Positions 1 to 64,000 of a stretch of DNA of 64,000 bases are shown here, one piece after another. Within the stretch, counting starts at the first letter, position 1. Each line of letters begins with the position of its first letter. The DNA lies in contig NZ_CP133470.1 in assembly GCF_031191205.1 (NCBI RefSeq), positions 1,495,501 to 1,559,500 on the forward strand. Reading direction: 5' to 3'. The notes beneath the pieces are model-generated. The model was not told the origin of the DNA, ran no database searches, and was given only the letters and a program-made list of their open reading frames with translations. Origin of the DNA: Haemophilus parainfluenzae ATCC 33392. Its GTDB lineage: Bacteria > Pseudomonadota > Gammaproteobacteria > Enterobacterales > Pasteurellaceae. A program made the translations under genes and the position numbers.

Positions 1-1764
1 AAGTTTAGCTTCGATAGCCGCTTTATCTTCCCCTTTCGCAGCTGTTTCTAAATCGCTTAATGCACTTTCAATTGCTGCACGATCTTCAGCTGGAACTTTA
101 TCACCCGCTTCTTCTAATTGTTTACGTGTGCTGTGTACAAGATGATCTGCTTGGTTGCGAGCTTGTACTAATTCTTCAAATTTACGGTCTGCTTCAGCGT
201 TTGCTTCTGCATCACGAACCATTTTTTGAATTTCTTCATCACTTAAACCTGAAGAGGCTTTGATGGTGATTTGTTGTTCTTTACCCGTACCTTTGTCTTT
301 CGCAGAAACGTGGATGATACCGTCAGCATCGATGTCGAAGGTCACTTCAATTTGTGGCATACCGCGTGGAGCTGGGTTGATGCCCTCAAGGTTGAACTGA
401 CCTAAAGATTTATTTGCTGATGCTTGTTTACGTTCACCTTGTAATACGTGAATCGTTACTGCACTTTGGTTATCTTCTGCTGTTGAGAACACTTGTGATT
501 TTTTAGTTGGAATCGTTGTGTTTTTCTCAATTAAGGTAGTCATCACACCACCCATTGTTTCGATACCTAAAGATAATGGTGTTACGTCTAACAACAATAC
601 ATCCGTTACATCACCTGCTAATACACCACCTTGAACTGCTGCACCAATAGCAACGGCTTCATCCGGGTTCACATCTTTACGAGGTGCTTTACCGAAGAAT
701 TCTTCTACTTTTTGTTGTACTAATGGCATACGGGTTTGACCGCCCACTAGGATAACATCATCAATTTGTGATGCACTTAAGCCAGCATCGTTTAATGCAA
801 CTTTTACAGGTTCAAGTGATTTCGCCACTAAATCTTCTACTAAAGATTCTAATTTAGCACGAGTTAATTTAATGTTTAAGTGTTTAGGACCTGTTGCATC
901 TGCAGTGATGTAAGGTAAGTTAACATCAGTTTGTTGTGCAGAAGAAAGTTCAATTTTTGCTTTTTCGCCAGCTTCTTTTAAACGTTGCATTGCAAGTGGG
1001 TCGTTACGTAAATCAACGCCTTGTTCTTTTTTGAACTCATCTACTAAGTAGTTGATTACACGGTTATCGAAGTCTTCACCACCTAAGTGAGTATCACCGT
1101 TGGTTGCTAATACTTCAAAGGTTTTTTCGCCACCCACTTCATCAATTTCGATGATAGATAAGTCGAATGTACCACCACCTAAGTCATATACGGCGATAGT
1201 TTTGTTGCCTTGACCTTTATCTAAACCGTAAGCTAATGCTGCTGCTGTTGGTTCGTTGATAATACGTTTGACTTCTAAGCCTGCGATACGACCAGCATCT
1301 TTTGTTGCTTGACGTTGAGCATCGTTAAAGTATGCAGGAACAGTGATTACCGCTTCAGTCACTGGCTCACCTAAAAAATCTTCCGCAGTTTTCTTCATTT
1401 TTTTCAATACTTCTGCAGAAATTTGTGGCGGTGCAAGTTTGTCACCTTTTACATTTACCCATGCATCACCATTGTCTGCTTTGGTGATTTCAAATGGCAT
1501 AATATCGATGTCACGTTTTACTTCAGCATCTTCAAAACGACGACCGATTAAACGTTTAATCGCGAACAATGTATTTTTCGGGTTGGTCACTGCTTGGCGT
1601 TTTGCCGGTTGACCCACTAAAATTTCGTTATCATTTGTATAAGCGATAATTGACGGGGTAGTACGATCGCCTTCTGCATTTTCAATTACACGTGGTTTAT
1701 CACCATCCATTACGGCGACACAAGAGTTTGTTGTACCTAAGTCAATACCAATAATTTTTCCCAT
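1..1764 (-). CDS. dnaK: Chaperone protein DnaK (Hsp70), 3' end outside the window
   Basis: ATP-dependent cytosolic Hsp70 chaperone that works with DnaJ and GrpE. The translation starts [18 protein letters not shown], the Hsp70 phosphate-1 signature, and continues through [12 protein letters not shown] and a substrate-binding domain with the [11 protein letters not shown] stretch. The frame is open for 588 codons and runs off base 1, so about 50 C-terminal residues are missing relative to the roughly 635 usual for DnaK. The start is fixed by an AGGAG element just upstream of the ATG at 1764. A sigma-32-type promoter precedes it. dnaJ would be expected beyond the left edge. Confidence 0.98.
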
Positions 1765-1816
1765 GTTGTTACTCCTAATTAAATTTTAAATTCGTTGTAA
1801 ATTGTTACGATGAATA

Positions 1817-1844
1817 AGATGTGGATACTTTTTCGCATTTCAAG
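1817..1844 (-). promoter_or_regulatory. Sigma-32 (heat-shock) promoter of dnaK
   Basis: Read on the minus strand, CTTGAA (1844-1839) is followed after 14 bases by CCACATCT (1824-1817). The RpoH consensus is CTTGAA, 13 to 17 bases, CCCCATNT. The element lies 53 bases upstream of the dnaK start, where a heat-shock promoter is expected. Confidence 0.8.
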
Positions 1845-2033
1845 AGATAATATTTAAAATTTTTTCTTCCTTTTAAAGTGCGGTCATTTCCGTTCTTGTT
1901 TTACAAAATAAGTCCGCAGGAATAAAGTTCAAGGGGAAAAATAAAATATTTTTGAAAAAATAAGAAAAAAATTTCATTTTATGATAAATTGCTGACAATT
2001 TTAGTCATCTATTAATTTAATAAAGGAATCAAA

Positions 2034-3533
2034 ATGAAAAAATCAGTCGTAGCATTAGGCGTAATTGTGGCACTTGGTGTGGTAGGTGTCGGTGGAGCTT
2101 GGTTTACTGGGGAAAAAGCACAAACTGAATATTTACGCCAAATTGAATTAGCAAACAAACAAGCTCAGGCTTTAGGCTTATCTGATTCATTTAAGGTTGT
2201 TTATCAAAATAAACAGTTTGAGCGCGGTTTCTTTACTTCTCAAGTGGAAGATGAAGTGGTCATATCTTTACCCAAAGAGGGGAAGGTATTTACTATTCCA
2301 TTTTCAACTAAGCTTTATCATGGTCCATTCCCACTCGATCAATTAACCAAATTTAATTTCATGCCAGCAATGTTTTCAGCACAAGGTGTGATTGGTAAAA
2401 ATGAAACCACCCAACCTTTATTTGATTTGCTTAAATCGGATAAACCTGTTCAATATCAAGCAACTACTGGCTATAACTTATCGACAAAAGGTAAAGTTGA
2501 ATTAGCGGGTGGAGAGCTAACTGATCCAGAGTCACCAGGAACGAAAGTCACTTGGTCAAATATCAATATGGGCTTTGATATCAATAAAGATCTCGCTGGC
2601 AAATATGATATGACCTTAAATGAAGTGAGTGCTACTGTCTTGCCAGAAGTGATGGAGGAGCAAGATGGCGAAGATATGCCTAAATCAATCACAATGAAAA
2701 TGAAAGGCATGAAAGTCGAAGGTTCATATAATCCAACTAAATGGGCTTACATTTATACGGGAAACAGCACTTCTTTAATTGACAGTTTTGAAATGGCTAC
2801 GCTCGATTATGCGGGAAAAGAGAGCACTGTAGTCCAAAAGGGTTTTAAAGCAAAATCTGATATTTCACTCGATGGTGATTTCGTGAGTGCCAAAAGTGAA
2901 AATACGGTAGACTCGATAGCTATTGATGGGAAAGATTTTGGTAAATTAACTTACAACGTTGAGTTAAACCATATTGAAGCAAATGCGATTAATGCATTGA
3001 TTGAAGCACTTTTTACTGTCTTCGAATCAATAAGTGATGAGGAAAATTCTTCTAATGAGGAAATGGTATCCGAAATTTTAAGCTCATGGGCTGAAAATCA
3101 TGGTATGGCTATTTTTAATAATCAACCTCAAATTAAACTAAACCCAATGTCAATTTCAAATAGCCAGGGTAAAGTCTCATTAGATTTAAATGTGGCGTTA
3201 GCGAAAGATCCGAAATTTGATTTAATGGCGGGGAGTTTATATAAACAATTTACGGATTTTGCGTTAAATATTCACGTAGATAAAGAAATGGTTGAAAAAA
3301 ATCTTGCACAATTTGTACCAGAAGAAGAGAGAGCTTTGATTAAAGCACAAATTGAAGAGCAAGCTAAACAAGCGGCAGCACAAAATATTGTGGTGAATAA
3401 TGATAAAAATGTGACGCTTAACTTAGTGCTTGAAAAGGGCGAACTCAAACTTAATGGTCAAGTGATTCCTGAAGAGCAAGTTCAAGGCGTGTTGTTTATG
3501 CTAATGATGGGAATGGCGGCACAGGGCCAGTAA
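2034..3533 (+). CDS. YdgA-like DUF945 family protein
   Basis: This 499-residue protein resembles E. coli YdgA (502 residues). Both begin with a short N-terminal hydrophobic segment (here residues 5-24) followed by a GGAWxTG sequence, then YQN and a HGPFPLxQL stretch near residues 95-105. The family is annotated DUF945. It is thought to be anchored in the inner membrane with a periplasmic body, and its biochemical role is not established. It is a single gene divergent from dnaK and ends at a hairpin terminator. The start ATG follows an AAAGGAA ribosome site. Confidence 0.85.
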   Translation: MKKSVVALGVIVALGVVGVGGAWFTGEKAQTEYLRQIELANKQAQALGLSDSFKVVYQNKQFERGFFTSQVEDEVVISLPKEGKVFTIPFSTKLYHGPFPLDQLTKFNFMPAMFSAQGVIGKNETTQPLFDLLKSDKPVQYQATTGYNLSTKGKVELAGGELTDPESPGTKVTWSNINMGFDINKDLAGKYDMTLNEVSATVLPEVMEEQDGEDMPKSITMKMKGMKVEGSYNPTKWAYIYTGNSTSLIDSFEMATLDYAGKESTVVQKGFKAKSDISLDGDFVSAKSENTVDSIAIDGKDFGKLTYNVELNHIEANAINALIEALFTVFESISDEENSSNEEMVSEILSSWAENHGMAIFNNQPQIKLNPMSISNSQGKVSLDLNVALAKDPKFDLMAGSLYKQFTDFALNIHVDKEMVEKNLAQFVPEEERALIKAQIEEQAKQAAAQNIVVNNDKNVTLNLVLEKGELKLNGQVIPEEQVQGVLFMLMMGMAAQGQ

Positions 3534-3556
3534 TTAACAACGAAATAATTAGAAAG

Positions 3557-3583
3557 GAGATAAAGTCATTTATCTCTTTTTTT
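3557..3583 (+). terminator. Rho-independent terminator after the ydgA-like gene
   Basis: GAGATAAA (3557-3564) pairs with TTTATCTC (3569-3576) around a 4-base loop, followed by a run of seven T. It lies between the convergent ydgA-like and mgsA genes. Confidence 0.75.
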
Positions 3584-3606
3584 ATTAGGTTGAGATTATT
3601 TGAGTT

Positions 3607-4065
3607 TTAATCTAAACGTGCCTTTAAATATCCGTCATAATCAGGGATATCAATATCAATTTCTTGATCGAACAAACTTGATGTTAAAAGGAAATCGGCC
3701 GTGCTTTGATTAATCGCTACCGGAATATTCCAAACGGTTGCAATACGCATTAAGGCTTTTACATCGGGATCATGGGGTGCTGCGTTCATCGGATCCCAAA
3801 AGAAAATCATCATATCAATTTTTTTCTCGGCAATCAGTCCGCCAAGTTGTTGATCGCCTCCCATCGGGCCACTTAATAGCGAGGCTATTTCAAGTCCCGT
3901 TTCTCTAGACAATAGATGGCCAGTTGTACCTGTTGCATAAAGTTGATGGGGAGCGAGAGCTTCTTTATGTTTCTTTACCCAATTGAGCAGATTTTGTTTG
4001 CAGCTATCATGTGCAACGAGCGCTATTCGTTTATGAGAAAAGATTGGGCGAGTTGTCGTGTTCAT
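3607..4065 (-). CDS. mgsA: Methylglyoxal synthase
   Basis: Converts dihydroxyacetone phosphate to methylglyoxal and phosphate, a bypass of lower glycolysis when phosphate is short. The 152-residue length matches the family. Recognisable parts are the N-terminal [10 protein letters not shown] segment, the phosphate-binding YATGTTG turn, [11 protein letters not shown] and the FFWDPM region. An AGAGGA ribosome site precedes the ATG at 4065. It is convergent with the ydgA-like gene and divergent from aceE. GloB, which clears the product of methylglyoxal detoxification, is encoded at 23356. Confidence 0.97.
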
Positions 4066-4372
4066 ATTTTGTCCTCTAAAAAGCTTAAAAGCATGCGAAC
4101 ACTTTAGATCAAAGCGGGTAAGGAATGCAATATATAAAGTATAGTTTAATTTAAGCTCAAAAATCCTTTAAAAATGACCGCACTTTTAGTGAAGAGTATT
4201 GCAATAACACGAAGAAATGCGTGAGAACAGTGAAAATCTACTATCTTTCTTGCAAAAAATCTTCTAAAATTTACAAGATTTGTTAAATGTTTGTAACATA
4301 GATTAACAAGCTTGATTTTCGTGTTTGGTCATAACCAAACTTCATTTTCACTCAGTAAAATAAGGAAAGACT
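4066..4372. other. Intergenic region between mgsA and aceE
   Basis: This 307-base AT-rich gap holds the divergent promoters of mgsA and the pyruvate dehydrogenase operon. It contains one uptake signal (4177-4185), a TTGTTAA/TTAACAA dyad (4280-4286 and 4303-4309) and the GTTTGGT dyad listed separately. I see no small gene in it. The TGTTAA-rich stretch resembles an ArcA-type site, but only loosely. Confidence 0.6.
4323..4340. promoter_or_regulatory. PdhR-like dyad upstream of aceE
   Basis: GTTTGGT (4323-4329) and ACCAAAC (4334-4340) form a perfect inverted repeat, 32 bases before the aceE start. The E. coli PdhR operator is TTGGT-N3-ACCAA. Here the spacer is four bases, so assignment to PdhR is tentative. 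Pyruvate-responsive control is the natural expectation for this operon. Confidence 0.45.
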
Positions 4373-7039
4373 ATGTCAGATACCTTAGTAAACGATATTG
4401 ACCCAATTGAAACACAGGATTGGTTGTCAGCTGTTGATTCATTAATTCGTGCAGAAGGCGCAGAGCGTGCGCATTACATCATCAATCAGGTGATTGATCA
4501 GGCACGTAATGGTGGTGTGAACATTGCAAAAGGTGGCGTAACAACCCCTTATGTTAATACCATCCCTGTTTCTGAACAGCCAGCATACCCAGGTGATAAA
4601 GCTATTGAACGTCGTATTCGTAGTGCTGTACGTTGGAATGCGATCATGGCGGTATTACGTGGCCAGAAAAAAGATCTTGAATTAGGTGGTCATATTTCAA
4701 CTTATCAATCTGCAGCAAGCATGTATGAAGTCTGTTTTAACCACTTCTTCAAAGCGGCGACTGATAAAAACGGCGGTGACTTAGTCTTCTTCCAAGGCCA
4801 CGCAGCACCTGGTATGTATGCTCGTGCATTTGTTGAAGGTCGTATTACTGAAGATCAAATGAATAATTTCCGTCAGGAATGTGAACCAGGTAAAGGTCTT
4901 TCTTCTTACCCACACCCGAAATTAATGCCTGAATTCTGGCAATTCTCCACAGTATCGATGGGTTTAGGGCCAGTAAATGCAATCCGTACTGCTCGTTTCT
5001 TAAAATACTTAGATAACCGTGGTTTAAAAGACACCAAAGATCAAAAAGTGTATGCTTTCCTTGGTGATGGTGAGATGGATGAAATCGAAGCGAAAGGTGA
5101 TTTAACCTTCGCAGCACGTGAAGGCTTAGATAACTTAATCTTCGTTGTAAGCTGTAACTTGCAACGTTTAGATGGTCCTGTAACGGGTAATGGTAAAATC
5201 GTTCAAGAATTAGAAGGTTTATTTGCTGGTGCTGGTTGGGAAGTGATCAAAGTCATGTGGGGCTCTAACTGGGACAAATTATTTGCCAAAGACACCTCAG
5301 GTAAGTTAACTCAATTGATGATGGAAGTGCTTGATGGCGACTATTTAACCTTCAAATCTAAAGATGGTGCTTATGTTCGTGAACACTTCTTTGGTCGTTA
5401 TCCAGAAACTGCAGCATTAGTAGCGGATATGACAGATGATGAAATCTGGGCATTAAGACGCGGTGGTCATGACTCAGAAAAACTTTATGCGGCATTCCAT
5501 AAAGCACAAACAGCAGGTAAACCTGTAGTAATCCTTGCACACATGGTTAAAGGTTATAAAATTCCTGAAGCAGAAAGTAAAAATACGGCTCACCAATCTA
5601 AAAAAATGTCGATCGAAAGTCTTAAATACTTCCGTGATCATTTCCACCTAGATATTAAAGATGAAGATATCCCTAACTATCCGTATATCACCTTCCCAGA
5701 AGGTTCGGAAGAGTACAATTATCTTCACGGCAGACGTAAAGCGTTAAACGGTTACTTACCAAAACGTTTACCAAAATTCACCACTGAATTTAAAGTGCCT
5801 GCTTTAGAAGAATTCGCCCCATTATTGGAAGCTCAAGCTCGTCCAATTTCAACTACAATGGCATTCGTACGTTTCTTAAATACGCTCTTGAAAGATAAAA
5901 ATATTGGTAAACAAATTGTACCAATTGTTGCTGACGAAGCACGTACTTTCGGTATGGAAGGTTTATTCCGTCAAATTGGTATTTACAACCCACATGGTCA
6001 AAACTATGTGCCTTCTGATCGTGACTTAGTGGCTTACTACCGTGAAGCAAAAGATGGTCAAGTATTACAAGAAGGGATCAATGAATTAGGTGCAGCATCA
6101 TCTTGGTTAGCGGCAGCGAACTCATATTCTGTTAATAACCTTCCGATGATTCCATTCTTCATCTACTACTCAATGTTTGGTTTCCAACGTGTGGGTGACT
6201 TAATGTGGGCAGCAGGTGACCAATTAGCACGTGGTTTCATGATCGGTGGTACTTCTGGCCGTACAACATTAAATGGTGAAGGTTTACAACACGAAGATGG
6301 TCACAGCCATATTCAATCTCTTGTTATTCCTAACTGTGTATCTTATGACCCAGCTTACGTTTATGAAGTGGCAGTTATCTTACAAGATGGTATCAACCGT
6401 ATGTACGGTGAAAAACAAGAAGATGTGTTCTACTACATCACCACATTAAACGAAACTTACGAACAACCAGCAATGCCAAAAGGTGCTGAAGAAGGCATTC
6501 GTAAAGGTCTTTATAAATTTGAAACCGTTGAAGCGAAAGGCAACAAAGGTCATGTTCAATTATTAGGTTCTGGTGCGATCTTCCGTCACGTTCGTGAAGC
6601 GGCACAAATCCTTGCAAATGAATATGGTGTAAGCTCAGATGTATATAGCGTGCCTTCATTCACTGAAGTGGCTCGTGAAGGTGCGGATGCAGTACGTTGG
6701 AATATGTTACACCCAACAGAAACACCACGCGTACCTTACATTGCACAAGTCATGAATGATGCACCGGCTGTTGCGGCAACTGACTACATGAAATTGTTCG
6801 CAGAACAAGTTCGTGCATTTATTCCTGCACAAAGCTATCACGTATTAGGTACTGATGGTTTCGGTCGTTCAGACAGCCGTGAAAACTTACGTGAACACTT
6901 CGAAGTGGATGCGCGTTATGTTGTGGTTGCTGCATTACATGAGCTTGCAAAACAAGGCAAATTTGATGCGAAAGTGGTGGCTGATGCTATCGCGAAATTT
7001 GGTTTAAAAACTGAAATTTTAAATCCGCTTTACGCTTAA
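4373..7039 (+). CDS. aceE: Pyruvate dehydrogenase E1 component (homodimeric type)
   Basis: Thiamine-diphosphate enzyme that decarboxylates pyruvate and acetylates the lipoyl groups of AceF. The 888 residues match the one-chain gammaproteobacterial E1 (887 in E. coli). The cofactor-binding stretch LGDGEMDEIEAKG (about residues 225-237) and the GGTSGRTTLNGEGLQHEDGHS region (about 624-644) are intact. It is the first gene of aceE-aceF-lpdA. The ATG follows a TAAGGAAAGACT ribosome site. No disruption is seen. Confidence 0.99.
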   Translation: MSDTLVNDIDPIETQDWLSAVDSLIRAEGAERAHYIINQVIDQARNGGVNIAKGGVTTPYVNTIPVSEQPAYPGDKAIERRIRSAVRWNAIMAVLRGQKKDLELGGHISTYQSAASMYEVCFNHFFKAATDKNGGDLVFFQGHAAPGMYARAFVEGRITEDQMNNFRQECEPGKGLSSYPHPKLMPEFWQFSTVSMGLGPVNAIRTARFLKYLDNRGLKDTKDQKVYAFLGDGEMDEIEAKGDLTFAAREGLDNLIFVVSCNLQRLDGPVTGNGKIVQELEGLFAGAGWEVIKVMWGSNWDKLFAKDTSGKLTQLMMEVLDGDYLTFKSKDGAYVREHFFGRYPETAALVADMTDDEIWALRRGGHDSEKLYAAFHKAQTAGKPVVILAHMVKGYKIPEAESKNTAHQSKKMSIESLKYFRDHFHLDIKDEDIPNYPYITFPEGSEEYNYLHGRRKALNGYLPKRLPKFTTEFKVPALEEFAPLLEAQARPISTTMAFVRFLNTLLKDKNIGKQIVPIVADEARTFGMEGLFRQIGIYNPHGQNYVPSDRDLVAYYREAKDGQVLQEGINELGAASSWLAAANSYSVNNLPMIPFFIYYSMFGFQRVGDLMWAAGDQLARGFMIGGTSGRTTLNGEGLQHEDGHSHIQSLVIPNCVSYDPAYVYEVAVILQDGINRMYGEKQEDVFYYITTLNETYEQPAMPKGAEEGIRKGLYKFETVEAKGNKGHVQLLGSGAIFRHVREAAQILANEYGVSSDVYSVPSFTEVAREGADAVRWNMLHPTETPRVPYIAQVMNDAPAVAATDYMKLFAEQVRAFIPAQSYHVLGTDGFGRSDSRENLREHFEVDARYVVVAALHELAKQGKFDAKVVADAIAKFGLKTEILNPLYA

Positions 7040-7048
7040 TAAACAATA

Positions 7049-7072
7049 TCCTGTGCGCTAAAACGCACAGGA
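7049..7072 (+). other. Intercistronic hairpin between aceE and aceF
   Basis: TCCTGTGCG (7049-7057) pairs perfectly with CGCACAGGA (7064-7072) around a 6-base loop. No T run follows, so it is not a typical terminator. It is followed by an uptake signal at 7086. A role in mRNA processing or stability is possible. Confidence 0.6.
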
Positions 7073-7128
7073 GCATCTACAAATAAAGTGCGGTTGATTT
7101 TAACTGCGTTTTTTAAAGGTAAGATAAC

Positions 7129-9021
7129 ATGTCAAAACAAATTCAAATTCCTGATATCGGTAGTGATGAAGTTACCGTAACAGAAGTGATGGTGAAAGTA
7201 GGTGATACCATTACCGCTGATCAAAGTATTATCAATGTTGAAGGTGATAAAGCTTCAATGGAAGTCCCTGCACCAGAAGCCGGTGTGGTAAAAGAAGTAT
7301 TAGTAAAAGTGGGTGATAAAGTCACAACTGGCACACCAATGCTTGTATTAGAGTCAGCGGATGCGGCAGCGCCTGCTCCAGCCGCAGCAGCACCTGCACC
7401 GGCAGCCGCACCAGCAGCTGCAAGTGTAGTTGAAGTCAATGTGCCAGATATCGGTTCAGACGAAGTAAACGTGACTGATATTATGGTGAAAGTAGGCGAT
7501 AGCGTTGAAGTTGACCAATCAATCATCAATGTTGAAGGTGATAAAGCGTCAATGGAAGTTCCTGCTCCAGTTGCTGGCGTAGTTAAAGAAATTTTAATCA
7601 ACGTGGGCGATAAAGTTGTTACAGGCAAATTAATCATGAAATTTGAAGTGGCAGGTGCCGCACCAGCCGCAGCGCCAGTTCAACAGGCTGCAGCACCTGC
7701 ACCAACAGCTTCAGCCATTAAAGAAGTGAACGTACCTGATATTGGTGGTGATGAAGTTAACGTAACTGAAATCATGGTTGCAGTTGGCGACAGCGTTTCT
7801 GAAGAGCAATCTTTAATCACCGTTGAAGGCGATAAAGCCTCAATGGAAGTGCCAGCTCCGTTTGCGGGTGTGGTAAAAGAAATTTTAGTGAAATCAGGTG
7901 ATAAAGTTTCAACTGGTTCATTAATTATGAAATTTGAAGTGGCGGGTGCAGCACCTGCTCCAGCAGCGGCTCCAGCGGCAGCAGCTCCTGCTCCTCAAGC
8001 AACACCTGCAGCAGCGCCAGTAGCACAATCAGGTAATGTATCTGGCTTAAGCCAAGAACAAGTTGTCGCAAGCGCAGGCTATGCACATGCAACTCCAGTG
8101 ATTCGTCGTTTAGCGCGTGAATACGGTATTAACCTTGATCGCGTAAAAGGTACGGGTCGTAAAGGTCGCGTAGTAAAAGAAGATATCCAAGCTTACGTGA
8201 AAACCGCTGTTAAAGCGTTTGAAACAGGCACTGTATCTTCTGCAGCAGCGGGTAATGCTGTGGCAAACGGTGCTGGCTTAGGTTTATTACCATGGCCGAA
8301 AGTTGACTTCAGCAAATTTGGTGAAGTGGAAGAAGTTGAATTAAGCCGTATCAACAAAATCTCTGGTGCAAACTTACATCGTAACTGGGTAATGATTCCA
8401 CATGTTACTCACTTCGATCGCACAGATATCACAGATTTAGAAGCATTCCGTAAAGAACAGAACAAGATTGTTGAAAAACAAAAATTGGATGTGAAAATTA
8501 CACCAGTTGTGTTCATTATGAAAGCAGTAGCGAAAGCATTAGAAGCGTTCCCACGTTTCAATAGCTCTATTTCTGAAGACGGTCAAAAGTTAACACTTAA
8601 AAAATACATCAACATTGGCGTAGCGGTAGATACACCAAACGGTCTTGTTGTACCTGTATTTAAAAATGTGAACAAAAAAGGTATTATCGAACTCTCTCGT
8701 GAATTAATGGAAGTCTCCAAAAAAGCACGTGACGGTAAACTTTCAGGTTCAGATATGCAAGGTGGTTGTTTCACCATTTCAAGTTTAGGTGGTATTGGTA
8801 CCACTCACTTTACGCCAATCGTAAATGCACCTGAAGTGGCAATCTTAGGTGTGTCTAAATCAGAAATGCAACCGGTTTGGAATGGTAAAGAATTTGAGCC
8901 ACGCTTAATGCTTCCATTATCATTATCTTTCGACCACCGTGTGATCGATGGTGCTGATGGTGCTCGTTTCTTAAGCTATATCAATGGCGTATTAGCTGAC
9001 TTACGTCGCTTAGTGATGTAA
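7129..9021 (+). CDS. aceF: Pyruvate dehydrogenase E2, dihydrolipoamide acetyltransferase with three lipoyl domains
   Basis: Core of the pyruvate dehydrogenase complex, transferring acetyl from lipoate to CoA. Three lipoyl domains follow one another, each with a [11 protein letters not shown] lipoylation loop (lysines 41, 139 and 236), separated by Ala/Pro-rich flexible linkers. A peripheral-subunit-binding domain (about 320-358) and the acyltransferase domain follow, with the catalytic [10 protein letters not shown] motif at residues 602-611. At 630 residues it has the same layout as E. coli AceF. As I recall, H. influenzae Rd has a shorter two-domain form. The three domains are also long imperfect DNA repeats. 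Confidence 0.98.
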
Positions 9022-9030
9022 TTAACATGG

Positions 9031-9060
9031 TAAGATGTGAGTGATTAGGCTCACATCTTA
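9031..9060 (+). other. Intercistronic hairpin between aceF and lpdA
   Basis: TAAGATGTGAG (9031-9041) pairs perfectly with CTCACATCTTA (9050-9060) around an 8-base loop. No T run follows. It sits 9 bases after the aceF stop and 52 bases before lpdA, so it could protect the aceEF message or mark a processing site. Confidence 0.65.
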
Positions 9061-9112
9061 CAGAAAGGACCGCAAGTGCGGTCAAAAATTTGAACGTTTT
9101 TACGAGGTAAAA

Positions 9113-10537
9113 ATGAGTAAAGAAATTAAAACCCAAGTTGTGGTACTTGGTGCTGGTCCTGCAGGTTATTCAGCGGCATTCCGTTGTGCGGACTTAGGTT
9201 TAGAAACAGTACTTGTTGAACGTTATTCAACATTAGGTGGGGTATGTTTAAACGTAGGTTGTATCCCTTCTAAAGCATTACTTCACGTTGCTAAAGTAAT
9301 TGAAGAAGCAAAACACGCAAGCAAAAATGGTGTGTATTTCGCTGAGCCTCGCATTGATTTAGATGAAGTGCGCGCAGGTAAAGAAGCGGTTGTGGCTAAA
9401 TTAACAGGCGGCCTTGCAGGCATGGCTAAACAACGTAAAGTCACCGTTGTTGAAGGTTTAGCGGCGTTTACCGATCCACATACATTAGTAGCACGTGATC
9501 GTGATGGTAAACCAACCACTATTAAATTTGATAATGCAATTATCGCAGCAGGTTCTCGTCCAATTCAATTACCATTTATTCCACATGAAGATCCGCGTGT
9601 TTGGGATTCAACAGATGCACTTAAATTGAAAGAAGTGCCGAAAAAACTGTTAATCATGGGCGGTGGTATCATTGGTTTAGAGATGGGTACCGTATATCAT
9701 GCATTAGGTTCTGAAGTTGAAGTGGTTGAAATGTTTGATCAAGTGATTCCAGCAGCAGATAAAGATGTTGTTGCAATCTACACCAAACAAGTTGAGAAAA
9801 AATTCAAGTTAATGCTTGAAACTAAAGTGACAGCAGTTGAAGCAAAAGACGATGGTATCTATGTTTCAATGGAAGGCAAAGCATGTAACGATACTAAACG
9901 TTATGATGCAGTGTTAGTGGCAATCGGTCGTACACCAAACGGTAAATTGATCGATGCAGGTAAAGCAGGCGTTGAAGTGGATGAGCGTGGTTTCATTCAT
10001 GTTGATAAACAAATGCGTACCAATGTGCCTCATATCTTTGCAATCGGTGATATCGTTGGTCAACCAATGTTAGCCCACAAAGGTGTTCACGAAGGCCACG
10101 TTGCGGCAGAAGTGATTGCAGGACAAAAACATTACTTCGATCCAAAAGTTATTCCTTCTATTGCGTATACTGAACCAGAAGTAGCTTGGGTAGGTAAAAC
10201 TGAGAAAGAGTGTAAACAAGAAGGTTTAAACTACGAAGTTGCGAAATTCCCTTGGGCAGCTTCTGGTCGTGCGATTGCATCTGAATGTGCAGAAGGTATG
10301 ACCAAATTAATCTTTGATAAAGATACTCACCGTATACTTGGTGGGGCTATCGTGGGGGCTAACGGTGGTGAATTATTAGGTGAAATCGGTCTTGCGATTG
10401 AAATGGGTTGTGATGCGGAAGATATCGCATTAACGATTCATGCTCACCCAACACTTCATGAGTCTGTGGGTCTTGCGGCTGAAGTATTTGAAGGTTCAAT
10501 TACCGATCTTCCAAATGCAAAAGCGAAGAAAAAATAA
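9113..10537 (+). CDS. lpdA: Dihydrolipoyl dehydrogenase (E3)
   Basis: FAD flavoprotein that reoxidises the lipoyl groups of the pyruvate and 2-oxoglutarate dehydrogenase complexes with NAD+. The FAD-binding GAGPAGYSAAFRCADLG segment is followed by the redox-active disulfide motif GGVCLNVGCIPSK, the NAD-binding GGGIIGLEMG segment and the C-terminal HAHPTLHES active-site histidine region. The ATG at 9113 after an ACGAGGT ribosome site gives 474 residues. An upstream in-frame GTG at 9041 would add 24 residues encoded by the hairpin and uptake signal, so I reject it. Confidence 0.98.
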   Translation: MSKEIKTQVVVLGAGPAGYSAAFRCADLGLETVLVERYSTLGGVCLNVGCIPSKALLHVAKVIEEAKHASKNGVYFAEPRIDLDEVRAGKEAVVAKLTGGLAGMAKQRKVTVVEGLAAFTDPHTLVARDRDGKPTTIKFDNAIIAAGSRPIQLPFIPHEDPRVWDSTDALKLKEVPKKLLIMGGGIIGLEMGTVYHALGSEVEVVEMFDQVIPAADKDVVAIYTKQVEKKFKLMLETKVTAVEAKDDGIYVSMEGKACNDTKRYDAVLVAIGRTPNGKLIDAGKAGVEVDERGFIHVDKQMRTNVPHIFAIGDIVGQPMLAHKGVHEGHVAAEVIAGQKHYFDPKVIPSIAYTEPEVAWVGKTEKECKQEGLNYEVAKFPWAASGRAIASECAEGMTKLIFDKDTHRILGGAIVGANGGELLGEIGLAIEMGCDAEDIALTIHAHPTLHESVGLAAEVFEGSITDLPNAKAKKK

Positions 10538-10554
10538 TCGATTTTAATCCTTTT

Positions 10555-10587
10555 AAGGGCTGCTCATTGAGTAGCCCTTATTTTTTT
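10555..10587 (+). terminator. Terminator of the aceE-aceF-lpdA operon
   Basis: AAGGGCTGCTC (10555-10565) pairs with GAGTAGCCCTT (10569-10579), with one G-T wobble and a 3-base loop, followed by a run of T. Confidence 0.85.
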
Positions 10588-10699
10588 GAGATCTCACTCA
10601 CAAAATTGCATAAAAATTCAATAAAGACTGGCGGGCATAATGACTTTTTGATAAAATCCGACCAGTTTTGTTTTTATATTTTTTTATTATTTAAAAGCT

Positions 10700-11251
10700 A
10701 TGTTAAAGAAGATTTTGATTATTGTAGGTTTAGCTGTTTTGACAACAGCCTGCTCTAACAATTCGGGGCAGGCACAAAACGGTATGATTAGTGAAAGTGA
10801 TGATGCTGAGTTAACGGGATTGATTGCCGGTTTAGATGGGAAAAAAGGGGGCGTTTACCCTAAATTAAGAACTAACCGTCCTAAATCAGGTTTAATTGGT
10901 GACAAAGCACTTGCTCAAGTTTATAACGAATGGGTGGGAACTCGTTACAGAATGGGTGGTACTTCAAAACATGGTATTGATTGCTCTGCATTTATGCAAA
11001 CTGCTTTTCTTGATGCTTATGGCATGGAGCTTCCACGTTCAACTTCAGAACAACGCTATTTAGGTCGCCAAATCCAAAAACATGAATTACGTAAAGGTGA
11101 TTTGGTGTTCTTCCGTCGCAACAATCATGTTGGCGTTTATATTGGTAATAACCAGTTTATGCATGCAAGTACAAGCCAAGGTGTAACAATTAGTTCATTA
11201 GATGAAGATTACTGGTCAAGAACTTATACACAATCTCGTCGTGTGATGTAA
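10700..11251 (+). CDS. mepS: MepS/Spr-like NlpC/P60 lipoprotein, predicted murein endopeptidase
   Basis: Predicted outer-membrane lipoprotein that cuts peptide cross-links in peptidoglycan. The signal peptide ends in a lipobox, LTTAC, with Cys18 as the lipidated residue. The NlpC/P60 domain carries GIDCSAF with catalytic Cys95, then NNHVGVYIG with His143 and FMHAST with His155. The ending resembles E. coli MepS (YIGNNQFxHASTS) more than NlpC. It is 183 residues long and stands alone, with an uptake-signal terminator after it. The gene name rests on similarity only. Confidence 0.88.
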   Translation: MLKKILIIVGLAVLTTACSNNSGQAQNGMISESDDAELTGLIAGLDGKKGGVYPKLRTNRPKSGLIGDKALAQVYNEWVGTRYRMGGTSKHGIDCSAFMQTAFLDAYGMELPRSTSEQRYLGRQIQKHELRKGDLVFFRRNNHVGVYIGNNQFMHASTSQGVTISSLDEDYWSRTYTQSRRVM

Positions 11252-11272
11252 TGACAATTTTATTTCAACAAG

Positions 11273-11303
11273 AAGTGCGGTTAATTTTAACCGCACTTTT
11301 TCT
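11273..11303. terminator. Bidirectional terminator made of inverted uptake signals
   Basis: AAGTGCGGTTAA (11273-11284) pairs perfectly with TTAACCGCACTT (11287-11298), followed by T on the plus strand. It separates the convergent mepS-like and umuD-like genes. Confidence 0.8.
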
Positions 11304-11328
11304 TTATTTAGATTATCTGATTATTGGC

Positions 11329-11778
11329 TTAAGCCGCAAATTTCATTAAGTCTCTTCTTGGTTTCATTTGATGGATAGTATTCGTCACCGTGCCAACTAA
11401 TGGAAGGTTTGTCCATTGTGTTGTTTTAATATTTTCCACTTTAGAATCTAATGCCATGAATACAAATTCATTACCGCTTACACCAGCAAATTCATAAATA
11501 TGGAATTCGTCTTGTTTTTCTAATACGACAAGATCACCAATGAAAAGGCTGTCATTTTTTTCAACCACTAACATATCGCCCATTTCAATTCCCCAAGCAA
11601 GCATATTCGGATTGGTAACACGAATAAAACAAGTTTGTTGTGGACGTTTGATGCAATAAAGGTTGAGATCTAATTTTTTATTAAATGTCGATTTGCTTTC
11701 AACATCATTGAAAAATGGCATAGGATGATAAGAAAACGTCATATCATTTTGTGCAACTGTATTTGCGTAGTTCATCAT
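11329..11778 (-). CDS. UmuD-like S24/LexA-fold protein lacking the catalytic Ser-Lys pair
   Basis: This 149-residue protein aligns with the S24 domain of E. coli UmuD over most of its length (KLDLNLYCIKRP against RIDLNQLLIQHP; GDLVVLEKQDEF against GDIVIAAVDGEF). The residue matching catalytic Ser60 of UmuD is Asn58 (in TNPNM), and the residue matching Lys97 is Tyr95 (in EFHIYEF). No Cys-Gly or Ala-Gly cleavage site is seen near the N-terminus. Self-cleavage is therefore not expected. No umuC lies next to it. Its promoter has an embedded LexA box, so it is probably damage-inducible. Function is unknown; a non-cleaving UmuD partner or regulator is possible. Confidence 0.75.
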   Translation of the reverse strand: MMNYANTVAQNDMTFSYHPMPFFNDVESKSTFNKKLDLNLYCIKRPQQTCFIRVTNPNMLAWGIEMGDMLVVEKNDSLFIGDLVVLEKQDEFHIYEFAGVSGNEFVFMALDSKVENIKTTQWTNLPLVGTVTNTIHQMKPRRDLMKFAA

Positions 11779-11832
11779 CTTGTGTTCCTTTTAGTTTGTG
11801 TGTTTTTAATCAGTGGTTGTTTATACAGTTGT

Positions 11833-11862
11833 AATATACTGGTATTAGATACAGTATGTCAA
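11833..11862 (-). promoter_or_regulatory. Promoter with embedded LexA (SOS) box upstream of the umuD-like gene
   Basis: On the minus strand TTGACA (11862-11857) and TATATT (11838-11833) are 18 bases apart. Between them lies a dyad matching the gammaproteobacterial SOS box, CTGT-N8-CCAG (11854-11839), extended to TACTGT and CCAGTA. One base differs from CTGT-N8-ACAG. The box covers the spacer, so LexA binding would block RNA polymerase. Confidence 0.85.
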
Positions 11863-12051
11863 TAGGGCATAGAAAAAATTTTTTTATAGGCGAAAATTTT
11901 AGAAAAAATTCATTCCTTACTGAAAAAGTTCAATTTTTTAACAAAATAATAAAGAAAAAATTTTCTTTTAAATAAAATTTGAGCTATCTTTATCTTGTTT
12001 CGGTGGATCGTAACGATCTGAAGTTCAACTTAATCTTCATTTAAAACTATT

Positions 12052-13293
12052 ATGAATACAACACGTTTATTTCATTTTTTGTTCCAAGGTAATTTGGTAA
12101 AACGAATTGCCGTTGGTTTGGTACTCGGGATCCTTGTTGCCTTGGTGAATGAGAGTGTAAAAAATTCAGCAGGTATTGATCTTGCATCTAGCTTTGGAGT
12201 GCTCGGTCAAATCTTTGTTAAAGCATTGCGTGCTGTTGCACCAATTTTGATTTTCTTCCTTGTTATGGCAGCACTCGCTAATAAGAAAGTGGGCTCTAAA
12301 AGCAACATGAAAGAAATTGTCATGCTTTATCTTTTAGGTACTTTCTTAGCCGCTGTTGCTGCGGTAATTGCAAGTATGGCATTCCCATCAGATGTGGCTC
12401 TTGCAGTAAAAGAGGATGCGAGTTCAGCACCTCAATCTGTTGGTCAAGTCATGTTAACGTTAGTATTGAATGTGGTGGATAACCCATTAAATGCAATCTT
12501 CAAAGCAAACTTTATCGGTGTTTTAGCGTGGTCTATCGGTTTAGGTTTAGCCCTTCGTCATGCATCAGATGCAACTAAACAGGTTGTAGCTGATTTTGCA
12601 GAAGGCATTTCTAAAATTGTTCACGTGATTATTTCATTTGCACCTTTCGGTGTATTCGGTTTAGTGGCTGAAACATTATCTGACAAAGGCTTATCTGCGT
12701 TAGGTGGATATGTTCACTTATTATTCGTGTTAATCGGTACAATGCTATTTACTGCCTTTGTACTTAATCCAATTCTCGTTTATTGGAAAATTCGTCGTAA
12801 TCCATATCCATTAGTGTGGACTTGTGTACGCGAAAGTGGTGTAACTGCATTCTTTACACGTAGCTCTGCAGCAAATATTCCTGTAAACATTGAATTAGCA
12901 AAACGCTTAAATCTTGATGAAGAAACCTATTCTGTAGCAATTCCATTAGGTGCAAATATCAATATGGCGGGTGCGGCAATTACTATTACTGTATTAACGT
13001 TAGCAGCTGTTCATACATTGGGTATTGAAGTTTCTTTTGTTAGTGCGGTGTTATTAAGTATTGTTGCGGCACTTTGTGCATGCGGTGCTTCTGGTGTGGC
13101 TGGTGGTTCATTATTGTTAATTCCATTAGCTTGTAGCTTATTCGGTATTAATGATGACATCGCTGCTCAAATGATTGGTGTAGGTTTCGTGATTGGTATC
13201 TTACAAGACTCAACAGAAACAGCACTTAACTCTTCAACTGACGTATTATTTACTGCGGCAGTATGTATGGAAGAAGAGCGTAAAAACGGTTAA
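12052..13293 (+). CDS. sstT: Serine/threonine:sodium symporter SstT
   Basis: Inner-membrane sodium-coupled importer of serine and threonine, of the dicarboxylate/amino acid:cation symporter family. The 413 residues contain about eight or nine hydrophobic segments, the [12 protein letters not shown] serine-rich hairpin (about residues 265-276) and the conserved [13 protein letters not shown] stretch (about 301-313), followed by [14 protein letters not shown]. It is a single gene ending in a hairpin terminator. Imported serine can be deaminated to pyruvate, the substrate of the nearby pyruvate dehydrogenase. Confidence 0.96.
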
Positions 13294-13308
13294 TTAAATT
13301 AATCTAAT

Positions 13309-13337
13309 AAGGCGGGCAATTGCTCGCCTTTTGTTTT
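13309..13337 (+). terminator. Terminator after sstT
   Basis: AAGGCGGGC (13309-13317) pairs with GCTCGCCTT (13322-13330) with one G-T wobble and an AATT loop, followed by a T-rich tail. Confidence 0.8.
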
Positions 13338-13350
13338 TAAAGGAAAGAGA

Positions 13351-14799
13351 ATGGCACTTTTAATTCAGCAAGCAAAATTTAAGCTTTATCAAAAACAGAC
13401 CTTAAACTTACCGCACTTTGCGATTGAGCCACAACAATATTGGGTTGTGGTAGGCAGTAATGGGAGTGGGAAATCGGCGTTTGCTTTAGCTTTGCAAAAT
13501 GAGTTACCTTTACAGGAAGGGGAGTACCATAATTCCTTCAAACGTGTTCACTCCTTTTCTTTTGAAAAACAACGAGAAATTCTTGAAGCCACATTAAAGA
13601 ATTTAAACAACGATGATACCGATCCAGATTTCTTTGGTCAAACGGCAAGAGAAACCATTTTAAATGGCAGCACGGAACTCACTTTTTGTGAACAAATTGC
13701 AGAAAAATTAGGGATTACTTATCTCTTAGATCGTTTCTTTATCAAACTTTCCACTGGGGAAACACGAAAAGTCTTATTGGCACAAACATTATTGCAAAAG
13801 CCCGATCTATTAATTTTAGATGAGCCTTTTGAAGGACTAGATCAACAATCTGTGCAAGATTGGATGGAGATGTTAAACGAACTGAAAAAAGAATGTGCAA
13901 TCGTTCTAATCGTTAATCGTCTGGCCGATATTCCTGCTGAAGCGACTCATTTAGCGATGTTGGAAAATTTAGAGTTAGTATTAGAAGGTGAACGCCAATC
14001 TATTGAGCAACAAAGTATTTATCAACAATTAGTGTATGCGGAGCAGTCTGTTGATGTAGCGTTGCCTGAGCCAGTCTCACCATTACTAAAATTGCCTGAA
14101 AATCAACCGCACTTTGAACTTAAAAATGTTACGGTTCAGTATGGCGATAAAGTGATTTTGGATCATTTAAATTGGGTTGTTCAGCCAAATCAAAATTGGT
14201 GGATTAAAGGACCAAATGGCGCAGGGAAGTCAACCTTACTTTCGTTAATTACAGGTGATCATCCTCAAGCCTTTGCGAATCATGTGGTGATTTTTGGTAA
14301 ACAACGTGGTTCAGGCGAAACCATTTGGGATATCAAACAAAAAATGGGTTACGTAAGCAGCCAACTGCATTTAGATTATCGTGTGAATTGTTCCGTGCTA
14401 GATGTGATCATTTCAGGCTTTTTTGACAGTATTGGGATTTATCAACAAGTGCCAGAGGCAATTCGTTTGAAAGCCATGCAATGGTTAGCTCGTTTAAATC
14501 TGACTCATTTAGCAAAAAAGCCATTCCGTTCACTTTCTTGGGGACAGCAACGTTTGCTTTTAATTACACGTGCAATGGTGAAATATCCGCCTGTTTTGAT
14601 TTTAGATGAGCCTTTTCAAGGGCTTGATGGATTAAATCGCAAGCTCGTGAAACATTTTATTGAGCAACTGGTTAATAATAGTAAAACCCAACTTTTATTT
14701 GTTTCTCATCAAGATTTAGATGCCCCGAATTGCATTACGCATCTTTTTGAATTTATAAGAGAAAATGATAAATATATTTATATACAAAGTGCGGTCTAA
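13351..14799 (+). CDS. modF: ModF-like tandem ABC ATPase
   Basis: This 482-residue soluble protein has two ABC ATPase domains. The first has Walker A GSNGSGKSA near residue 35 and LSTGETRK as signature. The second has Walker A GPNGAGKST near residue 287 and the signature LSWGQQR. The arrangement and opening residues resemble E. coli ModF (490 residues), found with the molybdate transport genes there. No modABC or modE is visible in this window, so a role in molybdate handling is inferred from similarity only. A TorD-like chaperone for molybdoenzymes lies 2 kb downstream. Confidence 0.85.
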   Translation: MALLIQQAKFKLYQKQTLNLPHFAIEPQQYWVVVGSNGSGKSAFALALQNELPLQEGEYHNSFKRVHSFSFEKQREILEATLKNLNNDDTDPDFFGQTARETILNGSTELTFCEQIAEKLGITYLLDRFFIKLSTGETRKVLLAQTLLQKPDLLILDEPFEGLDQQSVQDWMEMLNELKKECAIVLIVNRLADIPAEATHLAMLENLELVLEGERQSIEQQSIYQQLVYAEQSVDVALPEPVSPLLKLPENQPHFELKNVTVQYGDKVILDHLNWVVQPNQNWWIKGPNGAGKSTLLSLITGDHPQAFANHVVIFGKQRGSGETIWDIKQKMGYVSSQLHLDYRVNCSVLDVIISGFFDSIGIYQQVPEAIRLKAMQWLARLNLTHLAKKPFRSLSWGQQRLLLITRAMVKYPPVLILDEPFQGLDGLNRKLVKHFIEQLVNNSKTQLLFVSHQDLDAPNCITHLFEFIRENDKYIYIQSAV

Positions 14800-14843
14800 T
14801 TTGTTAGACTTTTCTTATATTTCCTCACATTAAGGAGTAATCT

Positions 14844-15758
14844 ATGGAAGGCTTATCTGTTGCCGCAATCGTCTTTATTGTATTAGTTGTAGTCGTACTT
14901 TTTTCAGCACTCAAAACTGTACCGCAAGGTTATAACTGGACGATTGAGCGTTTTGGGCGTTATACCCACACTTTAATGCCTGGCTTAAACTTTGTCGTAC
15001 CATTTGTGGATCGTGTTGGCCGTAAGATCAATATGATGGAACAGGTATTAGATATTCCATCACAAGAAGTCATTTCTAAGGATAACGCCAACGTATCTAT
15101 TGATGCGGTCTGTTTCGTTCAGGTGATTGATGCCCGTAGTGCAGCTTATGAAGTGAACCATTTAGAACAGGCGATTATCAATTTAACTATGACCAACATT
15201 CGTACTGTATTAGGCTCGATGGAATTGGATGAAATGCTTTCCCAACGTGACTCCATTAACGGTCGCTTGCTGGCAATTGTGGATGAAGCGACCAATCCTT
15301 GGGGGATTAAAGTTACCCGTATTGAAATTCGTGATGTGCGTCCACCACGTGAATTGATTGATTCAATGAACGCACAAATGAAAGCAGAACGTAATAAACG
15401 TGCGGAAGTCTTGGAAGCGGAAGGGATCCGTCAGGCAGAAATTCTACGTGCAGAAGGGGAAAAACAAGCCCGCATTCTGAAAGCAGAAGGGGAACGTCAA
15501 GAAGCCTTCTTACAAGCAGAAGCGCGTGAACGTGCAGCGGAAGCAGAAGCGAAAGCAACCCAAATGGTGTCAGAAGCGATAGCTAGCGGTGATACTAAAG
15601 CGATCAATTACTTTATCGCCCAAAAATACACGGAAGCCTTAAAACAAATCGGTAGTTCACCGAACAGCAAAGTGGTGATGATGCCGCTTGAAGCCGGCAA
15701 TTTAATCGGCTCGGTAGCGGGCATTGCCGAACTGTTAAAAGGCGACAAAAAAGCGTAA
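14844..15758 (+). CDS. qmcA: SPFH/stomatin-family membrane protein QmcA
   Basis: This 304-residue protein has one N-terminal membrane segment (about residues 5-24), then the SPFH/band-7 domain containing the [15 protein letters not shown] opening and the conserved [14 protein letters not shown] region, and an Ala/Glu-rich coiled coil made of repeated EAEGxRQAxxLxAEGE units (about 180-240). The family forms oligomers in inner-membrane microdomains. It is paired with an NfeD-like gene 52 bases downstream, the usual partner of SPFH proteins. Confidence 0.92.
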
Positions 15759-15764
15759 TTTCTT

Positions 15765-15795
15765 AAAGTGCGGTTAAAAATGACCGCACTTTTTC
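15765..15795 (+). terminator. Inverted uptake-signal hairpin between qmcA and the nfeD-like gene
   Basis: AAAGTGCGGT (15765-15774) pairs with ACCGCACTTT (15783-15792), followed by T residues. It lies inside an apparent operon, so it may cause only partial termination. Confidence 0.6.
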
Positions 15796-15810
15796 TCTCA
15801 AGGAGTTGAT

Positions 15811-16266
15811 ATGGCAGATTGGTTAACAACTTGGTCGGTTTGGCATTGGTTGGTATTAGGTTTTGTATTGTTAATTGCTGAAATCCTTGTACCCGGCGTA
15901 TTTTTATTGTGGTGGGGCTTGGCTGCGATTGTGGCAGCAGGCGTAATGGCGTTGGTGCCGAGTTTATCCTTAACCGCGTTAGCCGTTTTTTATGCAATTT
16001 TAGCGATTATTCTCTCGTTGCTTTGGTGGAAATACCAACATAGCAAAGATAATCAGGATCAATCTCGTACAACCTTAAATCAAAGAGATCATACTCTGTT
16101 AGGTAAAAAAGGTACGGTATTAGAAATCGGTTCTAACGGGATTGGTCGAGGTGCTTTTGCCGATACCACATGGCGCATTCAAGGCGAGCATTTAACGGTG
16201 AATGATCTTGTGGTGGTCGAACGCGTTGATGGCATCACATTGTTAGTTAAAAAGGTAGCAGAATGA
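15811..16266 (+). CDS. NfeD-like membrane protein (YbbJ type)
   Basis: This 151-residue protein has three hydrophobic segments in residues 10-75 (with FVLLIAEILVPGVFLLWWGLAA), followed by a small C-terminal beta domain typical of NfeD OB-fold proteins (KKGTVLEIGSNGIGRGAFADTTW onward). In E. coli ybbJ is also paired with qmcA. It probably stabilises or acts with the SPFH protein. An AAGGAG ribosome site precedes the ATG. Its stop codon overlaps the next gene by four bases, which suggests translational coupling. Confidence 0.88.
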   Translation: MADWLTTWSVWHWLVLGFVLLIAEILVPGVFLLWWGLAAIVAAGVMALVPSLSLTALAVFYAILAIILSLLWWKYQHSKDNQDQSRTTLNQRDHTLLGKKGTVLEIGSNGIGRGAFADTTWRIQGEHLTVNDLVVVERVDGITLLVKKVAE

Positions 16267-16868
16267 ATCATTTAATTATTTTTGCACATCCCAATAGCCA
16301 AAAAAGTTTTGGTCGTGCAATCGTAGAGCGTATTGTAAAAGCAAGCCAACAACTTGGTGTTGAAACCCATTTGCGTGATCTGTACACGATGGAATTTAAC
16401 CCGATTATTTCCTTTGAAGAATTACAATCGGCCAATAAAGGCATTATCCCAGCAGAAATCCAGCAGGAACATGAATTTATTCTCCAAGCGGATTTGATTA
16501 CGATGGTTTATCCGTTGTGGTGGATGGGCTTTCCGGCGATGCTAAAAGGCTATTTAGACCGCGTACTCACGCATGGTTTTGCCTATAAAACAGAGAATGG
16601 TGAGTCCAAAGGCCTTATTCATGGTAAAGCAATGCAGCAATTTATCACAATTGGTAGCAGCGTGGCGCAATATCAAGAATTTGGCGTAGATAAATCTCTT
16701 AATCATTGTTTGGTTAATGGTTTATTTAATTATTGCGGTATTGAAAATGTGGATTACACGCTGTTCGGAGATATTCACATTATCGATGATGTAGCCCGCC
16801 AAGCGATGCTTGATGAAGCTGCTGAAAAAACAGCAGCAAAATTGACCGCACTTTTAGCTCAATCTTGA
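16263..16868 (+). CDS. Flavodoxin-fold NAD(P)H dehydrogenase (quinone) family protein
   Basis: This 201-residue protein of the Flavodoxin_2 family is similar to KefF/MdaB-type NAD(P)H:quinone oxidoreductases. Visible parts are the FMN-binding FAHPNSQKSFGRAI loop at the N-terminus, the MVYPLWWMGFPAMLKGYLDRVL segment (about residues 80-101) and TIGSS. It is expected to reduce quinones with FMN and NAD(P)H in the cytosol. Which natural substrate it uses cannot be told. It overlaps the nfeD-like gene by four bases (ATGA). Confidence 0.85.
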   Translation: MNHLIIFAHPNSQKSFGRAIVERIVKASQQLGVETHLRDLYTMEFNPIISFEELQSANKGIIPAEIQQEHEFILQADLITMVYPLWWMGFPAMLKGYLDRVLTHGFAYKTENGESKGLIHGKAMQQFITIGSSVAQYQEFGVDKSLNHCLVNGLFNYCGIENVDYTLFGDIHIIDDVARQAMLDEAAEKTAAKLTALLAQS

Positions 16869-16891
16869 GTACAATTATAGGAAAGCAACAG

Positions 16892-17449
16892 ATGTCAGAA
16901 ACTCAAGTTAATAATTTCTCTTTAATTAGTCGCTTATTCGGTAATTTATTTTATCGCAGCCCTACGGATCCAATTTTAAGTGGGGTATTTGATTGGCTGC
17001 AACAACAAGGTTTAAGTCAAGTGTGGGCACTTTCTACGGATAAAGAAAGTGAAGCCGCCATTGATAATTTACAGATGAAAATTGATTTAACGTTACTTGA
17101 TCAAGAATATCAAAAATTGTTTGGCCCAAACGGTAATGTGCCGACAGCTATTTCTAGTTATGATATGGATGTGCAACGTTTTGTGGATTTCCGTCATGCT
17201 CGTAACGTGCCAGAGGCAGAGAATGTGGATCATTTCGCCTTGTTATTGCTTACGGCTTCTTGGTTAGAAGACAACACGGAATCGCTATCCGCTCAACAAG
17301 ATTTATTCGGTGATTTCTTATTACCTTGTGCAGCGAAATTCTTAACCCAAGTAGAAACTTATGCCACACTTCCTTTATATCGTTCATTAGCGTATTTAAC
17401 CCGTGAAATTCTTGCGGCAATGGCTGATGAATTAGAAGAAGGCGAGTAG
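16892..17449 (+). CDS. TorD/DmsD-family molybdoenzyme chaperone
   Basis: This 185-residue, all-helical protein resembles the TorD/DmsD family, cytosolic chaperones that bind Tat signal peptides and apo-forms of molybdenum reductases. Conserved features are the YQKLFGPNGNVPTAISSYD stretch (near residue 85) and the DHFALLLLTASWLEDN segment. The ATG at 16892 after a GGAAA ribosome site is preferred over the in-frame TTG at 16865, which overlaps the previous gene. No molybdoenzyme gene is adjacent, so its client is not identified. Confidence 0.78.
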   Translation: MSETQVNNFSLISRLFGNLFYRSPTDPILSGVFDWLQQQGLSQVWALSTDKESEAAIDNLQMKIDLTLLDQEYQKLFGPNGNVPTAISSYDMDVQRFVDFRHARNVPEAENVDHFALLLLTASWLEDNTESLSAQQDLFGDFLLPCAAKFLTQVETYATLPLYRSLAYLTREILAAMADELEEGE

Positions 17450-17496
17450 TTTTCATCAATAGAATAGATTTCTAAAAGAGATTTTAGATGCCAATA

Positions 17497-17533
17497 AAAA
17501 AGCCCCCGCGAATCAAAACGCGGGGCTTTTATT
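17497..17533. terminator. Bidirectional terminator between the torD-like gene and gyrA
   Basis: AAAAGCCCCCGCG (17498-17510) pairs with CGCGGGGCTTTT (17519-17530), with one bulged C and an 8-base loop. A or T tracts on both sides suit both convergent genes. Confidence 0.85.
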
Positions 17534-17547
17534 TAATGGAAGGCCAA

Positions 17548-20193
17548 TTATTCTTCAGAAGTCACATCTTCAGAGCCTTCGTCTTCATCATCCACATCAC
17601 AAACACGCTCAAGACTGACTACATGCTCATCTTCTGCGGTGCGAATTAAACGAACCCCTTGAGTGTTACGGCCAACGATGCTCACTTCACTTACACGAGT
17701 GCGCACTAAGGTACCCGCATCGGTAATAAGCATAATTTGGTCGGTTTCTTCCACTTGTGTCGCCGCAACGACTTTACCGTTACGTTCGCTCACTTTAATC
17801 GAAATGACCCCTTTGGTATTACGGGATTTGGTTGGGTATTCGCTTAATTGTGTGCGTTTACCGTAACCATTTTGCGTTGCGGTAAGAATTGCACCATCAT
17901 TTTTCGGTACAACTAAGGAAACCACTTTATCGATATTGAGATCGAGGGTTTCTTCTGCATTATCGTCAGAAACCTCTTCAATTTCGACCGCACTTTCATC
18001 GTCAGCGATGTCATTAGTAAGGGCAAGTTTAATACCGCGTACACCTGTTGCTAAACGCCCCATTGCACGGACTGCACTTTCCGCGAAACGTACTACGCGA
18101 CCTTGCGAAGAGAACAACATGATTTCGTTAGAACCGTCAGTGATATCCACACCGATTAATTCATCTTCATCACGTAAGTTCAAGGCGATGATACCGCTTG
18201 AACGTGGACGGCTGAATTCGGTTAGTGCAATTTTCTTCACAATACCGCCGGCCGTTGCCATGATGACGAATTTATCTTCTTCATAAGCAGAGATTGGCAA
18301 GATTGCAGTGATACGTTCGTTTTCTTGTAACGGTAGAATATTCACAATCGGACGACCACGCGCGCCACGGCTCGCTTGTGGTAATTGATAGACTTTCAAC
18401 CAATATAAACGACCACGGCTAGAGAAGCAGAGAATCGTATCGTGAGTATTCGCCACTAAGAGTTTTTCGATGAAGTCTTCATCTTTCATCTTCGTTGCGG
18501 ATTTACCTTTACCACCACGACGTTGAGCTTCGTAGTCGGTAAGCGGTTGATATTTCACATAACCTTCGTGAGAAAGGGTCACTACTACATCTTCTTGAGC
18601 GATTAAATCTTCTAAATCAATATCACCAGAAGCCGCAGTAATTTCAGTACGACGTTCATCGGCGAATTGTGCGCGTACTTGTTCAAGCTCTTCACGAATC
18701 ACTTCCATCAAGCGCTCAGGGCTGTTAATGATGTGGAGAAGTTCTGCAATTTTAACCAATAACTCTTTGTATTCATTGATCACTTCTTCGGTAGCAAGAC
18801 CAGTTAAGCGATGTAAGCGAAGTTCTAAGATTGCATCAACTTGTTCTGGAGAAAGATAGTAATCAGAACCTTTAATACCAAATTCAGCCGCTAATTCAGC
18901 TGGACGAGCCGCTGCATCAAGCAAGCCTAAAATTTCGTTATTCAGCTTCCAAGGACGAGAAATTAATTTTTCTGCCGCTTCTTTACGCTCTTTCGATTGA
19001 CGGATGATATCGATGACTTCATCGATATTTGATGTCGCAACCGCTAAACCTTCTAAAATATGCGTACGCTCGCGGGCTTTACGCAATTCAAATAAAGAAC
19101 GGCGAATCACCACTTCGCGACGGTGCATCACAAAGGCTTCAATGATTTGTTTTAAGTTGAATAAACGTGGTTGACCGTGATCTAAGGCCACCATGTTGAT
19201 TCCGAAGGTTACCTGCATTTGGGTAAGCGCATAGAGGTGATTTAATACCACTTCGCCTACGGCATCACGTTTGATGTCGATTTCAATGCGGATCCCTTCT
19301 TTGTTCGAAAGGTCGATAATATTGCTGATGCCTTCGATTTTTTTATCTTTGATAAGCTCAGCAATTTTTTCCACTAATTTGGCTTTGTTCACCTGATAAG
19401 GCAATTCGGTCACAATGATTTGTTCTTTGCCTTTATCTGTGGTTTCTACGCTAGCGCGAGCGCGAACATACACTTTGCCGCGACCAGTGCGATAAGCTTC
19501 TTCAATCCCTTTACGGCCATTAATTAATGCCGCTGTCGGGAAGTCAGGGCCTGGGATATATTGCATTAATTCATCAATGGTGATGTTTTCGTTATCAATA
19601 TAAGCCAAGCAGCCATCTAAAACTTCATTTAAGTTGTGTGGTGGAATGTTGGTTGCCATCCCCACCGCAATACCGGAAGAACCGTTTGCTAAAAGTGCAG
19701 GAATACGAGTTGGTAATACATCCGGAATCATTAATTCGCCATCATAGTTTGGCGAGAAATTTACGGTTTCTTTATCCAAGTCAGTTAATAGCGCTTGGGT
19801 AATTTTTTGCATGCGAACTTCGGTATAACGCATTGCCGCTGGCGCGTCACCGTCGATTGAACCGAAGTTACCTTGCCCATCTACCAACATGTAGCGCAAT
19901 GAGAACGGCTGTGCCATACGCACAATGGTGTCATACACCGCAGAATCACCATGCGGGTGATATTTACCGATTACATCACCTACCACACGGGCAGATTTTA
20001 CGTATTTTTTGCCGGCAGTGATGCCAGATTGATCCATGGAGAAAAGCACACGTCGATGCACCGGTTTTAAACCGTCACGCACATCGGGCAAAGCACGCCC
20101 AACAATCACCGACATGGCGTAGTCAAGGTAAGAAGATTTTAGTTCTTCTTCGATATTGACTGGGGTAATAGAGGAATGGATTGAATCCGTCAT
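17548..20193 (-). CDS. gyrA: DNA gyrase subunit A
   Basis: Breaks and rejoins DNA in the gyrase that introduces negative supercoils. The 880 residues from the ATG at 20193 (AGGAAT ribosome site) carry the active-site Tyr123 in MRYTEVRM and the GyrA box QRRGGKG at the start of the C-terminal wrapping domain. The quinolone-resistance region [10 protein letters not shown] keeps Ser84 and Asp88, the residues usually changed in resistant strains, so this allele looks wild type. An upstream in-frame start at 20214 would add seven residues and is less likely. Confidence 0.98.
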
Positions 20194-20346
20194 TTTTATT
20201 CCTTTTTTGATCAAAAAATTGTGACGGATTATAGCATAAATTTAAGCGTTTTTGTGTGAAAAGTGCGGTTGATTTTAAAGCAGTTTTTTAATGCAGAAAT
20301 GAATAAGGCAGACATTAAGTCCGCCTTATGATTGCGAAAAAATCGT

Positions 20347-22110
20347 CTATTTCCAATTTTCTCGTTTGGCTTTTTGTAATTTCGCATAAGCACCAAGTAA
20401 AGCTTGGTGTTCTTTGAAGTTTTCAAGCGTTTCATCGCTGGCTGGCAAGTTATAGAACGGGTTACCTTTTTCTGCCACTGCAGCCCAAGCTTGTTGAACG
20501 GCTTCTTTGCCATACATTCTTTCAAATACAGTACGATATTGTTGTGGATCGCGAGTATTGTCTAAATGCAATTCAATGATACTGATTAAAGCACGATAGT
20601 AATTTGCACGCTCTGGTGTAAACACAGAGCTGTTCATATTCATCGTCCAGTTAGCCCAATCTAAGGCTAATTCTAATTCACCTAATGCTAAGTAGAGCAT
20701 GGATTTAAGTTCACCAACACGTAATGTGGTCCAACCGCTTGCTTTTGGCGCCACGATACCGATAAATTCTCGAACACGTGTGGCATCGTCAATATCTTGC
20801 TCATCTAATTCTGCTAACAACTCTTCGTAAGTTTCAGCATCATGATGATGGTGTGGCAAATCTAATAAAATCTCGCGCCAGTCCATCCCCATATTGTTAT
20901 TGGCATAAATGAGGTCATCAGCAGGATAGATATCAGACATGCCTGGTACGATAATGCGGCAAGCGTAAACGTCTAAATGGTTGTAATCCATAATATAAAC
21001 TTCTTTTTCTTCCGCCTTAAAGATTGCCATCAAGTTTTCATATTCTTCTTGCGTTGAACCTGAGAAATCCCAATCTACAAACTCATAATCTGGTGTATTT
21101 TTGAATAAATCCCAAGAAATTAAACCGCTAGAATCAATGAAGTGTGTTTCAAGGTTGGCGTGCTCCGCCACATCATCATTATTGAATGATGGAGGAGAGA
21201 ATACATCGAGATCTTTTAAACTGCGACCTTGTAAAAGCTCCGTTACGGTACGCTCTAATGCCACTTGGAAGTTCGGATGTGCACCAAAAGAGGCAAAGCA
21301 CGTGCCGTTATTTGGGGTGAGCAATACCACGCAAATCACAGGGTATTTGCCACCTAATGAGGCATCAAAGGCATAAATAGGGAAGCCTTTTTCCTCTAAT
21401 TTGGCAATAGAGGCTTGAATGGATGGGTAACGATCCATGACGAATTTTGGAATTTCAGGAAGACTGATTGCTTCTGCAATAATGCGATTTTTTACATAAC
21501 GCTCAAAAACTTCTGAAAGCCCTTGCACTCGTGCTTCATTTTGTGTGTTACCAGCGGACATCCCGTTAGAAACATACAAATTCGCAATGATACTTTGTGG
21601 AATATAGACGGTTTGTTGATCGGATTGGCGCACATAAGGCATGGCGACGATACCACGATCGTAATTGCCGGATTGCAGATCCACGAGTAATTCAGGCGTT
21701 AGTTCTTGGTTAGGATCGAAATAATCCCATAAATAATCGTCTAAAATCCCTTGTGGTAAAAGGGAATCGTCTTCAATAGGAAACCATTTTTCAGTGGGAT
21801 AATGAACAAAATCACCGTTAGCAATTTCTTGTCCTAAATAGAAATCAGCAAAGAAATAGTTGGTGGAAAGACGCTCGAAATATTCACCTAATGCAGACGC
21901 TAATGCGGCTTTTTTGCTGGCGCCTTTGCCGTTAGAAAAACATTGTGGGCAATCTTTATCACGAATGTGTACCGACCATACATTTGGCACAGGATTAAGC
22001 CAAGATGCTTCTTCAATATTGAAACCAAGTGCGGTCAATTTTTGTTGAAATTTTGAAATACTGTCTTCAAGTGCGGCATCTTTGCCAGGAATAAAGGTTT
22101 GTTCTGTCAT
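20347..22110 (-). CDS. ycaO: YcaO protein (ribosomal protein S12 methylthiotransferase accessory factor)
   Basis: An ATP-dependent YcaO-domain protein. E. coli YcaO assists RimO in beta-methylthiolation of Asp88 of ribosomal protein S12. The 587 residues from the ATG at 22110 align nearly end to end with E. coli YcaO (opening TFIPGKDAALEDSI, then NGKGASKKAALASALGEYFERLS, SNGMSAGNT and EARVQGLSEVFERY). The C-terminal part is TPR-like. An AGGAAC ribosome site supports this start; a longer frame beginning at 22167 has poor support. It is a single gene. Confidence 0.95.
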   Translation of the reverse strand: MTEQTFIPGKDAALEDSISKFQQKLTALGFNIEEASWLNPVPNVWSVHIRDKDCPQCFSNGKGASKKAALASALGEYFERLSTNYFFADFYLGQEIANGDFVHYPTEKWFPIEDDSLLPQGILDDYLWDYFDPNQELTPELLVDLQSGNYDRGIVAMPYVRQSDQQTVYIPQSIIANLYVSNGMSAGNTQNEARVQGLSEVFERYVKNRIIAEAISLPEIPKFVMDRYPSIQASIAKLEEKGFPIYAFDASLGGKYPVICVVLLTPNNGTCFASFGAHPNFQVALERTVTELLQGRSLKDLDVFSPPSFNNDDVAEHANLETHFIDSSGLISWDLFKNTPDYEFVDWDFSGSTQEEYENLMAIFKAEEKEVYIMDYNHLDVYACRIIVPGMSDIYPADDLIYANNNMGMDWREILLDLPHHHHDAETYEELLAELDEQDIDDATRVREFIGIVAPKASGWTTLRVGELKSMLYLALGELELALDWANWTMNMNSSVFTPERANYYRALISIIELHLDNTRDPQQYRTVFERMYGKEAVQQAWAAVAEKGNPFYNLPASDETLENFKEHQALLGAYAKLQKAKRENWK

Positions 22111-22289
22111 AATTGTTCCTGTTATAAAAGGTTCCAGCATCATAGGGGAGTTTAGTGAGCTAATCAAGTATAAAATTTATACGCTTTAACTCTTGTTTTC
22201 CTTGATTTTTAAGGGTAAATTAGCTTGGTGCGGAAAGGCATTTTCTGTGTGGGTAAAATTATAAACAAATCAACCAATTGGGAGATATC

Positions 22290-22628
22290 ATGGCTCAAGG
22301 ATTTTATGAATTAAAAGTGGCTAAAGACGGACAATTTATGTTCAACTTAAAAGCAGCAAACGGACAAGTGATTTTAACTAGCGAACTTTATAAAACTAAA
22401 GCATCAGCTGAAAACGGTATTGCTTCAGTGCAAAAAAATGGCGTGGATGCGAAAAACTTTGAATATCGCGTAGCAAAAAATGATAAACCTTATTTCGTAT
22501 TAAAAGCAGCTAACCACCAAGAAATTGGCCGTAGCCAATATTATTCTTCTCAAGCTGCAGCAGAAAAAGGCGTTGAGTCAGTGATCAATAACGCATCTTC
22601 TGCAGTAATCAAAGAAGTCACAGAATAA
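22290..22628 (+). CDS. YegP-like DUF1508 protein, two tandem repeats
   Basis: A 112-residue protein made of two copies of the DUF1508 unit. The first is FYELKVAKDGQFMFNLKAAN followed by SELYKTKASAENGIASV. The second is FEYRVAKNDKPYFVLKAAN followby SQYYSSQAAAEKGVESV. The E. coli homologue YegP has the same two-repeat form and its function is not established. GGGAGA precedes the ATG at 22290. The stop codon abuts the stop of the convergent methyltransferase, and its terminator lies inside that gene. Confidence 0.88.
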   Translation: MAQGFYELKVAKDGQFMFNLKAANGQVILTSELYKTKASAENGIASVQKNGVDAKNFEYRVAKNDKPYFVLKAANHQEIGRSQYYSSQAAAEKGVESVINNASSAVIKEVTE

Positions 22629-23345
22629 TCATTCTGTTCTTATTTCTTTAAATGCACCTGCCGGCTCTAAAAACGCCGGCATTTTTGACCGCGCTTTCTC
22701 CGGATTCAGTGTTAATGGATAGGTTCGTTTTTGAGCAATGATGACCGTGAGCGGAGAGCAGAGCGTGGTCTTTTCTTGTTTTATAGATAGTCTTTCTTCT
22801 GCAATCACATCAAAATTTAATAACGATAACCAGTCAATGACTCGCCAAGTAGCATATTGTCGGAATTTGAAGTCACCTAACTTCGGTTTGAAAAGTAATG
22901 GACTCATCGGATTAAATAACGTGATGAAAATCCAGCCGTCATCCTTTAAAACGCGATGTGCTTCACGCAATATTTGGTGAGGATCTTGCGCAAAGTTTAA
23001 GGTGTTTGCCAACAAACAAGCATCCATTTCTTTTTCAATAAAAGGCAAGGCTAATGGTGAGGCTTGGATCAAACTGTCACTTTCATTTAAAAGTGCGGTA
23101 GAAAAATACGCTGTTTTTTCAGCTAATACAATTTGATGACGTAAAGGTAAATCAAAGGCGATTTCTCCACTTAAGGCACCGACTTTCAGAATTTGATAGC
23201 CTAAAATTTTTGGTGTCCATTGGGCAAAATAATGTGTTAATACGTTACAATAGGCTTCACCTTGTGGTAATGCTTGCCAACTTTCAGGTGAAAGAAGAGG
23301 TTTGTGCCATTTGGCTTTCCAATTCAATGTTAATCCTATTTTCAT
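22629..23345 (-). CDS. YafS-like class I SAM-dependent methyltransferase
   Basis: A 238-residue methyltransferase with a Methyltransf_11-type core: ILKVGALSGEIAF as a diverged motif I, DACLLANTLNFAQDPHQILREAHRVLKDDGWIFITLFNP as the motif IV-VI region. Its position divergent from gloB matches yafS in E. coli. Its substrate is unknown. The ATG at 23345 lies 10 bases from the gloB start; a TTG at 23381 inside gloB is the only upstream alternative. The usual glycine-rich motif is partly degenerate. Confidence 0.78.
   Translation of the reverse strand: MKIGLTLNWKAKWHKPLLSPESWQALPQGEAYCNVLTHYFAQWTPKILGYQILKVGALSGEIAFDLPLRHQIVLAEKTAYFSTALLNESDSLIQASPLALPFIEKEMDACLLANTLNFAQDPHQILREAHRVLKDDGWIFITLFNPMSPLLFKPKLGDFKFRQYATWRVIDWLSLLNFDVIAEERLSIKQEKTTLCSPLTVIIAQKRTYPLTLNPEKARSKMPAFLEPAGAFKEIRTE
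22659..22686 (+). terminator. Terminator of the yegP-like gene, inside the convergent methyltransferase gene
   Basis: TGCCGGC (22659-22665) pairs with GCCGGCA (22675-22681), followed by TTTTT. It lies 30 bases after the yegP-like stop, within the 3' coding end of the minus-strand methyltransferase. Confidence 0.75.
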
Positions 23346-23355
23346 AAGGTAATTT

Positions 23356-24057
23356 ATGCTAGTTCCTATTTCTGCACTCAATGATAACTATATTTGGCTT
23401 TATAGACGAGAAAATTTCCCCGTAATTGTGATCGATATCCCAGAAATAACGCGTTTAATTCCGTATTTAGAATTCAATAAGCTAGGCGTAGAGGCGGTGT
23501 TATTAACCCATAATCACGATGATCATGTGCAAGGTGTCGAGACGTTTAAGCAATATTATCCCAATGTGCCAGTTTTCGGTCCAACAGAATGTGCAAATAA
23601 AGGGGCAACCAATATCGTGGATAGTGGTGTGATTAATACGGCACATTATCATATTGAAGTTTTGCCAAGTGGTGGTCATACGGCAGGGCATGTCAGCTAT
23701 TTGGTGGATGGACATCTATTTTGCGGCGATGCGTTATTTTCTGCAGGCTGTGGTCGTGTATTTACGGGAAATTTTGCTCAAATGTTTGAATCTATGCAGC
23801 GTTTTAATCAATTACCTAATGAAACCGTGGTTTGTCCTGCTCATGAATATACGCTGGGTAATTTAGCTTTTGCGGAAACGGTATTGGCGGATAAAAATGC
23901 GGTCAAAAATCAACGTGTTTTAGTGGAACGTTATCTAGCAGAGGGCAAGCCGAGTTTGCCGACAACAATTGGATTAGAGAAACAAATTAATCCGTTTTTA
24001 CAAGCAAAAAATTTAGACGATTTTACACAATGGCGTTTAGCGAAAGATAAGTTTTAA
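23356..24057 (+). CDS. gloB: Hydroxyacylglutathione hydrolase (glyoxalase II)
   Basis: Hydrolyses S-lactoylglutathione to lactate and glutathione, the second step of methylglyoxal removal. The metallo-beta-lactamase fold is shown by THNHDDH (residues 51-57), [11 protein letters not shown], the [13 protein letters not shown] segment and CPAHEYT, which supply the two-metal site. The 233 residues are slightly shorter than the 251 of E. coli. An AAGGT element precedes the ATG. It complements MgsA, encoded at 3607, which makes methylglyoxal. Confidence 0.97.
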
Positions 24058-24192
24058 CTCATTTTAGTTATTTGTTTGAGTTTTTTCTCTTGAAATTTGC
24101 TCAATTCTCAACAATTCATTAAAATGGCGAAACTTTTACTTTCTACTTAAGCCGCCTGTTCATAAAAGTGCGGTTATTTTTATTAGATTTTT

Positions 24193-25515
24193 ATGACCCT
24201 TCTTGTTCTAGGCATTAATCATAAAACAGCGTCTGTCGCTGTTCGTGAGAAAGTCGCTTTTTCTGAAGAAAAGCGGCAGCTTGCCTTACAACAAATTTAC
24301 CAACAAGATTTGGCTGAAAGTGCGGTTATTCTTTCTACTTGTAACCGTACTGAGATTTATCTTCACCATCGTCAAATTTCACCTCAAGAGTGTAAGCAAT
24401 GGCAAACGAACTGTATAAATTGGTTTGCTAACATTCATCATCTTTCTGTAGATGAATTAAATAAAAGTATTTACACACATCAAAATCAACAAGCTGCAAA
24501 TCATTTAATGCGAGTGGCCTGTGGTTTGGATTCATTAATTTTGGGGGAGCCGCAAATTTTAGGACAGGTGAAGCAAGCTTTCCAAATCAGTGAAGATTAT
24601 TATCAAGCGGCAAATATTCCACTTTCGAGCACGCTTTCTCGCTTGTTCCAAAAAACTTTTGCTACAGCAAAACGTGTGCGTACTGAAACCAATATTGGTG
24701 AAAGTGCCGTATCGGTGGCTTATGCGGCTTGTAGCTTGGCTCGTCAGATTTTTGAATCTTTACGTGAACTACAAATTTTACTTGTTGGGGCAGGAGAAAC
24801 CATTGAATTGGTGAGCCGTCATTTATTACGCCACGGTGTAAAAAAATTGATGATTGCTAACCGCACTTTATCTCGTGCTGAGCAGTTGGTGGAAAACTTA
24901 GCGTCTAATACACCGATTGATGTGTATTTGCTTGATGAATTGCAAACACCACTAAATCAAGCTGATATTGTTATCAGCTCAACAGGCAGTCCAAATGTTT
25001 TAATCACCAAAGCGATGGCTGAAATTGCGGAGAAAGCACGCCAATTTAGACCGACTTTAATGGTTGATATCGCCGTGCCTCGTGATATTGATGAAAATGT
25101 CTCGGAATTAGAAAGTGTGTATCATTACACTGTGGATGATTTGCAAGATATTATCCAGCGTAATCTTTCTCAACGTGAGCAAGCATCAGAGCAAGCGCAA
25201 GATATCATTACACAAGAATGCATGGATTTCTTTGAGTGGTTGAAGGTTCATCAATTCTCCAATTTGATTCGTCATTACCGAGATGAGGCAGAGAATACTC
25301 GCCAAGAATTACTCGAAAAAGCGTTACACCAAATTCAACAGGGTGAGAATGCTGAAAAAATTCTGCAAGAATTGAGTTATAAATTAACAAATAAACTTAT
25401 TCATGCACCAACCCAAACCATGCAAGCCATGATGCGATCAGGGAATGCAGAAGGGTTGCATGCCTTTTCCAATGCGTTGCATTTAACCCATCCTTTAAAT
25501 GAAAAAAACGATTAA
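24193..25515 (+). CDS. hemA: Glutamyl-tRNA reductase
   Basis: First committed enzyme of the C5 haem pathway, reducing glutamyl-tRNA to glutamate-1-semialdehyde with NADPH. The catalytic Cys50 is in [24 protein letters not shown] follows, and the NADPH-binding [13 protein letters not shown] segment is near residue 195. It has 440 residues against 418 in E. coli. The gene is intact. H. influenzae lacks the early haem genes, so this argues for a species that does not need haemin. Two uptake signals lie in or just before it. Confidence 0.97.
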
Positions 25516-26242
25516 ATTTTTGACCGCACTTTTTAGTTGCGCATCGTTACTGATGAGTGTGCCAGCCCTAGCTGAATACCGAACCTTTGATGATGGCAAT
25601 ATTACTTACGGAATTTTTCAAGCAAAGCCCGAAGAAGTACAGCTACATTGGAAGGATGCTGAAGGTAAAGATTATCAAAGTTTAACGCGTCTCAAAAATG
25701 CCTTAGAAGATAGCTATAACGTGAAAATGGTCATGAATGCGGGCATTTATAGCATGAATAATGTGCCTGCGGGGTTATGGATTGAGCAAGGAAAAGAACT
25801 CAATGCGTTAAATACAAAATCAGGCAAAGGTAACTTCCATGTACAACCTAATGGGGTATTTGCTATTGCTGGAAATAAACCCTACATTTTAACAACCGCC
25901 GCGTATCAAAAAAGCAAACTCAAACCTGATTTTGCGTTGCAATCAGGCCCGATGTTGATTATTCATGGAAAAATGAATCCGCAATTTCGAGCAAGCCTAG
26001 AAAGCTATCATAAGCGTAATGCAGTGTGTTTGACGAAGCAAAATGAATTACTTTTCTTGATGACGATAAAAGGTGAGCCTAACCTTTATACATTGAGTCA
26101 AGGTTTGCTGAAAATAGGTTGTCATGACGCTTTATATCTTGATGGAACCATTTCTAATTGGTACATTCCTGGGCAATTTAACACCCTGCATTGGAAACGT
26201 TTTGTTGGAATGATCTCCGTTCTTGATGTGAACAAAAAATAG
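25499..26242 (+). CDS. Secreted phosphodiester glycosidase (NAGPA/DUF2233) family protein
   Basis: A 247-residue protein with an N-terminal signal peptide (cleavage likely after PALA, near residue 25) and a single phosphodiester glycosidase domain. Typical stretches are [29 protein letters not shown] and [11 protein letters not shown]. The substrate is not known; the mammalian member removes GlcNAc from a phosphodiester, and bacterial members are mostly uncharacterised. The start overlaps the end of hemA by 17 bases in another frame, which implies co-transcription. Confidence 0.85.
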
Positions 26243-26301
26243 CAAAAGCGTTTTATTTATAATCAACTAAATCAAAAAATCTGTTTTTTGCAAAAAAATG
26301 A

Positions 26302-26330
26302 TTGACGAGAATAGGTCAAATCAGGATAAT
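26302..26330 (+). promoter_or_regulatory. Promoter of the tRNA operon
   Basis: TTGACG (26302-26307) and GATAAT (26325-26330) are 17 bases apart. A GC-rich discriminator (ACGCCCCGC) follows the -10, the usual mark of stringently controlled stable-RNA promoters. Confidence 0.85.
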
Positions 26331-26365
26331 ACGCCCCGCAAAGCCGATAAGGTAAAGCAAATGAT

Positions 26366-26442
26366 GGCTACATAGCTCAGTTGGTTAGAGCACAACACTC
26401 ATAATGTTGGGGTCGCAAGTTCGAATCTCGCTGTAGCCACCA
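26366..26442 (+). tRNA. tRNA-Met (CAT), elongator type
   Basis: A 77-base cloverleaf with GGCTACA/TGTAGCC acceptor arms, anticodon loop CTCATAA (CAT) and encoded CCA. The sequence is close to the E. coli elongator tRNA-Met and unlike the lysidine-modified tRNA-Ile2. It is first in a four-tRNA operon. Confidence 0.95.
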
Positions 26443-26447
26443 AATTT

Positions 26448-26532
26448 GCGGGACTGGCGAAATTGGTAGACGCACCAGATTTAGGTTCTGGCGCCGAGAG
26501 GTGTGTGGGTTCAAGTCCCTCGTCCCGCACCA
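26448..26532 (+). tRNA. tRNA-Leu (TAG)
   Basis: An 85-base class II tRNA with a long variable arm, GCGGGAC/GTCCCGC acceptor arms, anticodon loop TTTAGGT (TAG) and encoded CCA. It starts five bases after tRNA-Met. Confidence 0.95.
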
Positions 26533-26559
26533 TTTATCAGCTTGCAGTCAAATAGTCGT

Positions 26560-26634
26560 TGGGGTATCGCCAAGCGGTAAGGCACCGGGTTTTGATCTCG
26601 GCATCCCTAGGTTCGAATCCTAGTACCCCAGCCA
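26560..26634 (+). tRNA. tRNA-Gln (TTG), first copy
   Basis: A 75-base tRNA with TGGGGTA/TACCCCA acceptor arms, anticodon loop TTTTGAT (TTG) and encoded CCA. It is identical to the copy at 26682. Confidence 0.95.
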
Positions 26635-26681
26635 TACTATCTAAATAAAATCTTCTTTATTTCCAATCAAAGAATTTCAGT

Positions 26682-26756
26682 TGGGGTATCGCCAAGCGGT
26701 AAGGCACCGGGTTTTGATCTCGGCATCCCTAGGTTCGAATCCTAGTACCCCAGCCA
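26682..26756 (+). tRNA. tRNA-Gln (TTG), second copy
   Basis: An exact 75-base repeat of the preceding tRNA-Gln, last in the operon. A weak hairpin with one mismatch (26788-26809) and then an uptake-signal pair follow it. Confidence 0.95.
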
Positions 26757-26842
26757 TCTTATTTTCTCTATTTCTTTTATATAAAAAATGCGATTAAATT
26801 TAACCGCATCTTAGCTATTTAATTTTTTATTTATCTATAAAA

Positions 26843-26882
26843 AAGTGCGGTACCCAATTCACTATAAATTTTGACCGCACTT
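26843..26882 (-). terminator. Inverted uptake-signal hairpin after prfC
   Basis: AAGTGCGGT (26843-26851) and ACCGCACTT (26874-26882) can pair with a 22-base loop. On the minus strand a T run follows the stem, 10 bases after the prfC stop. Confidence 0.55.
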
Positions 26883-26892
26883 CGTATTACAA

Positions 26893-28476
26893 TTAATGTT
26901 CCCTTGTTTTAAAGAAGGTCACATCAGGATAACGTTCTTGTGCAAGATTTAGGTTTACCATGGTCGGTGCGATATAAGTGAGATTATCACCGCCATCTAA
27001 TGCCAGGTTTTGCTCATTCTTACGTTTGAACTCTTCAAATTTTTTGTTATCCGCACATTCCACCCAACGAGCTGTTGCGACGTTGACAGTTTCGTAAATG
27101 GCTTCAACGTTATATTCTGATTTCAAACGAGAAACGACCACATCAAACTGTAACACACCGACTGCGCCAACAATTAAATCATTATTACTTAATGGGCGGA
27201 ATACTTGCACAGCTCCTTCTTCAGAAAGTTGTACTAAGCCTTTCAACAATTGTTTTTGTTTAAGAGGATCTTTCAAACGAATGCGACGGAATAATTCAGG
27301 CGCAAAGTTTGGAATACCGGTAAATTTCAGATCTTCACCTTGTGTGAAGGTATCACCAATCTGAATTGTACCGTGATTGTGCAAGCCGATAATATCGCCA
27401 GCATAGGCTTCATCGGCATGGGTACGGTCCCCCGCCATAAAGGTGAGAGCGTCAGAAATGACTACATCTTTACCAATACGTACGTGTTTAAGTTTCATCC
27501 CTTTTTCGTATTTACCAGAAACTACGCGTAGGAAAGCCACACGGTCGCGGTGTTTTGGATCCATATTGGCTTGGATTTTAAACACGAAACCAGAGAATTT
27601 TTCTTCTTCAGCTGAGACTTTACGCGTGTCAGCTTGACGAGCTTGTGGTGCAGGTGCCCATTCGGTTAAACCATCTAAGAAATGATCGACACCGAAGTTA
27701 CCTAATGCCGTACCGAAAAAGACAGGTGTTAATTCACCACTTAGGAATAAATCCAAATCAAATTCATTACTTGCACCTTTTACAAGCTCTAATTCATCAC
27801 GCAATTGTTGGGCTAAGTCATCGCCTACGGCAGCATCTAATTCTGGGCTATTTAGACCTTTCACAATGCGTACTTCTTGGATTGTAGAGCCTTGCCCACT
27901 TTGGTAAAGATAGGTTTCATCTTTATATAAATGATAAACCCCTTTAAACAATTTACCGCAACCAATCGGCCAAGTAATTGGCGCACAATGGATTTTTAAT
28001 ACGCTTTCCACTTCATCTAATAATTCCATTGGATCACGAATATCACGGTCAAGTTTATTCATGAAAGTGATAATTGGCGTATCGCGCAAACGGGTGACTT
28101 CCATTAATTTAATGGTACGTTCCTCAACTCCTTTTGCCGAGTCGATAACCATTAAGCAGCTATCCACAGCCGTCAAAGTGCGGTAGGTATCTTCCGAGAA
28201 ATCCTCATGCCCCGGTGTATCCAATAAATTCACTAAGCACTCATTGTAAGGGAATTGCATGACGGAAGTCGTAATGGAAATACCACGTTGTTTTTCCATT
28301 TCCATCCAGTCAGATTTTGCATGCTGTGCAGAGCCTTTACCTTTTACTGAGCCTGCTTTTTGAATGGCATTGCCGTATAACAATACTTTTTCGGTGATGG
28401 TGGTTTTACCAGCGTCAGGGTGGGAAATAATCGCAAATGTGCGACGTTTATTCACTTCTTCTAATGGATAACTCAT
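26893..28476 (-). CDS. prfC: Peptide chain release factor 3
   Basis: Translational GTPase that recycles RF1 and RF2 from the ribosome. The G1 motif [10 protein letters not shown]3 [14 protein letters not shown] and G4 NKLD are all present, and the 527 residues match E. coli RF3 (529). It is followed on the minus strand by an inverted uptake-signal hairpin and lies next to the tRNA operon, which is on the opposite strand. One uptake signal lies in the coding region at 28174. After that none appears until 33504. Confidence 0.98.
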
Positions 28477-28613
28477 TGTCTTGTTTCTTCTGTTTTAAAT
28501 AATGCTGTATTGTCGCTGATTTTCAGATTGAGCTCAAATTAAATTGGGAAAATATTGATTTTATGCTCAATTAGCTTAACAAAGAATATTGATGGTTGTT
28601 TATTTTTTAACCT

Positions 28614-28629
28614 TTGCAAGCGTTTGCGT
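28614..28629. promoter_or_regulatory. PurR-like (LacI-family) operator
   Basis: TTGCAAGCGTTTGCGT fits the PurR consensus ANGCAANCGNTTNCNT except at the first position. It lies 138 bases before prfC and 334 bases before the first cluster gene. Other LacI-family regulators use similar half-sites, so the regulator is uncertain. Confidence 0.5.
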
Positions 28630-28889
28630 TGGTTATGTTATAAACATTATTGTTTTTTAATTCTATCGTTTTTCTTTTATTGATTGGTTAAGTCTTTTAA
28701 TTTTTATGTAAAATTATCAGATAGTAGGGATGGTTATTTGTAATTTTTTTTACTTAACTAAATGTTTTATTTGTATTAAAAATGCATTGTTTACTTTTAG
28801 TAAAAAGTAGTCGACATATGTTGCTTATTATAGTTCAAAAATAATTGGTCTAATGACTGGGTTTATTTTGCCGTGATAGATTACCCCTG

Positions 28890-28929
28890 ACTGAAATATA
28901 CCGATTTCAGTTTTCAATCCTTGATTGAA
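28890..28929 (+). promoter_or_regulatory. Two tandem inverted repeats before the secretion cluster
   Basis: ACTGAAAT/ATTTCAGT (28890-28897 and 28904-28911) and TTCAATC/GATTGAA (28913-28919 and 28923-28929) follow each other directly, ending 33 bases before the first start codon. They could be operators or hairpins in the mRNA leader. Confidence 0.5.
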
Positions 28930-28962
28930 TAATATTTTCTCATGAGGAATCTTGAGGTAAAA

Positions 28963-29343
28963 ATGAAAAAACAAACTTTTTGTTTTAAACAATTATTGCT
29001 TATTGCATTTGGAGTTTGCTCTGTATCAACGTTTGTTTATGGGAGCACTCAAAATGTAACTGTTAGTGGAGCTGTAAATAACTCTTCTTCTGGCAGCGGT
29101 AAAGCAATGATTAATGTTGGTTCTACCGTAGGTAAGAGTGTTGGCAATAATACCCAAAATGTTGTTGTGAATGGCTCCTTAGTAAATAGAGCATCTGGTA
29201 GCGGTAAAGCCAGCATTAATATTGGATCATCAGTAAATGATGGTGGAAGCCATAATCAGTCAGTTAGTGTTGGTTCAATTGTCAATTCTTCTTCAGGTGG
29301 TAAATCTGAAGTGAATATCGGTTCTGTTGTTAAAGATTATTAA
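28963..29343 (+). CDS. Small secreted repeat protein A, candidate substrate of the CsgG-like exporter
   Basis: I do not recognise a named family. The 126-residue protein has a signal peptide (cleavage likely after FVYG, residue 27). The mature part is three imperfect repeats of about 33 residues (28-60, 62-95, 97-122) rich in Asn, Ser, Gly and Val. Two repeats contain Q-x-V-x-V-x-G-x-[VL]-x-N (30-40 and 65-75), and the third is one residue shorter. Short Gly/Asn/Gln-rich repeats are typical of curlin-like amyloids or beta-solenoids. A strong GAGGT site supports the ATG at 28963 over the one at 28942. It is the first of six genes. Confidence 0.75.
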   Translation: MKKQTFCFKQLLLIAFGVCSVSTFVYGSTQNVTVSGAVNNSSSGSGKAMINVGSTVGKSVGNNTQNVVVNGSLVNRASGSGKASINIGSSVNDGGSHNQSVSVGSIVNSSSGGKSEVNIGSVVKDY

Positions 29344-29356
29344 TCTTTAGCTCAGA

Positions 29357-29385
29357 ATTAATGATTGTATTAAATAATCATTAAT
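29357..29385 (+). other. AU-rich hairpin between small repeat proteins A and B
   Basis: ATTAATGATT (29357-29366) pairs perfectly with AATCATTAAT (29376-29385). No T run follows, so a role in mRNA stability is more likely than termination. Confidence 0.45.
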
Positions 29386-29434
29386 TTCAATAAGCATAGT
29401 AATGCTCAATTTCTTTTAAAAAAGAGGAAAAACA

Positions 29435-29731
29435 ATGAAAAATCTAGTTAAGATTAGTGCAGCAGCAATCTTTGCAGCAAGTTTAGCTTTATCTACTAAT
29501 GCTGCAATTAAAATTGGTGGTAACAACACTCAAACTACCAATATTCAAGGTGCAGTAGCTAATACAGCCGTGGGCGGTAGTAAAGCGATTCAAAATATTT
29601 CATCTAACCATGGTAAAGTAACTATCGGTGGTAATAACACTCAAACCACTAATATTCAAGGTGCGGTAGCTAATACTGCAGTTGGTGGAAGTAAGGCTAT
29701 ACAAAACTTAAGTTCTAATAGCAGCGAATAG
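29435..29731 (+). CDS. Small secreted repeat protein B, candidate substrate of the CsgG-like exporter
   Basis: A 98-residue protein with a clear signal peptide (cleavage likely after STNA, residue 23). The mature part is almost only two copies of a 37-residue unit (27-63 and 64-98) starting IGGNNTQTTNIQGAVAN. Each unit carries the cluster motif Q-x-T-x-I-x-G-x-V-x-N (33-43 and 70-80). The first 28 residues of both units are identical, yet their codons differ at 14 positions. No named family is recognised. It resembles protein A and was probably derived from a common unit. A strong hairpin terminator follows. Confidence 0.78.
   Translation: MKNLVKISAAAIFAASLALSTNAAIKIGGNNTQTTNIQGAVANTAVGGSKAIQNISSNHGKVTIGGNNTQTTNIQGAVANTAVGGSKAIQNLSSNSSE
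29513..29728 (+). repeat. Two 111-base coding repeats within small repeat protein B
   Basis: Units 29513-29623 and 29624-29728 encode the two 37-residue repeats. They differ mainly at third codon positions, so this is an old duplication and not a recent copy. Confidence 0.85.
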
Positions 29732-29745
29732 TCATAAATAAAATT

Positions 29746-29779
29746 AATTGGTTATTGGTTATCCAATAACCAATTTTTT
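29746..29779 (+). terminator. Strong terminator or attenuator inside the secretion cluster
   Basis: ATTGGTTATTGG (29747-29758) pairs perfectly with CCAATAACCAAT (29763-29774) around a TTAT loop, followed by a T run. It separates the two small repeat proteins from the exporter genes and probably makes the former more abundant. Confidence 0.8.
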
Positions 29780-29811
29780 ATGTGTTTTAAGATTCTGTTG
29801 GAGACGAAGTC

Positions 29812-30186
29812 ATGAAAGTTTTTTACATGTTGATACTATTTGGGGCTTCATGTTTTTTATCTCTAAATACTTTTGCGGGAAATGGTGAACTTGTACCAAG
29901 AAAAGGTTTAGGGCCTTTGGATAAAGCAAAAGTTCATGAAGTTCAGGCTCAAAAGTGGTCAAGAATTGGAATGGGAATAGAGATGGAAGATGAGGCTGAG
30001 AATAGTGTATCTCAGTATAACAACACTTCTAGTGGCAGTTCATTTGGAGGACGTTCTAAAAATTGTTCTACAAATGTTGGAAATGTTACCGCTCAAAAAG
30101 GTGCTAGTTCTGGTCGATATGGTCCTAAAAATAAAAATAATAATGTTGTCGTTGTTAAAGGCGATGTAATTAATGTCTGTAAATAA
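29812..30186 (+). CDS. Small secreted two-cysteine protein C of the secretion cluster
   Basis: Not a recognised family. The 124-residue protein has a signal peptide (cleavage likely after TFAG or TFA, near residue 22), a charged middle and a Ser/Gly/Asn-rich C-terminal third. Two cysteines remain after cleavage, Cys85 and Cys123, and may form a disulfide. Residues 111-121 (NVVVVKGDVIN) fit the cluster motif with Asn in place of the leading Gln. It starts 80 bases after protein B, past the hairpin, and ends 23 bases before the CsgG-like gene. It could be an adaptor or a minor subunit. Confidence 0.65.
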   Translation: MKVFYMLILFGASCFLSLNTFAGNGELVPRKGLGPLDKAKVHEVQAQKWSRIGMGIEMEDEAENSVSQYNNTSSGSSFGGRSKNCSTNVGNVTAQKGASSGRYGPKNKNNNVVVVKGDVINVCK

Positions 30187-30209
30187 TTAATAATAACTTA
30201 AGGTATCTT

Positions 30210-31787
30210 ATGAAATTTTCTCGAACTATTATTTCTTATGTTTTGATTTCTAATCTAGTTGGGTGTTCTTTATCTGCTACAAATCTAAAAGAAGATAGAC
30301 CATATATTGGCTCAACAACGACTCATAACCTCCCTGCAGTAGAACCAGTTAGATCGATATCAAGTTTCAGTGATAGTTTAAATTGTATGGATGATTTGCT
30401 ACGTCAAAGTAATATTGGTGAAACAGTTATTGCAGTAAAAACTATTAAAGATCCATCAACTAAAGCTGGTGTAGCTGCAAGCGAAATGATTATGACTGCG
30501 TTGTCACAAATGTCGAAAATTAGTGGTGCTTTTAAGGTCGCTGATTTTGAAATCGATCCTTTAAAACAAGATACCGTTCAGACATTAACAAATCTTTTAT
30601 TACCAACGGGAAGTATGCAAATTCCGGCGCCTCAACTTTATATTTCAGGGGCAGTATCTTATGTGGATCAGAATGTATTACGTAAGTCCAATAGCTTAGG
30701 ACTGTCTTATGCAGAAGATGGTGAGCTTGGTATTTCAGGTGATTTGATGACAACCGCATTGGGGTTGGAGTTGCATATGGGGGATTTTTTAACCCGTACG
30801 CTTTATCCGGGTATTGATTCATCTAATGAAATTGTTGCTGCTGGTAAGGGTTTTGGACTCGATGCTGGTGCAAAAATTAAGAAAACAGGTGTTCAGTTTT
30901 CTTTAGAACGAGCGCTTTCTCAAGGGCTGGGAGGTTCAATGCGAACCTTAGTTGATTTAGGTACGATAGAGTTAGTGGGTAAATTAACTAAAGTGCCTTA
31001 TTGGCAATGTTTATCGCTTGACCAAGCTCATCCTGAATTCCAACGTGAATTGTTAGATTGGTACGGTGGAATGGGAGATAGTAGCAAAGTTAAATTCTTC
31101 CAAACTGGCTTGAAAAACTTAGGTTATTACAGCGGTAAAGTAGATGGCAAGAGTTCAAAAGAATTCCGTGATGCATTATCGGCATTCCAAAAAGATAATA
31201 AAGCGACACCTTCTGGTTTTATTAATTTCGAAAGCTATGAACGCTTAATGAAAAATTATGTAAAAACAGATGCAAATGGTAACTTTAAGAAAGTAGGAGT
31301 AGAAGCATCAGATGATAAAGAAGATCAACCTCGAGGAGGGTATCCAGTACTAAATTCTGATAAAGATGCACCAATTAATGTAGGCATTAACTTAAATAAG
31401 TCATCTTATCGTCGAGGTGATGCATTAGAGTTAGATGTTAATGTGGATAGAGATTCAACTTATTTAGCGTGTTTCTACCAAGACGCATCGAAAAGCATTA
31501 CTCAGGTTTATCCAAATCCTATCCAAGGAGAGGGTATAACCTCTAAAAATAATCCACTGAAAATTCCAGGCTCTGATGCATTTACTTTAAGTTTAAATGA
31601 AAAAGGTAAAGAAAGTGTGATGTGTATGGCTTCATATTATAGTGTATCTGATAAGCTTCAGAGCAACTTTGGGGATGCCTTGAATCCGCTTAAAGTGAAG
31701 GATATGAATGAGTTATCTGAGCAATTAAAAACAATCTTTGGTGATGATTTAAAAGGTATCCAAACAGTGAGTTATCAAGTGAAGTAA
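30210..31787 (+). CDS. CsgG-like lipoprotein fused to peptidoglycan-binding and DUF4384-like domains
   Basis: A 525-residue predicted lipoprotein (lipobox LVGC, Cys19). Residues 45-270 resemble the CsgG/HfaB family, which form outer-membrane export channels for curli or holdfast proteins. Matching points to CsgG are QLYISGAVSYVDQNV, LGLELHMGDFLTRTLYP and a helical LERALSQGLGGSMRTLVDLG stretch. Residues 290-345 look like a PG_binding_1 domain (FFQTGLKNLGYYSGKVDG). Residues 385-475 look like DUF4384 (LNKSSYRRGDALELDV, then YLACFYQD). I infer a channel anchored to the cell wall. The CsgG match is distant and needs a profile search. Confidence 0.72.
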   Translation: MKFSRTIISYVLISNLVGCSLSATNLKEDRPYIGSTTTHNLPAVEPVRSISSFSDSLNCMDDLLRQSNIGETVIAVKTIKDPSTKAGVAASEMIMTALSQMSKISGAFKVADFEIDPLKQDTVQTLTNLLLPTGSMQIPAPQLYISGAVSYVDQNVLRKSNSLGLSYAEDGELGISGDLMTTALGLELHMGDFLTRTLYPGIDSSNEIVAAGKGFGLDAGAKIKKTGVQFSLERALSQGLGGSMRTLVDLGTIELVGKLTKVPYWQCLSLDQAHPEFQRELLDWYGGMGDSSKVKFFQTGLKNLGYYSGKVDGKSSKEFRDALSAFQKDNKATPSGFINFESYERLMKNYVKTDANGNFKKVGVEASDDKEDQPRGGYPVLNSDKDAPINVGINLNKSSYRRGDALELDVNVDRDSTYLACFYQDASKSITQVYPNPIQGEGITSKNNPLKIPGSDAFTLSLNEKGKESVMCMASYYSVSDKLQSNFGDALNPLKVKDMNELSEQLKTIFGDDLKGIQTVSYQVK

Positions 31788-31809
31788 ACAAATAATCATT
31801 GGGGACGAT

Positions 31810-32850
31810 ATGTCAAAAAAATATTCAGCATCTAAATTATTTGTTTATGCCTTGCTAGCGGGGATTCCGGTTTCTTATGCACAAATCGTGATTAATAAGC
31901 CGATTGAGCCTAGGAATTCAACCGTTCAGCAAGAGCAAAATACGGGGTTTTCTATGGAATTTGCTTATGAAAGCTACCGTAATAAGGATTATCAAAATGC
32001 TTATGATGAATTTGATCATTTTGTTTTACAGAATAATCCAAAAGCGTTAATGGCGAATGCCTATTTGTTGTTTAGTGGAAATTTACCAAGAGATTTTGCT
32101 AGAGCTAATAAATATTTAGCGCAAGTATCTTCCCTAAAATATGCTCGAGCAATATATTTGCAAGGGCTATTGGAAAAATACCAAAAAGGCTTAAGTCAAT
32201 TTAATGCAAAGTCTGAAAGATTGGTTAATGATGCTGCAGTTATGGGTGATTATGTCGCTGCGAATGCTTTAGCTAACTACCATTTCCAAAAAGGGAATTA
32301 TGCATTAGCCCAACGTTGGAATGAAAAAGCGATTAGCTTAGGAAGCCCTGCTGCAAGACTAAATCAACGCATTATATTAAATCGCCAAAATGAGCAAGCA
32401 GTTCAAATGGTGCCTAAAACTGTTTCTTCACCACCAAATGTAGGTGTGATCGGTGAACTAAGAGAGCGTTCTCAAGCGGGTGACTCAAGTGCAAGCTACG
32501 ATTTAGCGGTTCGTTTCCATAAAGGTGTTGGTGTTGCAGTAAATTTTGGTGAAGCAATTCGTCTATATCAATTAGCTGCAGAACAAGGTAGCGCTGAAGC
32601 TCAAAAAGTGTTGCCGATTTTGTTATCAAGAAGAACAACGGGTGGCAATATTAATAGTATGTGGATGCAACGAATGTCAAATATGTTACCAAGTCCAGTT
32701 GTAGTACAACAGGATACTAATCGTATGCATACAGGCAAAACTGAAAAAAATATTGCGGGGTTTGATACAGAAAAAGCCACGAAAGCTATAACAACATTAC
32801 AGGAAGATGATCCATTAGACGGATTATTAACTTTGGAACCAAGTCGTTAA
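31810..32850 (+). CDS. Exported Sel1/TPR-like repeat protein of the secretion cluster
   Basis: A 346-residue protein with a signal peptide (cleavage likely after SYA, residue 24). Helical repeats run from about 48 to 200, and a clear Sel1-like repeat lies at about 222-265 (GDSSASYDLAVRFHKGVGV, then AIRLYQLAAEQGSAEAQ). The C-terminal 80 residues look disordered. Sel1 proteins act as scaffolds for protein complexes. With a CsgG-like gene 22 bases upstream it may be a periplasmic chaperone or accessory factor. That is inference from position; no direct homologue is recognised. Confidence 0.7.
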   Translation: MSKKYSASKLFVYALLAGIPVSYAQIVINKPIEPRNSTVQQEQNTGFSMEFAYESYRNKDYQNAYDEFDHFVLQNNPKALMANAYLLFSGNLPRDFARANKYLAQVSSLKYARAIYLQGLLEKYQKGLSQFNAKSERLVNDAAVMGDYVAANALANYHFQKGNYALAQRWNEKAISLGSPAARLNQRIILNRQNEQAVQMVPKTVSSPPNVGVIGELRERSQAGDSSASYDLAVRFHKGVGVAVNFGEAIRLYQLAAEQGSAEAQKVLPILLSRRTTGGNINSMWMQRMSNMLPSPVVVQQDTNRMHTGKTEKNIAGFDTEKATKAITTLQEDDPLDGLLTLEPSR

Positions 32851-32882
32851 TTTATTTAAAGTAAACATGAAGGAAGGTAAAC

Positions 32883-33416
32883 ATGAAGCACGTTTATTCA
32901 AAATTAGCTATTACATTATTTAGTTTTGTAGCATTATCGAGCTATGCTCAAGCTGATAATCATCAATCAGTTACAGTAAAGGGTAAAATTATTAATAGCG
33001 CAACGGATGGCGGAGAATCAGTACAAACTATCTCAGGCAAAAAAAGTACTGTTGTCAATGGCACAGTTATTACTCACAACGGCGAAACGACATATATCCC
33101 TAGTGGTGATTCATCTTCAGATAAAGTTAATGCTGCTTTAGGTGGACAAGATTTCTCTGGTCAAGATTTGGCAGGACAGTCATTTACCAATTCAGATCTT
33201 GCCAATGCAAACTTTAGCAATGCGAATTTGCAAGGCGCTGATTTCACAAATACAAATTTAAGTGGGGCTAACTTTCATAAAGCTAACTTAAAAGGCGCTA
33301 ATTTAACCAATTCTAACTTAGCAGGTGCAGATCTTACTGGCGCCAATTTAAAAGGTGCAATCAAAACGAATATCAATACCCGTGGAGCAAAAACCAAAGG
33401 GGCAATTTGGCGATAA
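32883..33416 (+). CDS. Secreted pentapeptide-repeat protein carrying the cluster motif
   Basis: A 177-residue protein with a signal peptide (cleavage likely after AQA, residue 24). Just after cleavage comes QSVTVKGKIIN (28-38), the same motif as in proteins A and B, and a weaker second copy (about 53-65). Residues 90-159 are 14 consecutive pentapeptides of the A(D/N)LXX type, which fold as a right-handed quadrilateral beta-helix. The joining of the motif to a solenoid suggests the motif is a targeting or assembly segment. It is the last gene of the cluster, followed by a terminator. Confidence 0.75.
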   Translation: MKHVYSKLAITLFSFVALSSYAQADNHQSVTVKGKIINSATDGGESVQTISGKKSTVVNGTVITHNGETTYIPSGDSSSDKVNAALGGQDFSGQDLAGQSFTNSDLANANFSNANLQGADFTNTNLSGANFHKANLKGANLTNSNLAGADLTGANLKGAIKTNINTRGAKTKGAIWR

Positions 33417-33435
33417 GGCGACAAGTGATATACAA

Positions 33436-33463
33436 AAAACAGGCTTTATAGCCTGTTTTTTTA
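33436..33463 (+). terminator. Terminator at the end of the secretion cluster
   Basis: AACAGGCT (33438-33445) pairs with AGCCTGTT (33450-33457) around TTAT, followed by a T run. It separates the cluster from purC. Confidence 0.85.
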
Positions 33464-33486
33464 TTTGCTTTTATTTTTATAAAAAA

Positions 33487-33502
33487 AAGCAAACGTTTGC
33501 GC
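33487..33502. promoter_or_regulatory. PurR operator upstream of purC
   Basis: AAGCAAACGTTTGCGC has the full palindromic PurR core GCAAACGTTTGC, 57 bases before the purC start. Repression by PurR with a purine co-repressor is expected. Confidence 0.85.
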
Positions 33503-33559
33503 TAAAAGTGCGGTACAATATCCACCGATTTTTTATTCTTATAATTAAAGGTGCAAGCA

Positions 33560-34420
33560 ATGACACAACTTAGTCTAAAAAAAATCTATTCGGGAAAAGT
33601 GCGTGATCTTTATGAGATCGATGATAAACGAATGTTAATGGTCGCCAGTGACCGTTTGTCTGCATTTGATGTGATTTTAGATGATCCTATCCCACGTAAA
33701 GGTGAAATCCTGACTCAAATTTCCAATTTCTGGTTCAATAAGTTAGCCCATATTATGCCGAATCATTTTACGGGCGATTCAGTTTATGATGTGTTGCCAA
33801 AAGAAGAGGCTGATTTAGTAAAAGATCGCGCAGTGGTTTGCAAACGTTTGAATCCAATTAAAATTGAGTCTATCGTACGTGGTTATTTAACGGGTAGTGG
33901 ACTAAAAGATTATAAGCAAACAGGGGCCATCTGTGGGTTGAAATTACCGGAAGGATTAGTTGAAGCAAGTAAATTACCAGAACCAATTTTTACGCCATCA
34001 AGTAAAGAAGAAGTGGGTAATCACGATATCAATATCAGCTATGAACAATGTGAAAAAGCAATTGGTGCAGAGTTAGCGGCACAAGTGAGAGAAAAAGCAA
34101 TTGCGCTTTATACTGAGGCAGCAAAATATGCGCTGACTAAAGGTATTATTATTTGTGATACTAAATTTGAATTTGGTTTAGATGAAAATGGTACGCTCAC
34201 TTTAATGGATGAGGTATTAACACCGGATTCTAGCCGTTTTTGGTCAGTTGATACTTATAAAGAAGGCACAAATCCTCCATCATTTGATAAGCAGTTTGTA
34301 CGAGATTGGTTAGAGCAAAGTGGTTGGAATAAACAACCGCCAGCACCGAAAGTACCAAAAGAAGTGATTGATAAAACGGTGGCTAAATATCAAGAGGCCT
34401 TGGATTTATTAACAAAATAA
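33560..34420 (+). CDS. purC: Phosphoribosylaminoimidazole-succinocarboxamide synthase
   Basis: SAICAR synthase, joining CAIR and aspartate with ATP in purine synthesis. Typical stretches are [18 protein letters not shown] opening (here [14 protein letters not shown]), [24 protein letters not shown] and [14 protein letters not shown]. The ATG at 33560 after AAAGGTG gives 286 residues; a GTG at 33551 is less likely. A PurR box precedes it and a hairpin terminator follows. Confidence 0.97.
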
Positions 34421-34431
34421 CATTAACAAAC

Positions 34432-34464
34432 TCCCTGCTATGCTTTAGAATAGCAGGGATTTTT
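34432..34464 (+). terminator. Terminator after purC
   Basis: TCCCTGCTAT (34432-34441) pairs perfectly with ATAGCAGGGA (34450-34459), followed by TTTTT. Confidence 0.88.
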
Positions 34465-34492
34465 ATGGATAAAATATTGTGAATAAAAGAGT

Positions 34493-35323
34493 ATGAAATC
34501 TGTTGTGATAGTTGGTTTAGGTTGGTTAGGCTTACCGCTGGCGCTGCACTTAAAAGAACTTGGTTGGTGTGTAAAAGGCTCAAAACAATCCCCTAATGAT
34601 GCTCAGAAATTGCATCAGCTAGGTATTGAAACTTATCCTTTTTCGCTTTCTGACGAAATGAAACGTTTACCAGACCATATTCGCCCTCTTTTTAATGTAG
34701 ATGCTCTTATTCTCACCTTACCACCTGGCCGTTTTTCTTCTCAACAGTATTGTGAATATCTTGCTTTTTTAACTAATCAAGCCAAGAAACACGGCGTGCA
34801 GCATTTGATTTTTACCAGTTCAACTTCTGTTTTTCCTGATATTTCGGGGCAATTTGATGAAGGTTCTCAACGTTCAGCTGAAACAGAAATGGGTAAAACA
34901 CTGATACAAGCAGAACAGTGCTTGTTCCAATCAGGAATATCGCATTGCGATATTCTTCGACTTGGAGGATTAATTGGTAAGCAACGCCATCCGGTTAAAT
35001 TCTTAGCAGGAAAACACAATTTAAAACAGGGCAATTCGCCTGTTAATTTGGTGTATCTAGAGGATTGCATTCAAGCTATTACTGCCTTACTCATGAATCC
35101 AAATGGATTGCGAACTTACCATCTTTGCGCGCCAATTCATCCTACTAGAGCAGAATATTACACAAAAGCAGCAGTATTTTATGATTTACCCATACCACAA
35201 TTTGAATGTAGTGATTCGGATCCGAAACGAATCATTATGGCAGATAAAATTTGTCGAGATTTAGGCTTCGCTTATCGTTATCCAAATCCCGATGATATGT
35301 TAGAAAAGCGCAGTGATTTTTGA
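34493..35323 (+). CDS. YeeZ-like NAD(P)-binding oxidoreductase
   Basis: A 276-residue protein with an N-terminal Rossmann motif GLGWLGLPLA (residues 8-17), a TSSTSVFPD segment (about 108-116) and the extended SDR-like fold of the E. coli YeeZ family (NAD-dependent epimerase/dehydratase group). The usual YxxxK catalytic pair is not evident. Reaction and substrate are not known. It lies alone between purC and argG, and its stop codon overlaps an uptake signal. Confidence 0.8.
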   Translation: MKSVVIVGLGWLGLPLALHLKELGWCVKGSKQSPNDAQKLHQLGIETYPFSLSDEMKRLPDHIRPLFNVDALILTLPPGRFSSQQYCEYLAFLTNQAKKHGVQHLIFTSSTSVFPDISGQFDEGSQRSAETEMGKTLIQAEQCLFQSGISHCDILRLGGLIGKQRHPVKFLAGKHNLKQGNSPVNLVYLEDCIQAITALLMNPNGLRTYHLCAPIHPTRAEYYTKAAVFYDLPIPQFECSDSDPKRIIMADKICRDLGFAYRYPNPDDMLEKRSDF

Positions 35324-35371
35324 CCGCACTTTTTAAAGACTCACTCACCATAACCACAATGAAGGAAATAA

Positions 35372-36709
<1,338 letters not shown>

Positions 36710-36728
36710 TTCTCTCCTTTAAATGTAA

Positions 36729-36760
36729 AAAAGTGCGGTTGATTTTGACCGCACTTTTGC
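36729..36760. terminator. Bidirectional inverted uptake-signal terminator between argG and cysA
   Basis: AAAAGTGCGGT (36729-36739) pairs perfectly with ACCGCACTTTT (36748-36758) around an 8-base loop, with A and T tracts outside. Confidence 0.82.
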
Positions 36761-36764
36761 TTTT

Positions 36765-37841
36765 CTAAATATTCATTTCTTGAAATAGATTTAATTTATC
36801 CGGCACGAGATAAACATGATCACCTATTTTATACTGCGCATTGAGATAGTTTTCTTTGGTAAGAATCACCTCAATCGGTTGTTCTGTTTGCGAGCTTTCC
36901 ACTTCAATTCTCACGATAAAACCAATAGCATTAATATGATGAATCGTACCACTCGCTAAGGCATTATGAGATTCGCGTGAAAGCGTCAGTTCGTAAGGGC
37001 GAATATAAGCCGTTGCAGATTGGTTATTGACTGCATGAGTCGCATTGCTATGTGTTTGTAAATTATGAGCAAATTCACCAATGACTAAATTGCCTTGATC
37101 AATGTGTCCGTGGAACACATTAACATCTCCCACAAATTGTGTGACGAAAGGGGTTTGTGGTGCATGATAGATTTGGCTAGGCTCATCAATTTGCTCCACT
37201 TGACCTTTATTCATCACCACAATGCGATCAGACATATCTAATGCTTCATCTTGATCATGGGTAACGAAAATACTGGTCACATTGAGTTCATGTTGCAATT
37301 CCCGTAGCCAACGACGTAATTCTTTACGAACTTGAGCATCCAATGCACCAAAGGGTTCATCAAGTAGTAAGACTTTCGGTTGAACAGCAAGGGACCGAGC
37401 TAAGGCTATCCGTTGTTTTTGTCCACCTGAAAGTTGATTAGGGTAGCGATCGGCTAGCCATTCAAGTTTTACTAGCTTTAAAAGTGCGGTGACTTTTTCG
37501 CGAATTTCTCCTGCAGAGGGACGTTCTCTACGAGGTTTCACCGTTAAGCCAAAAGCGACATTGTCAAAGACGGTCATATTTTGAAATAGTGCATAATGCT
37601 GAAACACAAAGCCGACACCGCGTTCAGCAGCCGAAAGTTGAGTCACCTCTTTTTCACCAAACCAAATGTGTCCATTATCAGCAAATTCTAATCCGGCAAT
37701 GATCCTTAATAGCGTTGTTTTTCCACAACCACTAGGCCCAAGCAAGGCGGTTAGCTGATTTTCCGGAAAGCTGAGATTGATATCTTTCAACGCATGAAAC
37801 TGTCCAAAGTGTTTGTTTAGTTGCTGGATTTTGATTGTCAT
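36765..37841 (-). CDS. cysA: Sulfate/thiosulfate ABC transporter ATP-binding protein
   Basis: ATPase of the sulfate importer CysTWA. Walker [11 protein letters not shown]-loop VFQHYALF, the ABC signature LSGGQKQR, Walker [12 protein letters not shown] and a C-terminal TOBE-type regulatory domain are visible. The ATG at 37841 ([13 protein letters not shown]) gives 358 residues and lies 17 bases after the cysW stop. An upstream in-frame extension to 37949 overlaps cysW and is rejected. It is the last gene of cysT-cysW-cysA. Confidence 0.95.
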
Positions 37842-37858
37842 GTATTGTGTACCCGTTG

Positions 37859-38674
37859 TTATTCTTGGATTTTTTTCTTTTCCACATATCTCACTACATT
37901 TTGTAATCCCAGTGTTCCCACTGCGATTAATGCTAATAAACTGGCGCAAGCAAATGCGGCAACAAATTGATATTCGTTGTAACTAATTTCTACATAAAGC
38001 GGAATTGTATTAGTCAAACCGCGAATATGCCCAGATACAACACTCACGGCACCGAATTCACCCATTGCACGAGCGTTACTTAAAATCACACCATAAATTA
38101 ATGCCCATTTTATTTTTGGTAGCGTTACGTGCCAGAAAAGTTGCCAAGTGGATGCACCTAAGATTAACGCAGCTTGTTCCTCACTTGTGCCTTGTGCTGA
38201 CATGGTTGGAATTAATGATTTTGCAATAAGTGGAAAGGTAACGAATAAAGTCACGATAACAATGCTTGGCGTAGCAAACATAAAACGAATATGGTGTTCA
38301 GCAAGCCATGCGCCCCAAAGTCCATCTAACCCAAACAGCAGTAAGAACATTAATCCTACCACCACTGGTGAAATGGAAAAGGGGAGATCGAGTAGTGCGG
38401 TTAATAAGCTTTTCCCTTTAAAGTCAAAATAAGCAATAGCCCAAGCCATAACCACACCGATAAAAATGTTAATAGGTAATACAATTAAAGAGACTTTAAT
38501 CGTAAGCCAAATAGCTGCTAAGGCTTCTGGTTCTTTTAATGCAGCGAAAAATAGACCAATTCCTTGTTCAAGGGCTGAATAGAATACGGTAAATAATGGG
38601 AGCAATAATATGATCGTAAAAAAACTGAGTGCGGTCAGAATTAAGATCCATTTTTGCCATGATTGGGTTTTCAT
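37859..38674 (-). CDS. cysW: Sulfate/thiosulfate ABC transporter permease CysW
   Basis: A 271-residue inner-membrane permease with six predicted membrane segments. It contains the cytoplasmic [20 protein letters not shown] loop (the EAA motif that contacts CysA) and the family stretch [22 protein letters not shown]. The [19 protein letters not shown] segment is typical of CysW. It lies 9 bases after cysT in the same operon. Confidence 0.95.
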
Positions 38675-38683
38675 AAATACCTC

Positions 38684-39505
38684 TTATCGAATTGGACTAA
38701 TGCGTTTGGCAACAGACCACTGCGCTAAGTTAATGAATAAAATCAACAGAAATGAAATGGCAAGCATTAATAATGCAACCACAGATGCACCTTGCACGTC
38801 ATATAAATCAAGTTTTGACATAATAATCAATGGTGCAATTTCGGATACAAGTGGCACATTACCTGCAATAAAAATTACCGAGCCGTATTCACCAAGCGAT
38901 CGCGCAAATCCCATACCTGCGCCACCTATTAATGCAGGCAATACCGCCGGGATGATGACTTTTCGCAACGTCGTTAATCTGGATGCACCTAAAATTTGAG
39001 CTGCTTCTTCATAGCTAGGATCGAGATTTGCTAATACGGGTTGAATCGCTCGAACGGTAAAAGGCAAGCTGACAAAAATCAGCGCAATCGCAATACCACT
39101 TGGAGTATAAGCGAGTTGAATCCCTAAATGGCTTAGCCATTGCCCAATCAGTCCAGTCGGAGCATAAAGCGAGGCAAGTGCGATACCAGCAACGGCAGTG
39201 GGTAAAGCAAAAGGTAAATCCACTAACGCGTTGACGAGATTCTTACCTGGAAAGTCATAACGCACTAAAACCCATGCCAATAAAAAGCCAAAAACGATAT
39301 TAATTAACGTCGCGATTACCGCCATTTCAAAGGATAGCGTTAAAGATGAGATCACTCGTTCACTCGTGATGATTTGAACGATATCAGCCCATTTTAATTG
39401 CCAGGCAGTGAGCACAAGTAATGTTAATGGCAATAATACCATTGAGCCGAGCCAGACTAATGTAATCAATATACTTCGTTTAAATCCTGGTAATACGGTT
39501 TTCAT
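38684..39505 (-). CDS. cysT: Sulfate/thiosulfate ABC transporter permease CysT (CysU)
   Basis: A 273-residue inner-membrane permease that pairs with CysW. It shows six predicted membrane segments, DLPFALPTAVAGIALASLYAP, an EAA loop (YEEAAQILGASRLTTLRKVIIP) and GFARSLGEYGSVIFIAGN. It is the first gene of the operon and divergent from the sulfate-binding protein gene, with 257 bases between them for a shared control region. CysB would be the expected regulator, but I cannot define its site. Confidence 0.95.
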   Translation of the reverse strand: MKTVLPGFKRSILITLVWLGSMVLLPLTLLVLTAWQLKWADIVQIITSERVISSLTLSFEMAVIATLINIVFGFLLAWVLVRYDFPGKNLVNALVDLPFALPTAVAGIALASLYAPTGLIGQWLSHLGIQLAYTPSGIAIALIFVSLPFTVRAIQPVLANLDPSYEEAAQILGASRLTTLRKVIIPAVLPALIGGAGMGFARSLGEYGSVIFIAGNVPLVSEIAPLIIMSKLDLYDVQGASVVALLMLAISFLLILFINLAQWSVAKRISPIR

Positions 39506-39762
39506 TATCCCACCTTCACAACAGATAAATACCTAAGCTTTGTAAGCGTTTTGAAATGTTCAGAAAAATAACCGCTCTTTTCCATAATGGCAAAGAACGG
39601 AAATTTATTTAATATTCCAAAGTGAAATAAGGAATCGTTTGGCTTGGTGTTTTATATTTCATTTTGTTCTATAAAATGCTTTTTCGTTATTTTTTGTACT
39701 TAACATTTTGCGATATAAATTTAGCCACACGAAATTGAGGGTAATAACGGAGGAGAGTAAAA

Positions 39763-40770
39763 ATGAAAAAAATTGCTTTATTTTCAGTGCTTTCTTTCGT
39801 CTTGGCAGCCTGTTTATGGCATACCAGTACGGAACAAAAAACAGTGCTACTGAATGTGTCCTATGACGTGATTCGTGATTTCTATAAGGAATATAACATC
39901 GCGTTTCAACGTGAATTTCCCTCAGATGTGATGATTTCACAATCGCATGGTGGCGCCAGTAAACAGGTGCTCGGCGTGTTAAATGGCTTGCCTGCAGATG
40001 TGGTGACATTGACACAAAGTAATGATATCGACGCTTTAGTTAAAAAAGGCTTAGTGAATGCGGATTGGCAGCAAGTATTACCGAATGGTGCAGTTCCTTT
40101 TGGGTCAGTGATGGTGCTTTTGGTGAAAAAAGGAAATCCAAAACACATTCAAGACTGGTCTGATTTGGTACGTGATGATGTCAAAGTGGTCTTTGCTAAT
40201 CCTAAAACCTCTGCGAACGGGCGCTTTGCTTATTTATCGGCTTTAGCTTATGCCGAACAGCATAGTGATAAACCACAAGATTTTATGTTACGCCTACTAA
40301 GAAATGTGCCGGTTTTAGAGGCGGGTGCGCGCAGTGCCAGTATTTCTTTTACGCAGCGTAATATCGGTGATGTTTTAATTGCCCCAGAAAATGAAGCAGC
40401 GTTAGCGGCTAAAACACTGGGCGAAAACAGCTTTGAAGTGGTGTACCCAAGTATAACGGCCTATACCCCAATTTATGTGGCGGAAGTGAATAAAAATACG
40501 CAAGCAGATGGTTTGCATCAACTTTCCCATGATTATTTGAGCTATTTATGGTCACCCCAAGCACAGGAACTGGCTGCCCAAAATTATTTCCGCCCGACAG
40601 ATAAAAAAATTATTGCTAAAACGACCGCACTTTTTCCCGAAGTGAATCAATTTGATGTGAACCAACGTTTGGGTTCGTGGGATACGATTAATACCAAACA
40701 TTTTGTCGATAACGGCTTATTTGATCGTTTATATGTCAGTGCACAACGTGCTGATAAAGTGAATAAATAG
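39763..40770 (+). CDS. cysP: Sulfate/thiosulfate-binding lipoprotein
   Basis: Substrate-binding protein of the CysTWA importer. The mature part opens [17 protein letters not shown] and has the [25 protein letters not shown] ligand-binding stretch shared by CysP and Sbp. Unlike the soluble E. coli proteins, its signal peptide ends VLAAC, a lipobox with Cys17, so it is probably lipid-anchored. Whether CysP or Sbp is the better name cannot be decided from sequence alone. It has 335 residues and begins the assimilation operon, with cysG 11 bases downstream. Confidence 0.92.
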
Positions 40771-40781
40771 GAGTGATACCC

Positions 40782-42212
40782 ATGAATTATTTTCCACTTT
40801 TTGCTGATTTAACTGGTCGCCCGGTACTTGTTGTCGGCGGTGGTTCAGTGGCTGCTCGTAAAGTTGGGTTGTTGCTCAAAGCAAATGCTCAAGTCCGTAT
40901 TGTTGCTCGCCAATTAAATGAAGAGTTAAGCGAGCTTGAACGTCAAAATAAAGTACTATGGATTGCGAAAGAATTTAATGCCGAACAAATGAGAACGGTG
41001 ATGTTAGTGATCACGGCAACAAATGATGAGGTATTAAATCACCGTATTTTCCATTTAGCCGAAAGCCAACATAAATTAGTCAATGTGGTGGATGATCAAC
41101 CTCATTGTAGCTTTATCTTCCCTTCTATTATTGATCGTAATCCGATCCAAATCGCGATTTCGAGTGGTGGAAAGGCGCCAGTATTAGCCCGTTTATTACG
41201 TGAGAAACTGGAAGCATTATTGCCACAACATTTAGGCAAAATCGCTGAGATTTCTGGTAAGTGGCGTGATCAAGTAAAAGCAAAATTGGCATCGGTCACC
41301 GAACGTCGCCGTTTTTGGGAAAAAATGTTTAGCGGACGTTTTGCAAGTCTCGTTAAGAATCAACAAGAGGCACAAGCTGAAGAGGAATTGGCTGAGCAAC
41401 TAGAAAATAACTATCAAGGTGGTTTTGTCTCTTTAGTTGGTGCCGGTCCTGGCGATGCTGGGTTATTAACTCTTAACGGTTTACAGGAAATTCAACAAGC
41501 TGATGTGGTGCTTTACGATGCATTGGTTTCTGGTGAGATTCTTTCTTTGATTCGTCGTGATGCAGAACGTATTTTTGTGGGGAAACGTGCCAATGGTCGT
41601 TCTGTCGCACAAGAAGAAACCAACCAATTGTTATTAACCCTTGCCCAACAAGGCAAGCGAGTAGTGCGTTTAAAAGGCGGCGATCCTTTCGTTTTTGGAC
41701 GCGGTGGCGAAGAATTAGAAGTATTAGCTCAACATCAAATTCCATTTTCGGTTGTACCCGGTATTACAGCGGGTATTGGCGCAACAGCCTATGCTGGCAT
41801 CCCATTAACTCACCGAGATTATGCACAAAGCGCCATTTTTGTGACCGGTCATCGTAAAGCCGATGCCTCTGATATTGAATGGCAAACCTTAGCAAGAAGT
41901 CATCAAACCTTAGTCATTTATATGGGGACGTTAAAAGCGCAAGTCATTGCTGAACATTTACAACAATATGGTCGAGCTGCGAATACGCCTGTTGCGATTA
42001 TCAGCCAAGGTACTCAACTTACTCAAAAAACAGCGATTGGCACACTTGCAAATTTAGCTGAATTAGCTGAAAAAGCAGAGACTCCAGCCTTAATTGTAGT
42101 GGGAGAAGTGGTGACATTACACGAACAATTAGCGTGGTTTGGCGAAGAGAAACAACGTCAAAAACAACCGCACTTTACCTTAGAAAGTCTAACCATCAGT
42201 CAAGTGGCGTAA
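40782..42212 (+). CDS. cysG: Sirohaem synthase (multifunctional CysG)
   Basis: Makes sirohaem from uroporphyrinogen III. The N-terminal half is the precorrin-2 dehydrogenase/ferrochelatase ([18 protein letters not shown]-binding motif, then [18 protein letters not shown]). The C-terminal half is the SAM-dependent methyltransferase ([37 protein letters not shown]). The ATG at 40782 behind AGGAG gives 476 residues; a GTG at 40773 is less likely. Sirohaem is the cofactor of CysI encoded five genes downstream, and its precursor depends on HemA. Confidence 0.97.
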
Positions 42213-42219
42213 GGAGTGG

Positions 42220-42957
42220 ATGATGAGTTTATTTAAACCGACTTTTTGGCAAATTCCACTTGTTAGCCTTGATGTACAAGAGCGTTTGGCAGAAAAAACA
42301 GCCACATTGAAGCAACGTTTACATCAAATAGCTGATAGCCATCACAATACACGCTTTGCCAGCAGTTTAGCCGTAGAAGATATGGTTATTACCGATGTCA
42401 TTGCACGTGAAAACTTAGATATTGGTATTTTTACTTTAGATACCGGTTTACTCCATCAAGATACGTTAAATTTATTAGACAACCTTGAGAAAGTCTATCC
42501 ACATCTTCAAATAGAACGCTTTCAGCCGATTGCTGATGAAGTGACTCGCTACGAGGAAGAAAAAGGGAAATTTGCTTTTTATGAAAGCGTGGAATTACGT
42601 CGCGAGTGTTGCCATATCCGTAAAATCGAACCCTTAAATCGCGCGATTCAAGGTGCAGATGCATGGCTTACCGGACAGCGTCGAGAACAATCGGCTACAC
42701 GTACTGCGCTCCCTTTTGCTGAGCAAGATCAGTCTCGTGGTATTGATAAATACAATCCTATTTTTGATTGGTCAGAAAAAGATGTGTGGGCTTATATCTT
42801 AGCGAACAATGTACCTTATAACGACCTTTACCATCAAGGTTTCCCAAGCATTGGCTGTGAACCTTGTACCCGCCAAGTTAAACAGGGCGAAGATATTCGC
42901 GCCGGCCGCTGGTGGTGGGAGAGTAAAGATAGTAAGGAATGTGGATTACATAAGTAG
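42220..42957 (+). CDS. cysH: Assimilatory APS reductase, iron-sulfur type
   Basis: Reduces activated sulfate to sulfite with thioredoxin. The 245-residue protein has Cys130-Cys131 (RRECCHIRK) and Cys213-x-x-Cys216 (GCEPCTRQ), the ligands of a [4Fe-4S] cluster found in APS-using enzymes and absent from E. coli PAPS reductase. The catalytic C-terminal KECGLH (Cys241) is present. No APS kinase gene (cysC) occurs in the operon and CysN is not fused to one. I therefore infer direct use of APS. AAGGAG overlaps the cysG stop codon. Confidence 0.93.
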   Translation: MMSLFKPTFWQIPLVSLDVQERLAEKTATLKQRLHQIADSHHNTRFASSLAVEDMVITDVIARENLDIGIFTLDTGLLHQDTLNLLDNLEKVYPHLQIERFQPIADEVTRYEEEKGKFAFYESVELRRECCHIRKIEPLNRAIQGADAWLTGQRREQSATRTALPFAEQDQSRGIDKYNPIFDWSEKDVWAYILANNVPYNDLYHQGFPSIGCEPCTRQVKQGEDIRAGRWWWESKDSKECGLHK

Positions 42958-42977
42958 AAAAATATAGGAAGCAAAAC

Positions 42978-43901
42978 ATGACAAAAACTGAACTCAACAA
43001 CCAACATCTAGACTGGCTCGAGGCGGAGTCGATTCATATTATTCGTGAAGTCGTCGCGGAATGTGAAAACCCAGCGTTGCTTTTTTCCGGTGGGAAGGAT
43101 TCGGTGGTATTGCTGGCATTAGCCCGTAAAGCATTTCAGTTAGGTGATCGTCCGGTACATTTACCGTTTCCATTGGTGCATATTGATACCGGCCATAACT
43201 ATCCAGAAGTGATCCAATTTCGAGATGAACAAATGGCAAAACTTAACGCTCGCTTAGTCGTTGGGCATGTGGAAGATTCCATTGCCAAAGGCACGGTGGT
43301 ATTACGCAAAGAAACGGATTCGCGTAATGCGGCACAGGCGGTCACTTTATTAGAAACCATTGCAGAGAATGGATTTGATGCCTTGATGGGCGGTGCACGT
43401 CGTGATGAGGAAAAAGCTCGTGCTAAAGAACGAATTTTCTCGTTCCGTGATGAGTTCGGCCAATGGGATCCTAAGGCACAACGTCCGGAATTATGGTCTC
43501 TGTACAATGCTAAATTGCATAAAGGTGAAAATATGCGAGTGTTTCCGATTTCCAACTGGACGGAATTAGACATTTGGCAATATATCGCTCGTGAGAATTT
43601 GGAATTGCCTCCGATTTATTACAGCCATAAACGAGAAGTTGTACGTCGTAAAGGTTTGTTAGTACCAGTGACACCATTAACCCCTAAATTGCCAAATGAA
43701 GTCAGCGAAGTATTAGATGTTCGTTTCCGTACTGTGGGTGATATTAGCTGTACCTGTCCGGTAGCGAGCACTGCATCAACACCATTAGAAATTATTGAAG
43801 AAACCGCTATTGCCGACATTTCTGAACGCAGCGCGACTCGTCTAGACGACCAAGCCAGCGAAGCCGCCATGGAGAAACGGAAAAAAGAAGGGTATTTTTA
43901 G
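42978..43901 (+). CDS. cysD: Sulfate adenylyltransferase subunit 2
   Basis: Catalytic ATP-sulfurylase subunit that makes APS from sulfate and ATP together with the GTPase CysN. The PP-loop is LLFSGGKDSVVLL (about residues 34-46), followed by HIDTGHNYPEVI, GGARRDEEKARAKER and the C-terminal RTVGDISCTCPV region. The 307 residues match the family (302 in E. coli). A palindromic repeat of about 165 bases follows and separates it from cysN, where E. coli has almost no gap. Confidence 0.97.
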   Translation: MTKTELNNQHLDWLEAESIHIIREVVAECENPALLFSGGKDSVVLLALARKAFQLGDRPVHLPFPLVHIDTGHNYPEVIQFRDEQMAKLNARLVVGHVEDSIAKGTVVLRKETDSRNAAQAVTLLETIAENGFDALMGGARRDEEKARAKERIFSFRDEFGQWDPKAQRPELWSLYNAKLHKGENMRVFPISNWTELDIWQYIARENLELPPIYYSHKREVVRRKGLLVPVTPLTPKLPNEVSEVLDVRFRTVGDISCTCPVASTASTPLEIIEETAIADISERSATRLDDQASEAAMEKRKKEGYF

Positions 43902-43907
43902 TATTTC

Positions 43908-44070
43908 TACTTTCTTGCTTGTGCAAGAAAGTAGCAAAGAACACACCCCAATTAAATCGCTCCTCTTCACTTTGTTTCAATTTTCTTAACGAAAAATTTA
44001 TAAACTCGCTACGCTCAAACAGTACAAATTTTTCTAAAAATTGAGACTCGTTCAGGCGATTTATATGGGG
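43908..44070. repeat. Palindromic MITE-like intergenic repeat between cysD and cysN
   Basis: A hairpin of TACTTTCTTGC and GCAAGAAAGTA (43908-43918 and 43923-43933) is followed by a 125-base imperfect palindrome. Its ends, CCCCAATTAAATCGC (43946-43960) and GCGATTTATATGGGG (44056-44070), pair at 13 of 15 positions. Inner arms around 43978-43999 and 44030-44047 also pair, and a GAGCGTAGCGAG-type dyad lies at the centre. Such elements recur between genes in Pasteurellaceae. No transposase is encoded. Confidence 0.7.
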
Positions 44071-44127
44071 CATGATTCAAAGATGATGAAATACAAAAGA
44101 ATAATTAACAGAATATAAGGAAGAAAT

Positions 44128-45411
44128 ATGACACAACATTCAACTCCACTTCGTTTTATTACTGCCGGTAGTGTAGATGACGGGAAAAGTACCTTAATCG
44201 GCCGCTTACTTTACGATAGTAAAGCTTTATTAACCGACCAAATTAAAACCCTTAACGCAGGAAAAGAAAAAGGTAATAAAGAAGCCATTGATTTTTCTAT
44301 TTTGACAGATGGTTTGGAAGCAGAACGTGAACAGGGCATCACCATTGATGTGGCGTATCGCTATTTCTCTACGGCAAAACGTAAATTCATCATTGCCGAC
44401 ACCCCAGGACATGAGCAATACACACGTAACATGGTGACAGGAGCGAGTACAGCATCTGCTGCAATCGTCTTAATTGATGCTTCTCAGCTGAATTTTGATG
44501 AAAAACCGTTACAACTCTTACCACAAACTAAACGTCATTCAGCGATTTTGCGTCAATTAAATTGCCCGCACATTTTAGTGGCGGTGAACAAAATGGATTT
44601 ATTGGATTACAGCGAAGAAAAATTCAATGCTATTGTGGAGGCGTATTGTCAATTGGCGCTACAGCTAGGTTTAAAAGATGTGCATTTTGTGCCGGTATCT
44701 GCATTGCTTGGCGATAACCTAGTATATGCAAGTGAAAGCACCCCTTGGTATCAAGGCGAACCTTTACTCACCATTTTAGAAAATTTACCAAGTGTAGATG
44801 AAGTGAGCCATTCTAATGCTGATTTCTATTTTCCTGTGCAATTAGTCGTACGTCAGGATGCGGATAAAGCTGATGATTTCCGCGGTTATCAAGGTCGAAT
44901 TGAGCGCGGTTCCGTGCAACAGGGGCAGACTATTCGAATTGAACCGAATGGATTAACCGCTAAAGTGACTGAGATTATTACGCCAAAAGGTGAGGTGACA
45001 CAGGCGGTGGCCGGGGAAGTGATTACCTTACGTTTAGATCGCGATATTGATATTTCCCGTGGTGATTTATTTGTGGATGAAAGTTCACCACTTACACCAA
45101 AAAAACAACTTGAAGTCACAATTTGTTGGTTTGATGAACGCCCATTAAATACCGCCCGTAAATATTTACTTAAACATGGTACGCAAACCGTATTTGCCAA
45201 AATCAGTGAAATTGAAAGTGTGTTAAACGTTCATACACTAGAACAAGAAAGTGGTGCTACAGCCTTAAAGATGAATGATATTGCTAGAGTGCGTTTAAGT
45301 TTACAGAAACCGATTGTTGCCACAACTTACGAAGAAAATATTGCTGGTGGCGCTTTTATTTTAGTTGATGAAGCAACTTATAACACAGTAGCAGCTGGTA
45401 TGATTCTCTAA
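44128..45411 (+). CDS. cysN: Sulfate adenylyltransferase subunit 1 (GTPase)
   Basis: Elongation-factor-like GTPase that drives APS synthesis by CysD. G1 is GSVDDGKST, G3 DTPGHEQYTRNM, G4 NKMD. The protein ends at 427 residues after the beta-barrel domains, so it is a stand-alone CysN and not the CysNC fusion that includes APS kinase. It is slightly shorter than E. coli CysN (475). A GGAAG element precedes the ATG. The upstream repeat may separate its expression from cysD. Confidence 0.96.
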   Translation: MTQHSTPLRFITAGSVDDGKSTLIGRLLYDSKALLTDQIKTLNAGKEKGNKEAIDFSILTDGLEAEREQGITIDVAYRYFSTAKRKFIIADTPGHEQYTRNMVTGASTASAAIVLIDASQLNFDEKPLQLLPQTKRHSAILRQLNCPHILVAVNKMDLLDYSEEKFNAIVEAYCQLALQLGLKDVHFVPVSALLGDNLVYASESTPWYQGEPLLTILENLPSVDEVSHSNADFYFPVQLVVRQDADKADDFRGYQGRIERGSVQQGQTIRIEPNGLTAKVTEIITPKGEVTQAVAGEVITLRLDRDIDISRGDLFVDESSPLTPKKQLEVTICWFDERPLNTARKYLLKHGTQTVFAKISEIESVLNVHTLEQESGATALKMNDIARVRLSLQKPIVATTYEENIAGGAFILVDEATYNTVAAGMIL

Positions 45412-45471
45412 GTCGCGCTTTCTTTAATATGTGAATTTACTGATATTACTCATTTTTTTGTGGGGAAACTT

Positions 45472-47265
45472 ATGCAACACAACAATCCATTACCAACAGA
45501 AATACTGAATCTCTTACCAACGCTAACTCCTCTTCAATTGGCATGGCTTTCCGGTTATGCATGGTCGCAAGCTTCCGGTGTAGAACAACAGGTCGCAGGG
45601 CAACATTTGGCAGCAAATTTGACCGCACTTTCGGCAGAACCTTTTTCAATTACTGTGCTTTCAGGCTCCCAAACCGGCAATGCTAAATCGGTGGCAGATA
45701 AAGTTGCCGCAGAGCTTACAGAAGCCGGTATTGCCGTGAAACGTGTCGCTTTAAAAGATTATAAAGCGAAAACCATTGCTGATGAAAAATACCTGCTCTT
45801 AGTGACTTCTACGCAAGGTGAAGGCGAGCCACCGGAAGAAGGTGTGGTATTGCATAAGTTATTAAACGGTAAAAAAGCACCAAAACTCACCGAATTGCAA
45901 TTTGCTGTGTTGGGATTAGGGGATAGTTCTTATCCAAATTTCTGCCAAGCAGGCAAGGATTTTGATCAGCGTTTTGCCGAATTAGGCGCGACGCGTTTAT
46001 TTAAGCGAGTGGATGCAGATTTAGATTACAGTGCAACCGCGGAACAATGGATCAGAGATATTGTGGCTATCGTAAAAGAAAAGGCTGCGCAGGCTTCACC
46101 GGCTGTGCAAAGTATTGGTACTGCTACAACCGCACCGGTAGCCAAGGAAAGCCAATACAATAAAGCCAATCCATTTTCTGCAACGTTAATCACTAACCAG
46201 AAAATTACTGGTCGTCAGTCTGATAAAGATGTTCGTCATTTAGAGTTTGATTTAGCCGGCTCAGATCTTCATTACCAAGCGGGGGATGCACTCGGCGTAT
46301 GGTTTGACAATGATCCTAAGTTAGTCGATGAAATTTTATCGCTCGCACAGATTGATCCTACTACAGAAGTGACAATTGAGGGAAAAGCGCAAACTATTTC
46401 GACCGCACTTTTATCGCATTTAGAGCTGACTCAAAACACGCCAGCTTTTGTGAAAGGCTATGCAGCTTTGGCGAATAACGAACAGTTAAACGATTTGGTT
46501 GCGGATAATCAAGCATTGCAAGAATTGGTTCAACGTACACCGATTGTGGATGTATTACATCAATTTCCTGCAAAATTAACTGCTGAACAACTGGTTTCAT
46601 TATTGCGTCCTTTAACGCCTCGTTTGTATTCCATTTCATCTTCTCCAGCAGAGGTTGGGGAAGAAGTCCATCTAACCGTTGGCGTGGTACGTTTTGAATA
46701 TGAAGGTAGAGCACGTAGTGGCGCAGCCTCAAGCTTTTTAGCGGATCGCGTAGAAGAAGATGGTGCTGTGCGTGTATTTGTAGAACATAACGATAATTTT
46801 CGTCTGCCAAATGATACGACTAAGCCAATTATTATGGTGGGTTCCAGTACCGGCGTAGCACCATTCCGTGCTTTCATGCAGCAACGCGTAGCCGATGAGG
46901 CGAGTGGTAAAAACTGGCTGATTTTTGGTAATCCGCATTTTGCCAGCGATTTCCTTTATCAAACCGAATGGCAACAATTTGCCAAAGAAGGCTTCTTGCA
47001 TAAATACGATTTTGCTTGGTCACGTGATCAAGAGAAGAAAATCTATGTGCAAGATAAAATTCGTGAAAATTCGACTGCACTTTGGCAATGGTTACAAGAG
47101 GGCGCTTATTTTTATGTCTGTGGAGATGCATCAAAAATGGCAAAAGATGTGGAACAAACATTACTCGACGTCATTGCTAAAGAAGGTAATTTAAGTTCGG
47201 ATGAAGCAGAAGATTATTTAAATGAACTGCGTGAAGTAAAACGTTATCAACGCGATGTGTACTAG
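45472..47265 (+). CDS. cysJ: Sulfite reductase (NADPH) flavoprotein alpha subunit
   Basis: Passes electrons from NADPH through FAD and FMN to CysI. An N-terminal flavodoxin domain ([44 protein letters not shown]) precedes the FAD domain ([12 protein letters not shown]) and the NADPH domain ([18 protein letters not shown], with [14 protein letters not shown] near the end). The ATG at 45472 gives 597 residues; a GTG at 45460 is less likely. It lies 17 bases before cysI. Confidence 0.97.
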
Positions 47266-47282
47266 ATTTGTGGGGTGAAAAA

Positions 47283-49049
47283 ATGACAGAGCAAAACAAA
47301 CAAAAAGGCTTGGAATGGCAAGAGAAACCGCTTTCTGACAATGAACGCTTAAAAACCGACAGTAACTTTTTACGCGGTACCATTTTAGATGATTTAGAAG
47401 ATTCCTTAACCGGTGGTTTCCGTGGGGATAACTTTCAATTAATCCGTTTCCACGGTATGTATGAACAAGACGATCGTGATATTCGTGCCGAACGTGCAGA
47501 GGAAAAACTCGAACCGTTGAAATTTATGCTGTTACGTTGCCGTTTACCGGGGGGAATCATCAAACCATTCCAATGGATTGAATTGGATAAATTCGCCCGT
47601 GAACACAGTTATTATCGTTCGATTCGTTTGACCAATCGTCAAACTTTCCAATATCACGGTGTGCCGAAAAGCCAATTACAAACCATGCATCGTTTATTGC
47701 ATAGTCTGGGATTAGACTCAATTGCTACGGCTTCAGATATGAACCGTAACGTGTTATGTACTTCCAATCCAATTGAATCGGCATTACACCAACAGGCGTA
47801 TGAATATGCCAAGAAAATTTCAGAACATCTGTTACCACGTACACGAGGATATTTAGATGTATGGATTGATGGTAAGAAAGTCCAAAGTAGCGATGATTTT
47901 TTACAGGAAGAACCGATTCTCGGTAAAACTTATTTGCCACGTAAATTTAAAACAGCTGTGGTGATTCCACCACTCAATGATGTGGATTGTTACGGAAATG
48001 ACTTAGATTTTGTAGCGATTGCTGACGAGAACGGCAATTTGGTTGGTTTTAATGTATTGGTGGGCGGTGGTTTATCCCTTGAACATGGCAATACCAAAAC
48101 CTATCCGCATATTTCCCTTGAACTGGGTTATGTGCCGTTGGAATACACTTTAAAAGCAGCGGAAGCCGTGGTGACAACCCAACGGGATTTTGGTAACCGT
48201 AGTGATCGTAAAAATGCACGTAGTCGTTATACCATTCAAAACATGGGATTAGATAATTTCCGCGCCGAAGTCGAACGTCGTATGGGGATTCCATTTGAAC
48301 CGATTCATCCGTTTAAATTTACTGAACGCGGCGATCGTATTGGTTGGGTAAAAGGCATCGATAACAACTGGCATTTGACCCTGTTTATCGAAAGCGGCCG
48401 CTTGGTGGATAACGATGAGAAAAAATTACTGAGTGGGGTATTGGAAATTGCCAAAATTCATAAGGGCGATTTTCGTATCACCGCCAACCAAAATCTGATC
48501 GTGGCAAATGTAGCGGAAGAGGATAAAGCACAAATTGAACAAATTGCGCGTGATTACGGTTTAATTCGTGATGATGTGAGTAAATTACGTGAAAACTCAA
48601 TGTCTTGCGTTTCTTTCCCAACCTGTCCATTAGCGATGGCAGAATCAGAGCGAATTCTTCCAAGCTTTATTGATGAACTGGATAAAGTGATGGCGAAATA
48701 TCATGTGGCTGATGATTATATTGTTACGCGAATTACCGGTTGTCCAAATGGTTGTGGTCGCGCAATGTTGGCGGAAATCGGTTTAGTGGGCAAAGCAATT
48801 GGTCGTTACAATCTGCATATTGGTGGGGATCGTGAAGGTGTGCGTATTCCACGTCTTTATAAAGAAAATATCACGATTCCGGAAATTATCACTGAACTTG
48901 ATACTCTGATTGGCCGCTGGGCAAATGAGCGTCATGCAAACGAAGGCTTTGGTGATTTTACCATTCGTGCGGGCATTATCAAACCAGTAGTAAATGCACC
49001 GGTTGATTTCTGGGATGACTCAAAAGTGATTATTAAATCAGCGGCTTAG
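47283..49049 (+). CDS. cysI: Sulfite reductase (NADPH) haemoprotein beta subunit
   Basis: Reduces sulfite to sulfide with a coupled sirohaem and [4Fe-4S] centre. The cluster ligands are in [15 protein letters not shown] (a C-x5-C pair) and [11 protein letters not shown] (a C-x3-C pair), near residues 434-440 and 479-483. The 588 residues from the ATG at 47283, behind GGGGTG, fit the family (570 in E. coli). It is the last gene of the operon and is followed by two hairpin terminators. The product sulfide feeds cysteine synthesis. Confidence 0.97.
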
Positions 49050-49054
49050 TGCGC

Positions 49055-49084
49055 AAAAGTGCGGTTAATTTTGACCGTACTTTT
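49055..49084 (+). terminator. Imperfect inverted uptake-signal terminator after cysI
   Basis: AAAAGTGCGGT (49055-49065) pairs with ACCGTACTTTT (49074-49084) with one G-T wobble. The second arm is a mutated uptake signal. Confidence 0.65.
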
Positions 49085-49098
49085 AGTTGAGAGAATAA

Positions 49099-49131
49099 AA
49101 AACCTTAGGTTTTAGCCTAAGGTTTTTGTTT
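49099..49131. terminator. Bidirectional terminator between cysI and fur
   Basis: AAAACCTTAGG (49099-49109) pairs perfectly with CCTAAGGTTTT (49116-49126) around a 6-base loop, with T-rich flanks on both strands. Confidence 0.85.
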
Positions 49132-49142
49132 TTTAGTAAGAA

Positions 49143-49577
49143 TTATTTTTTCTCGTCACATTTGCTGATATCGCTACATTTGCCGTAGAGATATAAACTG
49201 TGTGCTTTTAATTTGATGCCATGTTGTTCACTGATTTCTTTTTGACGTTGTTCGATAATATTATCAGTAAACTCAAATACTTTACCGCAATCTTCACAGA
49301 TAATGTGATCGTGGTGTTCTGTTGGAGCAAGTTCAAAAACAGACTTGTTACCTTCAAAATTATGACGAATTAAGATATGCGCTTCATCAAATTGGTTAAG
49401 TACTCGATATACGGTTGCAAGGCCAATATCACTGCCTTGTTCTAACAAGATTTTATACACTTCTTCAGCTGAGAAATGTTCATGTTTGTGCTCTTGCATC
49501 AATGCAAGGATAGTGAGTCGAGGTTCAGTAATTTTTAACCCTGCTTTTTTGAGTAATTTGATGTTTTCTTCAGACAT
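49143..49577 (-). CDS. fur: Ferric uptake regulator Fur
   Basis: Iron-dependent repressor. The 144-residue protein has the N-terminal winged helix (LKITEPRLTILALMQEH, AEEVYKILLEQGSDIGLATVYRVLNQF), the metal-binding HHDHIICEDCGKVFEF segment with its CxxC, and a second cysteine pair near the C-terminus (GKCSDISKC). It is encoded 33 bases after fldA and is probably co-transcribed with it, as in E. coli. Fur-like direct repeats lie before fldA and may allow autoregulation. Confidence 0.98.
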   Translation of the reverse strand: MSEENIKLLKKAGLKITEPRLTILALMQEHKHEHFSAEEVYKILLEQGSDIGLATVYRVLNQFDEAHILIRHNFEGNKSVFELAPTEHHDHIICEDCGKVFEFTDNIIEQRQKEISEQHGIKLKAHSLYLYGKCSDISKCDEKK

Positions 49578-49610
49578 AATATTCCCTTAAATTTGTTAAA
49601 TTAGAGATGG

Positions 49611-50135
49611 TTAAGCTAACTCTGCTAAACACATTTCATCATAGATCTGTTTTGTCCATTTCTCGACACGTTCTGCAGTGAGTTCGGGTTGACGATCTTC
49701 ATCAATACATAAACCGATAAAGTTTCCATCATCTAATAGTGCCTTTGATGATTCAAAGGTATAACCATCTGTTGGCCAGTTTCCGACAATAATTGCACCG
49801 TGTGGTTCAACGATATCACGAACTGTACCGATCGCATCGCAGAAATAATCAGCGTAGTCTTCCTGATCACCACAGCCAAAAATACCCACTAATTTGTCAG
49901 TAAAATCAATTTCTTCTAGGGTTGGGAAGAAATCATCCCAATCTGCTTGTGCTTCACCGTAGTACCAAGTCGGAATACCGAAAAGTAAAAAATCATAACC
50001 TTCGATATCTTCTTTCGTGCTTTTTGCTATGTCACGAATATCAACTAATTCATTGCCTAATTGTTTTTGAATCATTTTTGCAATATTTTCTGTATTACCC
50101 GTGTCACTACCATAAAATAAACCGACAACTGCCAT
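49611..50135 (-). CDS. fldA: Flavodoxin I
   Basis: FMN electron carrier for radical-SAM and other reductive enzymes. The 174 residues open VGLFYGSDTGNTENIAKMI, the FMN phosphate loop, and contain FGIPTWYYGEAQADWDDF and IFGCGDQEDYADYFCDA, which hold the isoalloxazine ring. Length and sequence match long-chain flavodoxins (176 in E. coli). It precedes fur in the same orientation. Flavodoxins replace ferredoxins when iron is short, which fits control by Fur. Confidence 0.98.
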   Translation of the reverse strand: MAVVGLFYGSDTGNTENIAKMIQKQLGNELVDIRDIAKSTKEDIEGYDFLLFGIPTWYYGEAQADWDDFFPTLEEIDFTDKLVGIFGCGDQEDYADYFCDAIGTVRDIVEPHGAIIVGNWPTDGYTFESSKALLDDGNFIGLCIDEDRQPELTAERVEKWTKQIYDEMCLAELA

Positions 50136-50221
50136 CGTTCTTTCCTTTTGAAATATAATTAGTTAATAAATAAAGATGAGAGACTAAAACCCTACAATTT
50201 GTGCGAACTATATCATAAATG

Positions 50222-50274
50222 AATTCTCATTTGAATAGAATAATTCTCATTTAAAACGATTAATTCTTATTTAG
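50222..50274. promoter_or_regulatory. Three 20-base-spaced Fur-like direct repeats upstream of fldA-fur
   Basis: On the minus strand AAATGAGAATT occurs twice and AAATAAGAATT once, with plus-strand copies starting near 50223, 50243 and 50263, exactly 20 bases apart. The middle copy reads TGAGAATTATTCT, close to the Fur core TGAGAATNATTCTCA. The distal copy lies inside the end of ybfF. Confidence 0.65.
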
Positions 50275-51045
50275 AAACCTATCAATCGCACGTATCACAA
50301 AATCAGGTTTTTCTGCGTGAACCCAGTGTCCACAACCATTAATGGTAAAGGATGTCGCATTCGGGAATTGTTTAAGAATAGTTTCTGTATATTCAGGTTT
50401 AATATAAGATGAAAGCCCGCCTTTGATGAAGAGAGTAGGCGTATTAGCAAAGATCTCTTGCCAATCCATTAGCTCTGCATAATGTTCAAAAAGTGCGGTC
50501 AAATTGAAACGAAAATATTCACTTGAAGTAGGTTCAAAAGATTTCAACATAAATTGCACCACACTTGGATCGGCAATTTCAGTTTCTAAAATAGGCTTAG
50601 CTTGTTGACGAGTTTGTGGCTGCGCTTTTTTAACGGCAAATAAACCACGAAACACATCATCGTGTCCTGCACTACTATTAGCCACTGGAGCAATATCAAT
50701 AACAATCAATTTTTCCACACGCTGCGGTTGAAGTGCGGTCATTTTCATTGCTGTTTTTCCGCCCATTGAATGACCAATTAAAATCACTTTATCTAATTGA
50801 AGATGATCGATAAGTTGCCATACATCATCAGCCATGACATCGTAATTCATTGTTTCTGAATGAAAACTATGCCCATGATTACGTAAATCTACGCGCAAAA
50901 TATTATAGTTATCGCTAAATGCACGCGCGATGACACCAAGATTATTCATATCCCCAAACAAGCCGTGAATGAAAACTAAAGTAGGTGAATTAATTGATTG
51001 TTTTGCTTGGTGAAATTGATGGTTTAATAATTGGGAAGATGACAT
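50260..51045 (-). CDS. ybfF: YbfF-like alpha/beta-hydrolase esterase
   Basis: A 261-residue alpha/beta hydrolase close to E. coli YbfF, an esterase with acyl-CoA and ester activity in vitro. It has the oxyanion HGLFGDMNNLG motif, the nucleophile elbow GHSMGGKTAM (Ser about 93) and the C-terminal GCGHWVHAEKP histidine. The natural substrate is not known. It is divergent from seqA, the same arrangement as in E. coli. Two uptake signals lie in it. Confidence 0.92.
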   Translation of the reverse strand: MSSSQLLNHQFHQAKQSINSPTLVFIHGLFGDMNNLGVIARAFSDNYNILRVDLRNHGHSFHSETMNYDVMADDVWQLIDHLQLDKVILIGHSMGGKTAMKMTALQPQRVEKLIVIDIAPVANSSAGHDDVFRGLFAVKKAQPQTRQQAKPILETEIADPSVVQFMLKSFEPTSSEYFRFNLTALFEHYAELMDWQEIFANTPTLFIKGGLSSYIKPEYTETILKQFPNATSFTINGCGHWVHAEKPDFVIRAIDRFLNKN

Positions 51046-51115
51046 ATATTTTGCGTGAGAATTTGGTTAGAAATCGTTATAATGGACGAAAATTTTAGCA
51101 AACGGAGAGAAAAAA

Positions 51116-51757
51116 ATGAAGATAATTGAAGTCGATGAAGAATTATATCAATACATTGCGGCACAAACTCAATCTATTGGAGAAAGTGCGTCTGATATTC
51201 TTCGCCGTTTGTTGAATTTACCTATTCACGCAACAAGCTCGGTTGATACCTTTGAATCAGTCGCGTCAGCTGAAACGTCAAAAAGTGCGGTGCATTCTGA
51301 GCCTGTTTTAGCGGAAAAAACAACCGAAGCATCTCAACCAAAAGTTGAACCGGTCGAACCGCCAAAAGCAGTGAAAAAACAGTCGGATGAAGCAATAAAT
51401 CACATTGTTGATAAAGTGCGTGCACTCTTGAATTCTGCTGAATTTAAAGAAGAGCCAAAAGCCGTTGTGCGTTTTTTAAGTATATTACGTACGCTTTATC
51501 GTACCAATCCAGAAAGCTTTGCACAGGCAACCGAAAGCTTGCAAGGCCGTACTCGTGTGTATTTTGCTCGTGATGAAGGAACGTTGCTTGTGGCGGGTAA
51601 TCATACTAAACCAAAACAAATTCCAGATACACCATATTGGGTGATTACCAATACCAATAGTGGCCGTAAAATGTTGATGTTAGAAGGGGCGATGCAGTCT
51701 ATGCATTTGCCGGAATATTTAATCGACGAAGTTCGCCCTTATTTCGTTAGCAACTAA
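51116..51757 (+). CDS. seqA: Negative modulator of replication initiation SeqA
   Basis: Binds hemimethylated GATC sites and delays re-initiation at oriC. The N-terminal oligomerisation domain (MKIIEVDEELYQYIAAQTQSIGES) and the C-terminal DNA-binding domain (LQGRTRVYFARDE, KPKQIPDTPYWVITNTNSGRKMLM) are well conserved. The linker (about residues 42-98) is longer than in E. coli, giving 213 residues against 181, and is rich in Ser, Glu, Lys and Pro. An uptake signal encodes part of this linker. The stop is four bases before menE. Confidence 0.95.
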   Translation: MKIIEVDEELYQYIAAQTQSIGESASDILRRLLNLPIHATSSVDTFESVASAETSKSAVHSEPVLAEKTTEASQPKVEPVEPPKAVKKQSDEAINHIVDKVRALLNSAEFKEEPKAVVRFLSILRTLYRTNPESFAQATESLQGRTRVYFARDEGTLLVAGNHTKPKQIPDTPYWVITNTNSGRKMLMLEGAMQSMHLPEYLIDEVRPYFVSN

Positions 51758-51761
51758 GTCA

Positions 51762-53114
51762 ATGCAAAAATTCCCTTGGCAAGCATTTGCCCAAAATTCA
51801 GCGTATGCAAATCAGGTCGCGTTGCGAAATTCGCAGGGCGATTCTTTTACTTGGGCAGAACTTGCTGAGAAAATTAATCAGGTGGAAGCCTTTCTTTTAC
51901 AACAAGGTGTGACAGCGCAAAGTGCGGTTGCTTTTTGTGGTAAAAATTCAGAACAGATCTTATTTCTTTATTTAGCCGTTATTCAGCTAGGCGCAAAAAT
52001 TTTAGGTATCAACCCTGCATTTCCTCAAGAAAAAAGAGAAGAATTGTGCCAAGTGTATGGGGTGGATTTTTGTTATCAAGCCGAAGATATTCATTATTTA
52101 GCTACTAAAGCATTACCCGAACATAACGCTGACTTTACAAAAGCGGCAACGATGACATTAACATCGGGCTCGACTGGTTTGCCTAAAGCGGTGGTGCATA
52201 ATGTGTCTGCTCATTTAGCTAATGCAGAAGGCGTTTGTGCCTTAATGAATTTTGGCAAAGATCAATCATGGCTACTTTCTTTGCCGCTTTATCATGTTTC
52301 CGGACAAGGCATTGTGTGGCGGTGGCTTTACGCAGGGGCAACCTTAGTTTTACCGAAAGAAGATTTTTATCAATCTATTGGTGAGGTTTCCCATGTTTCT
52401 CTCGTGCCAACGCAATTGCAGCGTTGGTTTGATTATTTGGCCGAACATCCACAATCTATCCAAACTAAAGCGGTATTATTGGGTGGAACACAAATCCCCG
52501 TAAAATTAACCCAAGCGTTAAGTGAATTAGGGATTCGCAGTTATTCAGGTTATGGTATGACCGAAATGGCTTCTACCGCATTCGCTAAACAATCGGATGG
52601 AAAAATCGGTGTGGGACAGCCTTTGCTTGGCCGAGAGTTCAAGTTAGTGAATGAAGAAGTTTGGCTAAAAGGTGCCGGACTTGCTATGGGATATTGGCGA
52701 GATGGGTGTGTTGACCCGCTTACTAATGCTGAAGGTTGGTTCCAAAGCAAAGATAAAGGTCAATGGCTCGATAACGAATTAGTCATTCAAGGCCGATTAG
52801 ATAATATGTTTATTTCCGGTGGTGAAAATATTCAGCCGGAAGAAATTGAAAAAGTGATTGCACAATCAGATTTGGTGAAACAAGTCTTTGTTTTACCTAA
52901 ACATGATGAGGAATTTGGCCATCGTCCTGTCGCGATTGTTGAATTTCATACCTCATTTAATGAAAGTGCGGTTGAATCTCTCAACGTTTTTTTACAAGGG
53001 CGATTGGAACGATTTAAGCAACCCATTGCCTACTATGAACTCCCGACGAATTTAATCCAAGGGGCAATAAAGATTTCTCGCAAAGCACTGGCCGATTGGC
53101 TGTCGCAACAATAG
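51762..53114 (+). CDS. menE: 2-succinylbenzoate-CoA ligase
   Basis: Activates o-succinylbenzoate with CoA and ATP in menaquinone synthesis. The AMP-binding motif is MTLTSGSTGLPKAVVHN (about residues 130-146), then SYSGYGMTEMAST and the C-terminal GRLDNMFISGGENIQPEEIE hinge. The 450 residues match E. coli MenE (451). Only four bases separate it from seqA, so the two are probably co-transcribed. mscK follows after 13 bases. Confidence 0.95.
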   Translation: MQKFPWQAFAQNSAYANQVALRNSQGDSFTWAELAEKINQVEAFLLQQGVTAQSAVAFCGKNSEQILFLYLAVIQLGAKILGINPAFPQEKREELCQVYGVDFCYQAEDIHYLATKALPEHNADFTKAATMTLTSGSTGLPKAVVHNVSAHLANAEGVCALMNFGKDQSWLLSLPLYHVSGQGIVWRWLYAGATLVLPKEDFYQSIGEVSHVSLVPTQLQRWFDYLAEHPQSIQTKAVLLGGTQIPVKLTQALSELGIRSYSGYGMTEMASTAFAKQSDGKIGVGQPLLGREFKLVNEEVWLKGAGLAMGYWRDGCVDPLTNAEGWFQSKDKGQWLDNELVIQGRLDNMFISGGENIQPEEIEKVIAQSDLVKQVFVLPKHDEEFGHRPVAIVEFHTSFNESAVESLNVFLQGRLERFKQPIAYYELPTNLIQGAIKISRKALADWLSQQ

Positions 53115-53127
53115 GAAAGTTAGTTTA

Positions 53128-56100
53128 ATGAAAAAAATCTCTCGTGTTTTGACCGCACTTGGTCTTTCATTTGTTTTTACAATGTCGCTTTCTCAGCCTG
53201 TTTGGGCAGAGAATAGTAATGCTGATTTGCCGACAGAAAAAACACTAAAAAGTGAATTAGCTGATGCACAAAAATTACCGGATGGTGATGAAAAGACAAA
53301 TAATATTGCGACAATCCAGGCTTCGCTTGATTTCTTGCAACAAATTCAAACACAGCAAAAAAATAATAACGATTTGCAAGATACGCTTATTGATGCAGAT
53401 TCTGAAATTCAGAAGAATAATGCTGATCTTCAAAATCTTAAAAAACAGTTAAACACGCCAAGTAACACCGATTATGCTTCACAAAGCTTAGCTAATCTAC
53501 AGGCTCAGGTTGAGAAACTGACCAATCAACAACAAGATGCCCAATCTGCCTTAAGTGCGGTGAATACACAACTTGTAGGGCAGAGCTCGGTATCTGAACG
53601 TGCTCAAACAGCCTTAACAGACAATGTTAAACGTACGCAAGAATTGAATCAGAAATTAGCTGATCCAACGACAAGTTCACTATTAAAACAGCAAATTCAG
53701 CTTGAATTACAACTGATTGAGCTAAAAAATATCTATAATCAAGTGCTATTAAAAAATAGTGATCAGTTGACAGTGCTTTATCAAAGTCGATATGAATTAT
53801 TGAATGCGCGTGTTCAAGCGCTACAAAAACAAATTGCCGCCATTCAAGAAGTGATTAATCAGAAAAATTTGGCTAAAACACAAAATCAAGTTGAGCAAGC
53901 ACAACAACAAAGCCAAAGTATTGATAAAAATCCTTTGATTCAGAAAGAATTGGATTTGAATGCACATCTTAGTCAGTCTTTACTTGAACAAACTGAGAAA
54001 ATAAATACCTTAACGCAAGATGAATTGCGTATGCGAAATGTGTTGGATAACTTAACACAGACACAGCGTACTATTGATGAGCAAATTAGTGCTTTGCAAG
54101 GTACGTTGGTGCTTTCACGTATTATTCAGCAACAAAAACAAAAATTACCGACAAATTTAAATATTCAAGGCCTTTCAAAACAAATTGCGGATTTGCGTGT
54201 ACAGATCTTCGATATTACGCAGAAACGTAATGAGCTTTATGATATTGATGCCTATATCAGTAAGGTCGAGCAGGATGAAAATAAATCTTTTACACCGGCG
54301 GAAAAAACACAATTAACTAATTTGTTGATTGAACGTCGTAAAGTTTTATCTGACTTAATAAAGTCGTTAAATAACCAATTAAATTTAGCAATTTCCTTAG
54401 AACTAACGCAGCAACAGATTACTCAAATCAGCGATCAGATTCAGTCTAAACTTGACCAACAAAGTTTCTGGGTAAAAAGTAATAATCCAATTAATCTTGA
54501 TTGGTTCAAGAAATTACCAATGTCACTCAAAGCGCAATTTGATGGTATTGGTAAAAAATTAGGTTTTCCAACAAACTTTGATAATTTGCCGTATTTACTC
54601 ACTTATGTCTTTATTTTGTTTGTGATTGGTGGGTTGATTTTCAAATTTAAAGAATCGATTAAACAACGTTTGAGCGTGATTAATGGCGAAATTAATACGC
54701 TTCGTTCTGATAGCCAATGGCATACGCCTCTTGCGTTATTTTATACGGCGCTTTTATCGTTATCTGGTACCCTTTGGTTTTTAGCAGCTTGCCAACTTTT
54801 AGGCTTTTTCTTTGTAAAAAATCCACAAGAGTTTTGGGAATGGTCGCTCAGTATGGCGGGCTATTGGTGGTTCTTTAGTTTTGTTTTAGCTATTCTTCGT
54901 CCGAATGGTATTTTAGTGCGCCATTTCGGTTTTTCTAAAGAGAGTGCGATTGCTCTGCAAGACGTCACAAAACGTATCATTGTTTCCGTTGTGTTATTAC
55001 TGAATACGTCGATTTTCAGTAATGTCATGGATACCGGATTAGCGAATGACGTTCTCGGCGAAATTAATACGATTGTTGCCTTACTTTTCTGTATTGTGAT
55101 TATTGCGCCACGTTTCGTTCGCACAGAAAAATCGCTGAATTCAAGCGCAACGGATCAGCGTGATAGAACGCTTTTAAAAATTATGCGCGTTTTATTGCAA
55201 TTGGTCCCTGTTATTTTAATTGCACTAATTGCTTTAGGATATTATTACACCGCCTTAAATTTAATTACGCATATTATTAATACCTACATTGCGTGGGTAG
55301 TGTGGTCGTTGGTACGTCATACAATTTATCGAGGCGTCACCGTTGCATCAAGACGTTTAGCTTATCGTCGTTTACAAGAGAAACGCCAGCAAAAACAACA
55401 AGATTTAAATGATGGCTCACCATCTGATGATGTGGTCGTAATTACCGAACAAGAAGAGGGATTGGCCTTAAATGAAGTGCGTAGCCAGTTACTACGCTTT
55501 GCCGATCTCTTTATTTGGACCGCACTTTTTGCCATCTTCTATTATGTATGGTCAGATTTAGTGACCGTTGTAAGTTATTTGCGTGATATTACCTTGTGGC
55601 AACAAACTTCAACAACTGAAGCGGGCGTGGTGACAGAAACGATTTCACTCTTTAACTTGATTGTTGCATTAATCATTGTCGTGATTACCTATATTTTGGT
55701 GCGTAACATTCAGGGTATTTTAGAAGTATTAATCTTCTCTCGAGTGAAACTTTCACAAGGTACACCTTATACCATTACCACCTTATTAACCTACATCTTT
55801 GTTGCAGTTGGTGGAGCATGGGCATTCTCAACACTCGGGATGTCTTGGTCGAAATTACAATGGTTGTTTGCAGCCCTTTCCGTTGGTCTCGGTTTTGGTA
55901 TGCAAGAAATTTTTGCAAACTTTGTTTCGGGTATCATTTTATTATTTGAACGTCCAATCCGTGTAGGCGATACAGTAACAATTAATGGCGTGACAGGTAC
56001 GGTGGCGAAAATCCGCATTCGTGCGATTACTATGATTGATCCTGATCGAAAAGAAGTGATTGTGCCAAATAAATCTTTTGTAACAGGTCAAGTGATCAAC

Positions 56101-56472
56101 TGGGCATTATCTAATACCGTTACTCGTTTAGTGGTTTCCGTTGGTGTGGCGTATGGTTCAGATTTAGACTTAGTGAAACGCTTATTATTGCAAGCCGCGC
56201 ATGAGCAACCAAGTGTCTTAAAAGATCCAGAACCAAGAGCATTATTCTTGACCTTTGGGGCAAGTACATTAGATCACGAATTACGTGTTTATGTAGGGCA
56301 AGTATCTGAGAGAAATGATACACTTGATGCTCTCAATCGCCGTGTGAATGAGTTATTTGCAGAAAATAATATTGATATTGCATTCAATCAATTAGATATC
56401 TTTATTAAAAATAAAGATACTGGCGAAGAGATTCCATTTATTGATGTGGCAAAATTAGCCCAAAATCATTAA
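53128..56472 (+). CDS. mscK: Mechanosensitive channel MscK (KefA)
   Basis: Large inner-membrane channel that opens on hypo-osmotic shock. A signal peptide (cleavage likely after WAE or VWA, near residue 27) leads into a periplasmic Gln-rich coiled-coil region (about 30-470), then several membrane helices (about 490-890), and the C-terminal MscS domain with the pore helix and FGMQEIFANFVSGIILLFERPIRVGD motif (about 927-952). The 1114 residues match E. coli KefA (1120). It lies between menE and aroC. Confidence 0.96.
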   Translation: MKKISRVLTALGLSFVFTMSLSQPVWAENSNADLPTEKTLKSELADAQKLPDGDEKTNNIATIQASLDFLQQIQTQQKNNNDLQDTLIDADSEIQKNNADLQNLKKQLNTPSNTDYASQSLANLQAQVEKLTNQQQDAQSALSAVNTQLVGQSSVSERAQTALTDNVKRTQELNQKLADPTTSSLLKQQIQLELQLIELKNIYNQVLLKNSDQLTVLYQSRYELLNARVQALQKQIAAIQEVINQKNLAKTQNQVEQAQQQSQSIDKNPLIQKELDLNAHLSQSLLEQTEKINTLTQDELRMRNVLDNLTQTQRTIDEQISALQGTLVLSRIIQQQKQKLPTNLNIQGLSKQIADLRVQIFDITQKRNELYDIDAYISKVEQDENKSFTPAEKTQLTNLLIERRKVLSDLIKSLNNQLNLAISLELTQQQITQISDQIQSKLDQQSFWVKSNNPINLDWFKKLPMSLKAQFDGIGKKLGFPTNFDNLPYLLTYVFILFVIGGLIFKFKESIKQRLSVINGEINTLRSDSQWHTPLALFYTALLSLSGTLWFLAACQLLGFFFVKNPQEFWEWSLSMAGYWWFFSFVLAILRPNGILVRHFGFSKESAIALQDVTKRIIVSVVLLLNTSIFSNVMDTGLANDVLGEINTIVALLFCIVIIAPRFVRTEKSLNSSATDQRDRTLLKIMRVLLQLVPVILIALIALGYYYTALNLITHIINTYIAWVVWSLVRHTIYRGVTVASRRLAYRRLQEKRQQKQQDLNDGSPSDDVVVITEQEEGLALNEVRSQLLRFADLFIWTALFAIFYYVWSDLVTVVSYLRDITLWQQTSTTEAGVVTETISLFNLIVALIIVVITYILVRNIQGILEVLIFSRVKLSQGTPYTITTLLTYIFVAVGGAWAFSTLGMSWSKLQWLFAALSVGLGFGMQEIFANFVSGIILLFERPIRVGDTVTINGVTGTVAKIRIRAITMIDPDRKEVIVPNKSFVTGQVINWALSNTVTRLVVSVGVAYGSDLDLVKRLLLQAAHEQPSVLKDPEPRALFLTFGASTLDHELRVYVGQVSERNDTLDALNRRVNELFAENNIDIAFNQLDIFIKNKDTGEEIPFIDVAKLAQNH

Positions 56473-56487
56473 TTAAAGAGAGAAAAT

Positions 56488-57561
56488 ATGGCAGGGAATA
56501 CTATCGGACAACTTTTTCGTGTGACAACCTTTGGGGAATCACATGGTATTGCATTAGGCTGCATCGTTGATGGTGTGCCACCGAATCTTGAATTATCGGA
56601 AGCCGATATTCAACCTGATTTAGATCGTCGTAAACCCGGTACATCACGCTATACCACACCGCGTCGTGAAAACGATGAAGTACAGATTTTATCTGGGGTA
56701 TTTGAAGGTAAAACAACGGGTACCAGCATTGGAATGATCATTAAAAATGGTGATCAACGTTCACAAGATTATGGTGATATTAAAGATCGTTTCCGCCCAG
56801 GGCATGCAGATTTTACCTATCAACAAAAATACGGCATCCGTGATTATCGTGGTGGTGGACGTTCTTCTGCCCGTGAAACTGCCATGCGTGTTGCTGCGGG
56901 TGCGATTGCGAAGAAATATTTACGTGAGCAGTTTGGCATTGAAGTGCGTGGTTTTTTAAGCCAAATCGGCGAAGTGAAGATTGCGCCACAAACTGTCGGC
57001 AAAATTGATTGGGATAAAGTGAATAGTAATCCATTTTTCTGTCCGGATGAAAGTGCGGTTGAAAAATTTGATGAATTAATCCGTGAATTGAAAAAAGAAG
57101 GCGATTCGATTGGGGCAAAACTAACCGTGATTGCAGAGAATGTCCCTGTTGGTTTAGGTGAGCCTGTTTTTGATCGACTTGATGCCGATTTAGCCCATGC
57201 GTTAATGGGAATTAATGCCGTTAAAGGTGTAGAGATAGGCGACGGCTTTGCAGTAGTTGAACAGCGTGGCAGTGAACATCGTGATGAAATGACACCAAAT
57301 GGTTTTGAAAGCAACCATGCTGGCGGTATTTTAGGGGGCATTAGCTCAGGTCAGCTAATTATTGCGACCATTGCACTAAAACCGACGTCTAGTATCACTA
57401 TTCCAGGTCGTTCCATTAATTTAGCGGGCGATCCTGTTGAAGTGGTAACAAAAGGCCGTCATGATCCTTGTGTAGGTATCCGAGCAGTCCCTATTGCAGA
57501 AGCCATGGTCGCAATTGTGTTACTCGATCATTTGTTGCGTTTTAAGGCGCAATGCAGATAA
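56488..57561 (+). CDS. aroC: Chorismate synthase
   Basis: Last enzyme of the shikimate pathway, making chorismate from EPSP with reduced FMN. Family signatures [17 protein letters not shown] (near residue 14), [20 protein letters not shown] and [17 protein letters not shown] are intact. The 357 residues match E. coli AroC (361). GAGAG precedes the ATG, and it follows mscK by 15 bases. Its product supplies menaquinone synthesis, of which menE is a later step. Confidence 0.98.
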
Positions 57562-57625
57562 CTCTTTTAAATTAAGTTTATTTTTTCTTTTATTGAAGAT
57601 AAGGTCATTCGTTTTAGGAAATCTT

Positions 57626-58498
57626 ATGAATAAATCTTTAGCAAAATTATTTTCAAGTGCGGTTGTTTTAGGGAGTGTTTTTTTCTCGCTACAAACAACG
57701 GCCTCGCCACAAGATTGGCAACGTATTAAACGTCCAATTCCAGCAACAGATGGTAAAGCGAATCCAATTGGTAGCTATTCGAATGGTTGTATTATCGGGG
57801 CGGAGCCATTGCCTTATAAAGGTGAGGGCTATCAAGTTATTCGTATGAATAAAAATCGCTATTATGGTCATCCGGATATGATTGCCTATTTACAGCGTCT
57901 TGGGCAAAAAGCGAAGTCTGCAGGCTTACCAACGATGTTAGTGGGAGATATTGCCATGCCGGGTGGTGGGCGCTTTTTAACGGGGCATGCAAGCCATCAA
58001 ATGGGGTTAGATGCGGATATTTGGTTGCGTATGGGCACAATGACAGACAGTGAAGCACTAAATTCAGATGGAAAAGGCTTACTTGTGGTGAATCGTCAAA
58101 CACAACGTGTTGATGAAAATGTGTGGAATAACAATCACGCCACCTTAATTAAACTGGCAGCGCAAGATCCCAAAGTCACGCGTATTTTTGTGAACCCCGC
58201 GATTAAATTAAAACTTTGTCAAACTGCGGGAGACGATCGTGCTTGGTTGCATAAAATTCGCCCATGGTTTGGACATGATTCACATTTCCACGTGCGTATC
58301 GTTTGTCCTAAAGATGCCGCTTATTGTGAAGATCAAGCACCGGTACCCGCAGGTGATGGATGTGGCGATGAGCTTTATTCTTGGTTTGAACCGGCAAAAC
58401 CAGGTTCAGGCTCTTCTAAACCAAAAGTGACACCGCCAGAACCGTTCTTGTGCCAACAAGTGTTGAGTTCGCCAAATAGTAGCGAATGGTTAGAGTAG
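57626..58498 (+). CDS. mepA: Penicillin-insensitive murein endopeptidase
   Basis: Periplasmic LAS-family zinc enzyme that cuts the D-Ala-mDAP cross-links of peptidoglycan. A signal peptide (cleavage likely after TTAS, near residue 28) precedes the metal-binding GHASHQMGLDADIWL and the HDSHFHVRIVCP stretch. The ATG at 57626, behind AGGAAA, gives 290 residues. An upstream in-frame start within aroC would hide the signal peptide, so I reject it. Confidence 0.95.
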   Translation: MNKSLAKLFSSAVVLGSVFFSLQTTASPQDWQRIKRPIPATDGKANPIGSYSNGCIIGAEPLPYKGEGYQVIRMNKNRYYGHPDMIAYLQRLGQKAKSAGLPTMLVGDIAMPGGGRFLTGHASHQMGLDADIWLRMGTMTDSEALNSDGKGLLVVNRQTQRVDENVWNNNHATLIKLAAQDPKVTRIFVNPAIKLKLCQTAGDDRAWLHKIRPWFGHDSHFHVRIVCPKDAAYCEDQAPVPAGDGCGDELYSWFEPAKPGSGSSKPKVTPPEPFLCQQVLSSPNSSEWLE

Positions 58499-58508
58499 GA
58501 GTTAAATC

Positions 58509-59276
58509 ATGGAGTTGGGGATTGATATATTAGCCATGCTTTTTGCTGCTGCCTTTATTGCCGCATTTATTGATGCGATAGCGGGTGGCGGAGGCTTAAT
58601 TACAATCCCTGCCTTATTAATGACAGGTATGCCACCAGCAATGGCATTAGGCACGAATAAATTACAAGCATTCGGCGGTGCATTGTCGGCAAGTATTTAC
58701 TTTCTGCGTAAAAGAGCGGTCAATTTACCGGAGTTTTCTTTCATCTTACTGGTGATTTTTATCGGCTCGGTGATTGGTACGTTACTCATACAAAATTTAG
58801 ATGCATCATTAATTAAAAAAGGGCTTCCATTTCTCATTTTAGCGATCGGCTTATACTTTTTATTTACGCCTAAATTGGGTGAAAGTGATCGTAAACAACG
58901 AATTTCTTACGCTGTTTTTGCGTTATGTTTTGGTTCATTACTGGGTTTTTATGACGGCTTTTTCGGACCAGGGACGGGTTCATTAATGAATCTGGCTTGT
59001 GTGACGTTACTTGGATTTAACCTCACTAAAGCGACTGCGCATACCAAAGTGATGAATTTAACCTCTAATTTTGCTTCATTAATTTTCTTCTTTATTGGTG
59101 GTCATGTGATTTGGACCGTTGGGTTAGTCATGATGGCAGGAAGCCTGATAGGTGCCAATTTAGGGGCTAAAATGGTGATGGCAAAAGGCAAACAACTGAT
59201 CAGACCGATGGTGGTGATTATGTCATTTATCATGACGATAAAAATGGCGTATGATCAAGGTTGGTTTCATTTTTAA
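58509..59276 (+). CDS. TSUP (TauE/SafE) family membrane permease
   Basis: A 255-residue protein with about eight hydrophobic segments in two related halves. AAFIDAIAGGGGLITIPALL lies near residue 18 in the first half and FGSLLGFYDGFFGPGTGS near residue 137 in the second. These are the signature loops of the TauE/SafE family, which exports sulfite or sulfoacetate in some bacteria. Substrate here is unknown. Its position beside lpxM is the same as in H. influenzae, so a link to the cys genes 10 kb away is not implied. Confidence 0.88.
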   Translation: MELGIDILAMLFAAAFIAAFIDAIAGGGGLITIPALLMTGMPPAMALGTNKLQAFGGALSASIYFLRKRAVNLPEFSFILLVIFIGSVIGTLLIQNLDASLIKKGLPFLILAIGLYFLFTPKLGESDRKQRISYAVFALCFGSLLGFYDGFFGPGTGSLMNLACVTLLGFNLTKATAHTKVMNLTSNFASLIFFFIGGHVIWTVGLVMMAGSLIGANLGAKMVMAKGKQLIRPMVVIMSFIMTIKMAYDQGWFHF

Positions 59277-59285
59277 CGATTGATT

Positions 59286-60245
59286 ATGACAGACTCTCAG
59301 AAAAAATTACGTATTACGGCACGAACAGGCTATGAACCACATTTTTCATGGTCATATTTGCATCCGAAAAATTGGGGCATTTGGCTCGGTATTTTTGTGC
59401 TTTTGTTACTCGCTTTTGTGCCATTTCGTTTACGAGATAAAATGGCTGAGAAACTGGCGCGTGCACTGACGAAAAAAATTGGTAAGCCACGCATTCGTGC
59501 TGAGATTAATTTGAAACTCTGTTTTCCAGATTGGACGGATGAGCAACGTAACAAAGTGATTGAAGAGATGTTTGTCACCGTCGCGCAAGTAATGCTTGGT
59601 ATTGGCGAAATTGCCATTCGTTCTAAAAAACATTTACAAAAACGTAGCGAATTCATTGGCATTGAGCATATCAAGCAAGCCAAAGCAGAAGGGCATAACA
59701 TCATTTTGATGGTCCCACATGGTTGGGCGATTGATGCCTCAGGTATTATTTTGCATACACACGGCATGCCAATGACGTCAATGTATAACCCGCACCGAAA
59801 TCCATTGGTGGACTGGTTATGGACTTTAGCGCGTCAACGTTTTGGCGGGAAAATGCATGCTCGCCAAAATGGTATTAAGCCGTTTTTAGCACACATCAAA
59901 CAAGGTCAAATGGGGTATTATCTTCCTGATGAAGATTTTGGTGCCGAGCAAAGTGTCTTTGTGGATTTCTTTGCCACTTATAAAGCCACGCTTTCTGGGT
60001 TAAACAAAATGGCAAAATTAGCGAAAGCAGTAGTTATTCCGATGTTCCCACGCTATAACGCTAAGAATGGCAAGTATGAAATGGAAATTCGCCCACCGAT
60101 GCAATTAAGCGACGATCCTGAGCAATCAGCCCGTGCGATGAACGAGGAAATTGAATATTTTGTTACACCAACCCCCGAACAATATGTCTGGATTTTACAG
60201 CTTCTTCGTACCCGAAAAGACGGGGAAGATATTTACCCAGATTAA
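59286..60245 (+). CDS. lpxM: Lipid A biosynthesis myristoyltransferase
   Basis: Adds the last secondary acyl chain to Kdo2-lipid A at the inner membrane. The N-terminal membrane anchor (about residues 30-46) is followed by the catalytic H-x4-D motif His145-Asp150 in VPHGWAID, then the PDEDFG and PMFPRYN segments of the LpxL/LpxM family. The ATG at 59286 gives 319 residues; a TTG at 59280 is the alternative. The family includes LpxL, so the exact acyl specificity is inferred from gene context. Confidence 0.9.
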   Translation: MTDSQKKLRITARTGYEPHFSWSYLHPKNWGIWLGIFVLLLLAFVPFRLRDKMAEKLARALTKKIGKPRIRAEINLKLCFPDWTDEQRNKVIEEMFVTVAQVMLGIGEIAIRSKKHLQKRSEFIGIEHIKQAKAEGHNIILMVPHGWAIDASGIILHTHGMPMTSMYNPHRNPLVDWLWTLARQRFGGKMHARQNGIKPFLAHIKQGQMGYYLPDEDFGAEQSVFVDFFATYKATLSGLNKMAKLAKAVVIPMFPRYNAKNGKYEMEIRPPMQLSDDPEQSARAMNEEIEYFVTPTPEQYVWILQLLRTRKDGEDIYPD

Positions 60246-60259
60246 TTCATTTTATTTAT

Positions 60260-60290
60260 AAAAGTGCGGTCAAAATTCACCGCACTTTTC
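60260..60290. terminator. Inverted uptake-signal terminator between lpxM and apt
   Basis: AAAGTGCGGT (60261-60270) pairs perfectly with ACCGCACTTT (60279-60288) around an 8-base loop, followed by a T-rich tract. Confidence 0.75.
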
Positions 60291-60358
60291 TATTTTTCTA
60301 TGCTAGAATGCGAGCCTAAAAACAGGATTTTTTCTTACTCTTTTTTGAGCAATTATTT

Positions 60359-60901
60359 ATGAACAAACAACTTGAATTAATCAAATCTTCTATCAAATCT
60401 ATCCCAAATCATCCAAAAGAAGGCATTATTTTCCGTGATATCACGAGCTTACTCGAAGTGCCAGCGGCTTTCAAAGCCACAATCGATTTGATCGTTGAAA
60501 AGTATAAAGATCAAGGTCTCACAAAAGTCATTGGTACTGAGTCTCGTGGATTTATTTTTGGTGCGCCAGTTGCATTAGCATTAGGCTTGCCATTTATCCC
60601 CGTTCGTAAACCGGGCAAATTACCTCGTGAAGTGATTGCACAGTCTTATCAGTTAGAATACGGTCAAGACACCCTTGAATTGCATACGGATGCGATTTCA
60701 CAAGGTGATAATGTGTTAATCATTGATGACTTGTTAGCGACCGGTGGTACAGTTGAAGCTACCATGAAATTAGTTCAACGTTTAGGTGGTGAAGTGAAAC
60801 ATGCTGCCTTTGTGATTAATTTGCCAGAATTAGGGGGCGAAAAACGCTTACGTGATTTAGGCATTGATTGCTACACCTTAGTGAATTTTGAAGGCCATTA
60901 A
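60359..60901 (+). CDS. apt: Adenine phosphoribosyltransferase
   Basis: Purine salvage enzyme converting adenine and PRPP to AMP. The PRPP-binding motif is [16 protein letters not shown] (about residues 119-134), preceded by [15 protein letters not shown]. The 180 residues match the family. It lies 16 bases before dnaX, the same pair as in E. coli. No PurR box is evident upstream. Confidence 0.98.
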
Positions 60902-60917
60902 TTTTTAAAGGGATGCG

Positions 60918-63062
60918 ATGAGCTACCAAGTTTTAGCCAGAAAATGGCGACCAAAAAACTTTTCTGAAGTAGTGGGGCAAAGCCATGTGCTCACTGCTTT
61001 GGAAAACGGTTTAAAAGAAAACCGTTTACATCATGCTTATTTATTTTCCGGCACCCGTGGCGTGGGTAAAACCTCTATCGCTCGTTTATTTGCGAAGGGT
61101 TTGAACTGTGTAAATGGTATTACTGCCGATCCTTGCGGTGAATGTGAAAACTGCAAAGCGATCGAAGCGGGCAATTTTATTGATTTAATTGAAATCGATG
61201 CGGCTTCTCGTACAAAAGTAGAAGATACCCGTGAGCTATTAGACAATGTGCAATATAAGCCGGTAGTAGGGCGTTATAAAGTCTATCTCATCGATGAAGT
61301 GCATATGCTTTCCCGCCATTCTTTCAATGCGTTGTTAAAAACCTTGGAAGAACCGCCTGAATATGTGAAATTCTTACTTGCGACAACGGATCCACAAAAA
61401 TTGCCAATTACGATTTTATCCCGTTGTATGCAATTTCATCTTAAAGTATTAGATGAACCGCAAATTTCAGCACATCTTAATCGTGTGCTTACTGCCGAAA
61501 ATATTCCTTTTGATGCGCCTGCATTAGATAAATTAGCCAAAGCGGCACAGGGTAGTATTCGTGACAGTTTAAGTTTAACGGATCAAGCGATTGCCATGGG
61601 CAATGGTAAAGTTTCCACTGATGTGGTGAATACCATGCTTGGGCTGTTAGATGAAGATCAGCCGATTGAAATCATTTACGCCTTACATCAAGGTAACGGT
61701 GAGAGTTTAATGAAAACCATCCAAACGGTGGCAGAAAAAGCGGGCGATTGGGATGAATTATTGGCAGAAACAGCTGAGAAATTACATCAAATTGCATTAA
61801 TGCAGTTGCTCGCTAAAAGTGTGACAGATGAAAACGATCACTTAGGTTTTCTGGCCAAACATATTTCACCGGAAGACGTACAATTCTTCTATCAAGTAAT
61901 TGTATCGGGTCGAAAAGATTTGGCCTCCGCACCAAATCGTCGAATTGGTGCAGAAATGACATTATTGAGGGCATTGGCATTCCACCCAAAGTTCCTTACG
62001 GCAGCACAAACGCCTAAACAAGGCGGGCTATCCCCTGAACAAAATACACAGAAAAGTGGGGTTGAAAATCAGCCTGTTTCTGGTTATGTGGATATGCCGG
62101 TGCTGTCGCAAAACATCAAAGCAAATTATTCTGCACAAGCGCAAAAGCCGATGGCTCAATCAGCGGTTGTGCATTCTTCACCTTCTCAACCTGTTTCCAC
62201 GCAAACCACATCTTCATTGAATTTAGCTAGCCTTGCTGCGCTAGAGGCATTGAATCAATTAACACAAATTGAGCAATCAGAGCGCCAACATCATCATGAT
62301 GAACAGCAAGCCGCCGTAGAAGAAACTTTGCATCATCTCCAAGCGTTAGATGAGCAAAAAAATTCACCAAAAATGACCGCACTTCCTGTGCGAGAGATGA
62401 CACCACCGAAAGCTACGCAAACGAAAGCCTCGGTGATAAATCCAATTACTCAACAAGCAGAAGCGTTAAAGCAAGGTATTGAGACGGTTGAAAATACCAT
62501 TGATGACAACGCTGAAATGGATGCGGAAGAGCAAGAAATTCTGGATGCGGAAACCTATCGTTGGGAGTGGAGCAATCCGGATTTAGCCAAAGTAGATAGC
62601 GGAGTGCGTCCTTCTGATATTAAACAGGCAATGTTGAAAGATGTGACACCAGAATTGCGTGAGAAAATTATTCAAATTACGCAAAAACAAGATCCTTGGA
62701 CGGATATCGTCGAACGTTCTGGGGTGATTGGCTTTTCAAAAGAGTTGGCATTAAATTGCTTTATTAAGTCGCAAACAGAAGATGAAATTCAACTCGGGCT
62801 TCATTCTGAAAAAGCCCATTTAAAACAAGATCGAAATATTAAAAATTTACTGGAGCATCTTGAACGTTTATATGAAAAACCAGTCAAATTGTCGATTTTT
62901 GTTGAAGATTCCGATGTTTTAACCCCGATGGATTACCGCAAAAAAGTGTATCAAGACTTACGTGAACAGGCGCGTACGGATTTACAGCAAGATAAAAAAC
63001 TGCTTTTATTACAAAAAGAGTTTGATGCGAAGTTGGATGTTGAAAGCATTCGACCCGTCTAA
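60918..63062 (+). CDS. dnaX: DNA polymerase III tau subunit
   Basis: Clamp-loader ATPase. Walker A is GTRGVGKTS (residues 45-53), the zinc-binding cysteines are in CVNGITADPCGECENC, Walker B is LIDEVHML and sensor 1 LLATTDPQKLP. The AAA+ core ends near 365 and is followed by a low-complexity linker and the C-terminal tau domains IV and V that bind DnaB and the polymerase. The 714 residues exceed the 643 of E. coli, mainly in the linker. A run of seven A (62356-62362) in the linker could allow frameshifting to a gamma form. Confidence 0.97.
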   Translation: MSYQVLARKWRPKNFSEVVGQSHVLTALENGLKENRLHHAYLFSGTRGVGKTSIARLFAKGLNCVNGITADPCGECENCKAIEAGNFIDLIEIDAASRTKVEDTRELLDNVQYKPVVGRYKVYLIDEVHMLSRHSFNALLKTLEEPPEYVKFLLATTDPQKLPITILSRCMQFHLKVLDEPQISAHLNRVLTAENIPFDAPALDKLAKAAQGSIRDSLSLTDQAIAMGNGKVSTDVVNTMLGLLDEDQPIEIIYALHQGNGESLMKTIQTVAEKAGDWDELLAETAEKLHQIALMQLLAKSVTDENDHLGFLAKHISPEDVQFFYQVIVSGRKDLASAPNRRIGAEMTLLRALAFHPKFLTAAQTPKQGGLSPEQNTQKSGVENQPVSGYVDMPVLSQNIKANYSAQAQKPMAQSAVVHSSPSQPVSTQTTSSLNLASLAALEALNQLTQIEQSERQHHHDEQQAAVEETLHHLQALDEQKNSPKMTALPVREMTPPKATQTKASVINPITQQAEALKQGIETVENTIDDNAEMDAEEQEILDAETYRWEWSNPDLAKVDSGVRPSDIKQAMLKDVTPELREKIIQITQKQDPWTDIVERSGVIGFSKELALNCFIKSQTEDEIQLGLHSEKAHLKQDRNIKNLLEHLERLYEKPVKLSIFVEDSDVLTPMDYRKKVYQDLREQARTDLQQDKKLLLLQKEFDAKLDVESIRPV

Positions 63063-63102
63063 AACTCATTTCTCTAAATTTTAACTTTATAAAGGAAAAA
63101 AT

Positions 63103-63951
63103 ATGGCGTTTAGCTCTCTTTTTACTCTTATTGATGACATTGCATCGATTCTTGATGATGTCGCCTTGATGACCAAAATAGCAGCCAAGAAAACCGTTGG
63201 TGTAGTAGGTGATGACTTAGCCTTAAATGCTAATCAGGTAACAGGGGCATCTTCCGATCGTGAATTACCCATTGTTTGGGCTGTCACCAAAGGATCCTTA
63301 GTCAATAAAGTCATTTTAATTCCAATTGCTTTACTGCTTTCTGCATTTTTACCTTGGTTGATCGTGCCACTTTTGATGATAGGTGGGGCATATTTGTGTT
63401 TTGAAGGTGTTGAGAAAATTCTACATAAATTTATTGCTCATGAAGAGCACGAAGAAAAAACAACCTTTAATGAAGCCGCTAAAATTAAAGGGGCGATTCG
63501 TACTGATTTTATTCTTTCCGCTGAAATTATTATTATTGCATTGGGCGAATTAACCGAAGCGAGCTTGCTGACTCGCATCATTTCTCTTTCGATAGTGGGT
63601 ATTGGAATTACTATTTTTGTTTATGGCTTGGTCGCATTGATTGTTAGAGCGGATGATTTCGGTTTATACCTTATCAAAAAAGGTGGTGTGGCGAAGTCAA
63701 TCGGGAATGCAATTTTAGTGATTATGCCAAAATTTATGCGTTCACTTAGTTTTATCGGTACGCTTGCGATGTTCTTAGTCGGTGGTGGTATTTTCGTACA
63801 TAATGTGGATTTCATTCATCATTTGCTGGCTGATTATCAATTAGCTGATGGCTTATTAGGTAATGTAGCGACGTTAGTCGTGGGTGTGATCGTAGGCGCG
63901 ATTGCTTGTGCGATTGTATTACCCGCGATGAAATTATTCGGTAAACACTAA
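63103..63951 (+). CDS. YedI-like DUF808 inner-membrane protein
   Basis: A 282-residue protein matching the DUF808/YedI family. It has the conserved opening SLFTLIDDIASILDDVALMTKIAAKKTVGVVGDDLALNA and SDRELPIVWAVTKGSLVNK, then about six hydrophobic segments. Function is not established. It stands alone behind an AAAGGAAA ribosome site. An inverted uptake-signal terminator follows. Confidence 0.9.
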   Translation: MAFSSLFTLIDDIASILDDVALMTKIAAKKTVGVVGDDLALNANQVTGASSDRELPIVWAVTKGSLVNKVILIPIALLLSAFLPWLIVPLLMIGGAYLCFEGVEKILHKFIAHEEHEEKTTFNEAAKIKGAIRTDFILSAEIIIIALGELTEASLLTRIISLSIVGIGITIFVYGLVALIVRADDFGLYLIKKGGVAKSIGNAILVIMPKFMRSLSFIGTLAMFLVGGGIFVHNVDFIHHLLADYQLADGLLGNVATLVVGVIVGAIACAIVLPAMKLFGKH

Positions 63952-63967
63952 AAACGAGATAAAAAAT

Positions 63968-64000
63968 AACCGCACTTTGATTGTTTCAAGGTGCGGTTTT
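63968..64000 (+). terminator. Terminator after the yedI-like gene
   Basis: A 13-base stem (63968-63980 with 63986-63998, one T-G wobble) is formed by an uptake signal and a degenerate second copy, GGTGCGGTT. A T run begins at the window end. Confidence 0.7.

Follow-up and report, generated by a model that had tools for sequence, protein, structure and literature searches.

A set of six same-strand genes at positions 28963-33416 of a 64,000-nucleotide stretch (the window) of the Haemophilus parainfluenzae ATCC 33392 chromosome, which is complete at 2.14 Mb, appears to encode a third, so far unnamed branch among the CsgG-type (type VIII-like) secretion systems, one that exports proteins with repeats of 35-37 residues as cell-wall-tied surface fibres. 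Judged from sequence, we put the probability of this reading at roughly two in three. If it is correct, CsgG-type secretion gains a third branch, functional fibres gain a new candidate family, and the system is present in host-associated Pasteurellaceae (Haemophilus parainfluenzae, Aggregatibacter and Rodentibacter) as well as in many other proteobacteria.

All six genes lie on the plus strand. The first, p1 (28963-29343), encodes an exported Ser/Val/Gly/Asn-rich protein of 126 aa with about three repeats of about 35 residues, and the second, p2 (29435-29731), an exported Asn/Gly/Ala/Thr-rich protein of 98 aa with two 37-residue repeats. They are followed by a small exported two-cysteine protein, p3 (29812-30186), a CsgG/HfaB-type outer-membrane lipoprotein of 525 aa (30210-31787; the channel below), an exported Sel1/TPR-type protein of 346 aa, p5 (31810-32850), and an exported pentapeptide-repeat beta-helix protein of 177 aa, p6 (32883-33416). 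A first-pass annotation had described six same-strand genes for exported proteins or lipoproteins with gaps of 22-91 bases; the six ORFs bear this out, with a signal peptide in five products and a lipobox in the 30210 product (recognised by eye, no predictor being used) and measured gaps of 91, 80, 23, 22 and 32 bases. The set is flanked by a divergent gene at 26893-28476 on one side and a gene at 33551-34420 on the other, which look prfC-like and purC-like, respectively. Compared with three related loci (L002, L008 and L003), all six genes are under purifying selection at dN/dS 0.05-0.42 (the channel at 0.05-0.08, the other five at 0.07-0.42), figures that are rough because some dS values exceed 1. 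The channel is 96% identical to that of L002, and p3 evolves fastest of the set (against L008, dN/dS 0.42 with 60% identity). At 0.36, the G+C content of the cluster is lower than that of the window (0.40), which proves nothing alone, and an Rfam search of 28400-33600 returned no match.

The channel carries the lipobox LVGC, whose Cys19 varies hardly at all among 49 aligned relatives, a CsgG-like region at residues ~20-286, a PG_binding_1 domain at 292-341 and a DUF4384 domain at 399-475. The latter two were found by Pfam in 49/49 relatives and are the only Pfam domains that score credibly on the channel itself. The first-pass annotation had also claimed a CsgG/HfaB-like region here. Pfam is blind to it: PF03783 (CsgG) matched none of the 49 family members at E <= 1 and nothing in the organism's own genome at E <= 0.001, the controls, including E. 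coli, being detected. The NCBIfam HfaB model does see it, weakly, matching 28 of the 49 relatives at E <= 0.1 (best 1e-5) and giving the window's channel 12.8 bits, below the equivalog cut-off of 300 bits.

The region emerges more clearly in profile-profile comparison, which was performed with hhalign against one template at a time, so that its E-values are those for a database of one. A channel family of 65 rows (the 49 closer relatives plus 16 more distant ones, 12 of these from other classes of the phylum, three of 19 candidates having been dropped) scored 97.2% over 234 columns against four HfaB sequences and 94.3% over 212 columns against 30 CsgG-type sequences. The 49 closer relatives alone matched the latter weakly, at 17.9%, and E. 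coli CsgG as the template gave 72%. Scores were 92.9% against the curli-type CsgG subset, 54.9% against a second CsgG group and, as a control, 0.1% for the C-terminal half of the channel family. The remote homology to HfaB and CsgG runs nearly end to end over the N-terminal ~265 residues of the channel. Cys59, invariant in the 49 rows, falls opposite a cysteine that all four HfaB sequences possess in both hhalign and MAFFT, and the invariant Cys267 aligns with a second HfaB cysteine in hhalign, but not in the MAFFT alignment. Membership of the channel in the CsgG/HfaB superfamily is supported by these alignments.

In a tree of 51 rows the channel family forms a clade of its own (100/100), apart from curli CsgG and HfaB and on their side of a 96/89 split, its exact place being unsure because of a long stem (2.1 changes per column) with a long-branch warning. 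On the opposite side lies the second group of CsgG-fold lipoproteins (L089-L102 except L098), which has the CsgG-type domain and lipobox in common with the channel but gives the weaker profile match. Such a group, set apart from curli CsgG within the superfamily, raises the question of a complex that does not secrete at all. Other CsgG-fold lipoproteins serve as periplasmic outer-membrane lipoprotein scaffolds in cell-wall work, and the CsgG-like domain might do the same here while the small proteins stay periplasmic; the PG_binding domain fused to it and the presence of a Sel1 partner likewise point to the cell wall. We consider this quite improbable, in view of the place of the channel family on the curli CsgG/HfaB side (subject to the long-branch warning), of the segments matching CsgG's two membrane hairpins, which are kept in the channel alignment, and of a steady pairing with repetitive exported proteins that would be expected of a channel and its substrates.

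A segment of 12-13 CsgG residues that includes mature Tyr51, Asn55 and Phe56 (numbering verified against CsgG of K-12), which we take to be the constriction, has no counterpart in the channel family in either the hhalign or the joint MAFFT alignment, and HfaB retains a shorter version of it. This suggests a channel without the CsgG constriction loop. The loop is thought to gate unfolded curlin, so gating would have to differ in a channel that lacks it, and its apparent loss opens the question of how such channels are gated to experiment. As CsgG is used as a nanopore, a natural pore without the loop would also be of practical interest.

The candidate substrates are the repeat proteins. Self-identity at the repeat offset is 32% in p1 (period 35 residues) and 79% in p2 (period 37 residues), and p3 lacks a strong period, its best offset giving 16%, in agreement with the earlier remark that two of the three small proteins are repeated. 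Iterated HMM searches starting from either p1 or p2 unite the two in one repeat family, and over the whole genome at E <= 1 the repeat profile matches only these two proteins. The window's p2 stands at the low end with two repeat copies, and proteins of Variovorax and Ramlibacter (L012, L043) have, by eye, many. By their sequences, p1 is a candidate fibre subunit and p2 the candidate main subunit. Their comparison to curlins in the first-pass annotation stands for the Asn/Gly/Ser-rich repeat style and finds no support as to descent: the repeat profile scored 0.9% against CsgA/B, homology being undetectable, and among the ORFs at four HfaB loci none was matched by the p1, p2 and p3 profiles (lowest E 1.4), a test that is weaker at one of the four because of masked bases there and beyond whose reach such repetitive proteins may diverge. 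The curlin likeness is thus one of style only. Weak Pfam matches to MSL1_dimer, Ntox6 and DUF6835, scattered over p1, p2 and their relatives, and likewise scattered matches of a few relatives to TrmB (3e-6) and DUF3918 (1e-6), were set aside as due to chance or composition.

By profile score HfaB is the closest characterised relative of the channel, and Caulobacter HfaABD is accordingly the nearest known system. The two resemble each other in the homologous channel region, the cysteine common to two alignments and the second found in one, the lipobox and the presence of exported neighbours with repetitive sequence. According to PMC6707917, HfaA and HfaD require HfaB to reach the Caulobacter surface, and the three anchor the holdfast. 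By analogy, the channel could bring p1, p2 and p6 to the surface so that they attach an exopolysaccharide to the outer membrane, with no fibre of their own being built, and the peptidoglycan-binding and Sel1 partners would fit such an anchor. It is an unlikely reading, however, given that the genes beside HfaB are unmatched by the p1, p2 and p3 profiles (at one locus partly masked) and that the genes flanking the present set look like prfC and purC. The present channel further differs in its added PG_binding_1 and DUF4384 domains and in its Sel1 and pentapeptide partners. A true holdfast anchor was rejected: the channel is close, but the HfaB cut-off and partner tests fail.

True curli were ruled out by the Pfam tests for CsgG, curlin, CsgE and CsgF. 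In the organism's own genome the curlin repeat (PF07012) gave no match at E <= 1, the E. coli control being detected, the CsgF model gave none at E <= 1, and the CsgE model gave one chance match (E 0.445, 11.7 of 25 bits, stops inside); the initial failure to recognise csgA, csgB, csgE or csgF is upheld. Curli (CsgABCDEFG) and the present system have in common the CsgG homology and adjoining small Asn/Gly/Ser-rich repeat proteins. They are unlike in these unmatched models, in the repeat length of 35-37 residues found here, in the missing counterpart of the constriction loop and in the separate clade of the channel. CsgC and CsgD are missing from many curli systems, according to a survey (PMC3521004).

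No credible family for p3 was found in Pfam or NCBIfam. A profile search recovered 372 relatives among 8000 candidates scored; among the 120 matches listed, most are nameless, and every named one is a 'hypothetical protein' except for a single 'PASTA domain-containing protein'. Its two cysteines, C85 and C123, are invariant in 24/24 aligned members, and its C-terminus reads VVVVKGDVINVCK. On this basis p3 is a candidate coupling factor, cap or minor subunit.

The Sel1 protein and the beta-solenoid named in the first-pass annotation were both recovered, p5 by its Sel1 repeat (3e-9) and p6 by its pentapeptide repeats (8e-24). The former, present at 47/47 loci, is likely, from its sequence, a periplasmic scaffold or chaperone. 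The latter is present at 12/47 loci (eight Pasteurellaceae, three Lysobacter and one Dokdonella) and appears to carry one substrate-type repeat N-terminal to the pentapeptide part, visible by eye in the window's copy. In eight of the 12 loci p6 is matched by the p1/p2 profiles (L003, L004, L005, L007, L009, L010, L011 and L045; for example 2e-8 in L003 and 7e-12 in L010); they do not match it in L002, L006, L008 or L015, nor does the repeat profile match the window's own p6 at E <= 1. We regard p6 as a candidate cap, tip or surface adhesin.

The gene set recurs widely. One scan with two short peptide patterns yielded 48 loci in named genomes, some of them near copies: eight from Pasteurellaceae, three from Lysobacter, one from Dokdonella, two from Buttiauxella, one labelled Cellvibrio and 33 labelled betaproteobacterial. 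The channel frame was found in 47 of them, L044 being cut within the channel. In 46/47 loci a repeat protein, p3 and p5 are encoded on the same strand as the channel and at set distances from it, the exception being L045, whose contig starts inside the channel; chance neighbours were ruled out on this count. The strict order repeat-p3-channel-p5, by midpoints of matched domains, holds in 45/47 (the place of p5 is not resolved in L009), and at least two repeat genes occur in 13/47. The full six-gene form, p6 included, thus also exists in Lysobacter (L010) and Dokdonella (L015). Within the Pasteurellaceae, the channel and p3 were found in the same 12/140 genomes, the present one included, so the system is patchy but travels as a unit. 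To call it a Pasteurellaceae pathway, as had been proposed, is too narrow in view of its relatives in Lysobacter, Dokdonella, Buttiauxella and many betaproteobacteria.

Eighteen further regions contain a channel relative, and five of them have the strict order. L133-L136 have repeat, p3 and p5 profiles nearby (L135 is apparently the same record as L027); L137, L139-L141 and L143 have repeat and p3 profiles, with p5 also in L139 and L140; L138 has p3, and repeat proteins by eye; and L142 has p3 on the opposite strand. In the remaining seven (L144-L150), p1, p2 and p3 were not recognised, a point against the reading proposed here, L144 and L148 being cut by contig ends. Downstream of the channel in the more distant genomes of L137-L139 come, by eye, a protein whose C-terminus is OmpA-like and a small one bearing a CWQ.G motif, which perhaps replace the Sel1 partner. 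In L148 a 786-residue repeat-rich protein (1984-4344), whose repeats resemble the substrates by eye, adjoins the truncated channel relative. Two Azospirillum plasmid records carry a channel relative; in one of them, L165 from Azospirillum ramasamyi, it is preceded by genes for a sigma factor and a zf-HC2 protein and followed by an OmpA family gene and another DUF4384 gene.

Among the matches listed, gene names are only 'hypothetical' or 'DUF4384 domain-containing'. The first-pass annotation had supposed the system to be undescribed, and the open-licence literature in PubMed Central agrees, no description being found among the matches listed; one may exist elsewhere. Open-licence papers on DUF4384 include none on this system by title and abstract start, and the main text of the 2012 curli survey (PMC3521004) contains no Haemophilus, Pasteurell-, Polaromonas or Lysobacter. 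In PMC3328466 and PMC4446954, APL_0220 of Actinobacillus pleuropneumoniae is called 'csgG', a naming given no weight here; in PMC3729834, csgG is mentioned only in the reference list.

In the secretion system that we propose, all six proteins would cross the inner membrane by Sec, as their signal peptides indicate. The lipoprotein, with its CsgG/HfaB fold, would form an oligomeric outer-membrane channel, which its own peptidoglycan-binding domain would tie to the wall. Through it would pass p1, p2 and probably p6, which may fold outside as stacked two-strand repeats into a short surface fibre or coat. Encoded beside the channel, p3 would most likely act as a specificity or coupling factor in the role of CsgE/CsgF, its two invariant cysteines probably forming a disulphide, and p5 would be the periplasmic Sel1 scaffold. 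We lean narrowly towards a broader formulation, drawn from the same comparisons, in which a third separate CsgG-type lineage exists in gamma- and betaproteobacteria and also, where its partners diverge further, in other classes of the phylum; it would build a wall-tethered fibre from a new family of 35-37-residue repeats through a constriction-less channel and derive its specificity from p3, which has no detectable relation to CsgE/CsgF.

The set had been said to end at one terminator. A terminator-like hairpin does lie at its 3' end (33434-33461, plus strand), but a second one lies inside it, between p2 and p3: a 13-bp terminator-like hairpin with a T tail at 29746-29775 (plus strand), which splits the set into the subunit genes p1 and p2 and the rest. 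It is kept in L002, L003 and L008, where in L008 the tip differs yet still pairs. In the four other Pasteurellaceae loci examined, the same scan found an unrelated hairpin in L006 and none in L005, L007 or L011, and the count of terminator-like sites in the region shows no enrichment (4 found against 2.8 expected). The internal hairpin is a candidate attenuator separating subunits from machinery, and might let the subunits be made in excess over the machinery.

In the upstream intergenic region (28477-28962, 486 bases), no match to the sigma-70 consensus was found on the plus strand. In the alignment with L002, L008 and L003, a stretch at ~28826-28856 is kept between Haemophilus and Rodentibacter amid otherwise diverged DNA and is possibly a promoter or regulator site. 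Two GCAARCGTTTGC sites, which are PurR-like palindromes, were also noted, one upstream of the set (28616-28627), kept in L002 and L008 and not in Rodentibacter L003, and one before the purC-like gene (33489-33500). Counting both strands, there are 3 matches to GCAARCGTTTGC against 0.05 expected.
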